This document shows, one piece after another, positions 1-64,000 of a stretch of DNA of 64,000 nt. Numbering within the stretch: position 1 is the first letter of the stretch; each line of letters begins with the position of its first letter. Position numbers and translations under genes: made by a program. The DNA is from Bacteroidota bacterium (GTDB lineage Bacteria > Bacteroidota > Bacteroidia > Chitinophagales > Chitinophagaceae). The stretch covers positions 1 to 64,000 of the forward strand of contig JAFDXL010000010.1 of the NCBI GenBank assembly GCA_018267955.1, given 5' to 3'. Under the pieces are notes generated by a model, which saw only the letters and a program-made list of their open reading frames with translations, did no database searches and was not told the origin of the DNA.

Positions 1-187
1 TGCTACTCTTTTTCTTCCACCTTTCAAACCCCTCTGCCTTCGTTAACCGCTTTAAGAACTTACCCCTTTTCGTTGTTGGGAGTGCAAAGATAAGCACGTT
101 TTTCACTCTGCCAAAAACTTTTCAAAAATTCTTTTTCGTGATATAAACTTCTTAACGAAAATCATAGCTTTATATAAATACACAATC

Positions 188-611
188 ATGCGCAAACACA
201 CTATCCTAGCGGCTTTCATAATAAGCATCATTACAGTAAGCAGTTGCAAATACATGAGTAAGGAACCAAGCAATGAAGTAAATGATGCTAACAATGAAAA
301 GCTGAGAACTGAATTGAAAAAAGCTTACCCTAGCCTGAATCAAGCGCGTATAAGCGCTGGAGTAAAAGACTTCCATGATATAACAGTAAATCTAGGCGAC
401 AAAGAGCTCTATCAATATGACCGATGCGCAGCAGCAGGAAGCAGCTAAAAACATAGCGCAAATAGTGTACAATATTTACGATGCCAATAACTACCTGGAC
501 AAGGGTACACTGATACTTACAGAGTCTGAAACGGAGCTGCCCAATGCAAGTATGCCCAGCAAAACATTCGACCTGCATCTTGCAGAGATCGTAAAAGAGC
601 ACGAAAAGTAG
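188..611 (+). pseudogene. Frameshifted small lipoprotein gene (two overlapping frames)
   Basis: Two reading frames together look like one lipoprotein gene. Frame 1 (188-448) begins with a lipoprotein signal: a hydrophobic stretch and then the lipobox V-S-S-C at about residues 17-20. It reads sensibly to about residue 78 (...ELYQYD) and then turns into Arg/Ala/Gly junk before its stop. Frame 2 (417-611) has coding-like sequence from its first residues (DAQQQEAAKNIAQIVYNIYD). Removing one C from the GACC at 419-422 joins them into a continuous protein of about 140 aa. The +1 frame contains stops at 363, 381, 387 and 393, so the junction must lie between 396 and about 422. The family is not recognised. 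It is either a real pseudogene or a sequencing error. Translational coupling of two separate genes is less likely, because frame 2 has no signal of its own. Confidence 0.55.
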
Positions 612-687
612 CGGCATGGTTTTGCTAATCGGTTTTGATTAAACCATTAGTAAACAAATAGCTCTAAGCATAGACAATTTCAGGCTT

Positions 688-3501
688 ATGAATCTACGAA
701 CGGCTATCCTACCCGTATTACTATTGTGTGCTCAAATCATTCAGGCACAACCTTTTACAATATCCGGCACCTTCATTGACAGTAAAGATAAAAGCGGCCT
801 TCCGGGGGTTACCGTAACGATATCACCACAAAACGACAGTACCGGTAAGACAGGCTCTGTTAGTGATGTAGATGGTAATTATACGCTAACGGTATCCGCA
901 GCAGGCAAATACGTTTTTAAAGCCAGTTATATAGGTTATTCCAACATTACCCGTACCATCGATGTTACAAACAACATAGTTATGGGCCAAGTATCAATGA
1001 GCCCAGCCTCCTCTACCCTGCAAAATGTGACTGTAGAAGCTAAGCAAATAAGGGGCGAACAATTGGGCGATACCAGCCAGTTCAATGCCAATGCCTTTAA
1101 AACCAACCCAGACGCTACAACTGAAGACCTGCTGAATAAGATGCCCGGTATATCTACACAAGACGGCACATTAAAGTCTAACGGTGAAGATGTGAAGCAG
1201 GTGCTTGTTGATGGCAAGCCTTTCTTTGGTGATGACCCTACAACTGCTATAAAAAACCTACCTGCCGAGGTAATAGATAAGATACAGGTATTTGACAAAC
1301 TAAGCGACCAGGCACAGTTTACAGGTTTTGACGACGGACAATCTGCCAAAACGATTAACATCATTACTAAGCAGGGCAAAAACAATGGACAATTCGGTAA
1401 GATATATGCCGGATATGGCACTGATAATAAATACCTGGCGGGTGGTAATGTCAACTACTTTAAAGGTGATATGCGTTTATCGCTGATAGCTATGTTCAAC
1501 AACGTGAACCAGCAGAACTTTGCCACGGAAGACCTCCTTGGTGTAGTAGGCAATTCAAGCGGACAAACACGTGGCGGCGGTGGTTTTCAGCGCATGGGCG
1601 GTGGCGGACCGGGTGGCAGGGCCGGCAGAGGTGGCCCCGGTGGCGGTAGCGATATAGGTAATTTCCTGGTAGGGCAACAAGGTGGTATTACAACTACCAG
1701 CTCTGTAGGACTTAACTATAGCGACAACTGGGGAAAGAAGATAAAAGTAAGCGGCAGCTACTTCTTTAATTCTACTGATAATGTCAATAATACAACACTT
1801 CGCAGGCAATACATTACAGCAAGGGATAGCAACCTGGTGTATAATGAAGTGAGCAGTACAGATCAGAAGAATAGGAACCATCGCGCGAATTTGCGTCTTG
1901 AATACACTATTGATTCTTCCAACTCAATAATATTGGTACCGCGCCTTAGCATACAAAACAACAGCCTTACCAGCGCCCTAACCGGTAATAACACCCTACC
2001 TGTTGACGTACCTTATGGCAATACGCAAACTAACAATACTGCCAACAACAACGGGTACAATTTCTCGAACAACTTGTTGTACCGCCACAAATTTGCAAAA
2101 CGGGGAAGAACCATATCGCTGAACATCAATACGCAATTCAACAATAAAACCGGAGATGGTAGTTATCAATCGCACAGCCAGCTACCTACAGATACCAGCA
2201 TGCTGGACCAACAGTATGATCTATCATCCAACGGTTATACTATAGCACCCAGCCTGAACTATACAGAACCAGTTGGCAAAAAAAGTATCCTGCAGGCGAA
2301 TTATTCGCCATCATACACCAATAATAAATCAGACAAAGAAACCTATGACAGAAACCCTGCTACCGGAACATATACAGATGCAGATACTTTACTGAGCAAT
2401 AAGTATAATAACACGTATACCAAGCAACGTGGCGGCCTTGCCTATCGTTTCAACGATAAAAAAACCAGCTTCTCCCTCGGCGTAGACGCTGCTTATGCCA
2501 CTTTAGACGGAGACCAGGCGTTTCCACAAGCATTTACCCTTTCTAAAAACTATACAAACGTACTGCCAAGCGCTATGTTCAACTACCGCTTTAGCAGAAC
2601 ACAAAACCTGCGACTCATGTACCGTACCAGTACAGATGCACCCTCTATCAGCCAGTTGCAGAATGTGGTGGATGTAAGTAACCCGTTGTTATTAAAAACA
2701 GGTAACCCGGATCTGCAACAATCATATACCCATACCTTAATAGCGCGATATGGAAATACCAATCCTAAGACTGCCCATACATTCTTTGCATTTGCCTATG
2801 CATCCCTTGTAAACAATTATATAGGTAATGCTACGTATATACCTGCTCGCGATAGCATGGTAAATAATATATTGGTAAGCAGAGGTAGCCAAATAAGCCT
2901 GCCGGTAAACCTGGATGGCAATGTGAATACCCGCACATTTGTTACCTATGGCCTGCCGATAAGCTTCATAAAAAGTAACCTGAATCTGAATGCAGGCTTT
3001 ACATATAGCCGCACTCCGGGTATGATCAACTACGCTAAGAACCTATCTGATAATTATACTGTAAACGGTGGCATTACCATTAGTAGCAATATTAGCGAGA
3101 AGATCGACTTCACAATTAATTATACCGGCAATTATAATACTGTCAACAATACGATACAGACACAATCCAACACTTCTTATTATTCGCAAAATGCTTCTCT
3201 GAAAGTTAACTGGCTGCCTTATAAAGGTCTTGTGTTGAATACCAATATCACGTATACATCTTATGCAGGTTTAACAGATAGTTACAATCAGAACTTCGTG
3301 TTGTGGAACGCTGCCATAGGGTATAAGTTCCTGAAAGATCGCTCCCTGGAGGCTAAGATATATGTATATGATATCCTGAATCAGAACAGGAGTATATCAA
3401 GAAATGTCACTGAAACATACATTGAAGACAGCTATACCAATGTGCTGAAACAATACTTCATGTTCAACATCACTTACACTTTAAGAAGGTTTAAGAGTTG
3501 A
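688..3501 (+). CDS. Outer-membrane beta-barrel protein with CarboxypepD_reg-like and TonB plug domains
   Basis: The 937-aa protein opens with a signal peptide ending near AQIIQAQ. An Ig-like CarboxypepD_reg domain follows at about residues 24-110 (typical G-x-x-x-D-x-x-G-x-Y-x-L). A TonB-receptor plug comes next at about 120-220 (L-x-x-x-P-G-I-x-x-x-x-G, VLVDGKPFFGDDP), and then a long barrel ending in alternating aromatic strands. A loop at about residues 290-325 is almost pure Gly/Arg/Pro (GGGGFQRMGGGGPGG), probably a surface-exposed flexible segment. This is the Bacteroidota 'outer membrane beta-barrel family' related to SusC/TonB receptors but shorter. No SusD partner is adjacent, so I do not assign a substrate. 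ATG at 688 fits the signal peptide. Confidence 0.88.
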   Translation: MNLRTAILPVLLLCAQIIQAQPFTISGTFIDSKDKSGLPGVTVTISPQNDSTGKTGSVSDVDGNYTLTVSAAGKYVFKASYIGYSNITRTIDVTNNIVMGQVSMSPASSTLQNVTVEAKQIRGEQLGDTSQFNANAFKTNPDATTEDLLNKMPGISTQDGTLKSNGEDVKQVLVDGKPFFGDDPTTAIKNLPAEVIDKIQVFDKLSDQAQFTGFDDGQSAKTINIITKQGKNNGQFGKIYAGYGTDNKYLAGGNVNYFKGDMRLSLIAMFNNVNQQNFATEDLLGVVGNSSGQTRGGGGFQRMGGGGPGGRAGRGGPGGGSDIGNFLVGQQGGITTTSSVGLNYSDNWGKKIKVSGSYFFNSTDNVNNTTLRRQYITARDSNLVYNEVSSTDQKNRNHRANLRLEYTIDSSNSIILVPRLSIQNNSLTSALTGNNTLPVDVPYGNTQTNNTANNNGYNFSNNLLYRHKFAKRGRTISLNINTQFNNKTGDGSYQSHSQLPTDTSMLDQQYDLSSNGYTIAPSLNYTEPVGKKSILQANYSPSYTNNKSDKETYDRNPATGTYTDADTLLSNKYNNTYTKQRGGLAYRFNDKKTSFSLGVDAAYATLDGDQAFPQAFTLSKNYTNVLPSAMFNYRFSRTQNLRLMYRTSTDAPSISQLQNVVDVSNPLLLKTGNPDLQQSYTHTLIARYGNTNPKTAHTFFAFAYASLVNNYIGNATYIPARDSMVNNILVSRGSQISLPVNLDGNVNTRTFVTYGLPISFIKSNLNLNAGFTYSRTPGMINYAKNLSDNYTVNGGITISSNISEKIDFTINYTGNYNTVNNTIQTQSNTSYYSQNASLKVNWLPYKGLVLNTNITYTSYAGLTDSYNQNFVLWNAAIGYKFLKDRSLEAKIYVYDILNQNRSISRNVTETYIEDSYTNVLKQYFMFNITYTLRRFKS

Positions 3502-3621
3502 TAGTTATATATTAAATGTTTGGACATAAAAATATAGTCAATCATTTAACCATTTCATTATCAGTATAAAAGAAAAGAGATAATTTCAAGGCAGTTCTTA
3601 TTTTTATATAAAATACTGTAC

Positions 3622-5232
3622 TTGAAAAATACTGCTACTACATCTAATAGTGCTGCAAAATCACTTGCGCAGAACAAACTGCTGATTATATCCTTTGTAG
3701 AAGGCTCCTGCGTAATGGTGGCAGAGCTGGCCGGCGGCAAAATGCTGGCTCCATTTTACGGCACATCTTTGTATGTATGGGCATCTACCCTTGCCCTCAC
3801 CTTGGGTGGTTTAACTATTGGTTATTACCTGGGCGGTGAATTGAGTAAACGTGATCTCGAAAAAAGACAGAAAGCCTTGTTTACCATACTGGCCATTGCA
3901 TCTGCATTGGTAATGATCATGCCAATGCTGGCAGATTTCATTATGAAGCGCACAATGGATATGAGCTTCCTTACCGGTGTGATCACTTCCCAATTCATCT
4001 TTTTGCTGCCGCCTATTATGGGTATGGGCATGGTAAGCCCTTTGCTAATAAGCATGATAGCAGAGCACAATGCATCTGGCAAGGCGGCCGGATTAGTATA
4101 CGCAGTATCGACACTTGGCGGCGTTATCTCTACCCTGCTTACCGGCTTCTGGCTGGTACCTGTGGTAGGCATTTCACTCCCTTGTATTGTTATTGGCGCC
4201 TTGCTGCTGATACTTACACTCATCATTTTAAAGCCGGGAAAGAAGAACTCTGCGGCTATGCTGTTACTTGTGTTGCTGATACCGTCTTTTTTTTTCTATA
4301 GTACAAGGGGACAACAGAACACAGATAAGTACAAAGTACTATACCATACAGAAGGCATACTGGGACAGGTAAAGATTGTAGACTTTAATTACGAACTGCG
4401 TGACAAAGAAGTACCTGCACGCGTAATGCTGGTAAACCACAACTGGCAAACATGGATAGACCGTACCAATCCTGACTTCAGTTTTCTGTATTATACCCGC
4501 TTTACTCATGCAGTAATATCTAACCTGCCGCCGGGCAGCAGTGCGCTATTGATAGGCTTAGGTGGTGGTACTGTAGCACGTCAGCTGGAGCGATACAATG
4601 TAAATTACGATGCAGTAGAAATAGATGGCAGGCTGCCCAAACTGGCAGAGCAATACTTCGGGCTAAAACATGCAGTGGCTAATACAGCTGTAGATGATGG
4701 CCGACATTACATCAACATCTGCAAAAAAAGATATGACCTCATTATTATAGATGCCCTGCTGGGCGATAATGTACCATCGCACCTGCTGAGCGAGGAGTGC
4801 TTTACTAAAATGAAGGACCTGCTGACTAACAATGGTAAGATATTCGTAGAGTTTGATGGTATTACCGAAGAAGAAGATGGCACTGCGCAAAAGCTGCTAT
4901 ACAATACGCTGGTAAAGGCCGGATACAGCACCCGCATCTTCTCATCCTATCCACGCAAGGTAGATTATGATTGTATGTTTGTTGCCACCAAGGGGAAGGA
5001 CAACAACTATGACACAGCGCAGGTGGTTACAGATACCTACTTTCCTATAAAAGGCAATCTGAAGAAATTTGAGATCACCGATATGCTGAATAACCCCCAT
5101 GAAGAGATCATTACAGACAACAACCCCGTGCTCGACTTTTACCTGAAAGACAGGGTGGTAGCTTTTCGCCACGATTACTTGGGTAAATACAATGAAGAAT
5201 TTATGGAAGACCAGATGTCTTTCTTTAAATAG
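3622..5232 (+). CDS. Fused MFS / spermidine-synthase-like protein
   Basis: The 536-aa protein has an N-terminal half of about seven membrane segments (residues 18-230) and a C-terminal soluble Rossmann-fold methyltransferase-like half. The latter carries the spermidine synthase signature: a glycine-rich loop (LLIGLGGGTVARQLE, about residue 310), an acidic ribose-binding position (DAVEID) and DDGRHYI. These are features of 'fused MFS/spermidine synthase' proteins. Whether it makes polyamines is not certain, because many fused members have unknown substrates. The start is a TTG at 3622. The first ATG downstream (3715) would remove the first membrane segment, so I prefer the TTG. It stands alone, 120 bp after the OMP gene. 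Confidence 0.85.
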   Translation: MKNTATTSNSAAKSLAQNKLLIISFVEGSCVMVAELAGGKMLAPFYGTSLYVWASTLALTLGGLTIGYYLGGELSKRDLEKRQKALFTILAIASALVMIMPMLADFIMKRTMDMSFLTGVITSQFIFLLPPIMGMGMVSPLLISMIAEHNASGKAAGLVYAVSTLGGVISTLLTGFWLVPVVGISLPCIVIGALLLILTLIILKPGKKNSAAMLLLVLLIPSFFFYSTRGQQNTDKYKVLYHTEGILGQVKIVDFNYELRDKEVPARVMLVNHNWQTWIDRTNPDFSFLYYTRFTHAVISNLPPGSSALLIGLGGGTVARQLERYNVNYDAVEIDGRLPKLAEQYFGLKHAVANTAVDDGRHYINICKKRYDLIIIDALLGDNVPSHLLSEECFTKMKDLLTNNGKIFVEFDGITEEEDGTAQKLLYNTLVKAGYSTRIFSSYPRKVDYDCMFVATKGKDNNYDTAQVVTDTYFPIKGNLKKFEITDMLNNPHEEIITDNNPVLDFYLKDRVVAFRHDYLGKYNEEFMEDQMSFFK

Positions 5233-5236
5233 AGCA

Positions 5237-5596
5237 TTAGATACGCTCCATCAATTCCAGCTTATTCTTCCAGGGATCTAATATAGAGATACGACGATAG
5301 CCAGGTATGGGTAATTCTTCTTTTACAGTAAGGCCTTTATCTGTAAGGCGCTTCCTGATCTCGTCCAGCCCTTCCACTTCAAATGCCGGGAATCTTTTGG
5401 TAGGATATATTTCGGGTTCAATACCCAGGTGCAGTTCGCTATTACCTGCACGATACCATACCCCTTCTATATTCTTGGGTTTGCTGATCTCTTCCATGCC
5501 CAATATACCTGTATAGAAGGCACGGGCATCATTCTCGAAACCTACAGGTATGCATATTTGTACATGGTGCAGCTTTATAAAATTGATCAGGGACAT
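5237..5596 (-). CDS. VOC (glyoxalase/bleomycin-resistance fold) family protein
   Basis: The 119-aa single-domain protein has the vicinal-oxygen-chelate layout. It starts with a beta strand carrying H-H-V-Q-I at residues 9-13 and ends with the second half-motif RRISILDPWKNKLELME, where the penultimate Glu is the usual metal ligand. Central HLGIEPEIYPTKRFPAF is typical of the dioxygenase/glyoxalase-like branch. The metal and substrate are not predictable. Its 3' end lies 4 bp from the convergent stop of the MFS/spermidine synthase gene. It could be cotranscribed with the two upstream minus-strand genes (the gap to the next start is 23 bp). Confidence 0.8.
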   Translation of the reverse strand: MSLINFIKLHHVQICIPVGFENDARAFYTGILGMEEISKPKNIEGVWYRAGNSELHLGIEPEIYPTKRFPAFEVEGLDEIRKRLTDKGLTVKEELPIPGYRRISILDPWKNKLELMERI

Positions 5597-5619
5597 GAGG
5601 CATTATTTCTATACGTAAG

Positions 5620-6150
5620 TTAATACCTGTCTTTGATATTTGATGCATCCTCTCCCCTGCTCACTACACCTTTTTTATACAGCTCGTCCATAAAAGCCAT
5701 CAACTCATCTTTCTTATTCGTGCCTATCAGTATCTTCTTATTGGCTTTAGTAACCAACTGCAGCCCCTTATCTCCCGATACATTGATAGCCTTGCCATTT
5801 TTAATACTGTACCGTAAACCCCAGCCTCCGTATTCCACAATGGGGTTGTACCTGCGCACATAAGCTGCTGCAACATCCTGCCATAATAATTGGTTGGGCT
5901 TATTGCCCAGGAACACAAAGCGATACCTAATGCCGGTATCATCTATCTCTGTTTCCATCCTCATAAACCATAATATAAAGAATACAGATAATGGGATGGC
6001 CAGTAACAACAATACCTGCCAATGAAACACACCTGTCTTCTTATAATCCATCAGCTCTATCAAAGGGGAAGCCGATGTACTAATAAATGAAACTAAAAGC
6101 AGGGCCCATAACCAGCCCTGCCTGAAATTCTGTACTTCCTTGAATTGCAT
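5620..6150 (-). CDS. Membrane protein with two N-terminal TM segments and a PH-like domain
   Basis: The 176-aa protein has hydrophobic segments at about residues 12-30 and 44-62, and then a soluble domain beginning METEIDDTGIRYRFVFLG. The order of strands (METEID..GIRYRF..QLLWQDVAAAYVRRY) resembles bacterial PH-domain/YdbT-like modules found after two membrane helices. I infer this from pattern and not from a conserved catalytic motif. Its ATG overlaps the stop of the upstream gene by one base (TAATG at 6148-6152), so the two are translationally coupled. Function unknown. Confidence 0.7.
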   Translation of the reverse strand: MQFKEVQNFRQGWLWALLLVSFISTSASPLIELMDYKKTGVFHWQVLLLLAIPLSVFFILWFMRMETEIDDTGIRYRFVFLGNKPNQLLWQDVAAAYVRRYNPIVEYGGWGLRYSIKNGKAINVSGDKGLQLVTKANKKILIGTNKKDELMAFMDELYKKGVVSRGEDASNIKDRY

Positions 6151-6761
6151 TACTTATCTGTTGTACTAATAACCGGTAATGGCGTGGCCATTAGTTCGCT
6201 CATGTATTTACTGCGGTTATCTTTTGCAGTTTTAAGGAATGGCGTAGTTGCCGTACCGTAGCTACGCATGGTAAATGTATACACCATCAGTGCTTTCTTA
6301 CCATCTACCATTACTTCTTTATAGCGAAATACATTTAGTTCTGCCGAGGTAACCGCATTATTTTTTCGTTCGCTATTGATAAAACCCAATACCGATTCAT
6401 TACCAACCGGGCTATCTGTAACCAGGTAATCGCAGGATGGATCATTTTGTTTTTTACGTTCCAAGTCTGCTGTTTTTCTTTTCAGCGCATCTGCTACGGT
6501 CATGTTATCGGCTACAAAAACGTGTATACCCAGTTTCTGGTTAAAATGATCGAGTGTCTCCTTTGCAGGTACATATTCCTGTGTATAATAAAAAGCCTTG
6601 GGATGGGTAGATGATACAAGTTGAAATTTCCTGTTATTGAATGATATTGGTCCCGGCTGGCCTATCAGGTCTTTACCATCTGCGGCCTTCACCTGCAAAA
6701 CTGTAGACAACAATAATACGATAGAAGCAAAAAATCTTACTGCTGTGGTTGATTTGTTCAT
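6150..6761 (-). CDS. Secreted hypothetical protein
   Basis: I start this gene at the ATG at 6761 (MNKSTTAVRFF...), because it begins a clean signal peptide ending VLQVKAAD. It is also preceded by an AAGGAA-like Shine-Dalgarno sequence. A longer reading from 6833 adds 24 unlikely residues. The mature protein (about 180 aa) has two halves and contains the segment MTVADALKRKTADLERKK, and later strands RYKEVMVDGKKALMVYTFTM. I do not recognise the family. It is translationally coupled to the PH-like membrane protein downstream, so the two may act together at the envelope. Confidence 0.7.
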   Translation of the reverse strand: MNKSTTAVRFFASIVLLLSTVLQVKAADGKDLIGQPGPISFNNRKFQLVSSTHPKAFYYTQEYVPAKETLDHFNQKLGIHVFVADNMTVADALKRKTADLERKKQNDPSCDYLVTDSPVGNESVLGFINSERKNNAVTSAELNVFRYKEVMVDGKKALMVYTFTMRSYGTATTPFLKTAKDNRSKYMSELMATPLPVISTTDK

Positions 6762-6810
6762 CAAATTATTCCTTTTATACATTAAACAATCGGCTATAGG
6801 TAAAAATACA

Positions 6811-6841
6811 GAAAAAAAGCCCCTGTAGTTCAACAGAGGCT
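6811..6841 (-). terminator. Rho-independent terminator after the H1-like/DksA gene
   Basis: The arms AGCCCCTGT (6818-6826) and ACAGAGGCT (6833-6841) pair with one mismatch. On the minus strand the hairpin is followed by a run of seven U. It lies 25 bp beyond the stop of the minus-strand H1-like/DksA gene and ends the ileS transcription unit. Confidence 0.75.
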
Positions 6842-6865
6842 ATTCTATTAAATGGTTTTAACTTA

Positions 6866-8083
6866 CTATTTATTGCTCATGATCTTCTTAGCCTCTATGC
6901 TAAGAGTAGCATGTGGTACAGCACGCAGGCGAGCCTTATCTATCAGCTTACCGGTAACACGGCATATACCGTAAGTTTTGTTTTCGATACGGATCAGCGC
7001 TTTTTCCAGGTGGTTGATGAACTGGATCTGGCGGCTGGCGAGCTGCGCTAATTGTTCGCGCTCCATAGCACCGCTACCATCTTCCATATTCATGTAGCGG
7101 TTCTCAGTATCTTCTGTACCTGCTTCATCTTTGCGGGTAATAAGGCCCTGCAGGTATATAAGTTCTTTACGTGCGCTTTCTAAGCGGCCTTGTATAAGGT
7201 CTTTAAATTCGTTGAGTTCTTCGTCACTATAACGGTACACTGGTCCTTGCATTTGTTCAGGTTCATCTAATATGGAACGCGTAAATTCCGGTTGGTAATT
7301 GATCATTGTTTTGCCTGCATCGTCCTTTGACTTGGCTTTGTTTTCCAGGCGACGGTGCGCTACTATTACCTGTGGCTTCTTCTCAGCATTACGTACAGGT
7401 GTTGCCTGTTTGGTAGGTGCTGCCACCGATGCAGTTGACGCAGATGCGGATGATGGCCTTGAAGGCAATGCACCCTTTGCAAATGTGGTTACTGTTTTAG
7501 TAATATGCGTTTTTGCCGCGCTTGACTTTTTAGCCGGTTTTGCAGCCACCGGTGCCGGTGCCGGTTTAGCTGGCTCTGCTTTTTTAGGAGCAGGGGCAGG
7601 TGCCGGTTTAGGAGCAGGCGCTGCTTTCTTTACCGGTTCTGCTTTCTTAGCAGCCACTTTAGGAGCGGGGGCCGGTTTTGCTACAGCTTTTTTAGCAGGT
7701 GCTGCTTTGGGGGCAGGAGCCGCTTTTTTAGCTGCTGCTTTTGGGGCAGGTGTTGCTTTTTTTGTACTTGATACGGTCTTTTTCAATGAGTTAGCTTTTT
7801 TCGAGTCCACTTTTTTAGTGGCTGTCACCTTTTTGGCCGGGGCTACTACCTTTTTTACGGGTTTTGCCTGGGCGGCCTTCTTAGCAACAGCCTTTTTAGC
7901 AGGAGCCGCTTTTTTAGCAGGCGCTGCTTTTTTGATATTCTTTTGAGGCGTTGCCTTCTTCACGTTCTTATTCTTCCCGGCCACAGATTTGCTGGCAGCT
8001 GGCTTTGCTGCTGTCTTTTTTGCGTTTTTTGCAGGCGCTGTAGTTTTCTTTACTGGCTTGGCTGCCGCTTTTTTAGTGGCCAT
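6866..8083 (-). CDS. Histone H1-like (Lys/Ala/Pro) tail fused to a TraR/DksA-type C-terminal domain
   Basis: The 405-aa protein has two very different parts. Residues 1 to about 195 are low-complexity Ala/Lys/Pro (many AKKA, PAKK, APKP blocks), like bacterial H1 (Hc1/AlgP) tails that bind DNA. After a linker, residues about 265-405 look like the TraR/DksA family: two long helices and a C-terminal YGICRVTGKLIDKARLRAVPHATLSIEA. The classical four-Cys zinc finger is reduced to one Cys at the first position, so zinc binding is doubtful. It starts 7 bp after the ileS stop, so the two are likely cotranscribed, and a terminator follows. DksA-type proteins act at the RNA polymerase secondary channel. 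The fusion would add a DNA or RNA tether, which is inference. Confidence 0.85.
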   Translation of the reverse strand: MATKKAAAKPVKKTTAPAKNAKKTAAKPAASKSVAGKNKNVKKATPQKNIKKAAPAKKAAPAKKAVAKKAAQAKPVKKVVAPAKKVTATKKVDSKKANSLKKTVSSTKKATPAPKAAAKKAAPAPKAAPAKKAVAKPAPAPKVAAKKAEPVKKAAPAPKPAPAPAPKKAEPAKPAPAPVAAKPAKKSSAAKTHITKTVTTFAKGALPSRPSSASASTASVAAPTKQATPVRNAEKKPQVIVAHRRLENKAKSKDDAGKTMINYQPEFTRSILDEPEQMQGPVYRYSDEELNEFKDLIQGRLESARKELIYLQGLITRKDEAGTEDTENRYMNMEDGSGAMEREQLAQLASRQIQFINHLEKALIRIENKTYGICRVTGKLIDKARLRAVPHATLSIEAKKIMSNK

Positions 8084-8090
8084 AGCGTGA

Positions 8091-11000
8091 TTAATTTTTA
8101 TATATTAACACTTTAAGAACTGATTCATTTACCTCAATTTCAGTACCATCTGATATTGCAGGCACAATCTCTAACCTATCTGCCAAAATTTCCGTGCAAA
8201 TATAATCCCTAAAATTTAATATGGCAGATTTTAATGGTTCATGCTCTTCTATATTTACGCTGATACGGTCTGTAAGTTCTAAACCCGACTCTTTACGTAT
8301 TTTTTGAATACGATTTACAAGCTCACGGGCGTTACCCTCATCCTGCAATTCCGGGGTTACGGTGATGTCCAGGGCAACAGTAAGGTTACCTTTATTGGCT
8401 ACTGACCAACCCGGTATGTCTTCCGCTATGATTTCCACATCGTCAGTACCTATGGTTACACTTTCGCCATCTATTGTTAATTGATAGGTCTTTTGTTTTT
8501 CCAGCTCGGCTATCTGGTGCTGGTCCATTTGATTGATGGCAGCAGCAACACCCTTCATCTTCGCACCCATACGGGCACCGAGCGACTTAAAGTTTGCCTT
8601 TATTTTCTTCTTTATAAATCCTTCTGTTTCAGTCAGGTACTCTATCGACTTCACATTTACCTCTCCTTTCACCAGTTCTTCTATCAATTGCACCTGCCCT
8701 TTCATGTGCGCGTCCAATACAGGTATCAATACCTTTTGTAATGGCTGACGAACCTTAATATTCACCTTCTTACGCAGGGATAACACCAACGATGATATAT
8801 CCTGCGCCAGTTGCATACGTTCTTCGAGTTCCTTATCTATGATGCTTTCGTCCACATCAGGGAAGTCTGCCAGGTGAACTGACTTTGCTTCAAGACGATG
8901 GGTCACACCATTAAGATTGGTATACAACCAATCGGCAAAGAATGGTGCTATCGGGGCCATCATGATAGAAAGTGTTTCCAAACATTCATATAACGTTTGA
9001 TAAGCACATATCTTATCATGTTCGTATTCTCCTTTCCAGAAACGGCGGCGGCACAGGCGAACGTACCAGTTACTCAGGTGCTCGTCGAGGAATGTTTCCA
9101 TAACCCGGCCAGCCTGTGTAGGTTCGTAATCGTCCATATAGCCTTCCACTTCCTTAGCAAGGCTCTCCAGCGACGACAATATCCAGCGATCTATTTCGGG
9201 GCGCTGATCGTGCGGTATATACTTCTCTTTAAACGTAAAGCCGTCAACGTTAGCATATAAAGCGAAGAACTGGTAAGTATTGTACAATGTACCAAAATAC
9301 TTCCGTTGAACCTCTCTAATTCCCTCTAAATCAAAACGTAAGCTATCCCACGGACTTGCATTGGTTATCAGGTACCAACGGGTAGCATCTGCACTGTATT
9401 GCTCTATAGTGTCGAATGGATTGATGGTATTGCCGAGGCGTTTACTCATCTTATTGCCATTCTTATCCAGCACCAGGCCATTACTTACTACGGTCTTATA
9501 TGCTACGCTATCGAACAGCATAACGCCGAGGGCATGGAGCGTATAGAACCATCCGCGTGTCTGGTCAACACCCTCAGCGATGAAATCTGCCGGGAAGTTG
9601 TGATGCAGGGTCTTATCTGCATGGTTCTCAAACGGGTAATGTAATTGTGCATAAGGCATAGCACCACTATCAAACCATACATCTATCAGGTCCGGTTCGC
9701 GGGTCATAGCTTTGCCGCTATCGCTCACCAGCACTATCTGGTCTACATAAGGTTTATGCAGATCAGCAGCTAACGCTTCAGCATCCTGATTGATATTCAA
9801 TAACTTATTAGCCCTACTTATCTCATCTTTCAGTTCTTCTACACTACCTATTACACGTATTTCACTACCATCATCAGTAGCCCATACAGGTAATGGTGTA
9901 CCCCAGTAGCGGCTGCGGCTCAGGTTCCAGTCTACCATGTTTTCCAGCCACTTACCAAACCTGCCTTCACCGGTAGTCTTAGGCTTCCAGTTGATGGTCT
10001 TGTTCAGCTCTATCATCCTGTCCTTAACGGCAGTAGTCCTGATAAACCAGGCATCAAGCGGATAATAGATCACCGGCTTATCGGTACGCCAGCAGTGCGG
10101 GTAGGTGTGCTCATACTTTTCAACCTTGAAGGCTTTGCCATTTTTCTTTAATATATCAACGGCTATGATCACATCCGTATCCTGCCAATCCGGGTCATCT
10201 TTATAATTCTTTACATACCTGCCACTCAGCTCGCCCATGTAGTCGGTAAACTTACCTTCCTTATCTACCATGGTGAGGATACCTATATTATTCTTTTTAC
10301 CTACACGATAGTCATCTGCACCAAAGGCAGGGGCCGTGTGGACGATACCCGTACCATCTTCTGTAGTAACGAAATCACCGGTTATTACCCTCCATGGGTC
10401 ACCACCGGCTATCTCTGCCGTGTTACCTTCGTAAGGCAATAACTGCTCGTAACAGCAGCCTTCTATGTCTTTTCCTTTAAATTCCTTAACTATCTTCCAG
10501 GGTACCAGTTTGGTTTCCGCAGTATACCCTGCAAAGTCACCATTCTCCCCTTCCGGCTTAAAGTATTTATTGAGCAATGCTTTTGCAAGCACCACATTCA
10601 CAGGCTGATGTGTATATTGATTGAAGGTGCTAACCAATACATAATCGATATTGGCACCTACAGTAAGCCCGCAGTTGCTTGGCAGTGTCCATGGTGTGGT
10701 GGTCCATGCCAGGAAGTGTACCGGTGCGCCGTTCGTAGCCTCGAACAGGAATTCAGATTCCTTGTTTTGGATAGCGTTGAACATAGCAACGATGGTCGTA
10801 TCCTTTACATCCTTATAAGTACCGGGCATATTCAGCTCGGCATTACTAAGGCCTGTACCTGCTGCCGGGCTATATGGTTGTATGCTGACACTTTTATATA
10901 AGTATCCTTTTTCATGCAACTGTTTCAGTGCCCACCAGAGTGTTTCGATATACTTGTTATCGAAGGTGATGTATGGGTCGTTCATATCTACCCAGTACCC

Positions 11001-11420
11001 CATCTTCTCGGTAATATCCTCCCACTCCTTTTTATAACGCATTACCGCTTCGCGGCATTTCTTATTATAATCTTCTACAGATATCTTCTTACCGATATCT
11101 TCCTTGGTGATGCCCAGTTCTTTCTCTACACCCAGCTCTACCGGCAGGCCATGGGTATCCCAACCCGCCTTGCGGCGCACCTGGTAGCCCTGCATGGTCT
11201 TATAACGACAGATCAGGTCTTTAAGCGTACGGGAAATAACGTGGTGAATACCGGGCATACCGTTGGCACTTGGCGGCCCTTCATAGAAAACGAAGGGGTT
11301 GGATGCGTTACGGCTTTCTACACTTTTCTTAAATATATCATTAGCCTTCCAGCGCTGCAGTATCTCCTGCTCTATGGATGGCATGTTTAAACCTTTATAT
11401 TCTATATACTTATCGCTCAT
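8091..11420 (-). CDS. ileS: Isoleucine--tRNA ligase
   Basis: The 1109-aa class I aminoacyl-tRNA synthetase charges tRNA-Ile. The class signature is at residues 49-60 (PPSANGMPGIHH, with G-I-H-H as HIGH) and the second is NKMSKRLGN (KMSKS). The editing (CP1) domain has TTPWTLPSNCGL and GTGIVHTAPAFG-AD-D. The length and the C-terminal extension without a Cys zinc finger place it in the longer, eukaryote-like IleRS class common in Bacteroidota. I start at ATG 11420 (MSDKYIEYKG). The track alternative four codons upstream would use TTG. It heads a two-gene unit with the H1-like/DksA gene. Confidence 0.97.
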   Translation of the reverse strand: MSDKYIEYKGLNMPSIEQEILQRWKANDIFKKSVESRNASNPFVFYEGPPSANGMPGIHHVISRTLKDLICRYKTMQGYQVRRKAGWDTHGLPVELGVEKELGITKEDIGKKISVEDYNKKCREAVMRYKKEWEDITEKMGYWVDMNDPYITFDNKYIETLWWALKQLHEKGYLYKSVSIQPYSPAAGTGLSNAELNMPGTYKDVKDTTIVAMFNAIQNKESEFLFEATNGAPVHFLAWTTTPWTLPSNCGLTVGANIDYVLVSTFNQYTHQPVNVVLAKALLNKYFKPEGENGDFAGYTAETKLVPWKIVKEFKGKDIEGCCYEQLLPYEGNTAEIAGGDPWRVITGDFVTTEDGTGIVHTAPAFGADDYRVGKKNNIGILTMVDKEGKFTDYMGELSGRYVKNYKDDPDWQDTDVIIAVDILKKNGKAFKVEKYEHTYPHCWRTDKPVIYYPLDAWFIRTTAVKDRMIELNKTINWKPKTTGEGRFGKWLENMVDWNLSRSRYWGTPLPVWATDDGSEIRVIGSVEELKDEISRANKLLNINQDAEALAADLHKPYVDQIVLVSDSGKAMTREPDLIDVWFDSGAMPYAQLHYPFENHADKTLHHNFPADFIAEGVDQTRGWFYTLHALGVMLFDSVAYKTVVSNGLVLDKNGNKMSKRLGNTINPFDTIEQYSADATRWYLITNASPWDSLRFDLEGIREVQRKYFGTLYNTYQFFALYANVDGFTFKEKYIPHDQRPEIDRWILSSLESLAKEVEGYMDDYEPTQAGRVMETFLDEHLSNWYVRLCRRRFWKGEYEHDKICAYQTLYECLETLSIMMAPIAPFFADWLYTNLNGVTHRLEAKSVHLADFPDVDESIIDKELEERMQLAQDISSLVLSLRKKVNIKVRQPLQKVLIPVLDAHMKGQVQLIEELVKGEVNVKSIEYLTETEGFIKKKIKANFKSLGARMGAKMKGVAAAINQMDQHQIAELEKQKTYQLTIDGESVTIGTDDVEIIAEDIPGWSVANKGNLTVALDITVTPELQDEGNARELVNRIQKIRKESGLELTDRISVNIEEHEPLKSAILNFRDYICTEILADRLEIVPAISDGTEIEVNESVLKVLIYKN

Positions 11421-11584
11421 CTTTGGTCTCAAAAACGCCTGGGTATAACGTCCGGAATAGGAACACTACACCTTAAGCTACTGAAAAATCAGGCGCGAAG
11501 TTAGGGAGAATTTTTGTGATTTGTTAGTTATAAAGGGTGATTTATATATGTAGCCTTTGCAGTTTACCTTACCTTTAACAGAAG

Positions 11585-11761
11585 ATGAAAAGGCTGTTCT
11601 ATCTCGTGGTATCTATTGCCATCACCCTGGTGTTGCTGGCTTTGTTCTTTAAGCCGTGGAAACATCAGTTAACTACTGCGGCTATCATATTCCTGCTTAT
11701 CAGTATGGCTATGTATTTCATTTATCTGGTACGCACCGGCAAACGGATAGATCGCTCATAA
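11585..11761 (+). CDS. Small two-helix membrane protein (58 aa)
   Basis: A short ORF encodes 58 residues, MKRLFYLVVSIAITLV at the start, with two hydrophobic segments (about 4-22 and 31-49) and a basic C-terminus (RTGKRIDRS). It is preceded by ACAGAAG at about 8 bp, and the codon use looks coding. It lies divergent from ileS and its stop is 4 bp from the convergent AraC gene stop. The family is not recognised. It is a plausible small integral membrane protein. Confidence 0.6.
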   Translation: MKRLFYLVVSIAITLVLLALFFKPWKHQLTTAAIIFLLISMAMYFIYLVRTGKRIDRS

Positions 11762-11765
11762 TACG

Positions 11766-12554
11766 TTATTTCTCCAGGAAGGTGTTGGGCCGCCTGCCCA
11801 TGATCTCGAGGAAATTATTGCTAAAACTGGGCATACTCTCGTAACCAACATCGTACGCTACCTCCGTCACGTTCTTCCCCGGGATGGATAATTGCTCTAC
11901 GGCCTTTACAATACGTACCAGCTTCATATACTGCACAAAAGGCATCCGCAACTCTTTTTGAAACAGGCGGGAGAGGCTTCGTTCGCTCATGGCAAATTGC
12001 TTTGCAAGGTCTGCCGTAGTTATTTTCTCATCCAGGTGTCCTGCTATATAATCCATCACCGATTGCATTTGCGGCAGTTCGGTAACCGGTAATTGCAGCG
12101 ATATACCACTACCCGACCGCTCTGGCAATATCATCTTAATAGCCTGCAGTACAGCTACTTCTTCATCTGTAACAGGTGTGGCAAGATCGAATTTCTCGGT
12201 ATAGCTGATCATTTCCCGCAGGAGGCGGTCTGCAAAGAATACTTTCAGTTCTTTATAAAAAGGATGTGTAAGCTCGTTGCAGGACATATATAAGGTACGG
12301 AAGATGAGGTTGGATGATTCGGTGATCACCCTATGCTCCAGTCCTTCGGGAATCCATGCTACGTGTTGCGATGGTATATAATAGATACGATCGGCCGTAT
12401 ACAAGCGCATAATGCCATGTTCGGCATAGATCAGCTGGCTGCGGGCATGGGTGTGCCAATCTGTTGCAGACAATCCCAGCTTTCTGTGAAAGGCACTGTC
12501 TTTCTTATCATATATAAGAGGACTGGTTTCGCAAATAATGGTTTGATGCTTCAT
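11766..12554 (-). CDS. AraC-family transcriptional regulator
   Basis: The 262-aa protein has an N-terminal cupin-like sensor (WHTHARSQLIYAEHGIMRLYT, residues about 33-53; then IPSQHVAWIPEGLEHRV). A C-terminal pair of helix-turn-helices follows at about residues 165-262: TTADLAKQFAMSERSLSRLFQK and then VTEVAYDVGYESMPSFSNNF, which is the canonical AraC/XylS second HTH. It is transcribed divergently from the MBL-fold hydrolase gene 77 bp away, and that gene is its most likely target. The inducer is unknown. Confidence 0.93.
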   Translation of the reverse strand: MKHQTIICETSPLIYDKKDSAFHRKLGLSATDWHTHARSQLIYAEHGIMRLYTADRIYYIPSQHVAWIPEGLEHRVITESSNLIFRTLYMSCNELTHPFYKELKVFFADRLLREMISYTEKFDLATPVTDEEVAVLQAIKMILPERSGSGISLQLPVTELPQMQSVMDYIAGHLDEKITTADLAKQFAMSERSLSRLFQKELRMPFVQYMKLVRIVKAVEQLSIPGKNVTEVAYDVGYESMPSFSNNFLEIMGRRPNTFLEK

Positions 12555-12631
12555 TTGGCGAGATTGAATAAACAGTTGTCGATCATTGATAAGCCCCTGC
12601 CCGTAACGCCCGGTAGCTTTGCATAAAATTA

Positions 12632-13504
12632 ATGCGCATGAAAAATATTTCGAGAAGAAATTTTACCAAAAGCACATTGCTTTTCGCTTTATATCATGTT
12701 ATAAACAAACCTTTTATGGCTACAGCAACAACAAAAAGCACACCTTCTTACAGGCTACTGAGACACGCAACCCTGCTATTGCAGATCAACGCGAAAAAGA
12801 TACTGGTAGACCCCATGCTAAGTAATAAAGACGCATTAGACCCCATACCGAATGCTGCTAACAATATACGCATACCCATGACCGACCTGCCCATTACGGA
12901 TGCAGAGCTAAGCAACCTACTGCAGGAAGTGGATGCCGTATTGGTAACGCATACCCACCGAGATCATTGGGATATAGCAGCGCAGCAGAGAATACCAAAG
13001 AACAAGCTGATACTTTGCCAGCCCATTGATCTGCAGAAATTTAGCGATGAGGGTTTTACCAATGTTACTGCAATTGATGACCATATAGAATGGAACGGCA
13101 TTACCATACACCGCACCAACGGGCAACATGGTACCGGTGAGATAGGCAAACGCATGGGAACAGTATCGGGTTTTGTATTGGCACATCATCATCACAAATT
13201 ATATATAGCAGGAGATACCATATCGTGTAATGATGTGGAGCAAGCTATTGCCCAACACCTGCCTACGCATATTATAGTAAATGGTGGTGGTGCACGCTTC
13301 CTACAGGGCGACCCGATAACCATGACCATAGAGGATGTGCTGACCCTAGCCCACTATACAAAAGCACAGGTAGATGTAGTACACCTGGAGACGGTAAACC
13401 ACTGCCTGCAGAAAAGGCAAGATTTCAAAAAAGCCATTAAAGAACAGAACCTCGAAAAACAAGTATACGTACCTGCTGATGGCGAATGGGTATCCATTAA
13501 ATAA
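12632..13504 (+). CDS. MBL-fold metal-dependent hydrolase (UlaG-like) with Tat-like N-terminus
   Basis: The 290-aa protein carries the metallo-beta-lactamase signature T-H-T-H-R-D-H-W-D at about residues 107-115. Later ligands are HHHHKLYIAGDT (central Asp) and VVHLETVNH (C-terminal His), like the UlaG/L-ascorbate-6-P-lactonase or YfbV-type 'metal-dependent hydrolase' branch. The N-terminus has SRRNF followed by a weak hydrophobic stretch (STLLFALYHVI), resembling a Tat signal. An alternative start at 12716 (MATATTKS) would give a cytoplasmic enzyme. It is divergent from an AraC regulator. The substrate is not known. Confidence 0.85.
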   Translation: MRMKNISRRNFTKSTLLFALYHVINKPFMATATTKSTPSYRLLRHATLLLQINAKKILVDPMLSNKDALDPIPNAANNIRIPMTDLPITDAELSNLLQEVDAVLVTHTHRDHWDIAAQQRIPKNKLILCQPIDLQKFSDEGFTNVTAIDDHIEWNGITIHRTNGQHGTGEIGKRMGTVSGFVLAHHHHKLYIAGDTISCNDVEQAIAQHLPTHIIVNGGGARFLQGDPITMTIEDVLTLAHYTKAQVDVVHLETVNHCLQKRQDFKKAIKEQNLEKQVYVPADGEWVSIK

Positions 13505-13519
13505 CACATCCATATATCT

Positions 13520-13815
13520 GTTGAGCATGTTCCAGGTGTTCAATAGTGTTCAACTGTTCCATGAATTGAACAAATTGAACAGTTGAACGGTGTTTATCTT
13601 GTTTACTTTGTTCATCTTGTTCACGATGTTCACCATGTTTACAGCGTGAACACTTGAACAGAACTGTTCCAGTGTTCCAGGTGTTCCAATGATGGAACGG
13701 TTGGAACATTTTCCAGCTTTTCCATATTTCCATGCTGGAAAATTGGAAAATGGAAAATTGCTGGTTGTTTTAGGTGTTTCATTTGTTTCATCCGTTTCAT
13801 GGTGAAACATGAAAC
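13520..13815. repeat. Upstream 'word-ladder' block: five multi-register hairpin modules
   Basis: Intergenic DNA between the MBL gene and the ConA/TonB-C gene is made almost wholly of five short words. Each is repeated 2-6 times at 7-11-bp spacing and then mirrored by its reverse complement. Module A (about 13521-13588) uses GTTCAA/TTGAAC. B (13591-13660) uses GTTCA or GTTTA, then TGAAC. C (13664-13708) uses GTTCCA x3 then TGGAAC x2. D (13709-13764) uses TTCCA then TGGAA. E (13767-13815) uses GTTTCA x3 then TGAAAC x2. Each can fold in several registers. The open frames seen here on the minus strand are by-products of the repeats. The same words recur at 15168-15496. Confidence 0.85.
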
Positions 13816-13873
13816 AGACTTTTTGTAGCATAATGCTCTCTCCCTATATTATGATTTCTTATCTTGATACGTC

Positions 13874-15166
13874 ATGACAAGAAAACTACTACCACTATTT
13901 ATCATACTACTCTATCTGCAATGTAATGAAGCATATTCCCAATCTCCTCATAATTCGGTAACCGACTACGACTATTATACTCCTGCCGACAGAGAGCCCA
14001 TCTATCACGATGAGTTTAATGCGATAAATGACAATAATAAAGACTGGATAAATAATGATGACCCATTCTTTCAATTAAAAGTAAAAGATGGTTGTCTTAT
14101 TATTACGAATAATAAAACTACCTATACCGCGTCAAACTATATCCTGCAATTCGGATATCTCAGAGATTTTGAATTAGAAATATGTGCTAGGGTAGAAAGC
14201 CCTAAACGCCGTGAACGTCACGGTATACTTTTCTGGGGAAGTGATTCCGCTATCACTCAAATGAATGGCCAATTCTTTTATTTCAGACATGGGCAACATA
14301 TGTTGTTTAACAAAACAGGCAAAGAACAAAGGAACAACTCCTTACCGGTACCCGACTTTACCTTTTATGATAAAAAAGATTTCAATATCTACACCATAAG
14401 AAAAGTAGATTATGACTATTACCTATTCATTAATCATGTATTCTGTAATAAATATCCTTACTTCCCTATAAACGGGCAGTTAATAGGATTGGGAGCATCT
14501 TCTAACGGCACAACAGCCTACTACGACTATATACATATTGATTATTTAAAAAGGCATGAACTGAATAACCCAACGGCTGAATATAAATCGGGTACTGCAG
14601 GTTTAAAAACTTATTTGAATGAACACCTGAAATTTACCCAAACAGCTGCTTATGAATGTATGAGGGGAAGATTTCTTGTAAGATATAGAGTGGATACAAC
14701 AGGTAAAATTGACAGTATTATAGCATTAAGTGCCTACGACATTTTGAATCAACAGACAATAAAAGCATTAACTGAGACGAACAATAACTGGTTGCCGGCA
14801 CATCATAAAGGTGTTGCCATGGTATCCTGGAATAAGATGGTGGTTGAGTTCAGATTAAATTCAAATGGAAATTGTCCACAACCTACCTATTATTATGATA
14901 TAGCTATGAAATATTATAAAGAAGGTAATATACCGGAAACCATAGAGAACTTTAAAATCTCAATTGGAGAGGATTTTGCAGACATTAAATCACTATATAA
15001 TCTATCGATGCTATACATTAATCAACAGCAATATGATAGCGCAGCTATTTATCTAAACCGAATAAATGAATTAAGATCGATACCCGAGCTCGACATCAAA
15101 CAGGTAAATGAGGAAATAGCCAAGACAGATGCAGACATATATATCAAACAATATTGCAAGTTGTAA
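13874..15166 (+). CDS. Secreted multidomain protein: ConA-like lectin domain, TonB C-terminal domain, TPR
   Basis: The 430-aa protein has a signal peptide (residues 1-22, ending EAYSQ). Residues about 35-225 look like a concanavalin/LamG-type sandwich (DFELEICARVESPKRRERHGILFWGS; IYTIRKVDYDYYLFINHVF), as in 3-keto-disaccharide hydrolase or laminarinase-type folds, but I see no catalytic motif. Residues about 240-335 match a TonB C-terminal (energy-transducer) domain: FLVRYRVDTTGKIDSIIALS...LTETNNNWLPAHHKG. Residues about 345-420 form two TPR-like helix pairs (AMKYYKEGNIPETIENFK; LYINQQQYDSAAIYLNRIN). No N-terminal TonB membrane anchor is present, so it is not a classical TonB. It is enclosed by the two word-ladder repeat blocks. 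Function unknown. Confidence 0.75.
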   Translation: MTRKLLPLFIILLYLQCNEAYSQSPHNSVTDYDYYTPADREPIYHDEFNAINDNNKDWINNDDPFFQLKVKDGCLIITNNKTTYTASNYILQFGYLRDFELEICARVESPKRRERHGILFWGSDSAITQMNGQFFYFRHGQHMLFNKTGKEQRNNSLPVPDFTFYDKKDFNIYTIRKVDYDYYLFINHVFCNKYPYFPINGQLIGLGASSNGTTAYYDYIHIDYLKRHELNNPTAEYKSGTAGLKTYLNEHLKFTQTAAYECMRGRFLVRYRVDTTGKIDSIIALSAYDILNQQTIKALTETNNNWLPAHHKGVAMVSWNKMVVEFRLNSNGNCPQPTYYYDIAMKYYKEGNIPETIENFKISIGEDFADIKSLYNLSMLYINQQQYDSAAIYLNRINELRSIPELDIKQVNEEIAKTDADIYIKQYCKL

Positions 15167-15167
15167 C

Positions 15168-15496
15168 ATTCCATTTTCCAATTTTCCATTTTCCACCCTG
15201 GAATATTGGAAAACTGGAAAATCCTGTATTGTTTCATTGTTTCATTATGAAACAGTGAAACAGATGAAACAAGTGAAACACTACTTTTAATATGTTCTGT
15301 TCACGTGTTCATACTGTAAACATGATGAACATCGTGAACAAGCTGAACAAAGTAAAACGGGAAAACTCACTGTTCAACTGTTCAATTTGTTGAACACCCT
15401 GAACAGTTGAACACCATTGAACACTTGTTCCGCTGTTCCACCGTTCCAATACTGGAACATCTGGAACGCTGGAACACCTGGAACAGTACGGAACAC
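15168..15496. repeat. Downstream 'word-ladder' block with the same five words in another order
   Basis: The block begins 2 bp after the stop codon of the enclosed gene. The module order is D' (TTCCA x4 then TGGAA x3, 15168-15222), E' (GTTTCA x2 then TGAAAC x4, 15229-15279), B' (GTTCA words then TGTAAAC, TGAAC x3 and TAAAAC, about 15292-15357), A' (TGTTCAA x2 then TTGAAC/TGAAC x4, 15370-15423) and C' (GTTCC/GTTCCA x3 then TGGAAC x4, 15425-15496). Copy numbers and spacers differ from the upstream block, so it is not a simple duplication. The shared element is the set of five words and the arrangement of each word followed by its complement. Confidence 0.85.
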
Positions 15497-15589
15497 CTCA
15501 ATTTTGGTACATATTTTGTTGAATCGACAGAAAACCTCCCTGCCTTATTTATCATGACATAATAATTCAATACTTTCACAGCACACTCT

Positions 15590-16348
15590 ATGAAGCACTT
15601 ACTACCTATATTGATGTTGTTGCTTTCCTATTCGTCTTATGGTGCGGACGATACCGTTACCTATAAATACAAGCACCCAAACCAGGCTTCCATCATCCCT
15701 TTTATCAGCTACTGCCCCGGCGGGCCCGATATGCTTCCTGCAAAACATGGGCTGAATGGTAGCTTTATCAACTACAGCGGACTGGGACTACGCGGGCAAT
15801 CCTCGCACAAATACTGGCAGGCGGGTATAGCATTAGAGGCTGGCGGCACACAGGCAAAGGCAAAGGTCAATAAAGGCTACCAGGATCCTGCAAGGCATGC
15901 ATTCAGCACCCAGCTCATGAGCGATGATATATATTGCAGGGAAAGATATATGGGTTCTTATATATACCTGCATGGCAAGATCGGTTTCTTACATCAGCGT
16001 ATACAGCTATTTGCGGGTATCATGGGCAGCCTCTCCGTTAACGGTGGTGCCAGCAACTATAGCTATTTTGAATATAACAGCCCCTCGGGCAAACTCTTAT
16101 TAATGAGTGCTCCATCAAATGGCTTGCTACCCGGCTATGGCGGACAGGCAGGCATTGCCGTAAAACTTGCAAAAAAATTATACCTGGTTGCGCAGGCGGA
16201 AGCACGCAAGACAAAGGCTTATGCCTATGTGCTGGATCCGCAAAGGGCAGATGATAGGTTTGATAACAACACCACCCTTCAATATGCGCATTACTATTAT
16301 CATTATTGGTACTACCCGGTATCTATTGGGGTAAGGTTTTCGAGGTAA
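15590..16348 (+). CDS. Secreted hypothetical protein, possible outer-membrane barrel
   Basis: The 252-aa protein has a signal peptide (MKHLLPILMLLLSYSSYGA). The mature part has many short Tyr/Gly-rich strands and ends in YWYYPVSIGVRFSR, with an aromatic-rich terminal strand as in small outer-membrane barrels. I do not recognise the family. Its stop codon overlaps the next ATG (TAATG at 16346-16350), so it is translationally coupled to the following secreted protein. Confidence 0.65.
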   Translation: MKHLLPILMLLLSYSSYGADDTVTYKYKHPNQASIIPFISYCPGGPDMLPAKHGLNGSFINYSGLGLRGQSSHKYWQAGIALEAGGTQAKAKVNKGYQDPARHAFSTQLMSDDIYCRERYMGSYIYLHGKIGFLHQRIQLFAGIMGSLSVNGGASNYSYFEYNSPSGKLLLMSAPSNGLLPGYGGQAGIAVKLAKKLYLVAQAEARKTKAYAYVLDPQRADDRFDNNTTLQYAHYYYHYWYYPVSIGVRFSR

Positions 16349-17031
16349 TGACCTATATGACTAGAATGAACAGGCTACTATTAACAATAACGCTGCTGCT
16401 AAGCTTAGCTATAACAGCATATGCGCAGTCTGATGCACTTATTTACAGGTCTGTCCAGGATTTTTACAACAATAAGTATATGACTGCCAGCGTGTACCTC
16501 ATCCAACACGATAACGGGGATGATGAGTGGATTGGCGCTAATATCTATAAATTCAAAGCTGTTAAGAACAGACACCTGACGGTGGGGATCAAGGAAAGTT
16601 GTTTCGCCCTACAGTATCATGATTCGTTGTTTTTAAATTGTATAGACCTGCTGCATGTAAACGGCTATGCCAATGTGCTGATGCGTGCAGGGCCGTATTT
16701 ATTTTTTAATACCATAGCTTCTAATGTGCGCGAACATAGAAAGTATATACCTAAAGGGCCAAACGATAATGCTACCGCAGCAATGCTAGCAGGCGGGCTG
16801 ATCGGTGGAGCTGTCGCAGGAGCATTGTCCTCACCCGTTGCCGATCATGTGCGGGTAAACTACCTGTATAATATGGATACCGGCGAAACAGATGTAATGA
16901 CACCGGAATTGCTGGCAGGCATGTTATCTAAACGTACCGATCTGCTGCAACTGTATAGAAACAGCGGTATGCCCGATGACGATGGTAGCTATTACTGGTA
17001 TTTAGCAAGATTGTTTGGGATAGAAAAATAA
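16348..17031 (+). CDS. Secreted hypothetical protein with glycine-zipper segment
   Basis: I start at ATG 16348, coupled to the previous stop and with GAGG just upstream, giving a 227-aa protein. An earlier start (16306) would lie inside the previous gene and add unlikely residues. The signal peptide ends AITAYAQS. A Gly/Ala-rich hydrophobic segment, AAMLAGGLIGGAVAGALSS (about residues 150-168), looks like a glycine zipper that could insert into a membrane. The C-terminal part contains NMDTGETDVMTPELLAGMLS. No family recognised. Likely acts with its upstream partner at the envelope. Confidence 0.65.
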   Translation: MTYMTRMNRLLLTITLLLSLAITAYAQSDALIYRSVQDFYNNKYMTASVYLIQHDNGDDEWIGANIYKFKAVKNRHLTVGIKESCFALQYHDSLFLNCIDLLHVNGYANVLMRAGPYLFFNTIASNVREHRKYIPKGPNDNATAAMLAGGLIGGAVAGALSSPVADHVRVNYLYNMDTGETDVMTPELLAGMLSKRTDLLQLYRNSGMPDDDGSYYWYLARLFGIEK

Positions 17032-17084
17032 GCTAAACGATACTAATATTTATCGCCTTTCATCACATGTGCTGTTGGCAAAGA

Positions 17085-17729
17085 TTATTTTATGTAGAAG
17101 CAGTAACCGCCGTACTTGTCAAACTCGGCTTTCGTCGCCTTTGCTGCTGATATATCTTTTGAATATTGCAGTGCCTCATAATGATTATTACCACCATTAT
17201 TTGTATTGAAGGTTAAGTTTTTCACATCCTCATTAGGACATTCTGTTATATCCACTTTGGTAGCTTTGAGGAATGTAGAAAAAGACACCAGGTAAGCACC
17301 CGACCTTGTAGCCACAATGCCTGCCTTATATTTATAGCTGCCATTGCTATAGTCGTGCTTTATTTGATATGATTGCACATTAGGTGCAGCGGAATAAATA
17401 TTAGTTGTGCCTGATAGGGGGATGATAATAGGATCCGGGTAAGTATAGGGAGGGTAGTTCATATCACATACCTGCCAACTTGCCTTAAAATCAAAGTTAT
17501 GCACAGTATATGTTTTGCCATCTTCAGCATTATACATTTGATCACTAAATGCATTTTCTATCCATATAGTATCACCTATACGAAAGGTATCTTTTGCCGG
17601 TGATATTGTTACCGGCAGATCAAACTCGTAGGTAATGCCACGTTTACCGCCGCAGCTTTTTTTACCACAGCCATAGCAAATAAACACCATGAGTATAGCG
17701 GTCAATAAAATATATCGGGAAAGATTCAT
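17085..17729 (-). CDS. Hypothetical lipoprotein
   Basis: The 214-aa protein has a lipoprotein signal peptide with lipobox I-C-Y-G-C (acylated Cys at about residue 21), followed by a GKKSCGGKRG spacer. The mature domain has a series of beta strands (FRIGDTIWIENAFSDQMYN; SGAYLVSFSTFLKATKVDITECPNED) consistent with an Ig-like sandwich. No family recognised. It is divergent from the PKD lipoprotein gene, 88 bp between starts. Confidence 0.7.
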   Translation of the reverse strand: MNLSRYILLTAILMVFICYGCGKKSCGGKRGITYEFDLPVTISPAKDTFRIGDTIWIENAFSDQMYNAEDGKTYTVHNFDFKASWQVCDMNYPPYTYPDPIIIPLSGTTNIYSAAPNVQSYQIKHDYSNGSYKYKAGIVATRSGAYLVSFSTFLKATKVDITECPNEDVKNLTFNTNNGGNNHYEALQYSKDISAAKATKAEFDKYGGYCFYIK

Positions 17730-17817
17730 AGCAAAACTGGTTACTTACGGGTTGGTTCATAAAAATACAGCTATATATAAAACCACCAAATCATATTGCT
17801 GCTATATTTGTCCCCTG

Positions 17818-18702
17818 ATGAAGTATAGTGCTTTACTGATAATAATCGCATTTTTTTGCAGTTCTATGGGCTGCTCTACCTCTAAAAACCTGCAGCGCAA
17901 TCCACCCTATACTATTAGCTGGAGCGATGACCCTGTATGGGGAGAGGCTGTAAGTTTCTACAGCGATGCACCTATTACCAGCACTTATCTGTGGGACTTC
18001 GGCAACGGCCGCACCTCTACGCTGATGCAGCCAAAATATACTTATGGCAAAGCAGGCAACTATACTATATCACTAACGTTAGATCATAAAAAAAGGAAGA
18101 AGATATCTAAGCAGATACATATAGGTAACATGCCTGTGTACAGGTTTTACACGATTGCTACCAATACAGATACCGTACAATTTACATCCATAGCAGATAG
18201 CGGCAGTAGCTATCATTGGGATTTTGGAGACGACAGCACATCAACCCTGCCCAACCCGGCACATCTATTTGCCCAACCCGGCGTGTACAACATTACATTG
18301 AAGGTGAATAACCGCACCGCATTTTGTAATAATCCCGTATTACACGTAGCACAAGACCCATTATATACTTTTAAAATATCGGGCACAAGAATGTTTTACG
18401 GCAGTACTAATATTACCATTGCAGAAAAAAACACCATAACGCCTGTTAGCAATGCTGCATACACTATAGGCTACACAGATAAGCTAACTTTGCTCACACC
18501 TAAGTTTAGCGGGCAGTTTTTTTCAGAACCTGTTATGTATAACCCCATATTCTCTGCAGGCAATATACTCACCTACACCAGCGCCAACACTACACTGCGC
18601 TACGATACCAGGGCTGATACTGTGTACATTGAACAACATTATGTGCAGGTGCCGGACAAAGACACTATTCGTGCATTCAATACAGCGCATACTGCTAAAT
18701 AA
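17818..18702 (+). CDS. Lipoprotein with two PKD domains
   Basis: The ATG at 17818 starts a proper lipoprotein signal (MKYSALLIIIAFFCSSMGCS, lipobox S-M-G-C), giving 294 aa. The longer frame from 17689 crosses the divergent gene's start. Two PKD repeats are obvious: YLWDFGNGRTSTLMQPKYTY (about residues 55-75) and YHWDFGDDSTSTLPNPAHLF (about 133-152), each followed by G-x-Y-x-I-x-L. A C-terminal region of about 110 aa has no recognised domain. PKD modules are extracellular protein- or sugar-contact domains. No sorting domain is present, in keeping with lipid anchoring. Confidence 0.8.
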   Translation: MKYSALLIIIAFFCSSMGCSTSKNLQRNPPYTISWSDDPVWGEAVSFYSDAPITSTYLWDFGNGRTSTLMQPKYTYGKAGNYTISLTLDHKKRKKISKQIHIGNMPVYRFYTIATNTDTVQFTSIADSGSSYHWDFGDDSTSTLPNPAHLFAQPGVYNITLKVNNRTAFCNNPVLHVAQDPLYTFKISGTRMFYGSTNITIAEKNTITPVSNAAYTIGYTDKLTLLTPKFSGQFFSEPVMYNPIFSAGNILTYTSANTTLRYDTRADTVYIEQHYVQVPDKDTIRAFNTAHTAK

Positions 18703-18794
18703 TATTGAGCAACATCAGCATTTGGTGTGACCATCATCATTTTCCTGCTACATAGCCCACAGTACCTTAGCATTGTAATTAAAACATACTCGTC

Positions 18795-19049
18795 ATGAGA
18801 AACGCAGGTAAGGCACTATTAGGATTGGCAGCAGCATTTGCCGCAGGTGCAACAATAGGTGTTCTTTACGCACCTGACAAGGGTGATCGTACCCGCAGGA
18901 GGCTGACACGCAAGGGACGGTTGATGTATGATGACATGCAAAACGCCTATGAAGATGGCAAAGACACGCTCGAAGACCTGCGCGACACACTGAAGGACAA
19001 CCTGGAAAGGGTAAATGACGAGATCAACAGATTAAAAAAGTGCAATTAG
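18795..19049 (+). CDS. YtxH-domain protein
   Basis: The 84-aa protein starts with a Gly/Ala transmembrane helix ending GVLYAPDKG (about residues 8-30), the hallmark of YtxH/GvpP-like stress proteins. A basic patch (DRTRRRLTRKGR) and a charged amphipathic helix (EDGKDTLEDLRDTLKDNLERVNDEINRLKK) follow. Such proteins are small membrane-anchored, often stress-induced, and of unknown molecular role. Confidence 0.85.
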   Translation: MRNAGKALLGLAAAFAAGATIGVLYAPDKGDRTRRRLTRKGRLMYDDMQNAYEDGKDTLEDLRDTLKDNLERVNDEINRLKKCN

Positions 19050-19160
19050 ACATAACAAACAGGTAGCCACCTCGGAACGGCTCAATTTCCGACACAGCTA
19101 AATTTTTCATCTTCTCTCATATACTGAGGTACGTTACCAACAATGACAGACAAGGCAGAG

Positions 19161-19190
19161 ATAGCTCTCGTAATGGGGAGCTATTTTTTT
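19161..19190. terminator. Terminator between YtxH gene and the convergent T9SS gene
   Basis: ATAGCTC (19161-19167) pairs with GAGCTAT (19178-19184). A run of seven T follows on the plus strand, so it can end transcription from the YtxH gene. It lies 4 bp from the minus-strand stop at 19189. Confidence 0.6.
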
Positions 19191-21105
19191 ATTCCTTTAC
19201 CACTTTCTGATTATACCTGTTCCCGCTACTATCGGTAACTTGTACCAGGTAGGTACCAGGTGCCCAATCTGTGGTAGCGATACCTTCTGTTTTGTTGGTT
19301 GCTATCTGCTGAATGATCTTCCTTCCGTATAGATCATATACAACAACAGATACTCCGGGCTGCAAACCATCAAGGGTAAGTATATTCTTTACAGGGTTAG
19401 GATAGATGCTTACATCTCCTGCAGATAAAACATTATCGATACTATTAGGGAACAGGTAAACCTGCCTGCAGTAGGTGTTATCGCCACAGGTGTTAGTAAC
19501 CTTCAGGCATACAATGTAATTGCCGCTGTCTTTATAATTATGTGTTGGATTGGCTATAGTTGATGTATCGCCATCTCCAAAATCCCATCTGTAAGTAGTA
19601 ATACCCGATGAACCCGTATAAGTAAAATTAGCAGACTGTCCTGTCTTCGTCATACTGAACTGTGGCTCAGGAATATTGGTACAGTTGCAATTGTTATGAC
19701 CATACTTGGCAATATACCAGTCCGATTCTCCGCCAACTTTAGCAAGGGTATTCCCCGCAACTGTAAGTGTAGTATAGAAATTACCTCCTATATACACATT
19801 ATCCCTGCCATCAGAAACGGTAGCATGTTCTTCACTACCAGATGCAGGTAACTGATCAATGCCTAAAACTTTTCCCGTTGTGGTATTAAACCTGGTGATA
19901 AACGGCCGATAACCACTGTTTTTGGGCAGGCTAAACGAATCATTGTAATCCTGCCATTTTAAAAGTCCGGGGAAGCTGCCATGTAGTATCACCTCGCCGC
20001 TATTACGCAGTGCCACTCCCCCATCTGTAAAAGTTGCAGCATTAACATTAGCACACTTCGCCCATACAATATGCCCACCGGTATCTAGCTTCAACATCAA
20101 TGGTGCTGTTTCAGGTATAGTAGCTGCATACCCGTCGAACTTTTCTCCAACTACCAAAAGCCCGGCAAGATAAAGGCTACCATCCTTGTCAATTGCAATA
20201 TCACCGTAAAAACCGCCTGCCGTACCGGGATCCGACTGCCGTAACCAGGCAAGCTTTCCATCATTATTATATGCAGCAATGAATTTAGCACTCGTCAGCG
20301 TATTACCATTTACATACATAGGAACAAACGCACTGTTACCATCCCCTGCATAATAATATCTGCCACTTCTTACATCTCTTGCCAAATGTCCGTTAGTTAG
20401 CAATGAATTCAAATTAACAGAACCGAGAAATTTGCCGCTCTTATCATATTTGACAATATAATCATTTACCGCATTTACCACCAACCCACCATTTAGATAT
20501 TCACCGGGATACATTTGCCACATCCAGTACACCGTACCTGAGCTATCTACATTCATTCCCAGGTCAAGTGAATTTATCCTGCCTGTGGTACCAATGGTAT
20601 CAGACTGAGGCTGGCGCATCCATTTATAATTACCTGCAGTATCATATTTTATCAGGGTGATGCCTTTATATATTTTACCTGCCGTAGTAAAACTGGTATC
20701 TGTATCAATATTTACAGTAGTATTAGACTGGCTCCTATCCAGGAAACAACTCATATATACACCATCCAGCTTATCGGTACACACTTCATAGGCATAATCA
20801 TTCCTGTATGTACCCATGACCTTCCACCATCTGAGTTTTCCGGTACAATCAAAACTAGCCATCACAATATCAAACCCTCCATTGCCATTCTTCACATCAC
20901 CATCTACATTAACACTTGCCTGCGCTACATGGCCCACTGCATATACATTACCATGCACATCTACTGCCATACTGTTTACGTGTTCCCATTCGCTGCCGCC
21001 GGTGGTTTGTGCACTCCCGGCACGTTTACCCCATTGGAAGGACTGAGCAGATGCCCTGCCCACCAGCAGCAGTAGCAAAAAAATGTATATGCTATATCTT
21101 TTCAA
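19189..21105 (-). CDS. T9SS-sorted beta-propeller/PKD protein, downstream tandem paralog
   Basis: The 638-aa secreted protein has a signal peptide (to GRASAQ), then SBBP/propeller-like repeats (NSMAVDVHGNVYAVGHV; VSDGRDNVYIGGNFYT). One PKD domain lies at about residues 478-545 (YRWDFGDGDTSTIANPTHNY). A type A T9SS sorting domain forms the last ~80 residues (IYPNPVKNILTLDGL...VYDLYGRKI...APGTYLVQVTDSSG). It starts with TTG only 3 bp after the stop of its upstream twin, so the two form one unit. The pair repeats with an exact 1920-bp period. N-terminal residues ~20-90 and the C-terminal ~240 residues are nearly identical between them, and the middle is clearly diverged. Confidence 0.88.
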   Translation of the reverse strand: MKRYSIYIFLLLLLVGRASAQSFQWGKRAGSAQTTGGSEWEHVNSMAVDVHGNVYAVGHVAQASVNVDGDVKNGNGGFDIVMASFDCTGKLRWWKVMGTYRNDYAYEVCTDKLDGVYMSCFLDRSQSNTTVNIDTDTSFTTAGKIYKGITLIKYDTAGNYKWMRQPQSDTIGTTGRINSLDLGMNVDSSGTVYWMWQMYPGEYLNGGLVVNAVNDYIVKYDKSGKFLGSVNLNSLLTNGHLARDVRSGRYYYAGDGNSAFVPMYVNGNTLTSAKFIAAYNNDGKLAWLRQSDPGTAGGFYGDIAIDKDGSLYLAGLLVVGEKFDGYAATIPETAPLMLKLDTGGHIVWAKCANVNAATFTDGGVALRNSGEVILHGSFPGLLKWQDYNDSFSLPKNSGYRPFITRFNTTTGKVLGIDQLPASGSEEHATVSDGRDNVYIGGNFYTTLTVAGNTLAKVGGESDWYIAKYGHNNCNCTNIPEPQFSMTKTGQSANFTYTGSSGITTYRWDFGDGDTSTIANPTHNYKDSGNYIVCLKVTNTCGDNTYCRQVYLFPNSIDNVLSAGDVSIYPNPVKNILTLDGLQPGVSVVVYDLYGRKIIQQIATNKTEGIATTDWAPGTYLVQVTDSSGNRYNQKVVKE

Positions 21106-21108
21106 TCT

Positions 21109-23025
21109 TTATTCCTTTATCACTTTCTGATTATACCTGTTGCCATTACTATCGGTAATTTGTACCAGGTAGGTGCCCGGTACCCAATCTGCAGTAGCGA
21201 TCTGTTCTGTTTTGTTCGTTGCTATCTGCTGAATGATTTTCCTGCCATATAGGTCATATACAACAACTGATGCTCCGGACTGCAAACCATCAAGCGTAAG
21301 TATATCCTTTACAGGGTTAGGATAGAGGCTTACATCCCCTGCCGATAAAACATTATGGATACTATTAGGAAACAGGTAAACCTGTCTGCAGTACGTATTA
21401 TCGCCGCAGGTGTTAGTAACCTTCAGGCATACAATATAGTTACCGCTATCTTTATAATTATGTGTTGGATTTGCTATAGTTGAAGTATCTCCATCTCCAA
21501 AATCCCATCTGTAAGTAGTAATACCCGATGAGCCGGTATAAGTGAAATTAGCCGTTTGCCCTGTCTTCGTCATACTGAACTGTGGTTCGGGAATATTGGT
21601 ACAGTTGCAATTGTTATGTCCATACTTGGCTATATACCAGTCCGATTCTCCGCCAACTTTAGCAAGGGTATTCCCCGCAACAGTAAGTGTAGTATAGAAA
21701 TTACCTCCTATATACACATTATTCCTGCCATCAGAAACGGTGGCATATTCCTCACAACCCGATGCTGGTAATTGATCGATACCCAGCACCTTACCCGTAG
21801 TGGTATTGAACCTTGTAATAAATGGACGGTATCCGCTATTGAACGGAAGATTGAATGAATCTCTATAATTCTGCCATTTTAGAAGACCCGGAAATTTGCC
21901 ATGTAATATTATTTCTCCGCTGTTACGGAGTGTAACACCTCCTTCTACAAATGTTGCTCCGTTAGTTTTTGCCTCGATGCCCCATACTACTTTGCCATTA
22001 CTGTCCATCTTTATAACAGTAGGGCTTATATATATGCTAGACAATTTATCCTTAAAGCCATTAAATGTTTCTCCAACATCCAGCAACATCGCGGCATATA
22101 TACTGCCTTCGGCATCAATACCCAGGTTACCTGCAATACCGCCTACATCCCCGGCATCCCCTTGTTTACACCATATATATTTGCCTGCTTTATCGAAAGC
22201 AGCTATGTACTTACTGCTGCTTAGTGCAACGCCATTCACGTTCATACTTGATGTATTTCCGTATCCTGCATAGTAAAATCTACCTGATCTTTTATCCCTT
22301 GTCAGGAGACCACCGGCAACAATTGATTTTAGATTCAACGCGCTGTTAAAACTTCCGTATCTATCATATTGCAAAATATAATCGCTGGTTTGGGGTACAT
22401 TAAGTGTTCCGTAAAAATATATACTGGCTCCCATTTGCAGCATCCAGTAAACATTACCTGCACTATCTACATTCAATCCGAGGTCTCCCGTAGCCATATA
22501 AGTATCAACCCCGATCGTATCTGCCTGGGGTGCACTAAACCATTTATAATTGCCTGCAGTATCATATTTGATCAATGCAAGCCCTTTAAATGTTTTTCCT
22601 GAAAATGTAGTATCGCTATCTATATGTATCGTATTACCACCCTGGCTCCTGTCCAAAAAACAACTTAAATAAACACCACCCAATTTATCTGCACACACTT
22701 CATAAGCATAATCGTTACTTGGACCGCCTATCACTTTCCACCATCTTAGTGCCCCGTTACAACTAAAGCTTGCAAATACTACATCAAATGCCCCATTGCC
22801 GTTTTTTACATCACCATCTACGTTGATGCTTGCCTGCGCTACATGACCTACAGCATATACATTACCATGCACATCCACGGCCATACTGTTTACATGTTCC
22901 CATTCGCTGCCACCGGTAGTTTGTGCACTTCCTGCACGTTTACCCCATTGGAAAGATTGGGCAAAAGAAACATTACAAAAAAGAAATAATATCAGTGAAA
23001 AATGAAAAGAGTAGTTTTTTTTCAT
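21109..23025 (-). CDS. T9SS-sorted beta-propeller/PKD protein, upstream tandem paralog
   Basis: The 638-aa protein has the same architecture as the gene at 19189-21105: signal peptide (ending VSFAQ), propeller-type SBBP repeats, a PKD domain (YRWDFGDGDTSTIANPTHNY) and a type A sorting domain (LYPNPVKDILTLDGLQ...). It would be secreted by the type IX system and attached or released at the cell surface. The middle region (about residues 95-390) differs strongly from its twin, so the binding surface may have diversified. ATG at 23025. Confidence 0.88.
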   Translation of the reverse strand: MKKNYSFHFSLILFLFCNVSFAQSFQWGKRAGSAQTTGGSEWEHVNSMAVDVHGNVYAVGHVAQASINVDGDVKNGNGAFDVVFASFSCNGALRWWKVIGGPSNDYAYEVCADKLGGVYLSCFLDRSQGGNTIHIDSDTTFSGKTFKGLALIKYDTAGNYKWFSAPQADTIGVDTYMATGDLGLNVDSAGNVYWMLQMGASIYFYGTLNVPQTSDYILQYDRYGSFNSALNLKSIVAGGLLTRDKRSGRFYYAGYGNTSSMNVNGVALSSSKYIAAFDKAGKYIWCKQGDAGDVGGIAGNLGIDAEGSIYAAMLLDVGETFNGFKDKLSSIYISPTVIKMDSNGKVVWGIEAKTNGATFVEGGVTLRNSGEIILHGKFPGLLKWQNYRDSFNLPFNSGYRPFITRFNTTTGKVLGIDQLPASGCEEYATVSDGRNNVYIGGNFYTTLTVAGNTLAKVGGESDWYIAKYGHNNCNCTNIPEPQFSMTKTGQTANFTYTGSSGITTYRWDFGDGDTSTIANPTHNYKDSGNYIVCLKVTNTCGDNTYCRQVYLFPNSIHNVLSAGDVSLYPNPVKDILTLDGLQSGASVVVYDLYGRKIIQQIATNKTEQIATADWVPGTYLVQITDSNGNRYNQKVIKE

Positions 23026-23069
23026 GATGTTGCACTTTGGGGTTATTACAATTTAATCATAAAATATTA

Positions 23070-23107
23070 AATAACCATAGCAAGCTTTTACACCTGCTAT
23101 GGTTATT
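23070..23107 (-). terminator. Terminator after the 1609-aa T9SS protein gene
   Basis: AATAACCATAGCA (23070-23082) is perfectly complementary to TGCTATGGTTATT (23095-23107), a 13-bp stem. A U-rich stretch follows on the minus strand. It lies 25 bp past the minus-strand stop at 23132 and separates this gene from the paralog pair. Confidence 0.75.
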
Positions 23108-23131
23108 ATTCTTAGACATTATCTGCAAAGA

Positions 23132-26100
23132 CTATTTAACAATACTCAACTTACTGTTCAGCACTGCTTTACCGTCTTGCTTCATTACAACCTGGTAAAC
23201 ACCCGGTGCAAAATCATCCAGCGATAATTGCCAGCTTCCTTTAGCACTTTGTGCATCCCTGCGCTGCATCAGCCTGCCGGTAATATCATATACTTCCAGG
23301 CAGCGGTTTTTGCCCTCACCTGTCCATGTATAGTCTATCCGGGTGCTGTTGTTAGCCGGGTTAGGTGCTATCAGCAACCTCAACGGACCGGAACTAACGA
23401 TCGTTTGATCACCGTCATGCGACAAAGAAGTAGTTCCTTCCTTACCTTGTGGATTACATCCTGTAGTACTCACATACATATCGCCACTGGTAGCGTTGCA
23501 CCAGCCGTTATCAAGGTACAGGTTGAATGTTCCCGGAGCATCGATGTTGAGATTTGGATAGTCTATAGGAATACCACCACCTGCCCATACAGGCAAGCCG
23601 TTTTTCAGATACTTCCACTGTACGAATGACCATATAGGCCCTGTGATCAGGTAGGTCTTCTTCGGACAAATTTCCCAGCATCCTGTAGGGAAGATCCACA
23701 GGTATTCCTTAGGGTCTTTCGGCACCCAAAGTGTATTTCTGCTCACGCATCCATACTGATCTGTAAACGTAACCTGGTATTTGCCACCTGCATATACAGA
23801 TACAGGTGTTCCGCTTTGTCCGGTATTCCAGTTAAATGTTCCCGGGCCACTTGCGGTTGCAGAGAGCTGTACCTCGTAAGTAGTACAATTGACGATATTG
23901 AATGAAGGCGTTGGCGGCGCTGGCGTACCATGCACTATCACATTAAAGATAGCACTGGTCTTGGTGCAATAGCCACCCAATCCATCAGGCACAGATACTG
24001 TTACCTGGTACGTATGTGTACTCGGACTGCTGTAAATATCTGTATAATTAGGCGTAGTGATCGCTGTTGGCGAACCATCAACGGTCCAGCTGTAAGTGAT
24101 ATTAGGATCGCTACCAGCATAACCATTTAACGTATAACCCACATTTTCACACTGATCGCTATCACCTGTTATTACGGCATCAGGAACCTGAACAACTACT
24201 AATGTATCCCCCAGGGTGCTTTCTACACATCCATAAGTATCATCATAAACATGTACCCAATAATAACCGGATTCAAATAAATTGATAGGTCGATAAGTAG
24301 TATGAGCTATCAAAGTATTATCGTTATACCAGTCATAATATGGCGGTACCGGTAACCGTGTACCAAGATTAGGCTGATAATTGAGTGTTATTATGGATCC
24401 CTCACAAGCGTGATTAGTTGACAGAGCTGTTCTTCCTTTTGTACTGTCTGGAACAATACGTACCCGTTTCATTGTCGATGCAGAGCAACCGTAATCATCT
24501 GTAACCGTAAGCCTAACATTATATAGGCCCGCGGCACCATATACCCTATAAGGGTTGTACTGGTTGTTTCCTGAAACATCGCCAAAATCCCAATCAGAGA
24601 ACATACCTGCCGGAACACTCATATTTGTGAACTGAACGGAAGCCTCTTGAGCACAAGTAGCCGTTGGTCTGTAGAACGAGAATGCAGCTACGGGCAGTGC
24701 CGGCACATTGATCACAACGGTTGTAGTACAGTTTGCATACGGCGATAATGACTGTATTACGTTAACGGTATGTGATCCAGGTGTAAGGAAACCTGAATAG
24801 GTTTGAGAAGCCCCGGTTTGTGTTGGAGTTCCCGTAACAGGCACATCTATAAAGAATGCATAGTTGGTACCCGCAATACCCGGTCCTGCTGTAAGTGTCA
24901 CACCACGTCCGCCGCCCGATGAAGAGCAATTATAATCTTCCTTCAGGTCTGGCTTGTAAGGGATCAGTACAGTAGTATCATGGCATACAGTACAGGTATC
25001 TCCTACCATATCATCAAAAGTGGCACAATAACGTATAGTATGATTTCCATAATCAAAACTATTGGTCATACTAAACTCTGTGCCGCCTAAACTATAAGAA
25101 CTGAAGCCTACTATCTCGCTCCATGTAAAGGTACCAGGTATATATCCGGTACTGCTATGGGTGGAGTTGAAGGTATATGTTTGGCAAGAACCATTAACGG
25201 CAGACGTAATACCTGTAGACGCAGGTATCATCAGGTTACAAGGACATACATTGAGTATGAACAGTGTATCCGTCATTGCAGGACAACCATTAGAGGAGGT
25301 TATCTGCACAGTGTAATAACCAAACGCACTTGCCGTATAAGTAGAACTTGTAGCACCCGTTATTGGAGAGCCGTTAAAATACCACTGGAACGACGAAGCT
25401 GCGGGCCCACTCACATAGGTGGCTGTAAGCAATTGCGAGAAAGTATTACAGAAACTAATACGTCCGTAACTGCCCCATGGAGATATACCGTACCGCGATA
25501 TCGGCTTCACCAAAATACTATCGATCACGCTGTCTTTACCGGGACAAGTGTATGGATTGTAGATGATGGCCTTAACGGTTTTATATACGTTCACTGTATT
25601 GTATATATCATAAGTGTAGTTTACACTTCCAACATCAGTAAATGATGGCCTTCCATCTCCAAAATTCCACAATACAGACGTACCACCTGTGTTCAATGTT
25701 GCGGTGAATTGAGTACTATCACAAATAGTAGCAGGTAATGTTACAAAGAATGGCGGCGGGAATTGCCCGATATGTATCAGCATAGAATCCTGGTAGATAT
25801 CAAAGCAACGCCTCATTTTACAACGCAGCCAAACAGTGCCGGAAACCTTATTGAATAAGATCGTTGGCGTAGGCGTTCCGTCTCCGCTGGCAACACTCGC
25901 CATCAACGGGTTAGAAAGCGTCCATTCATATGTTTCGCCAGTAGCATAGGTAGCATTGTAGCCATGATAGCTGCTTGGGCATACACTGTCAGGCCCTGTA
26001 ACAGCAAGGTTTACTATCAAAGGATGTACCGTATCAGTAATGGTGTCTGACGGACAGTAAGGCATTTCCTTGCTTGTTCTCCATGAATAGATCACAAACG

Positions 26101-27961
26101 GACCGGATGAAGAAAGATTCATCTTAATGAAACTTTGCTTACCGCTACCTGCATTTACTGTACCATTGAGCATACCCCAGTTATATAAGGTACCTGGCAG
26201 GTCATTACCTGCTATAAACTTCATCTCTACCCCTTTACAGAAGTATTTAGGCCCTATGATCGTATCCGGTGGTGCCGGTAACGAATCTACTTTTATGTAT
26301 AAAGGAGACGGCGGACAGAAGCTTGTACCACTTACTTCCAGCTTATATATACCTACTTCATCAAAGTACGCAGGGAAGCTGCTGGTTGACGTAGCCGTTT
26401 GTGTAGCGGCGCTTGGCTTGGTAAGTATCCAGTTGCCCGGGTGGCCATATAATGTGTTATACGTTACTGTAGAACCAAAACATGCTTTATCGGGCCCGTT
26501 AATCGCCTCAGGATCCAACACGTTGATGTTGATGGTAGCCTTGCCACCGCATCCAAGCAATGTATTGGTATAGATACAAGTAATAGTTACCGGACCACCT
26601 ACAGATGTATTCAGCACTATTTCATTAGGCTGATCTGTAGTGCCTAAAGTGGCTCCGGTACCGGTAGAAATGCTCCAGTTGAATTTGGTAGTTGGCCATT
26701 GCGGCAACCGGTATATGTATTGGCTGTTAGGGCATACAATTGTCGGCCCAACAATGGTACCAATGCTCATTACAATAGGCACCTTGGCAACGGAGAAAGC
26801 ACAAGGCAAGCCACAACCTGAGGCATCAAACATTACATAGCCAAAGCCATCAGGGCCGGGGCTATCCCATTTTATCTGAACTGTGGTAGGCGTTGCAGAA
26901 ACAATAGTACCACCTATCACTGACCATGCACCCGGGCAAGTCGATGCAACACTGTAGTTCGCAACCTCATTCTGGCACACCACCCGCGGGCATTCTATCT
27001 TCATGCGCACATTCGGATCTACTTTTATCAGGATAGAATCCGTTGTGGAGCATCCGCAGGCATTGGTTACAGTAAGTTTGGCCCAGTAAGAAGTAGGCAT
27101 ACCACCAATGGTAGTATACTGATGCGTTATTGGTGTTAGGAAACCTCCCACGGCATTGCTGTAAGTACCGTCACCAAAATCCCATCTCCAGGATACTATC
27201 GGCGATCCGGCAGGTGCCATTGAGCCATCCAGGAAAACGATCTCTGTACTATCGCATACATTCAGCACCCGCATGTTAGTATCAGGCAGTGCTATGATAT
27301 GTGCAATAGGCGCATCTATTACATCAATGCAAATCGTCTTGGTACCCTGGCATCCATTAACTGTAGTTTCGTTAACGGTAATTGAAGCAGATCCTGCTCC
27401 ACCCCAGCAAATGCGGGCACTGTCCCCATTAGGGTCAAGAGGTGTTATGCTTGTAGATCCCGAAGCAGACCAGGTAAATGTACTACCTGCAGCCCCCCAT
27501 GCATGGTAAACCACACAACTGTAAGCACAAACCTTAATACATCCGGTATCATCAAAATCAGGTGGAGGTACCCTGTTATCAAACACCGTATCACCCAGGT
27601 GTTGACATGCAACGCGGGTATCTGTAGTTATCAATGGCTTTGGCGTCGGATAAACGGTAACCGATAATATACCGGAATCTATTGGCGCGCCGGAGGCGTT
27701 ATGCATTACTACTTTTACATTATCTGTACCTGCAAGCCCCCAATAGATAGTAGCGCTGCCGCTGCTACTGGTAAGCACGGTACCAAGAGATCCGGATGTC
27801 CATGTGTAAGTAAAACCAGGCGTTGGTGTAATGGTGTAGGTGTGGCTTGTCTTCTGGCAAACATTAACGTCTCCGCTAATGACTGGTGTCTGTCCCCGCG
27901 CCACACTAAGGCAAAAGAACATCATGGCACCGATGAGGGCAACAATGGGATTGTTTTTCAT
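23132..27961 (-). CDS. Giant T9SS-sorted PKD/Ig-like surface protein (1609 aa)
   Basis: After a signal peptide (to SVARGQ) the protein has many Ig-like and PKD-like domains. Examples are VSWRWDFGDGTYSNAVGG (about residue 258), SVLWNFGDGRPSFTDVGSVNYTY (about 765) and FSDWDFGDVSGNNQYNPYRVYG (about 1125). Numerous paired Cys and repeated C-x-G-x-x-x-T/Y-type starts such as VNVCQKTSHTYTITPTPGFTYTW also occur. The last ~85 residues are a type A T9SS sorting domain (LLIAPNPANNSTRIDYTW...YDITGRLMQRRDAQ...APGVYQVVMKQDG). No catalytic motif is seen, so it is probably an adhesin or matrix protein. It is flanked by terminators on both sides, so it is probably monocistronic. Confidence 0.88.
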   Translation of the reverse strand: MKNNPIVALIGAMMFFCLSVARGQTPVISGDVNVCQKTSHTYTITPTPGFTYTWTSGSLGTVLTSSSGSATIYWGLAGTDNVKVVMHNASGAPIDSGILSVTVYPTPKPLITTDTRVACQHLGDTVFDNRVPPPDFDDTGCIKVCAYSCVVYHAWGAAGSTFTWSASGSTSITPLDPNGDSARICWGGAGSASITVNETTVNGCQGTKTICIDVIDAPIAHIIALPDTNMRVLNVCDSTEIVFLDGSMAPAGSPIVSWRWDFGDGTYSNAVGGFLTPITHQYTTIGGMPTSYWAKLTVTNACGCSTTDSILIKVDPNVRMKIECPRVVCQNEVANYSVASTCPGAWSVIGGTIVSATPTTVQIKWDSPGPDGFGYVMFDASGCGLPCAFSVAKVPIVMSIGTIVGPTIVCPNSQYIYRLPQWPTTKFNWSISTGTGATLGTTDQPNEIVLNTSVGGPVTITCIYTNTLLGCGGKATININVLDPEAINGPDKACFGSTVTYNTLYGHPGNWILTKPSAATQTATSTSSFPAYFDEVGIYKLEVSGTSFCPPSPLYIKVDSLPAPPDTIIGPKYFCKGVEMKFIAGNDLPGTLYNWGMLNGTVNAGSGKQSFIKMNLSSSGPFVIYSWRTSKEMPYCPSDTITDTVHPLIVNLAVTGPDSVCPSSYHGYNATYATGETYEWTLSNPLMASVASGDGTPTPTILFNKVSGTVWLRCKMRRCFDIYQDSMLIHIGQFPPPFFVTLPATICDSTQFTATLNTGGTSVLWNFGDGRPSFTDVGSVNYTYDIYNTVNVYKTVKAIIYNPYTCPGKDSVIDSILVKPISRYGISPWGSYGRISFCNTFSQLLTATYVSGPAASSFQWYFNGSPITGATSSTYTASAFGYYTVQITSSNGCPAMTDTLFILNVCPCNLMIPASTGITSAVNGSCQTYTFNSTHSSTGYIPGTFTWSEIVGFSSYSLGGTEFSMTNSFDYGNHTIRYCATFDDMVGDTCTVCHDTTVLIPYKPDLKEDYNCSSSGGGRGVTLTAGPGIAGTNYAFFIDVPVTGTPTQTGASQTYSGFLTPGSHTVNVIQSLSPYANCTTTVVINVPALPVAAFSFYRPTATCAQEASVQFTNMSVPAGMFSDWDFGDVSGNNQYNPYRVYGAAGLYNVRLTVTDDYGCSASTMKRVRIVPDSTKGRTALSTNHACEGSIITLNYQPNLGTRLPVPPYYDWYNDNTLIAHTTYRPINLFESGYYWVHVYDDTYGCVESTLGDTLVVVQVPDAVITGDSDQCENVGYTLNGYAGSDPNITYSWTVDGSPTAITTPNYTDIYSSPSTHTYQVTVSVPDGLGGYCTKTSAIFNVIVHGTPAPPTPSFNIVNCTTYEVQLSATASGPGTFNWNTGQSGTPVSVYAGGKYQVTFTDQYGCVSRNTLWVPKDPKEYLWIFPTGCWEICPKKTYLITGPIWSFVQWKYLKNGLPVWAGGGIPIDYPNLNIDAPGTFNLYLDNGWCNATSGDMYVSTTGCNPQGKEGTTSLSHDGDQTIVSSGPLRLLIAPNPANNSTRIDYTWTGEGKNRCLEVYDITGRLMQRRDAQSAKGSWQLSLDDFAPGVYQVVMKQDGKAVLNSKLSIVK

Positions 27962-28342
27962 GATTCGTGTATTTTAAGGTGAAAGAAAACTTTTTTGATA
28001 TAATGCACTTATATCACAGATCGATCTTCTTATCGGGGTTCACAGGAATCGATGAAACTACGTGTGTATCTTATAGGGAAGGTGTAAATGCTTATGGCAG
28101 ATTCCAATGAAGGAACCGTTTGCATATCCTAATGTTGAAGAAGGGAAAAGAGTGCAGCGAATGCGCAGTTTGTAATGTATACAATGCTTTCATGTTGGTG
28201 TGTTTTAGAGATGGCCGGGATAGCTGCATCACATTCTTTTGTGATGCGTTACAAAGTTTCAGAATATTATTTCATAAAAACAACCGTTAAAACACCCATT
28301 TTTTAGTATTTAACTTCACACGCTTTAAAACCTGTAAAAGCA
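27962..28342. other. Intergenic region, no gene seen
   Basis: This stretch of about 380 bp lies between the start of the 1609-aa gene and the terminator of the adhesin/OMP unit. It must hold the promoter of the 1609-aa gene. A CAAAGTTT at about 28250 is a near match to a minus-strand TAnnTTTG -7 box, but I cannot define a confident -33 box. No coding-like frame was found. Confidence 0.4.
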
Positions 28343-28374
28343 AAACGGCACTGCAATAAATTGCAGTGCCGTTT
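28343..28374 (-). terminator. Strong terminator of the adhesin-OMP unit
   Basis: A perfect 14-bp inverted repeat has arms AAACGGCACTGCAA (28343-28356) and TTGCAGTGCCGTTT (28361-28374) with a 4-nt loop. On the minus strand it is followed by a U-rich stretch. It lies 19 bp after the stop of the beta-barrel gene. Confidence 0.88.
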
Positions 28375-28393
28375 ACCAAAATAGATAGTTTTA

Positions 28394-29392
28394 TTAGAAC
28401 ATAAAGCTGATACCTAGGGTACCGCCATAACTAACCTGTTGGTTCTTGATAGTGTTGTTCAATACAGAATTATATGTGCCTATTTTATCCGTCAAGCGGG
28501 TATTCCAGTTATCAGAGCTGTTACTGAAGTTTTGGTACATGTAATAGCCGCCAACTTGCAATCCTATATGATTACTGAGCCTAAAGGTTACCTGTGGCTG
28601 AAATATGACACCGATCGTACCGTTTTTGTAATTAAACGTTCCGGATGCCCCGGCCGATTCATTCAGGCCAACATTATATCCTTGCGCTTTAAAGCTGTTA
28701 AAATAAGCTACCTGGCCACCATCGCCTTTTGTACGATTGTATTGGTCTACCGTAATCAACCAGTCAGATCGATCAGGAACCGGCGAGTTGTCATACACTG
28801 TGGTATATCCATCTCCTGTTTGCGCATACTTGTAGGCTGCTTCATAATTAAAGGTGCCGCTACCAGTATAGTCCACTTTGGTTTGCACACTATAAGTGAT
28901 GCCTGCATCTATCATAATACCAACCACTTTAGATAACTGCGTGCGATATTTAACTACAACCGGTATCGCGATGTTAGTAGTCTTCAACGATTCCTTCACA
29001 GGGCCCTGGGCAGTGATCATTTGCCTGTAGGTTGCATTTTGGAAATCTGTTGACTGGTATTGCACCGCCCAATTGTTAAGGCTCAGATCGCCGTCATGGG
29101 TAGCATACATCACACCCGTTGCTATACCCCACTCCCTGCGCTTATCAAAGAAGAACCCTATCTGCAGGCTACCGCCATAGGAAGTCTTGTTATCAAAGCT
29201 GGTACTTTCAGGCACCCTGTTGTAGATAGCATTGGTATAATTCAATCCCGTGGTACGCATGCTCATCTTTTCCCATACACCACCCATCATACCATTGACG
29301 CCTACATACCACCTGCCTATGTGTGCATTACTCTGCGCGTTGGCTGCAACAGCCAGGCTCATTATTCCTATTATATTCAGAAGCTTTTTCAT
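28394..29392 (-). CDS. Outer-membrane beta-barrel protein next to the SprB-type adhesin
   Basis: The 332-aa protein has a signal peptide (ending VAANAQS), amphipathic strands throughout and a typical barrel C-terminus (QQVSYGGTLGISFMF, terminal Phe). Sections such as SYGGSLQIGFFFDKRREWGIATGVMY resemble the PorT/OMP_b-brl group. It begins 14 bp after the stop of the SprB-repeat adhesin and shares its terminator, so the two are one unit. SprF/PorP-type partners are often adjacent to such adhesins. I do not see specific SprF features, so a role in adhesin export or anchoring is inference. Confidence 0.75.
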   Translation of the reverse strand: MKKLLNIIGIMSLAVAANAQSNAHIGRWYVGVNGMMGGVWEKMSMRTTGLNYTNAIYNRVPESTSFDNKTSYGGSLQIGFFFDKRREWGIATGVMYATHDGDLSLNNWAVQYQSTDFQNATYRQMITAQGPVKESLKTTNIAIPVVVKYRTQLSKVVGIMIDAGITYSVQTKVDYTGSGTFNYEAAYKYAQTGDGYTTVYDNSPVPDRSDWLITVDQYNRTKGDGGQVAYFNSFKAQGYNVGLNESAGASGTFNYKNGTIGVIFQPQVTFRLSNHIGLQVGGYYMYQNFSNSSDNWNTRLTDKIGTYNSVLNNTIKNQQVSYGGTLGISFMF

Positions 29393-29406
29393 AAGCGAAA
29401 TTCTCT

Positions 29407-32400
29407 TTAGTTTTTAATGAAACGAGATGTATTTACCCTTGTACCATTTTGCAGCACAGTTACCATATAAACACCTGCAGATATATCAGAAATATCTACC
29501 TGTGCTCCTTTATTGATAAATGCACCTGACTTGATGCGCTTGCCAGATATATCATATACCTCATAGCTAAGGTCATTTACAGATCCGCTAACTTCTATGT
29601 TCACCATTTCCGTTGCAGGGTTTGGATAAACACGAACGGTAGTTGCTTCTTCGTTTATCTCCTGTATGCCGGTAGCCATGTTATAATAGCTCTTCTGCTG
29701 GCAACCATTCTTCATGGTCATCACCCAATAGTTCCTGCTAGCAAAATCCGGGTTCGGGTTGTAATAATCCTGGCCTGTTTCTTTAGCTATAACGGCAGAG
29801 TCAAGTGTATGAGTATCATCATAGCCCCACACATAAGCATCCACATCGTTTTGCAGGCATACAAACCTGTTGTTTATGTAGATCACTTTAGGATTTTGTG
29901 CATCGGTAGCACCTACACTTACGGTATAGGTAGCCTTACTGCGGCAACCGGTACTGGTAATAGTAGAGGTGAGGGTAATAACACTGGTTCCTTCTTTCGG
30001 GAAGCTGATCAATGCATTTTGTGCGCCATCCTTGCTTTGCGCCCAAACTATTGCATTACTGGCCGTCCATACATAACTGCTGCCTGCAGGTGCCGGTAAA
30101 GAAGCACCAAAGTTTTGATACATCGTTTGCTCACAAACCGTGTTTGCCGGTTTTACTGATATCGTAGCAATTACCGGTGTTGGATGCACTGTTAATACTA
30201 CGTTCTGAGTATTGCTGCAACCATTTGCCGTTAATGTATACACATAAGTAACATTAATATCCTGTGCAGTTGAGTTGGTCAGCACTTCATTAATAGCACC
30301 ATTACCGGTAGCAGTTGCTGGTGTAATACCTGTAACCTGGGCACGTGTCCATGTCATAGTGGTACCAGGGGTTGCACTTGCAGGATTATAAACAAAAGCA
30401 TCACCGCTACAAATAACACCTGTTAATGCTGTACTTAATTGCGGTGTTGGATTCACTACCAAAGTAAAGCTTTGGGTGTTCGTGCAGCCATTTGCAGTAA
30501 GCGTATAATCGTACGTTACGGTAACAGGCAGCGCAGTTGTATTATTTAATGTTTCTGAGATAGCGCCTGTACCGCTACCCGCTGCATTGCTGATACCGGT
30601 TACTGCTGCACGTGTCCAGGAGAAGCTAGTACCCACAGTAGCACTTGCTGGCGTATAAGCAAACAATGTATTATTACATACAGGTGATACTGTTAACGGA
30701 GAACTCAACTTAGGTGTTGGATTCACTACCACCGTTACATCCTGGGTATTGGTACAGCCATTGGCATCCAGCGTATAGGTGTATATTACACTGATCGGAT
30801 CTGCAGTAGTATTTTCTAATGATTCATTAGGATCATTTACACCACTTGCTGCAGGATTAGAAATGCCTGTGATGGCAGCACGGCTCCAGCTAAAGCTGGT
30901 ACCTGTTGTTGCGCTTGCAGGCAAATACGTAAACAGATCATTGTTACATATTGGCGCAGGTGTTAGTGTAGTTGACAACATCGGAGTAGGATTTACCGTA
31001 TAGGTAAATGTACCTGTGTTACCTACACAACTATTAGCGGTCGGAGTTACAGTTACTGTAGCTACCACAGGAGCAGTAGTAACGTTTGTTGCAACGAATG
31101 AACCTATATTACCTGACCCGGAGGCTGCAAGGCCAATGGATGTTGTATTATTAGTCCATGCAAAGGTAGTACCTGTTACAGAGCCCGTGAAGTTTACCGC
31201 ACTGGTGCTGGAATTATTACACAAAACCTGGTTGGCAACCGCATTCACATCAGGTGTTGGATTCACCGTATAAGTAAATGTACCTGTGCTACCTATGCAA
31301 CTATTGGCGCTTGGTGTAACGGTTACTGTGGCAACGACAGGCGCATTGGTAGTATTGGTTGCAGTGAATGCACCGATATTGCCATTACCTGTTGCCGCGA
31401 GGCCAATAGAAGTTGTATTGTTTGCCCATGCATAAGCAGTACCACTTACCGATCCGCTAAAGTTTACTGCGTTTGTAGTAGCGCCATTACATAATGTTTG
31501 GCTAGCTACTGTGTTTACAGTTGGGGTTGGATTTACGGTAACAATAAAGCTCTTGTTACTACCTACGCAACTATTAGCGCTTGGCGTTACCGTAACGGTA
31601 GCAAGTACAGGCACATTCGTGCTGTTAGTTGCAGTAAACGAAGCTATATTACCAATTCCTGAAGCCGCAAGGCCTATAGATGTAGTACTGTTTACCCATG
31701 CATAGCTGGTACCACTTACCGATCCTGTAAAGTTCACGGCAGTAGTTGCCGCATTATTACAAACCGTTTGGTTTGCTATGGTATTAACATCAGGAGTAGG
31801 ATTAACAGTTATATTAAACGACTTACTGCTACCGATGCAACTATTTGCAGATGGTGTAACGGTTACAGTAGCAATAACAGGCGCGTTAGTAATATTGGTA
31901 GCTGTAAATGCAGCAATATTACCCGTTCCTGAAGCCGCAAGGCCAATCGAGGTTGCGCTATTGATCCATGAATAAGTAGTACCGCTTACAGAACCGCTGA
32001 AATTTATTGCAGCTGTGGTAGCACCATTACATAAAGCCTGGTTTAAAATAGTGTTCACATCAGGTATTGGATTAATAACAACGGTAGCGCTGCTCAGCAT
32101 AGAGCGGGTACACGTTGTATTAGTGTTAGTTGCTATCACTGTATAAACACCTGCAGCAGTTTGGTTACCAAAGCTGATAGCAAAACCGGTACCTGTTACC
32201 GGGCTGCCTGTAGCTACAACGCCATTATATAGCTGATACGTAGTATTTGTTTCGCTACCGCTTAATCCTATTGCTACACCTGTACCGCCGGCACAATATG
32301 CGCCACCACCGGTTACATTGTATTGCACAATGGCAGGTGGCTGTGTAATGAAATATGTTTTATTTGCAGTACAACTATTAGCATCCGTAACGGTTACTGT

Positions 32401-35400
32401 ATAAGAACCTGCTACAAGGCCACTGGCTGTAGCACCCGTACCACCGCTTGGAGACCAGGAATAGGTATAACCCGGTGTACCACCTGCTGGAGCGACAGTA
32501 GCGCTACCATTAGCTAATCCGAAACAGGAAACATTGGTTTGAGAACCTGCCGACAAGCTGATAGCAGTAGGCTGGGTTACTGTGAAGTTTTTATTCAGTG
32601 TACAAGCATTGGCATCTGTAATGGTAACCGTGTAGGCACCGGCAGCAAGGCCGGTTGCTGTTGCAGCTGTACCGCCACTTGGAGACCATGAATAAGTATA
32701 ACCCGGTGTGCCGCCACTAACTACTACTCCTGCTACACCGTTGCTGCCGCCGTTACAACTAACATTAGTTTGAGAGGTCGATGCAACCAAAGCTGTTGGT
32801 TGGGTTAGTGTAAAGTTTTTAGTTAGCTGACAAGTATTCGCATCTGTAATAGTTACTGTATAACTACCTGCAGAAAGGCCCGTAGCCGATGCAGCAGTAC
32901 CGCCGCTTGGAGACCATGAATAAGTATAACCCGGTGTGCCACCGCTAACTGCTACACTAGCAGCACCATTACTACCCCCATTACATGCAATATTGGTTTG
33001 AGAAGTGCTGGCGCTCAGAGCTGATGGCTGTGTAATGGTGAAGTTCTTGGTTAAAATACACGTATTACCATCAGTAACGGTTACTGTATAGCTACCGGCA
33101 GTTAACCCGGTCGCTGTAGCTGCTGTACCACCACTTGGCGACCAGGAATAATTATACGGACCTGTACCGCCTGTTACGTTTACACCTGCAGATCCATTGC
33201 TACCGCCATTACAGCTAACATTGGTTTGAGAGGTTGATGCGGCAAGGGCTGTTGGCTCCGTAATAGTATAATTTTTCGTAGTTGCACATGCATTAGCATC
33301 TGTAATTGTAACGGTATAAGTACCTGCCATAAGGCCTGTAGCTGTTGCTGCTGTGCCGCCGCTTGGCGCCCATGAATAGGTATAGCCCGGTGTACCGCCG
33401 CTTACAGATACAGTTGCAGTACCGTTGCTGCCACCATTACAGCTCACATTTGTCTGAGAGGTAGACGCACTTAAAGCTGTAGGTTGTGTTATGGTAAATG
33501 TTTTGGTCATGGTACAGCTGTTGGCATCAGTAATAGTTACTGTATAAGTGCCTGCAGCAAGGCCTGTAGCTGTTGCTGCTGTACCTCCGCTAGGAGACCA
33601 TGAATAGGTATAACCCGGTGTACCGCCACTAACAACTACACTCGCAGTACCATTGCTGCCACCGTTACAACTCACGTTTGTTTGAGAGGTCGCCGCACTT
33701 AATGCTGTAGGTTGGGTAATTGTAAAGTTTTTAGTAGATGTACAGCTATTAGCATCGGTAATAGTCACTGTATAGCTACCAACAGAAAGTCCGGAAGCTG
33801 TAGCAGCAGTACCACCGCTTGGAGCCCAGGAATAAGTATATCCGGGTGTTCCGCCGCTAACTACTACAGTCGCTGAACCATTGCTGCCAGCATTACAGGC
33901 AACATTTGTTTGAGACGTGCCCGCTGTTATTGCAGGAGGTTGAGTGAGTGTAGCGCTCTTAGTTGTGGTACAACCGTTAGCATCCGTAGCTGTAACTGTA
34001 TAAGTACCTGCAGAAAGGCTTGTAGCTGTTGCTGTTGTAGCACCGCTCGGAGACCAGGAATATGTATATCCAGGCGTGCCGCCGCTTACAGATACCGTTG
34101 CAGCACCTGTACTACCGCCATTACATGCAATATTTGTTTGAGAAGTTATCGTTGCTGTCATTCCTGACGCAGGTTGCGTCAAAGTAGCGTTTGCAGTTGC
34201 CGTACAGCCATTATTATCGGTTACTGTAGCTGTGTAACTACCTGCCTGCAAGCCTGTAGCTGTTGCAAAGCTGCCGCCGGTTGGCGACCAGGAATAGCTA
34301 TAAGGTGCAGTACCACCGCTACCTGCAACCGTAGCCGAACCGGTACTGCCACCGTAACATGTAAGATTAGTCTGAGACGTTATTGAAGCTGACAAAGACG
34401 CTGCCGGCTGGGTAATTGTAAAGTTCTTTGTTGTCTGGCAGCTATTATTATCGGTGATCGTAACTGTATAGCTACCTGCTGCAAGGCCTGTAGCCGTAGC
34501 TGCCGTACCACCGCTTGGCGACCACGAATACGTATAACCCGGCGTGCCGCCACTTACGCTTACTGTAGCGGTACCGTTGCTGCCACCACGACAACTCACA
34601 TTTGTTTGAGAACTAGTTGCAGATATTGCAGAAGGTTGTGTTATGGTAACATTCTTAGTAGCAGTACATGCGTTGGCATCTGTAATAGTTACAGTATAAC
34701 TACCGGCAGAAAGCCCGGTTGCAGTAGCTGCTGTACCACCACTCGGCGCCCAGGAATATGTATAAGATGGTGTACCGCCGCTTACGCTTACTGTAGCTGA
34801 ACCATTGCTGCCACCGTTACAGCTTACATTATTCTGAGACGTTGTAGCCGATATTGCCGTTGGTTGGGTAAGCGTATAGTTTCGTGTAGCAGTGCAACCT
34901 ATATTGCTGGTAACGGTTACGGTATAAGAACCTGCTGAAAGGCCGGTGGCTGTGGCGCCGGTGCCACCACTTGGCGACCAGGAATATGTATAAGGTGTAG
35001 ACCCCCCGCTTGCCGTAACGGTTGCAGAACCATTACTGGCTCCGTTACAGCTCACATTTGTCTGCGAGCCACTTGTAGAAACCGTTTGCACCGTTAATGT
35101 AGCAGACGTCGTAGTTGCAGCGGGGCTAACAGACCCTGTAGCAACCATTCTGTAAGAATAGCCATTCATGCCGGCAGTAGCACCGGTGATGCTAAGTGTA
35201 GTGCTTGTAGCGCCGGAGTATACCCCGCCGTTACTTATATTTCCGAAACCAGAGCCTTGGTCTACCTGCCATTGATAGCTGGTAGCATTGCTGGCAGCAG
35301 CTGTAAACGAAGTATTTCCCCCTGCACAAACTGTTTTATTGCTTGGGTTTGTTGTTATAGATGGTGCAGACGCCGACCCCGTCACCGTATAGGTCATCGT

Positions 35401-35808
35401 CCACGAAGAACCTGTAGAGAAGTTGGCGAATACTTCAGTGGTTACTGGGCCGCTAAGAGGATATGATGAATAGCTACCGGGAATACTTCCGGAGCCTGCA
35501 CCGGGACCAGTATAGTCACCAACGCCTACCACGCTTACCCCCCCATTGAAGGAACCACCTGAAATACTATAGGTAATACCGGTGATCTGAAGGCCCGAAG
35601 AAAGGCTGATCGTGAACCAATCCTGTCCGTCAGCTGTAGTAGCTACGGTACCACTTACGGTGTAAGTACCTGCTGACGAGATACTAAGGCTATTACCGGG
35701 ATAGGAGTTTGACAGATCCGTACCCTCTGAATAAAGTACAGTTGCCCGTCCCGCAAGGCTTGCTGAAAGTAGAAATAATAACAGGACAAATGATTTCCTG
35801 ACGTTCAT
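29407..35808 (-). CDS. Giant SprB-repeat, T9SS-sorted adhesin
   Basis: The protein has about 2,130 aa. I start at ATG 35808, which begins the signal peptide MNVRKSFVLLLFLLSASLAG. An upstream ATG at 35838 would add ten residues. After an N-terminal Gly/Ser region and one Ig-like domain come 12 SprB-type repeats of about 78 aa (core T-N-V-S-C-N-G-G-S-N-G, then GGTPGYTYSWSPSGG, then GLSAGSYTVTITD). A linker domain, four PKD-like repeats (NPTPDVNTI..., SFTATN), three more Ig-like repeats (NPTPKLSSPL...) and a final Ig-like domain follow. The end is a type A sorting domain (RVYPNPATEMVNIEVSG...YDISGKRIKSG). SprB of Flavobacterium johnsoniae is the mobile gliding adhesin. A similar surface role is likely, but gliding is not proven by this gene alone. 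Confidence 0.9.
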   Translation of the reverse strand: MNVRKSFVLLLFLLSASLAGRATVLYSEGTDLSNSYPGNSLSISSAGTYTVSGTVATTADGQDWFTISLSSGLQITGITYSISGGSFNGGVSVVGVGDYTGPGAGSGSIPGSYSSYPLSGPVTTEVFANFSTGSSWTMTYTVTGSASAPSITTNPSNKTVCAGGNTSFTAAASNATSYQWQVDQGSGFGNISNGGVYSGATSTTLSITGATAGMNGYSYRMVATGSVSPAATTTSATLTVQTVSTSGSQTNVSCNGASNGSATVTASGGSTPYTYSWSPSGGTGATATGLSAGSYTVTVTSNIGCTATRNYTLTQPTAISATTSQNNVSCNGGSNGSATVSVSGGTPSYTYSWAPSGGTAATATGLSAGSYTVTITDANACTATKNVTITQPSAISATSSQTNVSCRGGSNGTATVSVSGGTPGYTYSWSPSGGTAATATGLAAGSYTVTITDNNSCQTTKNFTITQPAASLSASITSQTNLTCYGGSTGSATVAGSGGTAPYSYSWSPTGGSFATATGLQAGSYTATVTDNNGCTATANATLTQPASGMTATITSQTNIACNGGSTGAATVSVSGGTPGYTYSWSPSGATTATATSLSAGTYTVTATDANGCTTTKSATLTQPPAITAGTSQTNVACNAGSNGSATVVVSGGTPGYTYSWAPSGGTAATASGLSVGSYTVTITDANSCTSTKNFTITQPTALSAATSQTNVSCNGGSNGTASVVVSGGTPGYTYSWSPSGGTAATATGLAAGTYTVTITDANSCTMTKTFTITQPTALSASTSQTNVSCNGGSNGTATVSVSGGTPGYTYSWAPSGGTAATATGLMAGTYTVTITDANACATTKNYTITEPTALAASTSQTNVSCNGGSNGSAGVNVTGGTGPYNYSWSPSGGTAATATGLTAGSYTVTVTDGNTCILTKNFTITQPSALSASTSQTNIACNGGSNGAASVAVSGGTPGYTYSWSPSGGTAASATGLSAGSYTVTITDANTCQLTKNFTLTQPTALVASTSQTNVSCNGGSNGVAGVVVSGGTPGYTYSWSPSGGTAATATGLAAGAYTVTITDANACTLNKNFTVTQPTAISLSAGSQTNVSCFGLANGSATVAPAGGTPGYTYSWSPSGGTGATASGLVAGSYTVTVTDANSCTANKTYFITQPPAIVQYNVTGGGAYCAGGTGVAIGLSGSETNTTYQLYNGVVATGSPVTGTGFAISFGNQTAAGVYTVIATNTNTTCTRSMLSSATVVINPIPDVNTILNQALCNGATTAAINFSGSVSGTTYSWINSATSIGLAASGTGNIAAFTATNITNAPVIATVTVTPSANSCIGSSKSFNITVNPTPDVNTIANQTVCNNAATTAVNFTGSVSGTSYAWVNSTTSIGLAASGIGNIASFTATNSTNVPVLATVTVTPSANSCVGSNKSFIVTVNPTPTVNTVASQTLCNGATTNAVNFSGSVSGTAYAWANNTTSIGLAATGNGNIGAFTATNTTNAPVVATVTVTPSANSCIGSTGTFTYTVNPTPDVNAVANQVLCNNSSTSAVNFTGSVTGTTFAWTNNTTSIGLAASGSGNIGSFVATNVTTAPVVATVTVTPTANSCVGNTGTFTYTVNPTPMLSTTLTPAPICNNDLFTYLPASATTGTSFSWSRAAITGISNPAASGVNDPNESLENTTADPISVIYTYTLDANGCTNTQDVTVVVNPTPKLSSPLTVSPVCNNTLFAYTPASATVGTSFSWTRAAVTGISNAAGSGTGAISETLNNTTALPVTVTYDYTLTANGCTNTQSFTLVVNPTPQLSTALTGVICSGDAFVYNPASATPGTTMTWTRAQVTGITPATATGNGAINEVLTNSTAQDINVTYVYTLTANGCSNTQNVVLTVHPTPVIATISVKPANTVCEQTMYQNFGASLPAPAGSSYVWTASNAIVWAQSKDGAQNALISFPKEGTSVITLTSTITSTGCRSKATYTVSVGATDAQNPKVIYINNRFVCLQNDVDAYVWGYDDTHTLDSAVIAKETGQDYYNPNPDFASRNYWVMTMKNGCQQKSYYNMATGIQEINEEATTVRVYPNPATEMVNIEVSGSVNDLSYEVYDISGKRIKSGAFINKGAQVDISDISAGVYMVTVLQNGTRVNTSRFIKN

Positions 35809-35999
35809 GGGAATACGTCTGACGTAAAAGTGCATCATAGCAATTTTTGTGTTAATGAATGAATATCGGATCAGCCGGTACGGCGATCTAATGTGACCTC
35901 TATTGTAACTGGGGACAAATATCTAAAATACTTACTACAAATAAAAGGGTGAAAAACACCGGAACACAATAAATCTTTGGGACAATGTAATTTAGCATT

Positions 36000-36491
36000 A
36001 TGCGCATGCCTGATAATTCCTTAAAAACCAGCTCCTATCATTTCTTTAAGGGAGCCTGGACCTTTAGCCGTGACATCAAAATTGATAACGGAATAACAAT
36101 ATATGGAACAGCTACCGGCCACGCTAGTTTTGATCCTAAAACAAAATTTGCGGACTGCAATACACTTATATACTCAGAAAAAGGCATCCTTACCATTAGT
36201 CAAACCGGAATGACATCCACATTCCACAGGAGCTTCAGGTATGTATTCGCAAATAATATGACAGTTTATTTCAATGATGGTGTTGATGTCGGTAAACTAT
36301 ACCAGGAATACCGGTTAGATAAGCATAAACAAACATTTACTGCATCATGTACGCATCTTTGTGTACAAGACAATTATAATGCAGAATACAGGATTCTTGA
36401 CGAAAAGAGCTTTCGGTTAACGCAATCTATACAAGGTCCTAAAAAGGACTTCCTGATTACTACCGATTTCCAAAGAAGCATTATTACATAA
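36000..36491 (+). CDS. DUF6314-type protein
   Basis: The 163-aa soluble protein has no signal peptide. It opens FFKGAWTFSRDIKIDNG, continues with GHASFDPKTKFADCNTLIYSEKG and FRYVFANNMTVYFNDG, and ends YRILDEKSFRLTQSIQGPKKDFLITTDFQR. This order (L-x-G-x-W-x-x-x-R-x-I, then A-x-F, then Y-x-E-G, then Y-x-F) resembles the DUF6314 family, a small beta-barrel with unknown ligand. It lies immediately before the histidine operon leader but has its own start. Confidence 0.7.
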   Translation: MRMPDNSLKTSSYHFFKGAWTFSRDIKIDNGITIYGTATGHASFDPKTKFADCNTLIYSEKGILTISQTGMTSTFHRSFRYVFANNMTVYFNDGVDVGKLYQEYRLDKHKQTFTASCTHLCVQDNYNAEYRILDEKSFRLTQSIQGPKKDFLITTDFQRSIIT

Positions 36492-36521
36492 CAAAAACAC
36501 ATTTGGGTTTACAAAATATTT

Positions 36522-36552
36522 TTTGCTGATAAAAAATATTGCTCTTACTTTG
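36522..36552 (+). promoter_or_regulatory. Promoter of the histidine operon
   Basis: A TTTG (36522-36525) and a TTACTTTG (36545-36552) are separated by 19 bp. This matches the Bacteroidota housekeeping consensus TTTG-N17-21-TAnnTTTG with one mismatch. The leader-peptide ATG is 19 bp downstream, which fits a short 5' leader. Confidence 0.65.
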
Positions 36553-36570
36553 CATCACAATACAATAACT

Positions 36571-36627
36571 ATGTTATTCAATCAGCTGCATCATCATCAT
36601 TTCCATACCTCGCACAGGCGGGCATGA
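36571..36627 (+). CDS. hisL: Histidine operon leader peptide
   Basis: An 18-codon ORF encodes MLFNQLHHHHFHTSHRRA and stops with TGA. Six of its 18 codons are histidine: four CAT in a row at 36589-36600, then CAT (36604) and CAC (36613). It sits just upstream of the first his gene and overlaps a region that can form competing RNA hairpins. It is the ribosome sensor of charged tRNA-His. It is too short for standard gene callers. Confidence 0.9.
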   Translation: MLFNQLHHHHFHTSHRRA

Positions 36628-36694
36628 AATGACATGCAGTTAAGCTAAATATCTTTCACAGCCGCCTGAGTACCTCGGGCGGCTGTTTCTTTTA
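36615..36694 (+). promoter_or_regulatory. His attenuator: antiterminator and terminator
   Basis: The terminator is ACAGCCGCC-T-GAG (36658-36670) with loop TAC and CTC-G-GGCGGCTGT (36674-36686). It has 13 pairs, one of them G-U, and is followed by TTTCTTTT. The antiterminator half is CAGGCGG (36615-36621, the end of the leader ORF), which is exactly complementary to CCGCCTG (36662-36668), the 5' arm of the terminator. A ribosome stalled at the His codons leaves 36615-36621 free to pair and blocks termination. A ribosome reaching TGA at 36625 covers it and lets the terminator form. Confidence 0.85.
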
Positions 36695-36729
36695 CTCCAC
36701 TGGTTTACTCAGGCATCAACATCCTCCAA

Positions 36730-37587
36730 ATGAGTAAACTAAAAATCGCAATTCAAAAAAATGGTCGCCTGAGTGAAAAGTCACTGCAGATGCTTGCAGA
36801 ATGTGGCCTAAGATTATCAAACTACGACAGGAAACTAAAAGCAGAGGCTTCCAATTTTCCCGCCGAGGTATTATTTCTCCGCGACGATGATATACCTCAG
36901 TATGTAGAAGAAAGCGTAGCAGATATCGGCATTGTTGGCGAAAACCTTGTAGCCGAAAAATCAAAAAACATATCTGTTGTTCGCAAGCTGGCCTTTGCAC
37001 AATGCAGGCTATCTCTAGCTATCCCCAAAGACGAGCCTTATGAAGGCTTACAGTATTTTCAAAACAAGAAGATCGCCACCAGCTATCCTAATACGCTAAA
37101 AAGCTATCTGGATGATCAAGGAATCAATGCACAAATTGAGGAAATAGGCGGCAGTGTAGAGATTGCACCCGGCATTGGCTTATCTCACGCCATATTCGAC
37201 ATCGTTGGCACGGGGAGCACGTTACTTATGAACGGCCTGAAAGAAGTAGCGGTAGTAATGCAAAGTGAAGCCATACTCATTGCCAACCCTGAGCTCCCAC
37301 AGGATAAAAAAGCAATATTGGATCAACTCCTTTTCAGGATCAAAGCAGTGAAGGATGCTGCATGCAATAAATATATCCTGCTCAATGTGCCTGATAACTG
37401 CCTGGCGCAGGTAATCTCGTTACTGCCCGGTATTAAAAGCCCTACGGTTATGCCATTAGCCATACCGGGTTGGAGCAGTGTACACACCGTGATTAAAGAG
37501 CAGGCCTTCTGGGAAGTGATATCCCAATTGAAAGAAGCCGGTGCAGAAGGCATCCTTGTATTAGATATAGAAAAAATGATAGCATAA
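36730..37587 (+). CDS. hisG: ATP phosphoribosyltransferase (long form)
   Basis: The 285-aa enzyme catalyses the first step of histidine synthesis, ATP + PRPP to phosphoribosyl-ATP. N-terminal KLKIAIQKNGRLSEKSLQML and the PRPP/ATP-binding segment GIGLSHAIFDIVGTGSTL are visible. The last ~75 residues (LNVPDNCLAQVISLLPGIKSPTVMPL...) form the ACT-like regulatory domain of the long HisG form, so HisZ is not needed. It is the first gene after the attenuator, and its stop overlaps the hisD start (TAATG). Confidence 0.95.
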   Translation: MSKLKIAIQKNGRLSEKSLQMLAECGLRLSNYDRKLKAEASNFPAEVLFLRDDDIPQYVEESVADIGIVGENLVAEKSKNISVVRKLAFAQCRLSLAIPKDEPYEGLQYFQNKKIATSYPNTLKSYLDDQGINAQIEEIGGSVEIAPGIGLSHAIFDIVGTGSTLLMNGLKEVAVVMQSEAILIANPELPQDKKAILDQLLFRIKAVKDAACNKYILLNVPDNCLAQVISLLPGIKSPTVMPLAIPGWSSVHTVIKEQAFWEVISQLKEAGAEGILVLDIEKMIA

Positions 37588-38876
37588 TGAAACAGATAAA
37601 TTTCCCCAATAGAGAAGACTGGAATTCTTTATGCCTGCGCCCTGTACAGGAGCAGCAAGAATTAAGCAATATTATAAAAGAAGTATTTGCCACCGTCGCC
37701 CGGGAAGGCGATGCCGGATTGCTTCAATACACACAGCGATACGATCATCCGGAAGCCGTAAAGATTATTGATATGCCTTTGGATGACAGCGTTACTGCTA
37801 TACCGGCAGAACTAAAAGATGCTATCCGGATTGCGAAAAACAACATAAGCAAATTCCACAGCACGCAGATAGAACGTCCTGTAAAAACAGACACTATGCC
37901 GGGTGTAACCTGTTGGCGTGAAAGCAGGCCGATAGATCGCATCGGCATTTATATTCCCGGTGGCAGCGCACCGCTGTTCTCCACCGTATTGATGCTTGCA
38001 ATACCGGCACAACTGGCAGGATGCAGAGACGTGATACTCTGCACCCCACCCGACCGTAATGGCAGCATCAACCCTGCTATACTATATGCGGCTAATATAA
38101 CCGGGGTTTCTAAAGTCTTTGCAGTAGGCGGTGCACAGGCCATAGCAGCAATGGCAATAGGCACAGCAACAATACCACGGGTAGATAAAATATTTGGCCC
38201 GGGCAATCAATATGTGACTGCTGCAAAGACCTATGCACAGCAATTGGGCACCGCTATTGATATGCCGGCAGGGCCAAGCGAAGTATTGATCATAGCAGAT
38301 GAATATGCAGATGCGGCTTTTGTTGCTGCAGATATTTTATCGCAGGCAGAGCATGGAGCAGACAGCCAGGCTATTCTATTATCAGATAATGCGATTATAA
38401 TAAACAAGGTTCTCTTTGAATTAAATACGCAACTATCGCAGTTACCAAGAAAAGCAATTGCGGAGCAGGCATTGAATAATAGCAAGGCTATACTATTGAA
38501 TAACCTGGATGAATGCATTGAATTTAGTAATCAATATGCACCGGAGCACCTGATTATCACCACAGAGAATGCTGAGCAACTGGCTGGCAAAGTCAGCAAT
38601 GCAGGCTCTGTATTTCTTGGCAGGTACAGTTGCGAAAGTGCAGGCGATTATGCAAGTGGCCCCAACCACACATTACCCACCAACGGCTACGCACGAAGTT
38701 ATAGCGGCGTATCTGTAGATAGCTTTGTGAAGAAGATCACATTTCAGCGAATTACCGCAGAGGGCATTAGCAATATCGGTCCGGCTATAGAAACACTTGC
38801 AACTGCAGAAGGGCTTATAGCCCATAAAGAGGCCGTAACCATACGATTAAACGCATTAAAAAACATTAAAAAATAA
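37587..38876 (+). CDS. hisD: Histidinol dehydrogenase
   Basis: The 429-aa zinc enzyme carries out the last two oxidations of L-histidinol to L-histidine with NAD. Visible features are the family core IYIPGGSAPLFSTVLMLAIPA, KIFGPGNQYVTAAK, MPAGPSEVLIIAD, the Zn/substrate segment LSQAEHGADSQAIL, and the closing YAPEHLI and SAGDYASGPNHTLPT. The length is normal. It is coupled to hisG by a one-base overlap. Confidence 0.97.
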   Translation: MKQINFPNREDWNSLCLRPVQEQQELSNIIKEVFATVAREGDAGLLQYTQRYDHPEAVKIIDMPLDDSVTAIPAELKDAIRIAKNNISKFHSTQIERPVKTDTMPGVTCWRESRPIDRIGIYIPGGSAPLFSTVLMLAIPAQLAGCRDVILCTPPDRNGSINPAILYAANITGVSKVFAVGGAQAIAAMAIGTATIPRVDKIFGPGNQYVTAAKTYAQQLGTAIDMPAGPSEVLIIADEYADAAFVAADILSQAEHGADSQAILLSDNAIIINKVLFELNTQLSQLPRKAIAEQALNNSKAILLNNLDECIEFSNQYAPEHLIITTENAEQLAGKVSNAGSVFLGRYSCESAGDYASGPNHTLPTNGYARSYSGVSVDSFVKKITFQRITAEGISNIGPAIETLATAEGLIAHKEAVTIRLNALKNIKK

Positions 38877-38884
38877 TTCAGGAT

Positions 38885-39910
38885 ATGCGAAGCTTGTCTT
38901 CATTAGTACGTCCAAATATTTTGTCACTCGCGCCCTACTCCAGCGCAAGAAGCGAATATTCAGGGAAAGGAAGTGTTTTCTTAGATGCAAACGAAAACCC
39001 ATTTGGCGTGTACAACCGTTACCCGGATCCGATGCAAAAAGCATTAAAGGAAGAGTTGTCAGGTATCAAAAATGTAAGCCCGGAAAACATTTTTATTGGT
39101 AATGGCAGCGATGAAGTAATCGATTTGTGTTATAGGATATTCTGCCGCCCCGGCATTGACAATGCCATCTCCATAACTCCATCTTATGGGATGTATGATG
39201 TTTCAGCGGCCATTAATGATACCGATCTTATTAAAATACCATTAGATCAAAACTTTCAGTTGGACGCGGACATGCTATTACAATACAATAATGATGATAA
39301 AGCAAAGCTCCTGGTTTTATGTTCGCCTAATAACCCAACCGGCAACCTGCTGAAAAATCTGGATGACGTTATCAAAAACTTTAAGGGTATTGTATTAGTG
39401 GATGAGGCATACATAGACTTTTCTGGAACTCCATCTTATATAGATAAGCTATCACTATACCCCAATCTCATTGTCGCCCAAACATTGAGTAAGGCATACG
39501 GCATGGCAGCGGCACGTATTGGCATAGCATACGCTTCTATAGAAATAATCAACCTGTTTAACAAGGTAAAGCCGCCCTATAATGTTAGCGCACTTAACCA
39601 GTTAGCTGCCATTACATCTCTGAAAGAAAAAGAAGAGTATGAAAATCAGAAGCAATTATTGCTTACAGAACGTAAACGTGTTACTGAGATACTCATCAAC
39701 GCGCCATCGGTGAAAAAAGTTTATCCATCGGATGCCAATTTCCTGCTGATAAAGGTAGATGATGCAAATAGCTTATACAAATACCTCTTAGATACGGGCA
39801 TAATTACACGTAACAGGAACACCCAAATACCAAATTGTGTGCGCATCACAATAGGCTCACCATCAGAAAACGACGCATTACTAAACGCCATTCTCCAATT
39901 TTCAATTTGA
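38885..39910 (+). CDS. hisC: Histidinol-phosphate aminotransferase
   Basis: The 341-aa fold-type I PLP enzyme acts on imidazole-acetol phosphate and glutamate. Key segments are LDANENPFGVYNRYPDP, IGNGSDEVIDL, LCSPNNPTGN, VDEAYIDFSG, and the PLP-lysine motif TLSKAYGMAAARIG. It starts 8 bp after the hisD stop. Length and motifs are standard. Confidence 0.96.
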   Translation: MRSLSSLVRPNILSLAPYSSARSEYSGKGSVFLDANENPFGVYNRYPDPMQKALKEELSGIKNVSPENIFIGNGSDEVIDLCYRIFCRPGIDNAISITPSYGMYDVSAAINDTDLIKIPLDQNFQLDADMLLQYNNDDKAKLLVLCSPNNPTGNLLKNLDDVIKNFKGIVLVDEAYIDFSGTPSYIDKLSLYPNLIVAQTLSKAYGMAAARIGIAYASIEIINLFNKVKPPYNVSALNQLAAITSLKEKEEYENQKQLLLTERKRVTEILINAPSVKKVYPSDANFLLIKVDDANSLYKYLLDTGIITRNRNTQIPNCVRITIGSPSENDALLNAILQFSI

Positions 39911-39919
39911 TATGTAACA

Positions 39920-41011
39920 ATGAAGAAAGTATTATTCATAGATCGCGACGGCACATTGATCATAGAACCGCCAACTGACTACCAGGTAGATAGCCTGGAA
40001 AAACTGGAGTTCTATCCGCAGGTATTTCGGTACCTTTCAATGATAGCAGAAGAACTGGATTATGAACTGGTGATGGTAACCAACCAGGACGGGCTGGGCA
40101 CGTCTTCCTTTCCCGAAGAGGCCTTTTGGCCGGCACACAACAAAATGCTCGATGCATTTGCAAAAGAAGGCATCCGGTTTTCTGATATTTTAATTGACCG
40201 CAGCCTGCCGGTTGATAATGCTCCTACAAGAAAACCGGGCACTGCAATGCTCGGCAGATACCTTGCAGGCAATTATGACCTGTCACGTTCCTTTGTCATT
40301 GGAGATCGCATCACGGATGTACAGTTAGCCCAAAATCTGGGCGCCAATGCTATATACATGGGCAAAGAGCTGCAACCAGCCACAGTGCTTTCCACAACCA
40401 GCTGGAAGGATATTTATCATTTCTTGAAAAAACTCAGCAGAACAAACAAGACTATCCGCCGAACGTCTGAAACAAATATAACAGCAGAGCTAAATCTTGA
40501 TGGCAATGGCCAATACAATATAAAAACAGGTATCGGCTTTTTTGACCACATGCTGGAACAGGTTGCCAAACACAGTAACATAGATATTTCTATTTCGGCA
40601 AATGGAGATCTGCACATTGATGAGCATCATACGATAGAAGATACAGGCCTTGTATTAGGTAGCGCCATTAAGGAAGCATTAGGTAAAAAGACAGGTATAG
40701 AACGCTATGGTTTCTTATTACCTATGGACGATTGCCTGGCCCGGGTAGCAATAGATTTTAGTGGCCGCCCATGGCTGGTTTGGGATGCGCCCTTCCTGCG
40801 CGAAAAAATTGGTGATATGCCCACAGAAATGCTGTTTCACTTTTTCAAGTCGTTTAGCGACGCTGCGGGGTGTAATCTTAATATAACAGCTACAGGCAAT
40901 AATGAGCACCATAAGGCAGAAGCTATTTTCAAAGGTTTCGCAAGAGCATTGAAAATGGCCGTAAAACAAACGGGAGAACAAACCATTCCAAGCACAAAAG
41001 GTTCTATATGA
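39920..41011 (+). CDS. hisB: Bifunctional histidinol-phosphatase / imidazoleglycerol-phosphate dehydratase
   Basis: The 363-aa fusion protein has two parts. Residues 1-165 are a HAD-type phosphatase (FIDRDGTLI with the nucleophile Asp; [13 protein letters not shown]). Residues ~175-363 are the dehydratase with its metal-binding His clusters ([40 protein letters not shown]). It performs steps 6 and 8 of the pathway. Its stop overlaps the hisH start by 4 bp. Confidence 0.96.
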
Positions 41012-41583
41012 TAGCGATAATACAATATGGTGGAGGAAATACCGGTTCTGTGCAAAATGCATTAAACAGGTTAGGTGTACATAGCATCATTACAAGCGAT
41101 GCAGGTATCATACAAAGCGCAGAGAAAGTAATACTACCCGGCGTAGGGGCTGCGGGTGCTGCAATGCAGGCAATCCGTAGAGATGGGCTTGATAAAATAA
41201 TACCCAATTTAAAACAGCCGGTCTTAGGTATTTGCCTGGGCATGCAACTGCTTTGCAAATACTCCGAAGAAAATAATACAACTTGCCTGGGTGTATTTGA
41301 TGCCCGTGTAATAAAATTTCCTGAGGGCTATATAGTGCCACATATTGGTTGGAATAATATAGAAAACACAAAACGCATATTATTCAGCGAGATAGCAGAT
41401 AAGAATACTTACTTCGTGCATAGCTACTATGTACCCGTATGCACAGATACAGTTGCTACCTGCCAATACATCCTGCCATTTAGCGCTGCCATACAGAAGA
41501 ATAATTTTTATGCCACTCAGTTTCACCCGGAAAAGTCGGGCGATACCGGCGAGCAGATATTGAAAAACTTTTTAGAGATATGA
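41008..41583 (+). CDS. hisH: Imidazole glycerol phosphate synthase, glutaminase subunit
   Basis: The 191-aa class I glutamine amidotransferase supplies ammonia to HisF. The catalytic triad is visible: Cys in GICLGMQLL, His and Glu in QFHPEKSG. The N-terminal [19 protein letters not shown] is typical. It overlaps hisB by 4 bp and hisA by 4 bp, forming a tightly coupled unit. Confidence 0.96.
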
Positions 41584-42320
41584 ACATTATACCCGCTATA
41601 GATATTATTGACGGCAAATGTGTACGGCTGCAACAAGGCAATTATGACAAAGTAACCATTTACAATGTAAACCCAATTGATATTGCATTGCAATACCAGG
41701 ATATAGGAATACGTCACCTGCACCTCGTAGACCTTGACGGTGCCAAAAAGGGAAAAGTAACCAATCTGCAAATACTTGAAAAAATAGCTAACGCTACTAA
41801 TCTATATATCGATTTTGGTGGCGGTATTCGTACAGATGAAGATATTCAGCTAGCGTTCGACTCCGGCGCCGGCAAAGTAACACTGGGCAGTATCGCCATA
41901 AAAGACAAGGCGAAAGTGCTTGCATGGCAAAGCATATATGGTGGTGATAGAATAATACTTGGTGCAGATTGCCAGAACGGCATGATAGCGGTTAATGGCT
42001 GGACTAATAATACATCTGTCGATGTTGTTTCTTTCATAAGGGAATACCGGCAACAAGGTTTAGAGCAAATTATGTGTACTGATATATCCTGTGATGGCAT
42101 GTTAGCCGGGCCTGCTATTCCGCTGTACAAAGGCATCTTATCTGCAGTGAACAACATCCAACTAATTGCCAGTGGCGGCATTCGCTCTATTGAAGACTTA
42201 AAAACATTAAAACAAATCGGTTGTGCAGGTGCGATCATAGGCAAAGCATTTTATGAAGGCTATATCCAATTAAACGAACTGAGAAATTATGCTGAAGAAA
42301 CGAATAATTCCGTGTCTTGA
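41580..42320 (+). CDS. hisA: ProFAR isomerase
   Basis: The 246-aa TIM barrel isomerises ProFAR to PRFAR. Catalytic Asp in [15 protein letters not shown] and second Asp in [12 protein letters not shown], with the phosphate-binding ends GGGIRT and SGGIRSIED. It overlaps the hisF start by 32 bp, an unusually long overlap. Confidence 0.95.
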
Positions 42321-43041
42321 TATAAAAGACGGACGAACAGTAAAGGGCACCCAATTTGTAGATCTGAAAGATGCAGGTGACCCTATAGCCCTTGCACAAA
42401 AATATGCTGCACAAGGTGCAGATGAGCTGGTATTCCTGGACATAACAGCTACCATAGAAAACCGCAAAACTTTAGTGGAACTTGTAAAAAAGATCGCGGC
42501 TTCAATTAATATTCCATTTACAGTAGGTGGTGGCATTCGCACGCTGGAAGATGCAGCATTGCTTATTCGTTCAGGAGCAGACAAGATCAGCATTAACTCT
42601 GCCGCATACAACAATCCTGAACTGATAAAGGAAATAGCGAATCACTTCGGCTCTCAGTGTGTGGTGGTGGCTATTGATGCAAAGTATATAGATAACTCCT
42701 GGAATGTATTTACAAACGGTGGGCGTACCGATACAGGATGCAATATAATTGCATGGGCAAAGAAAGCAGCAGACCAGGGAGCAGGGGAAATCCTTTTAAC
42801 ATCTATGGATAACGATGGCGCCAGGAGTGGTTTTGCAATAGAGCCGGTGAACGAAGTATGCAACGCGGTATCGATACCTGTAATAGCGTCCGGCGGTGCA
42901 GGCTGCAAAGAAGACTTTTATGCACTATTTCAAAACTCTAATGCAAGTGCAGCGCTCGCCGCAGGTATTTTCCACTACGATCAACTACAGATACCTCGAT
43001 TAAAAGAATACTTAAAAACAAATCAAATACCAATACGATGA
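42289..43041 (+). CDS. hisF: Imidazole glycerol phosphate synthase, cyclase subunit
   Basis: The 250-aa TIM barrel is HisA's homolog. Catalytic Asp residues are in [18 protein letters not shown] and [12 protein letters not shown], with phosphate-binding [10 protein letters not shown] and [10 protein letters not shown]. It forms the glutamine-dependent synthase with HisH. The start is within the 3' end of hisA (32-bp overlap). No later ATG keeps the essential first strand, so I accept the overlap. Confidence 0.96.
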
Positions 43042-43625
43042 AACCGGATTTCAATAAAGGCAACGGGTTGCTACCCGCTATAATACAAGATGCAACCACC
43101 ATGCAAGTCTTGATGCTGGGTTATATGAATGAAGAAGCCCTGGCACAAACGAAAGCCACGGGGTTAGTAACTTTTTATAGCCGCAGCAAGCAACGCTTAT
43201 GGACCAAGGGCGAAAGTTCGGGCAACACATTAACTGTTGTAGATATAGGGCTGGATTGTGATATGGACACTATATTTATAAAAGCTAATCCTTCCGGCCC
43301 TGTTTGCCATACCGGTAGTCAATCATGTTTTGGCCAAGAAACAAATAAAGGATTCTTATACTCGCTAGAGCAAACAATTGAGCAGCGCATCAGCGACAAA
43401 AACCAAAACTCTTACACAAATAAGTTATTTGAAAGAGGTATCAATAAAATAGCTCAGAAGGTTGGAGAAGAAGCCGTAGAGCTTGTTATTGAAGCAAAAG
43501 ATGACAACATTAACCTGTTCAAAAACGAAGCCGCAGATCTGCTCTACCACCTATTGATATTATTCAGAGCCAAAGGTATTAAGCTGGAAGATGTGGAAGG
43601 TGTTTTGAAGGAAAGGAGGAAGTGA
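43038..43625 (+). CDS. hisIE: Bifunctional phosphoribosyl-AMP cyclohydrolase / phosphoribosyl-ATP pyrophosphatase
   Basis: The 195-aa protein combines two steps. The N-terminal HisI part has VTFYSRSKQRLWTKGESSGN, the metal-binding DCDMDTIFIKANP and the Cys pair in GPVCHTGSQSCF. The C-terminal HisE part (about residues 112-195) is helical with KVGEEAVELVIEAKD and EAADLLYHLLILF. It overlaps hisF by 4 bp and closes the operon hisGDCBHAF(IE). Confidence 0.96.
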   Translation: MKPDFNKGNGLLPAIIQDATTMQVLMLGYMNEEALAQTKATGLVTFYSRSKQRLWTKGESSGNTLTVVDIGLDCDMDTIFIKANPSGPVCHTGSQSCFGQETNKGFLYSLEQTIEQRISDKNQNSYTNKLFERGINKIAQKVGEEAVELVIEAKDDNINLFKNEAADLLYHLLILFRAKGIKLEDVEGVLKERRK

Positions 43626-43690
43626 TGAAATATTTTGGATAAGACTGGAGTATGGAACACCTTTATAGGGACGACCTCCAGCCAATCATA

Positions 43691-43793
43691 TTCTAGTTGG
43701 CCTAGTTTATAACTACGTCCTAATGGTTGCCGATCTCCAGATCGGTGATAAGGCAATTTTTTAAAAACTCTCGCAGTTGATAGGCTTTTGTGA
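43691..43793. repeat. REP-like double-hairpin repeat, copy 1 (degenerate)
   Basis: This is a 103-bp unit with two inverted repeats. The first is a degenerate palindrome around AGTTTATAACT. The second is CCGATCTCCAGATCGG. It aligns over its length with 45873-45974 in the same orientation, roughly 80% identical by eye. This intergenic region (43626-43893) shows no gene. Confidence 0.7.
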
Positions 43794-43893
43794 ACTCTAT
43801 TTGACTACGTCGAACTGGATTATAGAGGAACTGAAAGTAATTGCCCTACAAAAATCAAGACTAACGAAGCGTATTTTGGCTCGTTGCAAAAAA

Positions 43894-44679
43894 CTATTTA
43901 CGTTCCTTTGTCAAGTCTGTTGGGCTAATTCCGAATTTTTTTTTGAATGCAGATGAAAAATGTGAAAATGTTTCAAAACCTAGGTCAAAATAAATTTCAG
44001 ACGGTCTTTCTCCTTTCTTATCCAGTAAAAAATAAGCTTCCTCAAGGCGCTTTTTAATTAACCACTTCGACGGGGTATCTCCGAATACATCGTGGAAGTC
44101 GCGCTTAAAAGCTGAAAGGCTGCGACCGGTTAAATATGCAAACCGTTCTATGCTGACATTGAAGCGGAAGTTGCGGTTCATAAATTCTTCTATATTGATT
44201 TTTTCAAGTCTGTCAAAGTCGAAAAACAGGCCTGCAATTTTTGGATCATTGTTTAGTAGAATTAGCAGAAGCTCCTCACGCTTCACATCTGCAAAAGGTG
44301 CCTTTATCCTACCACCGCCAATATAATATGGCTTAAAGGATGAGATGAAATTATTAATCAGGTCAGTAGACTCTAATCTTATAAGCGTGTCTGTTTGCTT
44401 AAATTTTGCCATGCTTGGCTTGTATCGCTCCTGGAACGTTCGGAGGAAAACCTCATCGAAGAAAACAAACACTTTATTTATCTCGTCATCTTCCTTTTCT
44501 TTCTTATACCGCGCGAAACGGTTCTTACGGGCAATCCCACATTCTCCCGAACGAAAACTATGGGTTTCACTTCCGTCATAACAGCTTACAACACCTTTAA
44601 TAACATACATAAAGCTATGCTGAAAGATAAAATGCTCAGACGAGATCTTATCTACAAGATATGAAGGTGGTCTATCCAT
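43894..44679 (-). CDS. AraC-family transcriptional regulator
   Basis: The 261-aa protein has an N-terminal cupin-like sensor (EHFIFQHSFMYVIKGVVSCYDGSETHSFRSGECGI) and a C-terminal AraC HTH pair: SIERFAYLTGRSLSAFKRDFHDVFG and then RPSEIYFDLGFETFSHFSSAFKKKFGISP. It lies 46 bp downstream of an SDR gene on the same strand, so the two form a small unit. That unit is enclosed by two direct copies of a REP-like repeat, suggesting horizontal acquisition as a cassette. Confidence 0.93.
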   Translation of the reverse strand: MDRPPSYLVDKISSEHFIFQHSFMYVIKGVVSCYDGSETHSFRSGECGIARKNRFARYKKEKEDDEINKVFVFFDEVFLRTFQERYKPSMAKFKQTDTLIRLESTDLINNFISSFKPYYIGGGRIKAPFADVKREELLLILLNNDPKIAGLFFDFDRLEKINIEEFMNRNFRFNVSIERFAYLTGRSLSAFKRDFHDVFGDTPSKWLIKKRLEEAYFLLDKKGERPSEIYFDLGFETFSHFSSAFKKKFGISPTDLTKERK

Positions 44680-44725
44680 GAATGCTATATTAAGTTAAGG
44701 TACTTGGCGGTAAAAGGATCATTTT

Positions 44726-45664
44726 TTAGAACCTAAAACCTTCTTTTGACAGAAATGCCCTTGTCTCTGCAACCACCCGGTCTTGAAATTTTGGGTCACG
44801 TGACAATTCTGAGCCGAGCATTGGCTTTGCTTTTTCGTCGAAATATACACCTGTTTTGTTCGATTTGTCAGTCATTACTTTTGTGATAGTTTTCGCCGAT
44901 TCTTCAGGTGTGCTTGCATATTTGGAAAACGGCGGAATTACAGACATTATACGACCAAATATAGCGTGGATAACAGGGTTCATACTTTCGGCCCCAAGAC
45001 TTGTTCCGCGAGTTATCCCTGGCTCTACAGCATTGAAACGTAATCTTGGATTTTCTCGTGCAAAAGCCATTGCAGAAGCAAGAATACATTGCTTTGATGT
45101 TGCATAAGCATCTATACCAGCAAGTTTCGCCCCTCCTGCTTTCCATTCTCCTCGTGCACTTGCCTCTATGGAAATAAAACGACCACCTTTCATTCCCATT
45201 ATTTTAGCGGGTTTACGTTCAGGGTCTTCAATTGCTGAAGCAATGAAAATAATATTAGCCCTGTCAGGAAGATGTGGTGAAAGTGCCTCAGTCAGGGCAA
45301 ATGCACCCAGGTAATTTGTGGCAAAGGTCATGTCCCAGCCCTGGGCATTCTTTGTAGCTTGCCGCGGCATAATACCTGCATTATTCAACAGGCCAGACAC
45401 TACAAAAGGCAGTGCGATGATTTTTTTTACTGCCTGTTGTATACTTGTGATATCTGACACATCACACATAATTGCAACGGCTTTAAGACCTTTTTGTTTC
45501 ATTGCATCATCTAACTCTTTCAGTTTTGCTGCATTACGCCCAACTAATATAATTGTACCATATTTGGCGAGTTCGAATGCCGTTGCCCTACCAATACCTG
45601 AAGTAGGGCCGGTAATAATATAGGCGTTATCTTTTGCGCTGTTATTAGAAATTTCCTTTGACAT
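44726..45664 (-). CDS. Short-chain dehydrogenase/reductase
   Basis: The 312-aa NAD(P)-dependent oxidoreductase has the Rossmann motif T-G-P-T-S-G-I-G at about residues 18-25, NNAG at about 92, and the active-site Y-A-T-S-K. The length and the P-x-x-x-G sequence resemble WW-domain oxidoreductase/retinol dehydrogenase-like SDRs, but the substrate is unknown. It is the probable partner or target of the AraC regulator. Confidence 0.9.
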   Translation of the reverse strand: MSKEISNNSAKDNAYIITGPTSGIGRATAFELAKYGTIILVGRNAAKLKELDDAMKQKGLKAVAIMCDVSDITSIQQAVKKIIALPFVVSGLLNNAGIMPRQATKNAQGWDMTFATNYLGAFALTEALSPHLPDRANIIFIASAIEDPERKPAKIMGMKGGRFISIEASARGEWKAGGAKLAGIDAYATSKQCILASAMAFARENPRLRFNAVEPGITRGTSLGAESMNPVIHAIFGRIMSVIPPFSKYASTPEESAKTITKVMTDKSNKTGVYFDEKAKPMLGSELSRDPKFQDRVVAETRAFLSKEGFRF

Positions 45665-45872
45665 AATGTTCTGTTTACGTGAATTGATAAAGTAAAGTTC
45701 AGTAACAGTTATATTCTTTAATGTTCCAGAAAGTTCAAGTTATTGTCGTTAAACGTCCATTAATTGGTAGTATAAAGTTTGGGGAATCTGAAACTTTTAG
45801 CTGGGTGCGAGTGACTCGTGAATTTATCCCTCATTTCGGAAAAGGTAATAACGGCTTGTTCATCAACGTCAC

Positions 45873-45974
45873 TTCTAGTTGGGCGCAGTTTATAACTACG
45901 CCCTAATGGTTGCCGATCTCCAGATCGGTGAAAAGACAAATTTTTAAAAGCCCTGGCAGTTGCAAAGGCGTTTG
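45873..45974. repeat. REP-like double-hairpin repeat, copy 2
   Basis: This copy is better preserved. GGGCG and CGCCC flank AGTTTATAACT, followed by TAATGGTTG and the 16-bp palindrome CCGATCTCCAGATCGG. It aligns with copy 1 and lies in direct orientation 2.2 kb away. Such sequences resemble repeat units mobilised by IS200/RAYT-type transposases. No transposase is in the window. Confidence 0.7.
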
Positions 45975-46015
45975 TGATCCGGATTGGATTCGAACCAATG
46001 TCACCAGCTTAAGAG
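45975..46015 (-). tRNA. 3'-half tRNA fragment, anticodon loop CTT (Lys-like)
   Basis: Read on the minus strand: anticodon loop CTCTTAA (46009-46015), then anticodon 3' stem GCTGG, variable loop TGAC, T-arm ATTGG-TTCGAAT-CCAAT, acceptor strand CCGGATC and discriminator A. The 5' half is absent, since nothing upstream pairs with GCTGG. It is a truncated gene, consistent with an integration scar (att site). Confidence 0.7.
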
Positions 46016-46055
46016 GGTAAAGGCCAATTGTTGTACCTATATTGTACCAAAAGAA

Positions 46056-46085
46056 AAGCGTTTCAGACGAAAATCTGAAACGCTT
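46056..46085 (-). terminator. Strong hairpin between two tRNA fragments
   Basis: AAGCGTTTCAGA (46056-46067) is perfectly complementary to TCTGAAACGCTT (46074-46085), a 12-bp stem with a 6-nt loop. On the minus strand a TTTTCTTTT tract follows, as in terminators of tRNA genes. It lies just downstream of the CAT fragment. Confidence 0.65.
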
Positions 46086-46095
46086 GTGGGACTTG

Positions 46096-46137
46096 TAGCG
46101 AAGACGGGAGTTGAACCCGTGACCTCAGGGTTATGAA
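46096..46137 (-). tRNA. 3'-half tRNA fragment, anticodon loop CAT (Met/Ile2-like)
   Basis: Read on the minus strand: loop TTCATAA (46131-46137), stem CCCTG, variable loop AGGTC, T-arm ACGGG-TTCAACT-CCCGT, acceptor strand CTTCGCT and discriminator A. No matching 5' anticodon stem precedes it. It is another 3'-only tRNA remnant, beside the tyrosine recombinase gene, and probably marks an integration site. Confidence 0.72.
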
Positions 46138-46296
46138 TTCTCTAATATATGATATTATATAAATAGACATATTGTTACAGTACCGTATTTACAGATATTA
46201 TTATAATTATTCGCCTATATCACACCATATAAAACCACAAAATGTTTGACCTATGTTTGACCCATATTTTGTAACTTGGAGTATAATTTCATTGGA

Positions 46297-47511
46297 ATGG
46301 CAAGCATAAAAATTATTCTCCGTAATAAACCTAATAAGGATGGAACTCACTCATTAGCATTACAAATCCTAAAAGATAGAGTTCAATCTATAGTTCATAT
46401 CGGGCACTCTATCGAACCAAAATATTGGGATGCAAAGGAGTGCCGGATAAAAAAATCTCATCCCAATTCTGCCAGACTTAATAACCTAATTGCAAAAAAA
46501 CTTTCAGAAGCTAATGAAAAGCTTATTGAACTGGAAACCAACAAAAATGATGTTTCTTCTAAAGCTATCCAGACAAATATTAAAGCCAAGAATAATTCCA
46601 GTTTCTTTGCCCAAGCAGCAGTTTATCTTGATAACATTAAGACAAGTGGAAGATACAACCGTTACACTTCTGAAGAACCAAGAGTGAGAAAATTCAAGGA
46701 ATTCCTTGAAGAGAAGGATGTCACATTTCAAGAAATAAACGTCGCTTTACTTAATAAGTTTAAGGCATATTTAAAGGGTAAACTTGGTTTGTCTGAACGA
46801 ACGGTAATGAATTATTTTATACTTATTCGTACTATTTACAATCAAGCGATAAAAGCCAATCTTGCAGATATAAAGCACTATCCTTTCGGTAGAGATAAAA
46901 TTGTTATAAAAAATCCTGAGTCTGTTAAAATTGGTCTTTCTCCCGAAGAAGTAAAAAAAATGGAAGGACTCAACTTGTCAGATAAGCCATACTTGCACCA
47001 TGCAAGAAACCTCTGGTTAATATCATTTTATTTTGCGGGAATGCGCGTATCTGACGTTTTAAGATTAAAATGGACAGACTTTCAGAATGACCGGCTACAC
47101 TATTCTATGGGTAAAAACAATAAGGCCGGATCGCTTAAAATCCCAGAAAAAGTAAATACAATACTTGCCCAATATAAAAAGTCCAAAAAAAATAAGCATG
47201 ATTTAGTGTTTCCCGAACTGGAAGTTGTTGAGGATTTAAACAATTTGTACGAAGTGCAACGTAAAATTTCATTTGCTGTTAAAAACCTTAATGATGCTTT
47301 AATAAAAGTAGCAAAAGAAGCCGGAATAACTAAGAAACTAACAACTCATATCGCCCGACACACTTTTGGAAACATATCAGGCGATAAAATATCGCCACAG
47401 ATGTTACAAAAGTTATATAGACACTCATCAATTACAACCACAATAGGTTATCAAGCAAATTTTATACACAAAGACGCTGATGAAGCACTCGATGCAGTAA
47501 TTGGCAAATAG
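46297..47511 (+). CDS. Tyrosine recombinase (integrase)
   Basis: The 404-aa protein has the Bacteroidota mobile-element architecture. An Arm-DNA-binding domain lies at residues 1-95 (MASIKIILRNKPNKDGTHSLALQI), a SAM-like core-binding domain at about 105-200, and a catalytic domain at about 210-400. Catalytic residues visible: Arg in GMRVSDVLRLKW, His-x-x-Arg in HIARHTFGN, His in LYRHSSITTT and Tyr in IGYQANFIHKD. ATG at 46297 matches the family start. The TTG at 46276 is less likely. The tRNA 3' fragments immediately upstream are probably att sites. Confidence 0.92.
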   Translation: MASIKIILRNKPNKDGTHSLALQILKDRVQSIVHIGHSIEPKYWDAKECRIKKSHPNSARLNNLIAKKLSEANEKLIELETNKNDVSSKAIQTNIKAKNNSSFFAQAAVYLDNIKTSGRYNRYTSEEPRVRKFKEFLEEKDVTFQEINVALLNKFKAYLKGKLGLSERTVMNYFILIRTIYNQAIKANLADIKHYPFGRDKIVIKNPESVKIGLSPEEVKKMEGLNLSDKPYLHHARNLWLISFYFAGMRVSDVLRLKWTDFQNDRLHYSMGKNNKAGSLKIPEKVNTILAQYKKSKKNKHDLVFPELEVVEDLNNLYEVQRKISFAVKNLNDALIKVAKEAGITKKLTTHIARHTFGNISGDKISPQMLQKLYRHSSITTTIGYQANFIHKDADEALDAVIGK

Positions 47512-47569
47512 TTTGAGTTCTCCATAGAATGTCGATTTCCTTTACTCCACATCAAATCAACTTCTGCTG

Positions 47570-47851
47570 GTGAGTAATATTTCAAAAAGAAAAATAATCC
47601 ATCCATTTCATTACCGGGTAATGAAGGACCCGATTACCGGTGAGGAGTCTCTTTTTATTGCAAAGGCTCGAAACTATCAAGATGAATTTGTAGGTAAAAA
47701 ACAAAAAAATGAGTTAAAAAAATACCGAAGTTTCGTAAAAATTCATCAGGTTGCCAATTCAGATTCGATCTTTATAACCGGGTAGCAGGACTATGATGGC
47801 ATTGATAACTTAGAAGCCTTGTGGCGCATTACCGATAAAGATATTCCATAG
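47570..47851 (+). pseudogene. Small ORF with in-frame TAG, likely decayed gene
   Basis: A GTG-started frame of 71 codons (SNISKRKIIHPFHYRVMKDPITGEESLFIAKARNY...) ends at TAG 47783. The same frame continues with coding-like sequence (QDYDGIDNLEALWRITDKDIP) to a second TAG at 47849-47851. The continuation suggests a premature stop in a small mobile-element gene downstream of the integrase. The family is not recognised. Confidence 0.4.
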
Positions 47852-48135
47852 GACTTTTATATTGTTTTAAAGAGGAACAATCCACAACACTCTGATATTT
47901 CTTGTTATTCCCTAAACTCAGATTCTCCGTGTCTTGAAATAAAACCGGCATCCAAAATGCAAAAAATGTAAAGACTCCCCACCACATCGCTTCTGCAAGA
48001 AAATTACTTGCCATATTGAAATTCGGAACAAATAAATACAATTAATTAAGTTGATCTTAAAATATGTGCTGTACTAATAGTAATATAAAAAGGAAAACTT
48101 CAGGTCCGCAGACGCAAAATAATTGCCTAAGATAT

Positions 48136-48258
48136 CTACAGTATATCTAGTAACGTTTCGCCAATATAATCACGAAGATATGATCCTCCATTCGGGCCTG
48201 TAACTATGTAGAGTGCATTTACCCCAAGCACGATAACACATTTTGTTATTTGGACGTA
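48136..48258 (-). pseudogene. Decayed coding remnant
   Basis: A short minus-strand frame reads VQITKCVIVLGVNALYIVTGPNGG and then SYLRDYIGETLLDIL before TAG at 48136. It has no start codon and a stop just upstream. The composition looks coding, but the protein is not recognised. It lies just downstream of the 88-aa ORF on the same strand, and both may derive from one gene. Confidence 0.3.
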
Positions 48259-48279
48259 CTAGCTTCACAATTATGAGTT

Positions 48280-48546
48280 CTATCTATTCCGCGATATATG
48301 ATAATCTGAAAATGATTGTAAAGAATATCCATTTACGGCTCTGATGGTATTAATAATGACTTTTATCCCGCTTTCCAATTCGAGGTATGGCTTTGGAACA
48401 TCTAAATAAATCGCCTTAATCAATCCTTCAGCTCTAATAATCCCTTTAGCATCCAAAAACATAGCAGCATTTATTTTTCGATCCTTGTAATTTATCAAAA
48501 TTTCCAAGAACGTTTCGTTTATAGAAAGAGTAGTCCGAGTATTCAT
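48280..48546 (-). CDS. Small hypothetical protein (88 aa)
   Basis: The protein begins MNTRTTLSINETFLEILINYKDRKINAAMFLDAKG and has no signal peptide or membrane segment. ATG at 48546. No family recognised. It lies between the integrase region and the cytochrome assembly gene, and degenerate sequence surrounds it, so it may itself be a remnant. Confidence 0.4.
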   Translation of the reverse strand: MNTRTTLSINETFLEILINYKDRKINAAMFLDAKGIIRAEGLIKAIYLDVPKPYLELESGIKVIINTIRAVNGYSLQSFSDYHISRNR

Positions 48547-48731
48547 AACTTAAAATAAATTGTATTCCTACATTTCAATAATTTAATAATCTTCTTCTAT
48601 CGAATTTTCTATCTCATGTGGTGCTTCTTTAAAATGGCAGAGATAATGTTGTTTTGAAACAAGTACCAATTCCCTCACCCTCAAGATGATAAACAATCTC
48701 ACTTTTAAAGAGATTTGTTAGTAAAAAGCCA

Positions 48732-51700
48732 CTATTGCTTACGATAGTATTTTCGTTCACTCAAATAAGAGGCAGTCGATAAGACGAGCATTATAACAGC
48801 AGTAATCTGAATCCATATAGGTATTGGCATCGGATCTCCGGCAGCATAAGAGTGTAACCCGATCAAGTAGTAGTTTACGCCGAAATAAGTAAAGATAATT
48901 GTCCAAATCATCCACATGCCTGCTACGTTAAAAATCCACTTACCCTTCAGCCCCGGAACTATCCTGAAGTGCAGGATTGCAGCATAGAAGATTATGGAAA
49001 TAAATGCCCAGGTTTCTTTTGCATCCCAACTCCAGTAACGTCCCCAACTTTCATTAGCCCATATTCCGCCTAAAAAAGTTCCGATAGTTAATGCAAACAA
49101 TCCAAGCTCCACAGCCATTTCATTCACGATTGTCAATTCTTGAATGGAATTTTGAATTTTTGCAGTAGGCTTTATACAGAACATAATTAAAGAGATTACC
49201 GAGATGAGTGCAGACAAACCAAAAAAACCATAGCTTGAAGTAATAATGCCTACATGCACCATTAACCAATACGATTTCAATACCGGCTCCAAAGGTGTAA
49301 TCTGTGGGTCAAGCATGGAACCACCATGTGCAAAACCCATCATAATCATAGCGACCAATGCACCTGCAGCAGGAATAAACGCATTTCTGTTTTTGTAAAG
49401 CAATAATCCAGCTAATACCCCAATTGATGAAATGAAAATAATTGCTTCGTAACCATTACTCCATGGTGCATGCCCCGATAAATACCAACGAACACCCAGC
49501 CCCACAAGCTGTATTGCCAAAGCAAGAACCATCATACCGAGTAGTACTCTGGTTAATAGCTGAACCGCACGATTAATTCTAGAACTTGAAGATAACACTT
49601 CTGCAAAACCAAGAATAATCATTGAAATTCCCAAAAGGCTATAAACTATCATCAGCCATAAGAAAATATTTGCATGATTGTATAGGATTTCCAAATCAAC
49701 TTTTAAATCAGATGGAATGATGTCCTTACCCCAAGTTTTTTGAAAATTGCTAATGCTCGCTAATGTTTCATTTGCACTTTCCCAGTTCCCGGTTTGCAAA
49801 CTTTGTTTTACGTCATTAAAATAAAGTGCAATAAATGCATAAGCAGCCGAATCAAGTGCTACAGGATTATTTTCAGAGCTATAGACCCAACTTCTCCATG
49901 TATGTGACAGATCGTTTTTAACCGGGATAATCTTAGTGAAAAATCCGTAAATGATATTCCTGAAAATATTATATCGCTCTGTTAGACTTATCAGTTCTTT
50001 ATCATAATTCGATTGCTCTGCCTTACGTTTGCTGAATGATACTTTATACTGATTTTGCAACCTGAATTCACCTGTGGCAGTATCCATCAAATTAGCAAAA
50101 GTTGTATAACCCTCTTCATTAGCGGTGGTTTCGTTAGCCAACTCATCACCACCTTTTTTGCCTACATATATCATTGGCTGAATAAACCAAAAAGCCGGGT
50201 CAAGTTGCATAGATAAGAACCACTGCACAGGTGATAATCCCCTGTATTTATCTTTTTTATAAATCTTACGAAGCAATTCTAATGTATGCGTATCCATTGG
50301 CTTTATTCTACCCTGGAAATCCTGAACCAGCAGGTGACCAAACCGATCAGCATGGTTTGTACTTATAGCTTTACCTCCCAATTCGCCCTGTTTCGAAAAT
50401 AGTTCTACCTCCGTTTGAGTATATGAAGTATCTACTTTTTCCTGTACTGAATTTTGAGCATTGGCAAAAGAAATCATCAATATCAAAGGAATTAGTGCCA
50501 CAGCTTTCTTATGCATACCCTTCAACCGTTGATTCAATTTCCAAATATGGGTTCGCTTACGGAGGAGTGTAAGGAACATCCCCAGGAATAAAAAGAAGTA
50601 ACCGGTATAGCTAATTCTTGTTCCCCACCAGTCTTTGTTTACAGAGAGAATAGTTCCTGACTCATCGGGGAAATAACTCGCCTGGAAGAATCTGTAACCA
50701 CTGTAGTCCATAACATTGTTCATGTAAATATGATGTGGCGATTTTTTCCCATTATCAATAACGGTTATCCTACTTTCATAAGAAGATGCATTATTAGAGC
50801 CTGGATAACGGTCTAATTTAAAATCATCGCAACGGACTGAAAAAGGTGTTTTTATTAATTTTGAGCCATAGCCAATCGCAACTGCCAGTTTATTAATAGT
50901 GGTTTTAACGCTGTAGCCGGTTACGCCTTTTCCTCCTTGCACCATAACAGTATCTTTTTCATTTCCGCAACTTATTTCCAGCTTCACCATACTTAGAAGA
51001 TTTTTATCCATCATATTGCTTTTATCGCCGCTGTAAAAGACAATTTTACCGGCAAATGCAGGATTAGGTATAATGAAATTGGTATTATTGATTGTATAAA
51101 GCGTCCTGAAACCCAATGAGGTTAACTCATTTGCTTTTATTGTTCCTGATTGTTGCGCCAGTAACGCGGTATCGGTAACTACTCCTGCCTGTTGTCCTTG
51201 CATGGACATATACCGCCCGGCTAAAGGCGAGTTAATCATTATACTATCTCCCTTTTCTATTAAATGTACCGTTCCCAGTACCGGGTTATTGAAGCTGAAT
51301 AAAATGCCTCCTATAGTTTTTATCTCACCGCTGAAAATATAATTATTCTCTCCTCCGTCTCGTCCTGTTGTTATGATATTAAGAATTTTTTGCCCCGAGA
51401 GTGCTTTTTGTATTGAATCTTTAGCGAGTGGGATATAGTCAAGAGATTTTATTTTGATTACTCTATTATCAAACTCATAACTTTCTTTGAAATTCCTTTT
51501 GAATGGCCACCGTGTATTTTCCCCATTAAAGTACGACATCGTATAGGGATGCAGATCATAAGTGATAGATTTTATACCATCATTAATATTTACTTTTATG
51601 TATGTAAGATCGCTAATCACTTCATTAGAGGTCTCACCTTCTTTGATTGGCATTTGCCCCTCAAAAGCCCAATAGCGCGTTATAGCACCACCCAAAAACA

Positions 51701-51962
51701 TTAGAATGAATGCAATGTGGAAAATCAGAATGGGCCATTTTCCCCTTTTTGTTAATTGATAGATTTTAATGTTGAAGATAAAAATGATGATAATCCACAG
51801 CATCAGTATCTCAAACCATTTGGCATTATAAATCAGCATTTTTGCTGTTGGTGTATCATAATCATTTTCTACGAAAGTGGCTACTGCCATTGAGCCAGCA
51901 AAAATGAATAACAATACAATCATTGTTTTCGTAGAAAAAAAAAATCTTTCTATCCGGGTCAT
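48732..51962 (-). CDS. ccsA: Cytochrome c assembly protein, CcsBA/ResBC-type fusion
   Basis: The 1076-aa membrane protein is a fusion. The N-terminal ResB/CcsB part has several TM segments (residues about 15-110) and a long periplasmic region. A central periplasmic part follows. The C-terminal CcsA part (about 750-1076) carries the heme-handling WWD motif, visible as GGIWANESWGRYWSWDAKETWAF. It ligates heme to apocytochromes c in the periplasm (system II). It lies just downstream of a c-type di-heme peroxidase gene whose maturation would need it. Confidence 0.93.
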   Translation of the reverse strand: MTRIERFFFSTKTMIVLLFIFAGSMAVATFVENDYDTPTAKMLIYNAKWFEILMLWIIIIFIFNIKIYQLTKRGKWPILIFHIAFILMFLGGAITRYWAFEGQMPIKEGETSNEVISDLTYIKVNINDGIKSITYDLHPYTMSYFNGENTRWPFKRNFKESYEFDNRVIKIKSLDYIPLAKDSIQKALSGQKILNIITTGRDGGENNYIFSGEIKTIGGILFSFNNPVLGTVHLIEKGDSIMINSPLAGRYMSMQGQQAGVVTDTALLAQQSGTIKANELTSLGFRTLYTINNTNFIIPNPAFAGKIVFYSGDKSNMMDKNLLSMVKLEISCGNEKDTVMVQGGKGVTGYSVKTTINKLAVAIGYGSKLIKTPFSVRCDDFKLDRYPGSNNASSYESRITVIDNGKKSPHHIYMNNVMDYSGYRFFQASYFPDESGTILSVNKDWWGTRISYTGYFFLFLGMFLTLLRKRTHIWKLNQRLKGMHKKAVALIPLILMISFANAQNSVQEKVDTSYTQTEVELFSKQGELGGKAISTNHADRFGHLLVQDFQGRIKPMDTHTLELLRKIYKKDKYRGLSPVQWFLSMQLDPAFWFIQPMIYVGKKGGDELANETTANEEGYTTFANLMDTATGEFRLQNQYKVSFSKRKAEQSNYDKELISLTERYNIFRNIIYGFFTKIIPVKNDLSHTWRSWVYSSENNPVALDSAAYAFIALYFNDVKQSLQTGNWESANETLASISNFQKTWGKDIIPSDLKVDLEILYNHANIFLWLMIVYSLLGISMIILGFAEVLSSSSRINRAVQLLTRVLLGMMVLALAIQLVGLGVRWYLSGHAPWSNGYEAIIFISSIGVLAGLLLYKNRNAFIPAAGALVAMIMMGFAHGGSMLDPQITPLEPVLKSYWLMVHVGIITSSYGFFGLSALISVISLIMFCIKPTAKIQNSIQELTIVNEMAVELGLFALTIGTFLGGIWANESWGRYWSWDAKETWAFISIIFYAAILHFRIVPGLKGKWIFNVAGMWMIWTIIFTYFGVNYYLIGLHSYAAGDPMPIPIWIQITAVIMLVLSTASYLSERKYYRKQ

Positions 51963-52046
51963 TATTTATTTTATTTGTCCATGCCAATACATCATTCCTG
52001 CTACGTATTTGATAGTCTTCTCATACTGTTATCTAATTCAGGTGCT

Positions 52047-52085
52047 AAAAAAAATCTCTCGGGAGTCATTAAACTCCCAAGAGAT
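52047..52085 (-). terminator. Terminator of the di-heme peroxidase gene
   Basis: Arms ATCTCTCGGGAGT (52054-52066) and ACTCCCAAGAGAT (52073-52085) form a 13-bp stem with one mismatch. A run of eight U follows on the minus strand. It lies 19 bp past the stop of the peroxidase gene. Confidence 0.82.
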
Positions 52086-52104
52086 ACAAGACAACCCACC
52101 ACCA

Positions 52105-53367
52105 TTAAAGTGATTTTAAATATTCAGTAAGATCAGTTTTTTCCTGACTGGTCAAGCCTAGGCCTTTCGATGTATTATATTTTTCTACAACTGCTGCTAA
52201 TGTTGCAGCTGAACCATCATGGAAATAGGGGGCATGTTGCCATATTCCCTTAAGAGGTGTAACTCTCCATTGTTTTGTAGCCGAGCGGTTCACATAATCT
52301 TTATCTGTGGCTACAGAAGCACTTTGGGGATGAAGTATTCCTCCATTCGTCACGTCAGTATACCGCGGACCTGAATGACAGGTAGCACATTGGCCTTTGT
52401 TATTAAACAAAATTTTCCCTCTTGCTGCCGCAGTAGCGTCAAATGAACCTTCGGGTGCCTTTGGCGCAGCAAGTGAAAATTGGTAAGCTTGCAATGCAGG
52501 CAGTTTATCTGTTACCAGATCAGCACCACCACTCGTATTGTCGATATTAAGACCTGTACGGCTATCGTTGAATTTTCCATGACCGCCCATCTCGGTTACC
52601 GCAACATAACGGTTCCAATATGCAACAGGACCAACTGATTCATGTTCAACATCACCATCTCCGGTAAAGATAGCCTTAGGCAATCCATACAATCCAAAAG
52701 CTGGCGGTATTACCACAGGGTTATTAAGCCCATCATGATTAAATCTCGGGTCAAACTTACCTTTACCCCATGAAGCATAAACAGCCTTTTGCGCTGCAGT
52801 CAATGAGGGTGATAAAGAAATAATCAGACCCGGGTCTAAATCTCTGTTGGGATAACCATCTAAACGATTTCCAATACCCGAGGCAAATGAGTTATCAACA
52901 GTAGAGTGACATAAGGCGCAAGTAATACCCACACGATCTAACTTTAGCTTACCATCCGTAGTTGTACTTACCTGACCTTTAACGCCTACTACCGCATTCA
53001 ATTGAAGTAAAGCAAGTGTGGTTTGGGGATCAGTTAGACTTATTGAACCATTCTGTATGCCCGCAACAACCGCTGCAGGCAAAGCAGATGCATCTACCTT
53101 TAAACCAACACTCAAAGCAGTTGTAGGATCTACGGCAGCTTCAATCACTTCATTCATTTTTAAAACATCTGTCCAGGTAGTTTCGTCACCAAAAGTTTCA
53201 TAGCGAAATATATCTTTTCCCTGATTAACTAATGAAGGGTCTAATGCAGGTAAATTCAAGTCGCCTTCGCCTGCATCCGGGCGATGGTCGTTATCCGTCT
53301 TTTTACAATTAGACATAGAAAGGACTATAAGCGAAACCATTCCCAAAAGTGTCAATCTTGATCTCAT
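52105..53367 (-). CDS. Di-heme cytochrome c peroxidase-family lipoprotein
   Basis: The 420-aa protein has a lipoprotein-type signal (LSMSNC, Cys at about residue 21). Two c-type heme motifs are present: C-A-L-C-H in the first domain (residues about 145-155) and C-A-T-C-H in the second (about 325-330), as in the bacterial CCP/MauG superfamily. It would use electrons from a c-type cytochrome or cupredoxin to reduce peroxide in the periplasm. An ECF-type promoter (53428-53458) lies 61 bp upstream, and a terminator follows. The substrate is inferred from the family. Confidence 0.85.
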   Translation of the reverse strand: MRSRLTLLGMVSLIVLSMSNCKKTDNDHRPDAGEGDLNLPALDPSLVNQGKDIFRYETFGDETTWTDVLKMNEVIEAAVDPTTALSVGLKVDASALPAAVVAGIQNGSISLTDPQTTLALLQLNAVVGVKGQVSTTTDGKLKLDRVGITCALCHSTVDNSFASGIGNRLDGYPNRDLDPGLIISLSPSLTAAQKAVYASWGKGKFDPRFNHDGLNNPVVIPPAFGLYGLPKAIFTGDGDVEHESVGPVAYWNRYVAVTEMGGHGKFNDSRTGLNIDNTSGGADLVTDKLPALQAYQFSLAAPKAPEGSFDATAAARGKILFNNKGQCATCHSGPRYTDVTNGGILHPQSASVATDKDYVNRSATKQWRVTPLKGIWQHAPYFHDGSAATLAAVVEKYNTSKGLGLTSQEKTDLTEYLKSL

Positions 53368-53427
53368 GATATTAATTCATTTAGATGTTTGCAAGTAATG
53401 TGGACTTCTTTTCAGAGCCTTTAAATA

Positions 53428-53458
53428 ATTAGAGTAAATGACTTCTGTTTAGGTTACA
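53428..53458 (-). promoter_or_regulatory. ECF-type promoter, site 1 (di-heme peroxidase)
   Basis: The plus strand reads ATTAGAG (53428-53434), 16 bp, AGGTTACA (53451-53458). On the minus strand this is TGTAACCT-N16-CTCTAAT upstream of the peroxidase start (53367). Two other intergenic sites in this window have the same two boxes with exactly the same spacing (56164-56194 and 59480-59510). Confidence 0.8.
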
Positions 53459-53585
53459 AAAACTGAAAGAGAAAATTGTACTATTGCGACATTAGGCTAC
53501 AGGTTCATATCTTAAATAACTAATAGAGCCCTGTTGTTGCTGTTAATGCAACAATGACCATTATACAGCCACTACGCTAACAATA

Positions 53586-54251
53586 TTAAAATACTTCCCT
53601 AACGATAAACCTTTCCGAAATACCCAGAGCAAATAAATGCCTTTCCACTGCCTGCATCATTGGTTCAGGCCCGCATAGATAGAAGTATTGGGAAGGTTCA
53701 TTTGTATGTCTTCTTATCAAGTCTGCCGAAATAAAACCATACTCATAATTTGCGATATTTTCGTTAGACAGTATGTTTACGAAATTATCACCTAAGAGCT
53801 GGCAGAATTTGTCTTCAAAAATAATATCAGCTTTGGTTTTGTTGGCAAAAATGAGCTTGTTATTCCCAATTCTATTTTCTTTTTCAAGCTGTTTTAAAAT
53901 GGAAATAAAAGGTGTAACACCCGCCCCGCCCGCAATGAAAATACCTTCGCCTTTATATGTTATGTCACCAAAAACATTATGTATTAACAATTCATCTTCT
54001 TTGTTAAGCGAAAGTAGTTGCGCTGTAACTCCATTGTGTGACGGATATGTCTTAATGGTAAATTCAATATACCCATCGTCAGGCAAAGAAGTGAATGTAA
54101 ATGCCCTCAACTCGTGTTCCCAGTTTTGCTTACTTATGGATATGTCCACCGCCTGCCCAGGCTGATAGTCTATTGTTGTCGGTTTTTCAGCGACAATTTT
54201 AAGTACATCGTGCGTAAGATGCACAATAGATATTATTTTAACTCGTTCCAT
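53586..54251 (-). CDS. FAD-dependent NAD(P)H oxidoreductase (ferredoxin/flavodoxin reductase fold)
   Basis: The 221-aa protein has an FAD-binding barrel (QPGQAVDISI; HELRAFTFTSLP) and an NAD(P)-binding domain (IFIAGGAGVTPFISILKQL; YLCGPEPMMQAVERHL), but no ferredoxin domain. It is the last gene of the sigma factor-folE-reductase unit, 6 bp after folE. The electron acceptor is unknown. A stand-alone reductase next to folE and a redox sigma factor suggests a stress role. Confidence 0.88.
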   Translation of the reverse strand: MERVKIISIVHLTHDVLKIVAEKPTTIDYQPGQAVDISISKQNWEHELRAFTFTSLPDDGYIEFTIKTYPSHNGVTAQLLSLNKEDELLIHNVFGDITYKGEGIFIAGGAGVTPFISILKQLEKENRIGNNKLIFANKTKADIIFEDKFCQLLGDNFVNILSNENIANYEYGFISADLIRRHTNEPSQYFYLCGPEPMMQAVERHLFALGISERFIVREVF

Positions 54252-54257
54252 TATGAA

Positions 54258-54896
54258 TTATCTTTTGTTGTAAATATGGGATAGAAATTCCTGCCTGATA
54301 ATTTCGTTCTCAAACTGTCCCGAATACTGAAAGGTATGTGTTATGCTATTGGTATCTTTAATGCCTCTTGAAGCAACGCATAAATGGTCGGCTTCAATGG
54401 CAACCGCCACATCACTATGCTGCAATGCGTCCTTTAATGCTTCCGAAATTTGAACTGTAAGCCGTTCCTGTACCTGCGGACGTTTGGCATAATACTGTAC
54501 TAATCGATTAATTTTTGACAACCCGATAATCTGCTGGTCAGGAATATAAGCAACATGTACCTTTCCAATTATCGGAACAAAATGATGTTCACAATTAGAG
54601 TACAATGTAATGTCCTTTTCAATCAGCATTTTTTTATAACCGTATTTATTTTTAAAAAGGCTGATTTCGGGTTTATTATTTGGGTTTAATCCACTGAACA
54701 TTTCTTTTACAAACATTTTTGCCACTCGCCTTGGCGTTCCGCACAAGCTGTCGTCATAAAGATTAAGCCCAAGTGTATCCATTATTTGAGCAAAATGATG
54801 TTCTATTCTTTGTATCTTTTCGTTGTCGCTTAATTCAAAAGCATTGCTGCGAATGAGCGTATCTATTATAGTTTCGTCCAATTCCGTATGTGTCAT
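54258..54896 (-). CDS. folE: GTP cyclohydrolase I
   Basis: The 212-aa enzyme converts GTP to 7,8-dihydroneopterin triphosphate (folate or tetrahydrobiopterin pathway). Motifs: YSNCEHHFVPIIGKVHVAYIPD and GLSKINRLVQYYAKRPQVQERLT, with the second Zn Cys in DHLCVASRGI. It is the middle gene of a three-gene unit with an ECF sigma factor upstream (9-bp gap) and a flavin reductase downstream (6-bp gap). It may be an additional, stress-linked copy and not the folate housekeeping gene, which is inference. Confidence 0.95.
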   Translation of the reverse strand: MTHTELDETIIDTLIRSNAFELSDNEKIQRIEHHFAQIMDTLGLNLYDDSLCGTPRRVAKMFVKEMFSGLNPNNKPEISLFKNKYGYKKMLIEKDITLYSNCEHHFVPIIGKVHVAYIPDQQIIGLSKINRLVQYYAKRPQVQERLTVQISEALKDALQHSDVAVAIEADHLCVASRGIKDTNSITHTFQYSGQFENEIIRQEFLSHIYNKR

Positions 54897-54905
54897 TTCC
54901 TGTAT

Positions 54906-55568
54906 TTAATAATCAAAGTCATTTATTTTATTCATTACGCTTTCCACCATTGGGTCGCAATAAATCAAATTAAACTCAAAGAGTTCGTTTGCAGAATAAG
55001 CGTTTTCTATATCTCTCCGTAACATTATTTTTGCTCTATTTAACCTAACTTTTACATTTGCCTCACTAATACCTAACATTTCTGCTGTTTCTGAAATACT
55101 TAGTCCATTTATTTCGCGTAACGAAAAAACCATCCGGTAATCAAAAGGGATTTTCTGAAGAGCGCTCTCGATAATATGCCCCAACTCACGGTTTTGAATC
55201 ACCTTGTCGGTATCGTTATTTCTATTGCTAAACATTGGCGCCGAGTATTCGTTTGCATCTTGCAACATTTCGTTTTTAAAACTTGCTTTCCCACGTTTTC
55301 TGTAACAGTTATTCATCATTATTCGGATAATCCAGGTTTTAAAATCGGAACGACCTTCGAACTGTAATAAGTTCTTATACGCATCCATAAAGGTTTCCTG
55401 CATTAAATCCTGGGTATCCTCGTGATTGTAATTATACGACCTCCCGATTTTATACAAATAAGGATTAAAGCGTCTGACTATAATTTCATAGAGAGCCTTT
55501 TCCCCATCTATAACCCGTGCAATAACCTCTGCTTCGGTAAAATTTTCTAACAGAACCATTTTATACAA
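54906..55568 (-). CDS. ECF-type RNA polymerase sigma factor
   Basis: The 220-aa sigma-70-family regulator has region 2 at about residues 20-95 (DLMQETFMDAYKNLLQFEGRSDFKTWIIRI) and region 4 at about 135-190 (DYRMVFSLREINGLSISETAEMLGISEANVKVRLNRAK). A ~28-residue C-terminal extension is present. No anti-sigma gene is adjacent. It heads folE and a flavin reductase on the minus strand. Upstream lie a DoxX-like pseudogene, another decayed fragment, and then one of the shared promoter motifs (56164-56194), so it likely controls its own operon. Confidence 0.92.
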   Translation of the reverse strand: MYKMVLLENFTEAEVIARVIDGEKALYEIIVRRFNPYLYKIGRSYNYNHEDTQDLMQETFMDAYKNLLQFEGRSDFKTWIIRIMMNNCYRKRGKASFKNEMLQDANEYSAPMFSNRNNDTDKVIQNRELGHIIESALQKIPFDYRMVFSLREINGLSISETAEMLGISEANVKVRLNRAKIMLRRDIENAYSANELFEFNLIYCDPMVESVMNKINDFDY

Positions 55569-55590
55569 CGATTTTATATATTATTGTTAT

Positions 55591-55942
55591 TCATACAGCT
55601 GAAATCGCCATTACGAGGTCACGTACTGCAACATCTACCTAACTGAAGCCAGCTAACAATGTTGGTGCCATGACTGCCAACCACCTGGAAACGGTATAAC
55701 CACCAATTTCTGCTTTTTGCAGTACAATGATGCTGCTACAATCTTAATAACACCCGCTATCATCATAAAAATCAAATCAGAAAATGGCAAAAGGCTTGCA
55801 ATCGACGGATTAACATGTTGTTTCCAATGGGTCAGCTGTTGGTTAATTTGTCTGCTCCAGCAACTATAGGAATAATAACAAAAGTGTACTTTAATAGACT
55901 GAATGTTTGTTTCAATGCTTGTTGCAAATTATACGATTCCAT
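55591..55942 (-). pseudogene. DoxX-like small membrane protein, broken by frameshifts
   Basis: From ATG 55942 the frame reads MESYNLQQALKQTFSLL, then KYTFVIIPIVAGADKLTN, and hits a TGA. One base is missing before LTHWKQHVNPSIASLLPFSD and then LIFMMIAGVIKIVAA. After another shift the third frame reads GYTVSRWLAVMAPTLLAGF, a TAG, then VDVAVRDLVMAISAV and the stop at 55591. Together this is a recognisable four-TM DoxX-like protein pattern (G-x-D-K-x-x-N-x-L-T-x-W, then V-A-x-R-D). It stands between a shared promoter motif and the sigma factor gene. Confidence 0.7.
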
Positions 55943-55969
55943 TTTATTACTTGTTTAATAGTTAATTCA

Positions 55970-56110
55970 TTAGAACTCTTCGGGAAACTGTTTTGGTATA
56001 CCATGTGAATAAATGTCAGCAGTATAAAGCACCTCATCAAAGCCGCCAAACGAGAGCGTGTAATCACTGTTTAGGAAGCTAAGAGAATACGAAATGGTAT
56101 ATAATATCTA
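55970..56110 (-). pseudogene. Decayed C-terminal coding fragment
   Basis: The minus strand reads TISYSLSFLNSDYTLSFGGF and then DEVLYTADIYSHGIPKQFPEEF before a TAA at 55970-55972, with a TAG just upstream of the 5' end. It looks like the C-terminal part of a lost protein. The family is not recognised. It lies directly downstream of the promoter motif at 56164-56194 and upstream of the DoxX-like pseudogene, so it was probably the first gene of the operon. Confidence 0.45.
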
Positions 56111-56163
56111 ATTCTAATGCCGATTCAGTATTTTATGTCATCCAGTTAACTTGTTCTATGTCT

Positions 56164-56194
56164 ATTAGAGTAACCGAAGCATGGAAAGGTTACA
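56164..56194 (-). promoter_or_regulatory. ECF-type promoter, site 2 (sigma factor operon)
   Basis: ATTAGAG (56164-56170), 16 bp, AGGTTACA (56187-56194). On the minus strand this is TGTAACCT-N16-CTCTAAT, the same as at the peroxidase and DUF4142 genes. It drives leftwards into the decayed fragment, the DoxX-like pseudogene and then the sigma factor-folE-reductase genes, suggesting autoregulation. Confidence 0.78.
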
Positions 56195-56609
56195 AAGAGT
56201 ATAGAAGAGTTCAATATGTCGGTAGGTGGCTGGGTAATTGTCGCAACATGGCGTACGAACCTAACTGTCATGTATTAATAGCTCTTAGTTTCTATCATAA
56301 ATAGGTTCATTTTCATACACATTATCTCAAATAGGAATTTTCTTCCTGCCTTTAAAGATGCAAGTCATGCTTTCTATCAGAGTGATCTCGTTCAAAAGAC
56401 TGTGAAATAATCAGAGATCAAGTCGATCGAAACAAAGAAAAATACTCTGCTGTGCCAAGCTCCATCTGAATAGATTTATCATGCTGGATAAGAGAATTAC
56501 TGCTTATGAACATGTTGTATGCATTATTTCAATACCTGACGAATCCTGACTGGATTGTCCAGCATTGTGGATTACACATAAAGCTATTTATAGTTTTTGC
56601 GGACACAGG
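56195..56609. other. Intergenic region, nothing recognised
   Basis: Between the promoter motif at 56164-56194 and the small membrane-protein genes there is about 415 bp with stop codons in all frames I read. No hairpin-T-run pair or repeat was seen. Confidence 0.4.
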
Positions 56610-56840
56610 TTACTCATGAGTTTTTCTCTTCACGGAGCGTTCAATACTTTGCACCTTTAAGAGTATCAATACTGCTAGCACAAGCAGAATGACAAGTTCA
56701 ATAAGTATTGCATTAATATAGGGCTGAAATGTATTTACCGTATGTTCGACTCTTATGGGCTTCCCACCAGGCGATACTTTAGCCATCAAATTCTCAGCTT
56801 TTAAGGCCAGTAGTAAGATGAAAGATGATTTTAAGCGCAT
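56610..56840 (-). CDS. Small membrane protein (76 aa)
   Basis: I start at ATG 56840 (MRLKSSFILLLALKAENLM). A longer reading from 56891 would overlap the upstream gene further. One N-terminal hydrophobic stretch and one long hydrophobic segment (INAILIELVILLVLAVLILLKV) are followed by a basic tail (RSVKRKTHE). It overlaps the stop of the 85-aa gene by 10 bp, so it is the last gene of a four-gene unit. Function unknown. Confidence 0.6.
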   Translation of the reverse strand: MRLKSSFILLLALKAENLMAKVSPGGKPIRVEHTVNTFQPYINAILIELVILLVLAVLILLKVQSIERSVKRKTHE

Positions 56841-57088
56841 TTTTCTTCTTGTTTTTGACTTTCGCCCAATGACCAAAGTATTCGGCAACAAATAGCAATG
56901 GCACCTAACAGCACGACAATAAGGAATAATAACCCATACTTCTCGATATCTATTGGTCGTAGATTATTGCTGCCAGGCCGACCTATTGCACATAGTCGTT
57001 CTGGTATCAGCAGATTCATACAAATAACTAGCCTGACTCGATACCTTTTGAGCGTATGTATAGTATTATCCCAAGAGCTTCTTATCAT
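56831..57088 (-). CDS. Small membrane protein (85 aa)
   Basis: The protein starts MIRSSWDNTIHTLKRYRVRLVICMNLLIPERL and has one clear C-terminal-half TM segment (YGLLFLIVVLLGAIAICCRILWSL). Its ATG overlaps the stop of the upstream lipoprotein gene (57085) by 4 bp, and its stop overlaps the next gene. The tight coupling suggests the two small membrane proteins act together. No family recognised. Confidence 0.6.
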   Translation of the reverse strand: MIRSSWDNTIHTLKRYRVRLVICMNLLIPERLCAIGRPGSNNLRPIDIEKYGLLFLIVVLLGAIAICCRILWSLGESQKQEEKCA

Positions 57089-57483
57089 GGTCTTGATTTA
57101 AAAGACACTGTTTTTGTTACAGACGCTCCTTCGTGGTTAAGTTCAGTCTTTACAAATACTTCTAGATCTGCTGCTTGCGAAAGTGTATCAACCCAAATCT
57201 CATTGACCTGCAGTTCTTTCGCATGGGTATGATTATCCATTTCAAATAGGGTGTCTAAAGACTGCTTATCCACTATGAATACCTCATAGCCATGAAGATT
57301 AACATCCCCTTTTATCTGTGCCTGTATTGCCAATTCAGTCCCACCTTTGATTTCTTGCCCCGGCTGGGGATTTGTTATAACTATTGTTGCAGTTGGCTGC
57401 TCTGCAGTAGCCTGTTCTTCCTTTTTACAGGCGCAAATGACAGACAATAACAATATGCCTACTAAAAGTGGTATACGTGTCAT
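57085..57483 (-). CDS. Ig-like lipoprotein
   Basis: The 132-aa protein has a lipobox V-I-C-A-C (Cys at about residue 19) and then KKEEQATAEQP. The mature domain has strands of an Ig-like fold (TIVITNPQPGQEIKGGTELAIQAQIKG; GYEVFIVDKQSLDTLFEMDNHTHAKELQ), resembling the DUF4625 type. The DNHTH patch could bind metal, but that is speculative. It is the second gene of the unit beginning with the 300-aa CxxC protein. Confidence 0.65.
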   Translation of the reverse strand: MTRIPLLVGILLLSVICACKKEEQATAEQPTATIVITNPQPGQEIKGGTELAIQAQIKGDVNLHGYEVFIVDKQSLDTLFEMDNHTHAKELQVNEIWVDTLSQAADLEVFVKTELNHEGASVTKTVSFKSRP

Positions 57484-57502
57484 TAAATTCTTATTGGTTT
57501 TG

Positions 57503-58405
57503 TTAGAATAAAAGCTGAATACCTGTTTCCGCTTTAAGACCAGCCGAAACCAAATTATCAGAATACACTTGTACTATCGGTAAACTAGCGCTTACATTAA
57601 ATCCAATACGCTTATAAAATGTCTGAAGCCCCAATGTCGCAAATACTACTTTGCCACCGGTCATATCGTCCACCCAATGCTTACGGTAATTTTCAAAGTC
57701 TTTTGCATAGCATTCAATTCTAATGCCTGCAAAGGGCAGTAAGGTATAACCTTTCCCAACTAAAGTATGATAGCCTAAAATGGAGACATTTAACCTATTG
57801 CCAAATTTATACGATTCATTATTTGCTGTATTCATGGTATAGTTGCCGTCAATGCTTAATCCTGTCTTTCCATATTGCAGGGAATAGTTAAGATTGGCGA
57901 TCACGTCCCATGACCCTGTTCCGGGCAGCATATTGGGGAGACCTTCGCTTCCGCCAACCGGAATATAGTTTCCGGTTGGTAATTTAATACCACCACCCAA
58001 TTGCAAGCTATGCTTCCATAGTGGATTACAGTCATCAGCCCTGATCAATCGATAATTAGCGATCATAGAGAGGTCTCCGATCCCATTGATGATGACTGGA
58101 AGTCCATCATGATTCGATTTATTGTATGAATACGGCAGGAACGCATATAACTGTATTCGTTTACTAATAGTATAACGTCCCCATATCTGGAGGTTCTGGT
58201 AATGGTCTGAAGAGCTCTTCCCACTGATATGGTCGATATCTTCATAGCTTTGAAAGAACTTAGATAAATACTGAATGCCGATAAAATGTTTATTAAACTG
58301 CGGGAGTACACCCAGATTCTGACTGTTGGCAGAACCTCCGCATACATTGCACGCATAGAGTAGACCTGGCGTTATTGCCAGCACGATTGACAGGAATGAC
58401 TTCAT
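57503..58405 (-). CDS. Outer-membrane transporter-like protein with N-terminal CxxC
   Basis: The 300-aa protein has a signal peptide followed directly by C-N-V-C-G-G near residue 20. The mature part is a beta-barrel pattern with strands such as YHTLVGKGYTLLPFAGIRIECY and a terminal GIQLLF. Its middle (LQLGGGIKLPTGNYIP) resembles the phenol-degradation MetA-pathway/transporter barrel group. It leads a four-gene unit: barrel, Ig-like lipoprotein, two small membrane proteins. The conserved CxxC right after the signal peptide is noteworthy for metal or heme handling, but this is not proven. Confidence 0.7.
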   Translation of the reverse strand: MKSFLSIVLAITPGLLYACNVCGGSANSQNLGVLPQFNKHFIGIQYLSKFFQSYEDIDHISGKSSSDHYQNLQIWGRYTISKRIQLYAFLPYSYNKSNHDGLPVIINGIGDLSMIANYRLIRADDCNPLWKHSLQLGGGIKLPTGNYIPVGGSEGLPNMLPGTGSWDVIANLNYSLQYGKTGLSIDGNYTMNTANNESYKFGNRLNVSILGYHTLVGKGYTLLPFAGIRIECYAKDFENYRKHWVDDMTGGKVVFATLGLQTFYKRIGFNVSASLPIVQVYSDNLVSAGLKAETGIQLLF

Positions 58406-58547
58406 GTAATATCTAATTTAGAATTGAAGTGGCAATATTAGAGAAGGCCTCTTTTACTAAAATGGCTAATTCTGCGATAGGTGATGCTGGAAAGGTACTG
58501 CCTACGTTTGTGCAGGCAGTCCACCTCAACAGTTTCTTATCAAAATC

Positions 58548-58916
58548 CTATTCTACAGATATTTTCCCTTTCATAGTGGGATGCAGTGTACAATAGTAAT
58601 TTGAGCTCTGGGTGACGGTCATCGACCATGATTCATCAGCAGGTAGTGCTGATGAAGTCCATGTTTTACCCGGATCATCGGTAATATCGTGTGTTACGAG
58701 GTCGTGATTGACAAATGTAATTTTATCACCTTTGTGAACTGTTATTTCCGCAGGTATAAATTTCATTTGTTTGATCTCGATTGTATATTCCTGTTGCTGT
58801 GGTACACCTGCTCCCTTCTCTTCTGAGTTATCAAGTTCTGTTGGTGCACAACTTATAAATCCGATTGCCAGTACTGCAATCAATAACAGGCTTCTGAAGA
58901 AATATGACCTACTCAT
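58548..58916 (-). CDS. Cupredoxin (plastocyanin-like) lipoprotein
   Basis: The 122-aa protein has a lipobox-like F-I-S-C. The cupredoxin domain has type-1 copper ligands His in THDITDD and Cys-His-Met in YYCTLHPTMKGKI. It can act as a small electron carrier, for example for the di-heme peroxidase encoded nearby. Its ATG overlaps the stop of the upstream DUF4142 gene (TAATG), so both come from the promoter motif at 59480-59510. Confidence 0.88.
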   Translation of the reverse strand: MSRSYFFRSLLLIAVLAIGFISCAPTELDNSEEKGAGVPQQQEYTIEIKQMKFIPAEITVHKGDKITFVNHDLVTHDITDDPGKTWTSSALPADESWSMTVTQSSNYYCTLHPTMKGKISVE

Positions 58917-59464
58917 TATTTATAGTTTTTTTGCACCATTTCAGCATGCCCCAGGTGCGCCTTAAGCGCTGGCACTACATTTTGTAATAGTTGTTTCAGT
59001 TCTGCATTATCCGTTTCGGGTATCAGCAAACCTTCTACGGCGCCAATTACTGCTTTATGGTAAGCTACTTCATTGTCGATATATGCTTTATTGAAAGCCT
59101 TCCCAGATTTGCCATTGAGACTTTTCTTTGTTTTATCAGCATCCGCCAGGAGCTTTTGACTTACTGCATTGTCTTTAGGTGTAACCCCTAATTTCTTGGC
59201 CAACGCTGCCGCCTGCTCTATTACTGCAGTATGATCACGTTTCATTGTCTCTGCAAACTTGACCACTTCTCCATCCTTAGACTTCTTAATGGCGATATCA
59301 GCATATCCGATATCAATTTGATTTGCTACGACTGCAACGTGGGCTACCTCAGGATCTGTAAGCGATGGATTGCTTTGTGCCATTGCTGGACCAGTTGTCG
59401 TAAATAGTGCGAATGCAATAGCAAAAGATCTCATCACTGCAGGTGTCATTTTTTTCATTATCAT
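58916..59464 (-). CDS. DUF4142 secreted protein
   Basis: I start at ATG 59464 (182 aa). The ATG at 59524 would lie upstream of the promoter -35 box. The signal peptide ends PAMAQS. The mature domain is the four-helix, ferritin-like DUF4142 pattern (EVAHVAVVANQIDIGYADIAIKKSKDGEVVKFAETMKRDHTAV and then NEVAYHKAVIGAVEGLLIPE). Some related domains bind metal and respond to stress. It is the first gene of a unit with the cupredoxin and lies just downstream of an ECF-type promoter. Confidence 0.85.
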   Translation of the reverse strand: MIMKKMTPAVMRSFAIAFALFTTTGPAMAQSNPSLTDPEVAHVAVVANQIDIGYADIAIKKSKDGEVVKFAETMKRDHTAVIEQAAALAKKLGVTPKDNAVSQKLLADADKTKKSLNGKSGKAFNKAYIDNEVAYHKAVIGAVEGLLIPETDNAELKQLLQNVVPALKAHLGHAEMVQKNYK

Positions 59465-59479
59465 TTTCTTTAGTTTATT

Positions 59480-59510
59480 ATTAGAGAAATCGTTGTTGAA
59501 AAAGGTTACA
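59480..59510 (-). promoter_or_regulatory. ECF-type promoter, site 3 (DUF4142-cupredoxin)
   Basis: ATTAGAG (59480-59486), 16 bp, AGGTTACA (59503-59510). Read on the minus strand: TGTAACCT-N16-CTCTAAT. The -10 box ends 16 bp before ATG 59464. Same boxes and spacing as sites 1 and 2. Confidence 0.8.
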
Positions 59511-59640
59511 AAAATTTCGTCCATTTTTTAAAAATTAGAGTATCCGACGATACAGATGATTAATTGCAATGAGACAGTAGCTAACCAAGCCATCACGATT
59601 AATGCGACAATTTTCAGGAGAACTAAGACCGGTATGACCT

Positions 59641-59859
59641 TTCTTTGTCAGCATTTTTAGAGGTAAGAAAGTAACGACACAAAATCCATGGAATGCTACC
59701 ACACTCGAATGGACGACGCCGGTAGTGCCTCCGCACGGCAATTGGGAAGTCGATATACCGGAGGTCCACCGCTGGCCTTATGACTACAAAGACGACGGAA
59801 AGGGAGGTGATTTTATACCTCAAACAATGCCCCTACAAAAGGATGAAGAGGCGCATTAG
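59641..59859 (+). pseudogene. Cytochrome c oxidase subunit I, C-terminal remnant
   Basis: An open frame without a start codon reads FFVSIFRGKKVTTQNPWNAT, then TLEWTTPVVPPHGNWEVD, then IPEVHRWPYDYKDDG to TAG at 59859. This is the characteristic C-terminus of caa3/aa3 oxidase subunit I (N-P-W, T-L-E-W-T-T-P, P-E-V-H-R-W-P-Y-D-Y). Upstream the frame breaks, so only about 72 codons remain. It marks a deletion or rearrangement next to the tRNA-Asn scar. Confidence 0.8.
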
Positions 59860-60341
59860 TCTACAGATAGGGGCGATCTATTAAGCGAAATGACAAAGGT
59901 GCAGAATTGCCACATGGGCTAACTAAATGAGGTCAACCGGACTTATTATATGGCTATTGAAACTTCAAAACAGGTTTATTGCGAGTTTCAGTGCGGCTAA
60001 AATAAAAAAGCATTGCAATCGTGTGCACGCTTTTAAAAACTAGTGTTCCCCCTTCAGGACTTGAACCTGAGACCCCTGATTAACAGTGGGTCAGCGCGCT
60101 ATCTTTTAAGTGTCAATATTGACACATTTTGTAGCCTTCATTTCAAGCCAGGCATACAAAGAAGTCCATTTCACTCAAAAATTGCTTTAAAAGCTCGAAA
60201 AAGTAGGATTGTCTTAAGAAGCAGTTTTGAAAAAATTTATTGCGAGTTATAGTGCGACTATAAGCAGTCTTTCAAGAGAATAGAAACCTGCCAGATGTTT
60301 GTATGTTTGTGTACACCATTGAATAAAACTTAATTAACTAT
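59860..60341. other. Intergenic scar: direct repeats and tRNA-Asn fragment
   Basis: This region holds two 25-bp near-direct repeats, TTTATTGCGAGTT[T/A][C/T]AGTGCG[G/A]CTA, at 59975-59999 and 60236-60260 (22/25 identical). They flank a 3'-half tRNA fragment. The following gene is strikingly AT-rich. No coding ORF is supported here. The small frame at 60043-60252 crosses the tRNA fragment. Confidence 0.55.
60046..60086 (-). tRNA. 3'-half tRNA-Asn fragment (anticodon GTT)
   Basis: Read on the minus strand: loop CTGTTAA (60080-60086), anticodon 3' stem TCAGG, variable GGTC, T-arm TCAGG-TTCAAGT-CCTGA, acceptor strand AGGGGGA and discriminator A. The 5' half is missing. It resembles the 3' end of tRNA-Asn left by integrase-mediated insertion. 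Confidence 0.72.
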
Positions 60342-63300
60342 ATGTCTGCAATTTCAGCTCTTAAAGGCTATAGAACCCAATTCCTATATTCATTACATTA
60401 TATCTTATCCACCTTATCCAATGATTTCATTTACAGATTAGAAGGAGAGGAGGATTTGGATGTATTAGATAATAATACTGGTCAACTCTTGTATGCTTTC
60501 CAGTTAAAAAATTTAGGAAAGACTATAACACTCTCTGATATTCTTTCAGACAGTAAAACGTCATTTATTAAACGATTCTTAGATAACTACCGTGAAGCAA
60601 TTCCCATACTTGTATCTTATGGAGAAATAAGTAACGACCTTAAAAACTGGAGTAAGTATAAAGACAGTATTAGTGAGAAAGAAAAATCCAATTTAAAGAA
60701 ATATAAAATAACCCCTGACGCCTGGAAAGTAGTTAAGAAGAAAACACAATTTCGAGAAATCAACGAAGAAGTAATCGCAAGTCAAGTTGAGCAATTGATG
60801 AAAGACAACTTTGCAGAGATTGACCCAATACCAACCATCGGATATTTATTATACTGGTTACAGTTTATCGCTGAAAAACAACAACCCATTACAAAAAAAA
60901 GCTTCTATGATAAAGTTCAGAACTTTGCTAAATATTTAAGTGCGCGAATTGCAGTACACAACCAATATGGTATAGTTCTAAAACAATTAAATAAAATTTC
61001 AACAGACGAGACAAATCATCAGCAATTAGAAAAAGAGTTTTATAATGCGACGCTGACAAGGTATGAGCATATTTTATTAGGACTTGATGTTAACAGGGAA
61101 AAGCATTTAGAGAGAATTAATGAAGAGTTACGGACGAACAATGTAATAATGCTAAAGGGTGCTTCCGGACAAGGAAAGACAGCATTGCTATATAGTTATG
61201 TTCATAAATATATCAATCATTGGCTTTCTTTTGAACTTAACATTCAACAAGACTCTTTAATAACTCAACAATCTATTCAAGCTATAGCATCAATAAGTAA
61301 GAAGTTAGATATACCTTCTGTTTTTGTAATAAACGTGACGCCTAATACGACTGAATGGATTAAAATAATAAAAGAATCTTCACATTTAAACCATATCAAG
61401 TTTCTCGTTGCAATAAGGAATGAAGATTGGTACAGAGCATCAGCTGTAGGTCTTGAATTTGAGTATAAAGAAGTAGACTTATCACTCACTAAAGAGGAAG
61501 CGGAAACCATTTACCACAAACTAAATGAAAAGAGTAGAATAAGTCACTTTACCGATTTTGAACAGGCTTGGATTCAATCAGGTAATGATGTTCCGTTATT
61601 AGAATTTGTTTATTCCATCACACAAGGAGATTCCTTATTTAATAAATTAAAACAGCAGATTCTACAAATACAGCAGGAAAACACTCAAAATGTCAATCAG
61701 CAAATTGAATTCTTAAGAATTGTAAGTCTTGCCGATTCCGTAGGTGCGAAGATTGATATTTCAAAATTGAGCTCAAATATTGACTATCAATTTATAATTG
61801 AAAAATTAGAAAATGAATTCCTAATCAAAAAATCGTCTGATAGAAAATACATCCAGGGCCTTCATATAATTCGCTCTCAAAAATTGACAGAAATTCTGTT
61901 CGATGAATTTATTAGTAACAAAGAACACTATGCCTATAAGGCAATTCCATTATTGGCTGAAGAAGATTTGTATTTATTTCTACTACAGTTTTTCAGCGTG
62001 GAAATTTTAAAGCCAGACAAATTCATTCAGAAATTAAATCAGGATATTACCGTAGAAAACTGGGCGACATTCACATCACTTATAAAAGCTTATATATGGC
62101 TTGGTGTCAAACAATATATCGGGACTAATCGTAATGTAATTGATGATTGCAAAGATATTTGCGGTGAAGGATGGATATTTTTTATTGATTTTATGTTTTC
62201 AAGTAATTATGATAGAAATGGAATGTTTGACCTATTAAAAATTGATGATGAACGTAGAGAAAAAATAAATGAGATTAATGAAAAGATGTCAGCTAAAGAA
62301 ACTGTTTTCAATCTGGCGACTTCTCTATTAAATAAACTGGACTTCCCTGATAAAATTCCTTCGACAATATTTGAATGGAAATCTTTTGGAGAGTCTTTGT
62401 TTTGGCTGAAAAATATTCCCAATGACAAACCAAGTATGGAAGTCTATGAAGAAGTAAAGTTTGAAGAGGCTTTTCAAATGATGGATAGTAAAAGTTTGTC
62501 CAAATTGATGCTGGGGATGTACTCTTATTCGCCGGAATTAGAGACTATTAGAAAGAAAAATATCAAACATTTTGTACGGAAGATTAAAGAAGAATTTGCG
62601 ATTGTACATTTCGATTTTGAGGGAGAAGAAATAGCTATTCATTTCATTATCGATATTATAAAGGGTGCTGAATCAAGGTCAACTAACGACTTTGTAGTTA
62701 ATATCTTAGACATCATCAGGACAGCTCTACCAGATAAGCAAAAATTCAGTTCCCAAGGGTATGGTCATCGTTTACAAACTTTATCACTTAACCTTGATTC
62801 GACTCATAAAACCATTTCTATTGAGAATATCCCATTGGAAGAGTGGGTAAATATTAATGCTTGTATAACTAAGCTTTATGAATATGATAATAGGCCTGCA
62901 GATTGGAAAGAATATTTAGTTCAACTGAACCAATGGGAATATTTAATTAAAGAAAAAGTAAACGAGTTCAATAATTCATTTGCAAAACTTTTTGCCGGTA
63001 GTAAAACATATACACCAGTAATTCCTATTATGCAGAATGCCCTTCTGAAAATGCCTGGGACCGTAAAAGAGCCGAAATCGATAATAGATCCTTTAGGTAT
63101 ATACGGAGGGAAAAAGAAAGGTTTGACAACAAACAATCCACGAGAACAACTAAACATAAACCTTCAATCCAAATACGAACGCTTTTTTAAAAGCCTTTCA
63201 GATTTCAAAGCGAGCATTGAGAATTTCATTCTTCAATCCGCCGAAACTCTTTATTCAAAGATTAAGAGTAAAACCCAGGAAGGACATATTCACGACGAAA

Positions 63301-64000
63301 ATATCGAGCGATTGTCTCAGACCAACCTTTATGAAGCAATACACAAACTCGCTGTATATAATATTCAATATAAAGATGTTTTAGGAAATATAGACCCTAA
63401 CCATACATCAAAATTGGAAGTAAATTCATTACTTACTACAGCTGCTACTTGGAAAGATTTTTTGAATGATAATAATAAAGGAGACCGCTCATTCAACAGA
63501 ATAGTAAAGTTAAAGACTGATTTTGAAAATAGAATAGCAAAAGAGTTCAAAAAGGCCTCTAAGTCTGGTTCCTTTACACTAAAATATGTCAATGATAAAA
63601 CTACAGCTGATAAGCCAATATTGATAATTAACGGTCAAAGTCCATTTTGGTCACTAATGGGATTTAAAGAAGCTTATGACATTTTGCGTCACGCCATTGA
63701 TAATACGGAATATACAAGTCTAAAGTATTTGATGTTACAAATATGGTTTTCAAATTTCTATTTTATTCAAACAGTTCAAAATAAAACGCTGAACAATCAT
63801 TGGAATGAAGTAAAACTTTATACGCTAAAAGGTAACCCATATGAAGACCTATCTATTGCTAATGCAATTACACAACCTATCGAAGAAGAGATTCTTACAA
63901 AACTCAAACTGGAGAGTTGGGCAAAGCTGTATCCCGAGTTTGACGAAATTAGTAAGGCAAGTGGGGCATATGGGAAATTACTTTTCTTGGTCGACCATTT
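60342..64000 (+). CDS. Cap4/DUF4297-like nuclease fused to STAND NTPase, Avs-like defence protein (runs off the window)
   Basis: An open frame of at least 1219 codons continues past the window edge. Residues about 8-110 carry a PD-(D/E)xK-like core: G-Y-R-x-Q-F (9-14), R-L-E-G-E-E-D-L-D (32-40) and Q-L-K (54-56), as in Cap4/DUF4297 dsDNA nucleases. A P-loop follows at 273-280 (GASGQGKT). A STAND-type NTPase order comes next (IRNEDW about residue 358, then ETIYHKLNE, then GNDVPLLEFVYSITQG). The rest (about 520-1219+) is helical and undefined and would be the sensor. No intact partner gene is visible. The AT-rich composition and the tRNA scar just upstream suggest a mobile defence island. The similarity is by motif only. 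Confidence 0.65.
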   Translation, partial: MSAISALKGYRTQFLYSLHYILSTLSNDFIYRLEGEEDLDVLDNNTGQLLYAFQLKNLGKTITLSDILSDSKTSFIKRFLDNYREAIPILVSYGEISNDLKNWSKYKDSISEKEKSNLKKYKITPDAWKVVKKKTQFREINEEVIASQVEQLMKDNFAEIDPIPTIGYLLYWLQFIAEKQQPITKKSFYDKVQNFAKYLSARIAVHNQYGIVLKQLNKISTDETNHQQLEKEFYNATLTRYEHILLGLDVNREKHLERINEELRTNNVIMLKGASGQGKTALLYSYVHKYINHWLSFELNIQQDSLITQQSIQAIASISKKLDIPSVFVINVTPNTTEWIKIIKESSHLNHIKFLVAIRNEDWYRASAVGLEFEYKEVDLSLTKEEAETIYHKLNEKSRISHFTDFEQAWIQSGNDVPLLEFVYSITQGDSLFNKLKQQILQIQQENTQNVNQQIEFLRIVSLADSVGAKIDISKLSSNIDYQFIIEKLENEFLIKKSSDRKYIQGLHIIRSQKLTEILFDEFISNKEHYAYKAIPLLAEEDLYLFLLQFFSVEILKPDKFIQKLNQDITVENWATFTSLIKAYIWLGVKQYIGTNRNVIDDCKDICGEGWIFFIDFMFSSNYDRNGMFDLLKIDDERREKINEINEKMSAKETVFNLATSLLNKLDFPDKIPSTIFEWKSFGESLFWLKNIPNDKPSMEVYEEVKFEEAFQMMDSKSLSKLMLGMYSYSPELETIRKKNIKHFVRKIKEEFAIVHFDFEGEEIAIHFIIDIIKGAESRSTNDFVVNILDIIRTALPDKQKFSSQGYGHRLQTLSLNLDSTHKTISIENIPLEEWVNINACITKLYEYDNRPADWKEYLVQLNQWEYLIKEKVNEFNNSFAKLFAGSKTYTPVIPIMQNALLKMPGTVKEPKSIIDPLGIYGGKKKGLTTNNPREQLNINLQSKYERFFKSLSDFKASIENFILQSAETLYSKIKSKTQEGHIHDENIERLSQTNLYEAIHKLAVYNIQYKDVLGNIDPNHTSKLEVNSLLTTAATWKDFLNDNNKGDRSFNRIVKLKTDFENRIAKEFKKASKSGSFTLKYVNDKTTADKPILIINGQSPFWSLMGFKEAYDILRHAIDNTEYTSLKYLMLQIWFSNFYFIQTVQNKTLNNHWNEVKLYTLKGNPYEDLSIANAITQPIEEEILTKLKLESWAKLYPEFDEISKASGAYGKLLFLVDH

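Follow-up and report, generated by a model that had tools for sequence, protein, structure and literature searches.

We propose that two blocks of short palindromic word arrays, which bracket a single gene in the window (the whole 64,000-nucleotide stretch of DNA that was analysed), belong to a system of addressed gene slots. The explanation, which we consider likely as a whole, is that the words are sites for the helix-turn-helix (HTH) of ATPases of Tn4555-related elements, that arrays of such words bound exchangeable cargo slots, and that the window carries an orphan five-word cassette. The case is built by comparing sequences, which establishes the arrays, their pairing and inversion, the differing genes inside the same borders, the covariation between word and HTH, and the contrast between one-word arrays and stacks.

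The first block occupies 13528-13816 and consists of five consecutive palindromic modules, each made of direct copies of a word followed by its reverse complements, about 7-10 bp apart. The words are, in order, TGTTCAA, TGTTCA(C/T)/TGTTTA, TGTTCCA, TTTTCCA and TGTTTCA:

13528-13588, no strand: left-block module A, TGTTCAA direct and then reverse-complemented, with one TGTTCCA at the start and one inside; TGTTCAA also lies beside the ATPases of loci L281 and L289.
13591-13660, no strand: left-block module B, TGTTCA(C/T) and TGTTTA; TGTTCAC also lies beside ATPases L298 and L302.
13664-13708, no strand: left-block module C, TGTTCCA; also beside ATPases L300, L301 and L316.
13709-13757, no strand: left-block module D, TTTTCCA; no ATPase with this word was found.
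13766-13816, no strand: left-block module E, TGTTTCA; also beside ATPases L280 and L283.

To identify such structures mechanically, we used a detector that calls a module where a 6-mer has at least two direct and at least two reverse copies, and at least five in total, inside 110 bp. It returned eight modules in the 64-kb window, all of them at 13537-13815 or 15175-15495, while ten dinucleotide shuffles of the window gave none nine times and one module once. The architecture of words and mirror complements described in the sequence-only reading is therefore real; its account of the second module needed slight correction, as this module mixes GTTCA and GTTTA words. Folded as RNA, the left block reaches -110.8 kcal/mol (z = -7.2), which supports the multi-register hairpins that had been suggested for it, and the block on the other side of the gene folds more strongly still (z = -11.2). 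Such folding, together with the intergenic position, could indicate RNA elements that terminate, insulate or stabilise the flanking transcripts. We regard this as very improbable, given that there is no excess of intrinsic terminators, taken as G+C-rich stems with a T tract (two sites between 13400 and 15700, one of them inside module E, compared with 1.1 +/- 1.2 in shuffles) and no Rfam match in the window at gathering thresholds; a terminator role would also predict neither the link between word and HTH described below nor stacks of different words. Elsewhere in the window, at 30977-35064, are long tandem repeats of 228-270 bp that are about 71% alike.

The second block (15169-15496) lies beyond the gene and carries the same five words in a different module order:

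13874-15166, plus strand: cargo gene, 430 aa, with weak TPR and TonB_C similarity below curated cut-offs and a 428-aa ortholog in the related genome G195.
15169-15222, no strand: right-block module D, TTTTCCA.
15229-15281, no strand: right-block module E, TGTTTCA.
15293-15358, no strand: right-block module B, TGTTCAC/TGTTTAC-type words.
15371-15424, no strand: right-block module A, TGTTCAA.
15426-15496, no strand: right-block module C, TGTTCCA.

The two blocks are inverted repeats of one another, scoring 127 when aligned inverted and 59.5 when aligned direct, with 85% agreement over 134 bp on the minus strand. Two strict word patterns gave 17 and 8 matches in the 4.18-Mb genome, none outside the two blocks (reversed-pattern controls gave 0), and a looser pattern gave 26 matches, 25 of them inside the blocks (control, 2).

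The window's genome (G000) and G195 carry orthologous blocks round orthologous genes at the locus of the isoleucyl-tRNA synthetase IleRS, a protein that is 98% identical between them. The cargo genes themselves are identical at about 76% of aligned bases, measured over their first 600 nt. Within the blocks, word columns have changed less than spacers: in the first block 173 word columns are unchanged and 8 altered, compared with 63 and 19 spacer columns (p=1.1e-5), and in the second the figures are 174 and 5 compared with 112 and 24 (p=6.5e-6). The word set is therefore conserved in a related species rather than randomly degenerating, and no transposon end was found at the block, so that on both counts the original description stands. 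Copy number and strand-switch point do differ between orthologous modules of the two genomes, as would be expected if the blocks were neutral products of slippage or template switching at a palindrome. Conservation of words above spacers argues against that origin, as does the recurrence of arrays beside one rare gene family with its HTH link, and we consider it extremely unlikely. At L104:6864-7834 the G195 locus has one extra gene (246 aa, no Pfam match) and one extra block of the right-hand type relative to the window.

Relatives of the cargo gene were found in 58 of 195 family genomes, a set that includes G000 and leaves G195 outside; all matches other than that of G000 are partial and weak. 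Matches to the neighbouring metallo-hydrolase within the genus are all distant, so that this gene is of no help in defining an empty site, and neither an empty site nor an excised form was seen among the loci compared. Pfam identified no integrase, excisionase or DUF6371 protein among the seven neighbouring window proteins.

The looser pattern matched in all 15 genus genomes, with 0 to 2 control matches per genome; three genomes (G094, G199 and G203) have only one or two matches each, which may be chance. Among the places listed, which take in only a minority of those in G169 and G203-G206, genus blocks mostly form pairs or triples 0.6-1.8 kb apart round one or two genes. When block pairs scoring at least 28 were compared, 19 of 21 fitted the inverted better than the direct orientation, the exceptions being the two right-hand blocks of G195, and L119. 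At the recA locus of four genomes (G196, G197, G198 and G201) mirrored modules surround a gene, and in the last three of these the modules run, from the outside inward, TTTTCAC, GTTCCA-type and TGTCCC. The enclosed gene differs: it is GldM-like in two of the four genomes and SIR2-like in another, and the fourth has two small ORFs in this place. The similarity of G197 to G201 stops about 5 bp or less from the inner edge of the innermost modules. Other palindrome families of GTCATTGCGAGGAACGAAGCAATC type occur at L117:5515-5545 and 6880-6910 and at L109:4775-4815, also inverted round cargo; in L117 the GTCATTGCGAGGAACGAAGCAATC-type palindromes are nested within the TGTCCC layer.

A scan for a TGTTCAA triple gave seven matching stretches in viral contigs, and a scan of a contig database gave at least 119, from many phyla. 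The detector was run on 80 of the latter, many of which are single intergenic palindromes that we do not claim as members. A Saprospiraceae genome, C1_MAG_00026 (contigs JAIXOO01; L146-L215), contains tens of intergenic GGTTCCA-type palindromes, mostly one per intergenic gap.

When block-adjacent genes were clustered, a single family proved to recur at unrelated places: an ATPase with an AAA_25 domain and a C-terminal HTH (Pfam). In seven loci its stop codon is 1-12 bp away from a block. The predicted structure of the protein (mean pLDDT 81.5) resembles DnaB helicases, KaiC, T7 primase-helicase and RadA in Foldseek searches, with E values of about 1e-10 to 1e-9 and query TM-scores of about 0.4-0.5. 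The ATPase is rare, being present at 20 places in 10 of 15 genus genomes and in 23 of 394 family genomes (E<=1e-60). Of 27 ATPase genes, 21 have a module no more than 150 nt from the stop; among 153 other genes that encode 200 aa or more, 22 do (p=1e-10), and 16 of these 22 are cargo genes with their second array. Overall, the detector found a module after 27 of 36 ATPases; at six of the nine loci that it missed (L294, L304-L307 and L314) short arrays can be recognised by eye. No array is visible at L312, L313 and L321, the ATPases of L308 and L310 have a different C-terminus and GTAAC-type arrays, and at L055 the ATPase gene itself sits between arrays. Where a genus genome has two or three copies, each copy has a distinct word (9 of 9 genomes); outside the genus, two of the three copies in G136 share TGTTCCA. 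In the genus the ATPase is weakly associated with blocks, occurring in 9 of 11 block-rich and 1 of 4 other genomes (p=0.08), and the window's genome itself gave no match at E<=1e-20. Upstream of 7 of 27 ATPase genes (L322, L323, L324, L331, L332, L122 and L132), at about 40-210 bp from the start, there is a dyad of the form TTGTACATTTGT(G/A)CAA or similar; given that a similar dyad lies near recA in G198, SOS-type control of these genes is possible.

The evidence that ties words to this protein is their covariation with its HTH. From 37 ATPase loci (L280-L316) we removed L315 by an ORF rule and L308, L310, L312 and L313, which have another C-terminus or no clear word, leaving 32 loci whose words were read by eye. 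In these, word distance correlated with that of the recognition helix, taken as 11 residues (Mantel r=0.50, p=1e-4; partial correlation given the ATPase part 0.51, p=1e-4), and did not correlate with that of the remaining ATPase sequence (0.07, p=0.19). In the 24 loci that remain without the TGTAACA group and L314 the partial correlation was 0.37 (p=1e-4). A separate, blind version computed from 5-mers gave 0.615 (partial 0.591, p=1e-4); here the ATPase part correlated weakly (0.212, p=2e-4), and no longer did so once the HTH was accounted for. Consistent with this, predicting the word from the locus with the nearest HTH was exact in 14.75 of 24 cases, and from the nearest ATPase part in 4 of 24.

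This covariation can be read as a residue-to-base code. Across 26 unique pairs, arginine at HTH residue 9 is paired with C at position 6 of the word (16 of 17), lysine with AC (4 of 5) and asparagine or isoleucine with A at position 6 (4 of 4), while residues 4-5 fit word positions 3-4 in all 26 under a residue grouping made after seeing the data; L299 and, outside this set, L344 are exceptions to the code. Beyond these pairs, it fits three closely related Tn4555-type records with TGTCCC (L348-L350) and a viral contig with mostly TGTTCAC (L341); L337-L339 again belong to the TGTAACA class, L346 agrees at position 6, and no code reading was obtained for L345 and L347. Both the helix (EGAVRKW) and the array word (GCGTAC type) are new in another viral-contig relative of the ATPase (L342:4951-5120), which can therefore serve to test the code. 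From such comparisons we conclude that, very probably, each word is recognised by the C-terminal HTH of a helicase-like ATPase that has a DnaB/KaiC-like fold and is carried by Tn4555-related integrative elements.

In the loci that carry the ATPase, its gene is commonly followed by an array, a cargo gene in the same orientation and a second array, and then, often after small ORFs, by a gene for a DUF6371/zinc-ribbon protein. The last was found by clustering in 13 of 27 fetched loci, with two confirmed by Pfam. Array pairs round cargo align better inverted in 15 of 19 cases, tie in two and align better direct in two. Cargo annotation relied on Pfam for all 21 proteins and on PADLOC for 12 of them. 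By raw count, 7 of the 21 are clearly of defence type (bSEFIR, AbiU/AIPR, Fic, SIR2, OLD-like and two TIR proteins); an eighth, weaker match is a TIR effector at L326, and the remainder have no or weak family matches. SIR2-like and putative AbiC genes also occupy slots that have no ATPase.

In CP103138.1 the AAA ATPase and DUF6371 genes occur with an integrase and an excisionase in the Tn4555 order, a gene list that includes ATPase-DUF6371 with integrase and excisionase in Table 4 of PMC13183296. Tn4555-type records have a TGTCCC array at the ATPase/DUF6371 junction, and their HTH (GKSTV) fits the code. In the gut Bacteroidota records L348:1040-1075, L349:7150-7230 and L350:1400-1800 the TGTCCC arrays lie partly within the end of the ATPase reading frame. 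The window locus resembles these elements in that four of its five words are words read beside the family's ATPases; it differs in having no ATPase, DUF6371, integrase or mobilization gene alongside, and five words rather than one.

A similar difference in word number is seen across loci. By our own reading, arrays round cargo contain several words at 10 of 15 loci without an ATPase and at 0 of 20 with one (p=1.6e-5). The main tally counts as one word the doubtful loci L335, which has another module about 220 bp outside, and L130, which has mixed copies; if both are counted as several, the contrast is 10 of 15 against 2 of 20 (p=9e-4). With orthologs collapsed it gives p=5.7e-4, and 5 of 8 against 2 of 20 (p=0.009) if the doubtful loci again count as several. 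Among ATPase loci the count left out L317-L319 (no cargo), L334 (no module detected), L055 (ATPase between arrays), L321 and L336, and among loci without ATPase it left out L105, L114, L115 and L121. The window is such an orphan stack: TGTTCAA, TGTTCAC, TGTTCCA and TGTTTCA match ATPase words, and TTTTCCA has no known partner. At L112 of G198 each side has five words, all seen beside ATPases and two of them the words of that genome's own ATPases; in G195, G197, G201 and G169 orphan words mostly differ from those of the resident ATPases. The sequence-only reading had treated the block as standing alone with no assignable role, a view not supported in the light of the paired block round the gene, the recurrence of blocks round exchanged genes in the genus and the four words found beside the ATPase-HTH family.

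An alternative is that arrays are only origin or autoregulatory sites of the ATPase elements, and that pairs and stacks are scars of successive insertion or loss which are inert in the window today. The cargo-free loci L317 and L318 favour this, having a single array between the ATPase and DUF6371 genes, as does the lack of an ATPase in the window's genome. Both loci have a tyrosine integrase upstream, joined in L318 by an HTH_17 gene. Against it, the words of orphan blocks are conserved above their spacers, and both words of the resident G198 ATPases are present in the orphan stack of that genome; we therefore think scars unlikely. The conservation of words in the window's genome although the ATPase is absent there also counts against our own explanation; it could reflect another binder, incoming elements or the concerted evolution of copies. 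Further points against it are the partnerless word TTTTCCA, the ATPase loci that lack an array, have GTAAC-type arrays or have the ATPase itself between arrays, the exceptions to the code, the orphan words that mostly differ from those of resident ATPases, the weak association of ATPase and blocks, and the lack of an empty site or excised form among the loci compared.

We also considered REP/BIME-like or terminal repeats moved by a RAYT-type (Y1/HUH) transposase. Genes flanked by inverted hairpin repeats recall the RAYT genes with long terminal inverted repeats, the REPtrons and TIRtrons, in the account of Di Nocera (2013; PMC3733652), and Y1_Tnp genes are present in 10 of 15 genus genomes. 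The resemblance ends with that arrangement, since the repeats and the protein family are different, no TTC-type word array occurs within 1.5 kb on either side of any of 20 Y1_Tnp loci, and the words instead track the ATPase HTH. We rejected this reading and give it hardly any credence. The genus RAYT-type genes (L264-L279) are themselves mostly flanked by other, inverted double hairpins, like the REPtrons and TIRtrons of PMC3733652; L273 has GTTCAAG and no array. The earlier claim that the block matches no known class accordingly holds for the classes tested, namely Rfam families, RAYT-flanking repeats and terminators.

Two other known systems invite comparison. Iteron-type origins, which have repeated sites for a RepA-like initiator or helicase, resemble the arrays in that short repeats adjoin a gene encoding a helicase-like protein. 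The iterons of separate compatibility groups also differ from one another, as do the words of coexisting ATPase elements. The adjacency of repeated sites to the gene of a cognate protein, expected of an iteron-type origin, is seen at ATPase-linked loci, where the pairing is putatively cognate, and not in the window. The present arrays differ in being palindromic and two-stranded, in bounding a cargo slot and in stacking several specificities, and an origin role for them is putative. Integron cassettes and attC-only arrays consist of single genes bounded by foldable sites, with the acting enzyme nearby or not, and the window cassette is alike in this respect. It differs in having mirrored arrays of 7-bp words on both sides and an ATPase-HTH as the associated gene, and no integron integrase was found at the window locus among the ORFs examined.

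These data allow us to suggest a mechanism. The ATPase would most likely bind its own word through the HTH and act at the palindromic array beside its gene; this one-word array is probably a site of helicase loading, replication or recombination, and as such would serve the integrative element. Cargo genes, often single-gene defence systems, usually have an array on both sides and may thereby occupy an exchangeable slot, with cargo swapped at the two arrays; comparison gives the differing genes within shared borders and does not extend to the enzymology. A cassette that passes through, or is served by, several elements would gain several words. We infer the physical binding, the origin or exchange-site role of the arrays and the ability of a stack to let several elements serve one cassette. 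A more specific form, in which cassettes are addressed in trans, is put forward tentatively, as plausible but somewhat short of an even chance: the HTHs of the elements' ATPases would diversify by a simple residue-to-base code, single genes for defence or other functions would move from element to element and into the chromosome within matching arrays, and orphans would gather concentric multi-word arrays and so be served by several elements. Searches of open-licence PMC papers gave no description of a gene bracketed by stacked arrays of multiple specificities and linked to a residue-to-base code; the parts are of known kinds (a helicase-fold protein, iteron-like sites, defence cargo), and we rate their combination as a new kind of system.

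On this explanation, odd intergenic word palindromes become readable sites with a candidate protein partner and a testable residue-to-base code. It also suggests where Tn4555-type mobilizable elements are likely to have a site of replication or recombination; a review from 2017 places the maintenance of such excised elements under the heading 'An Unexplored World' (PMC5704250). Finally, pairs of arrays provide a sequence signature for exchangeable single-gene slots. Given that 7 of 21 ATPase-linked slots hold clearly defence-like genes, genes of unknown function between such arrays, perhaps including the 430-aa gene of the window, are candidates for such functions.
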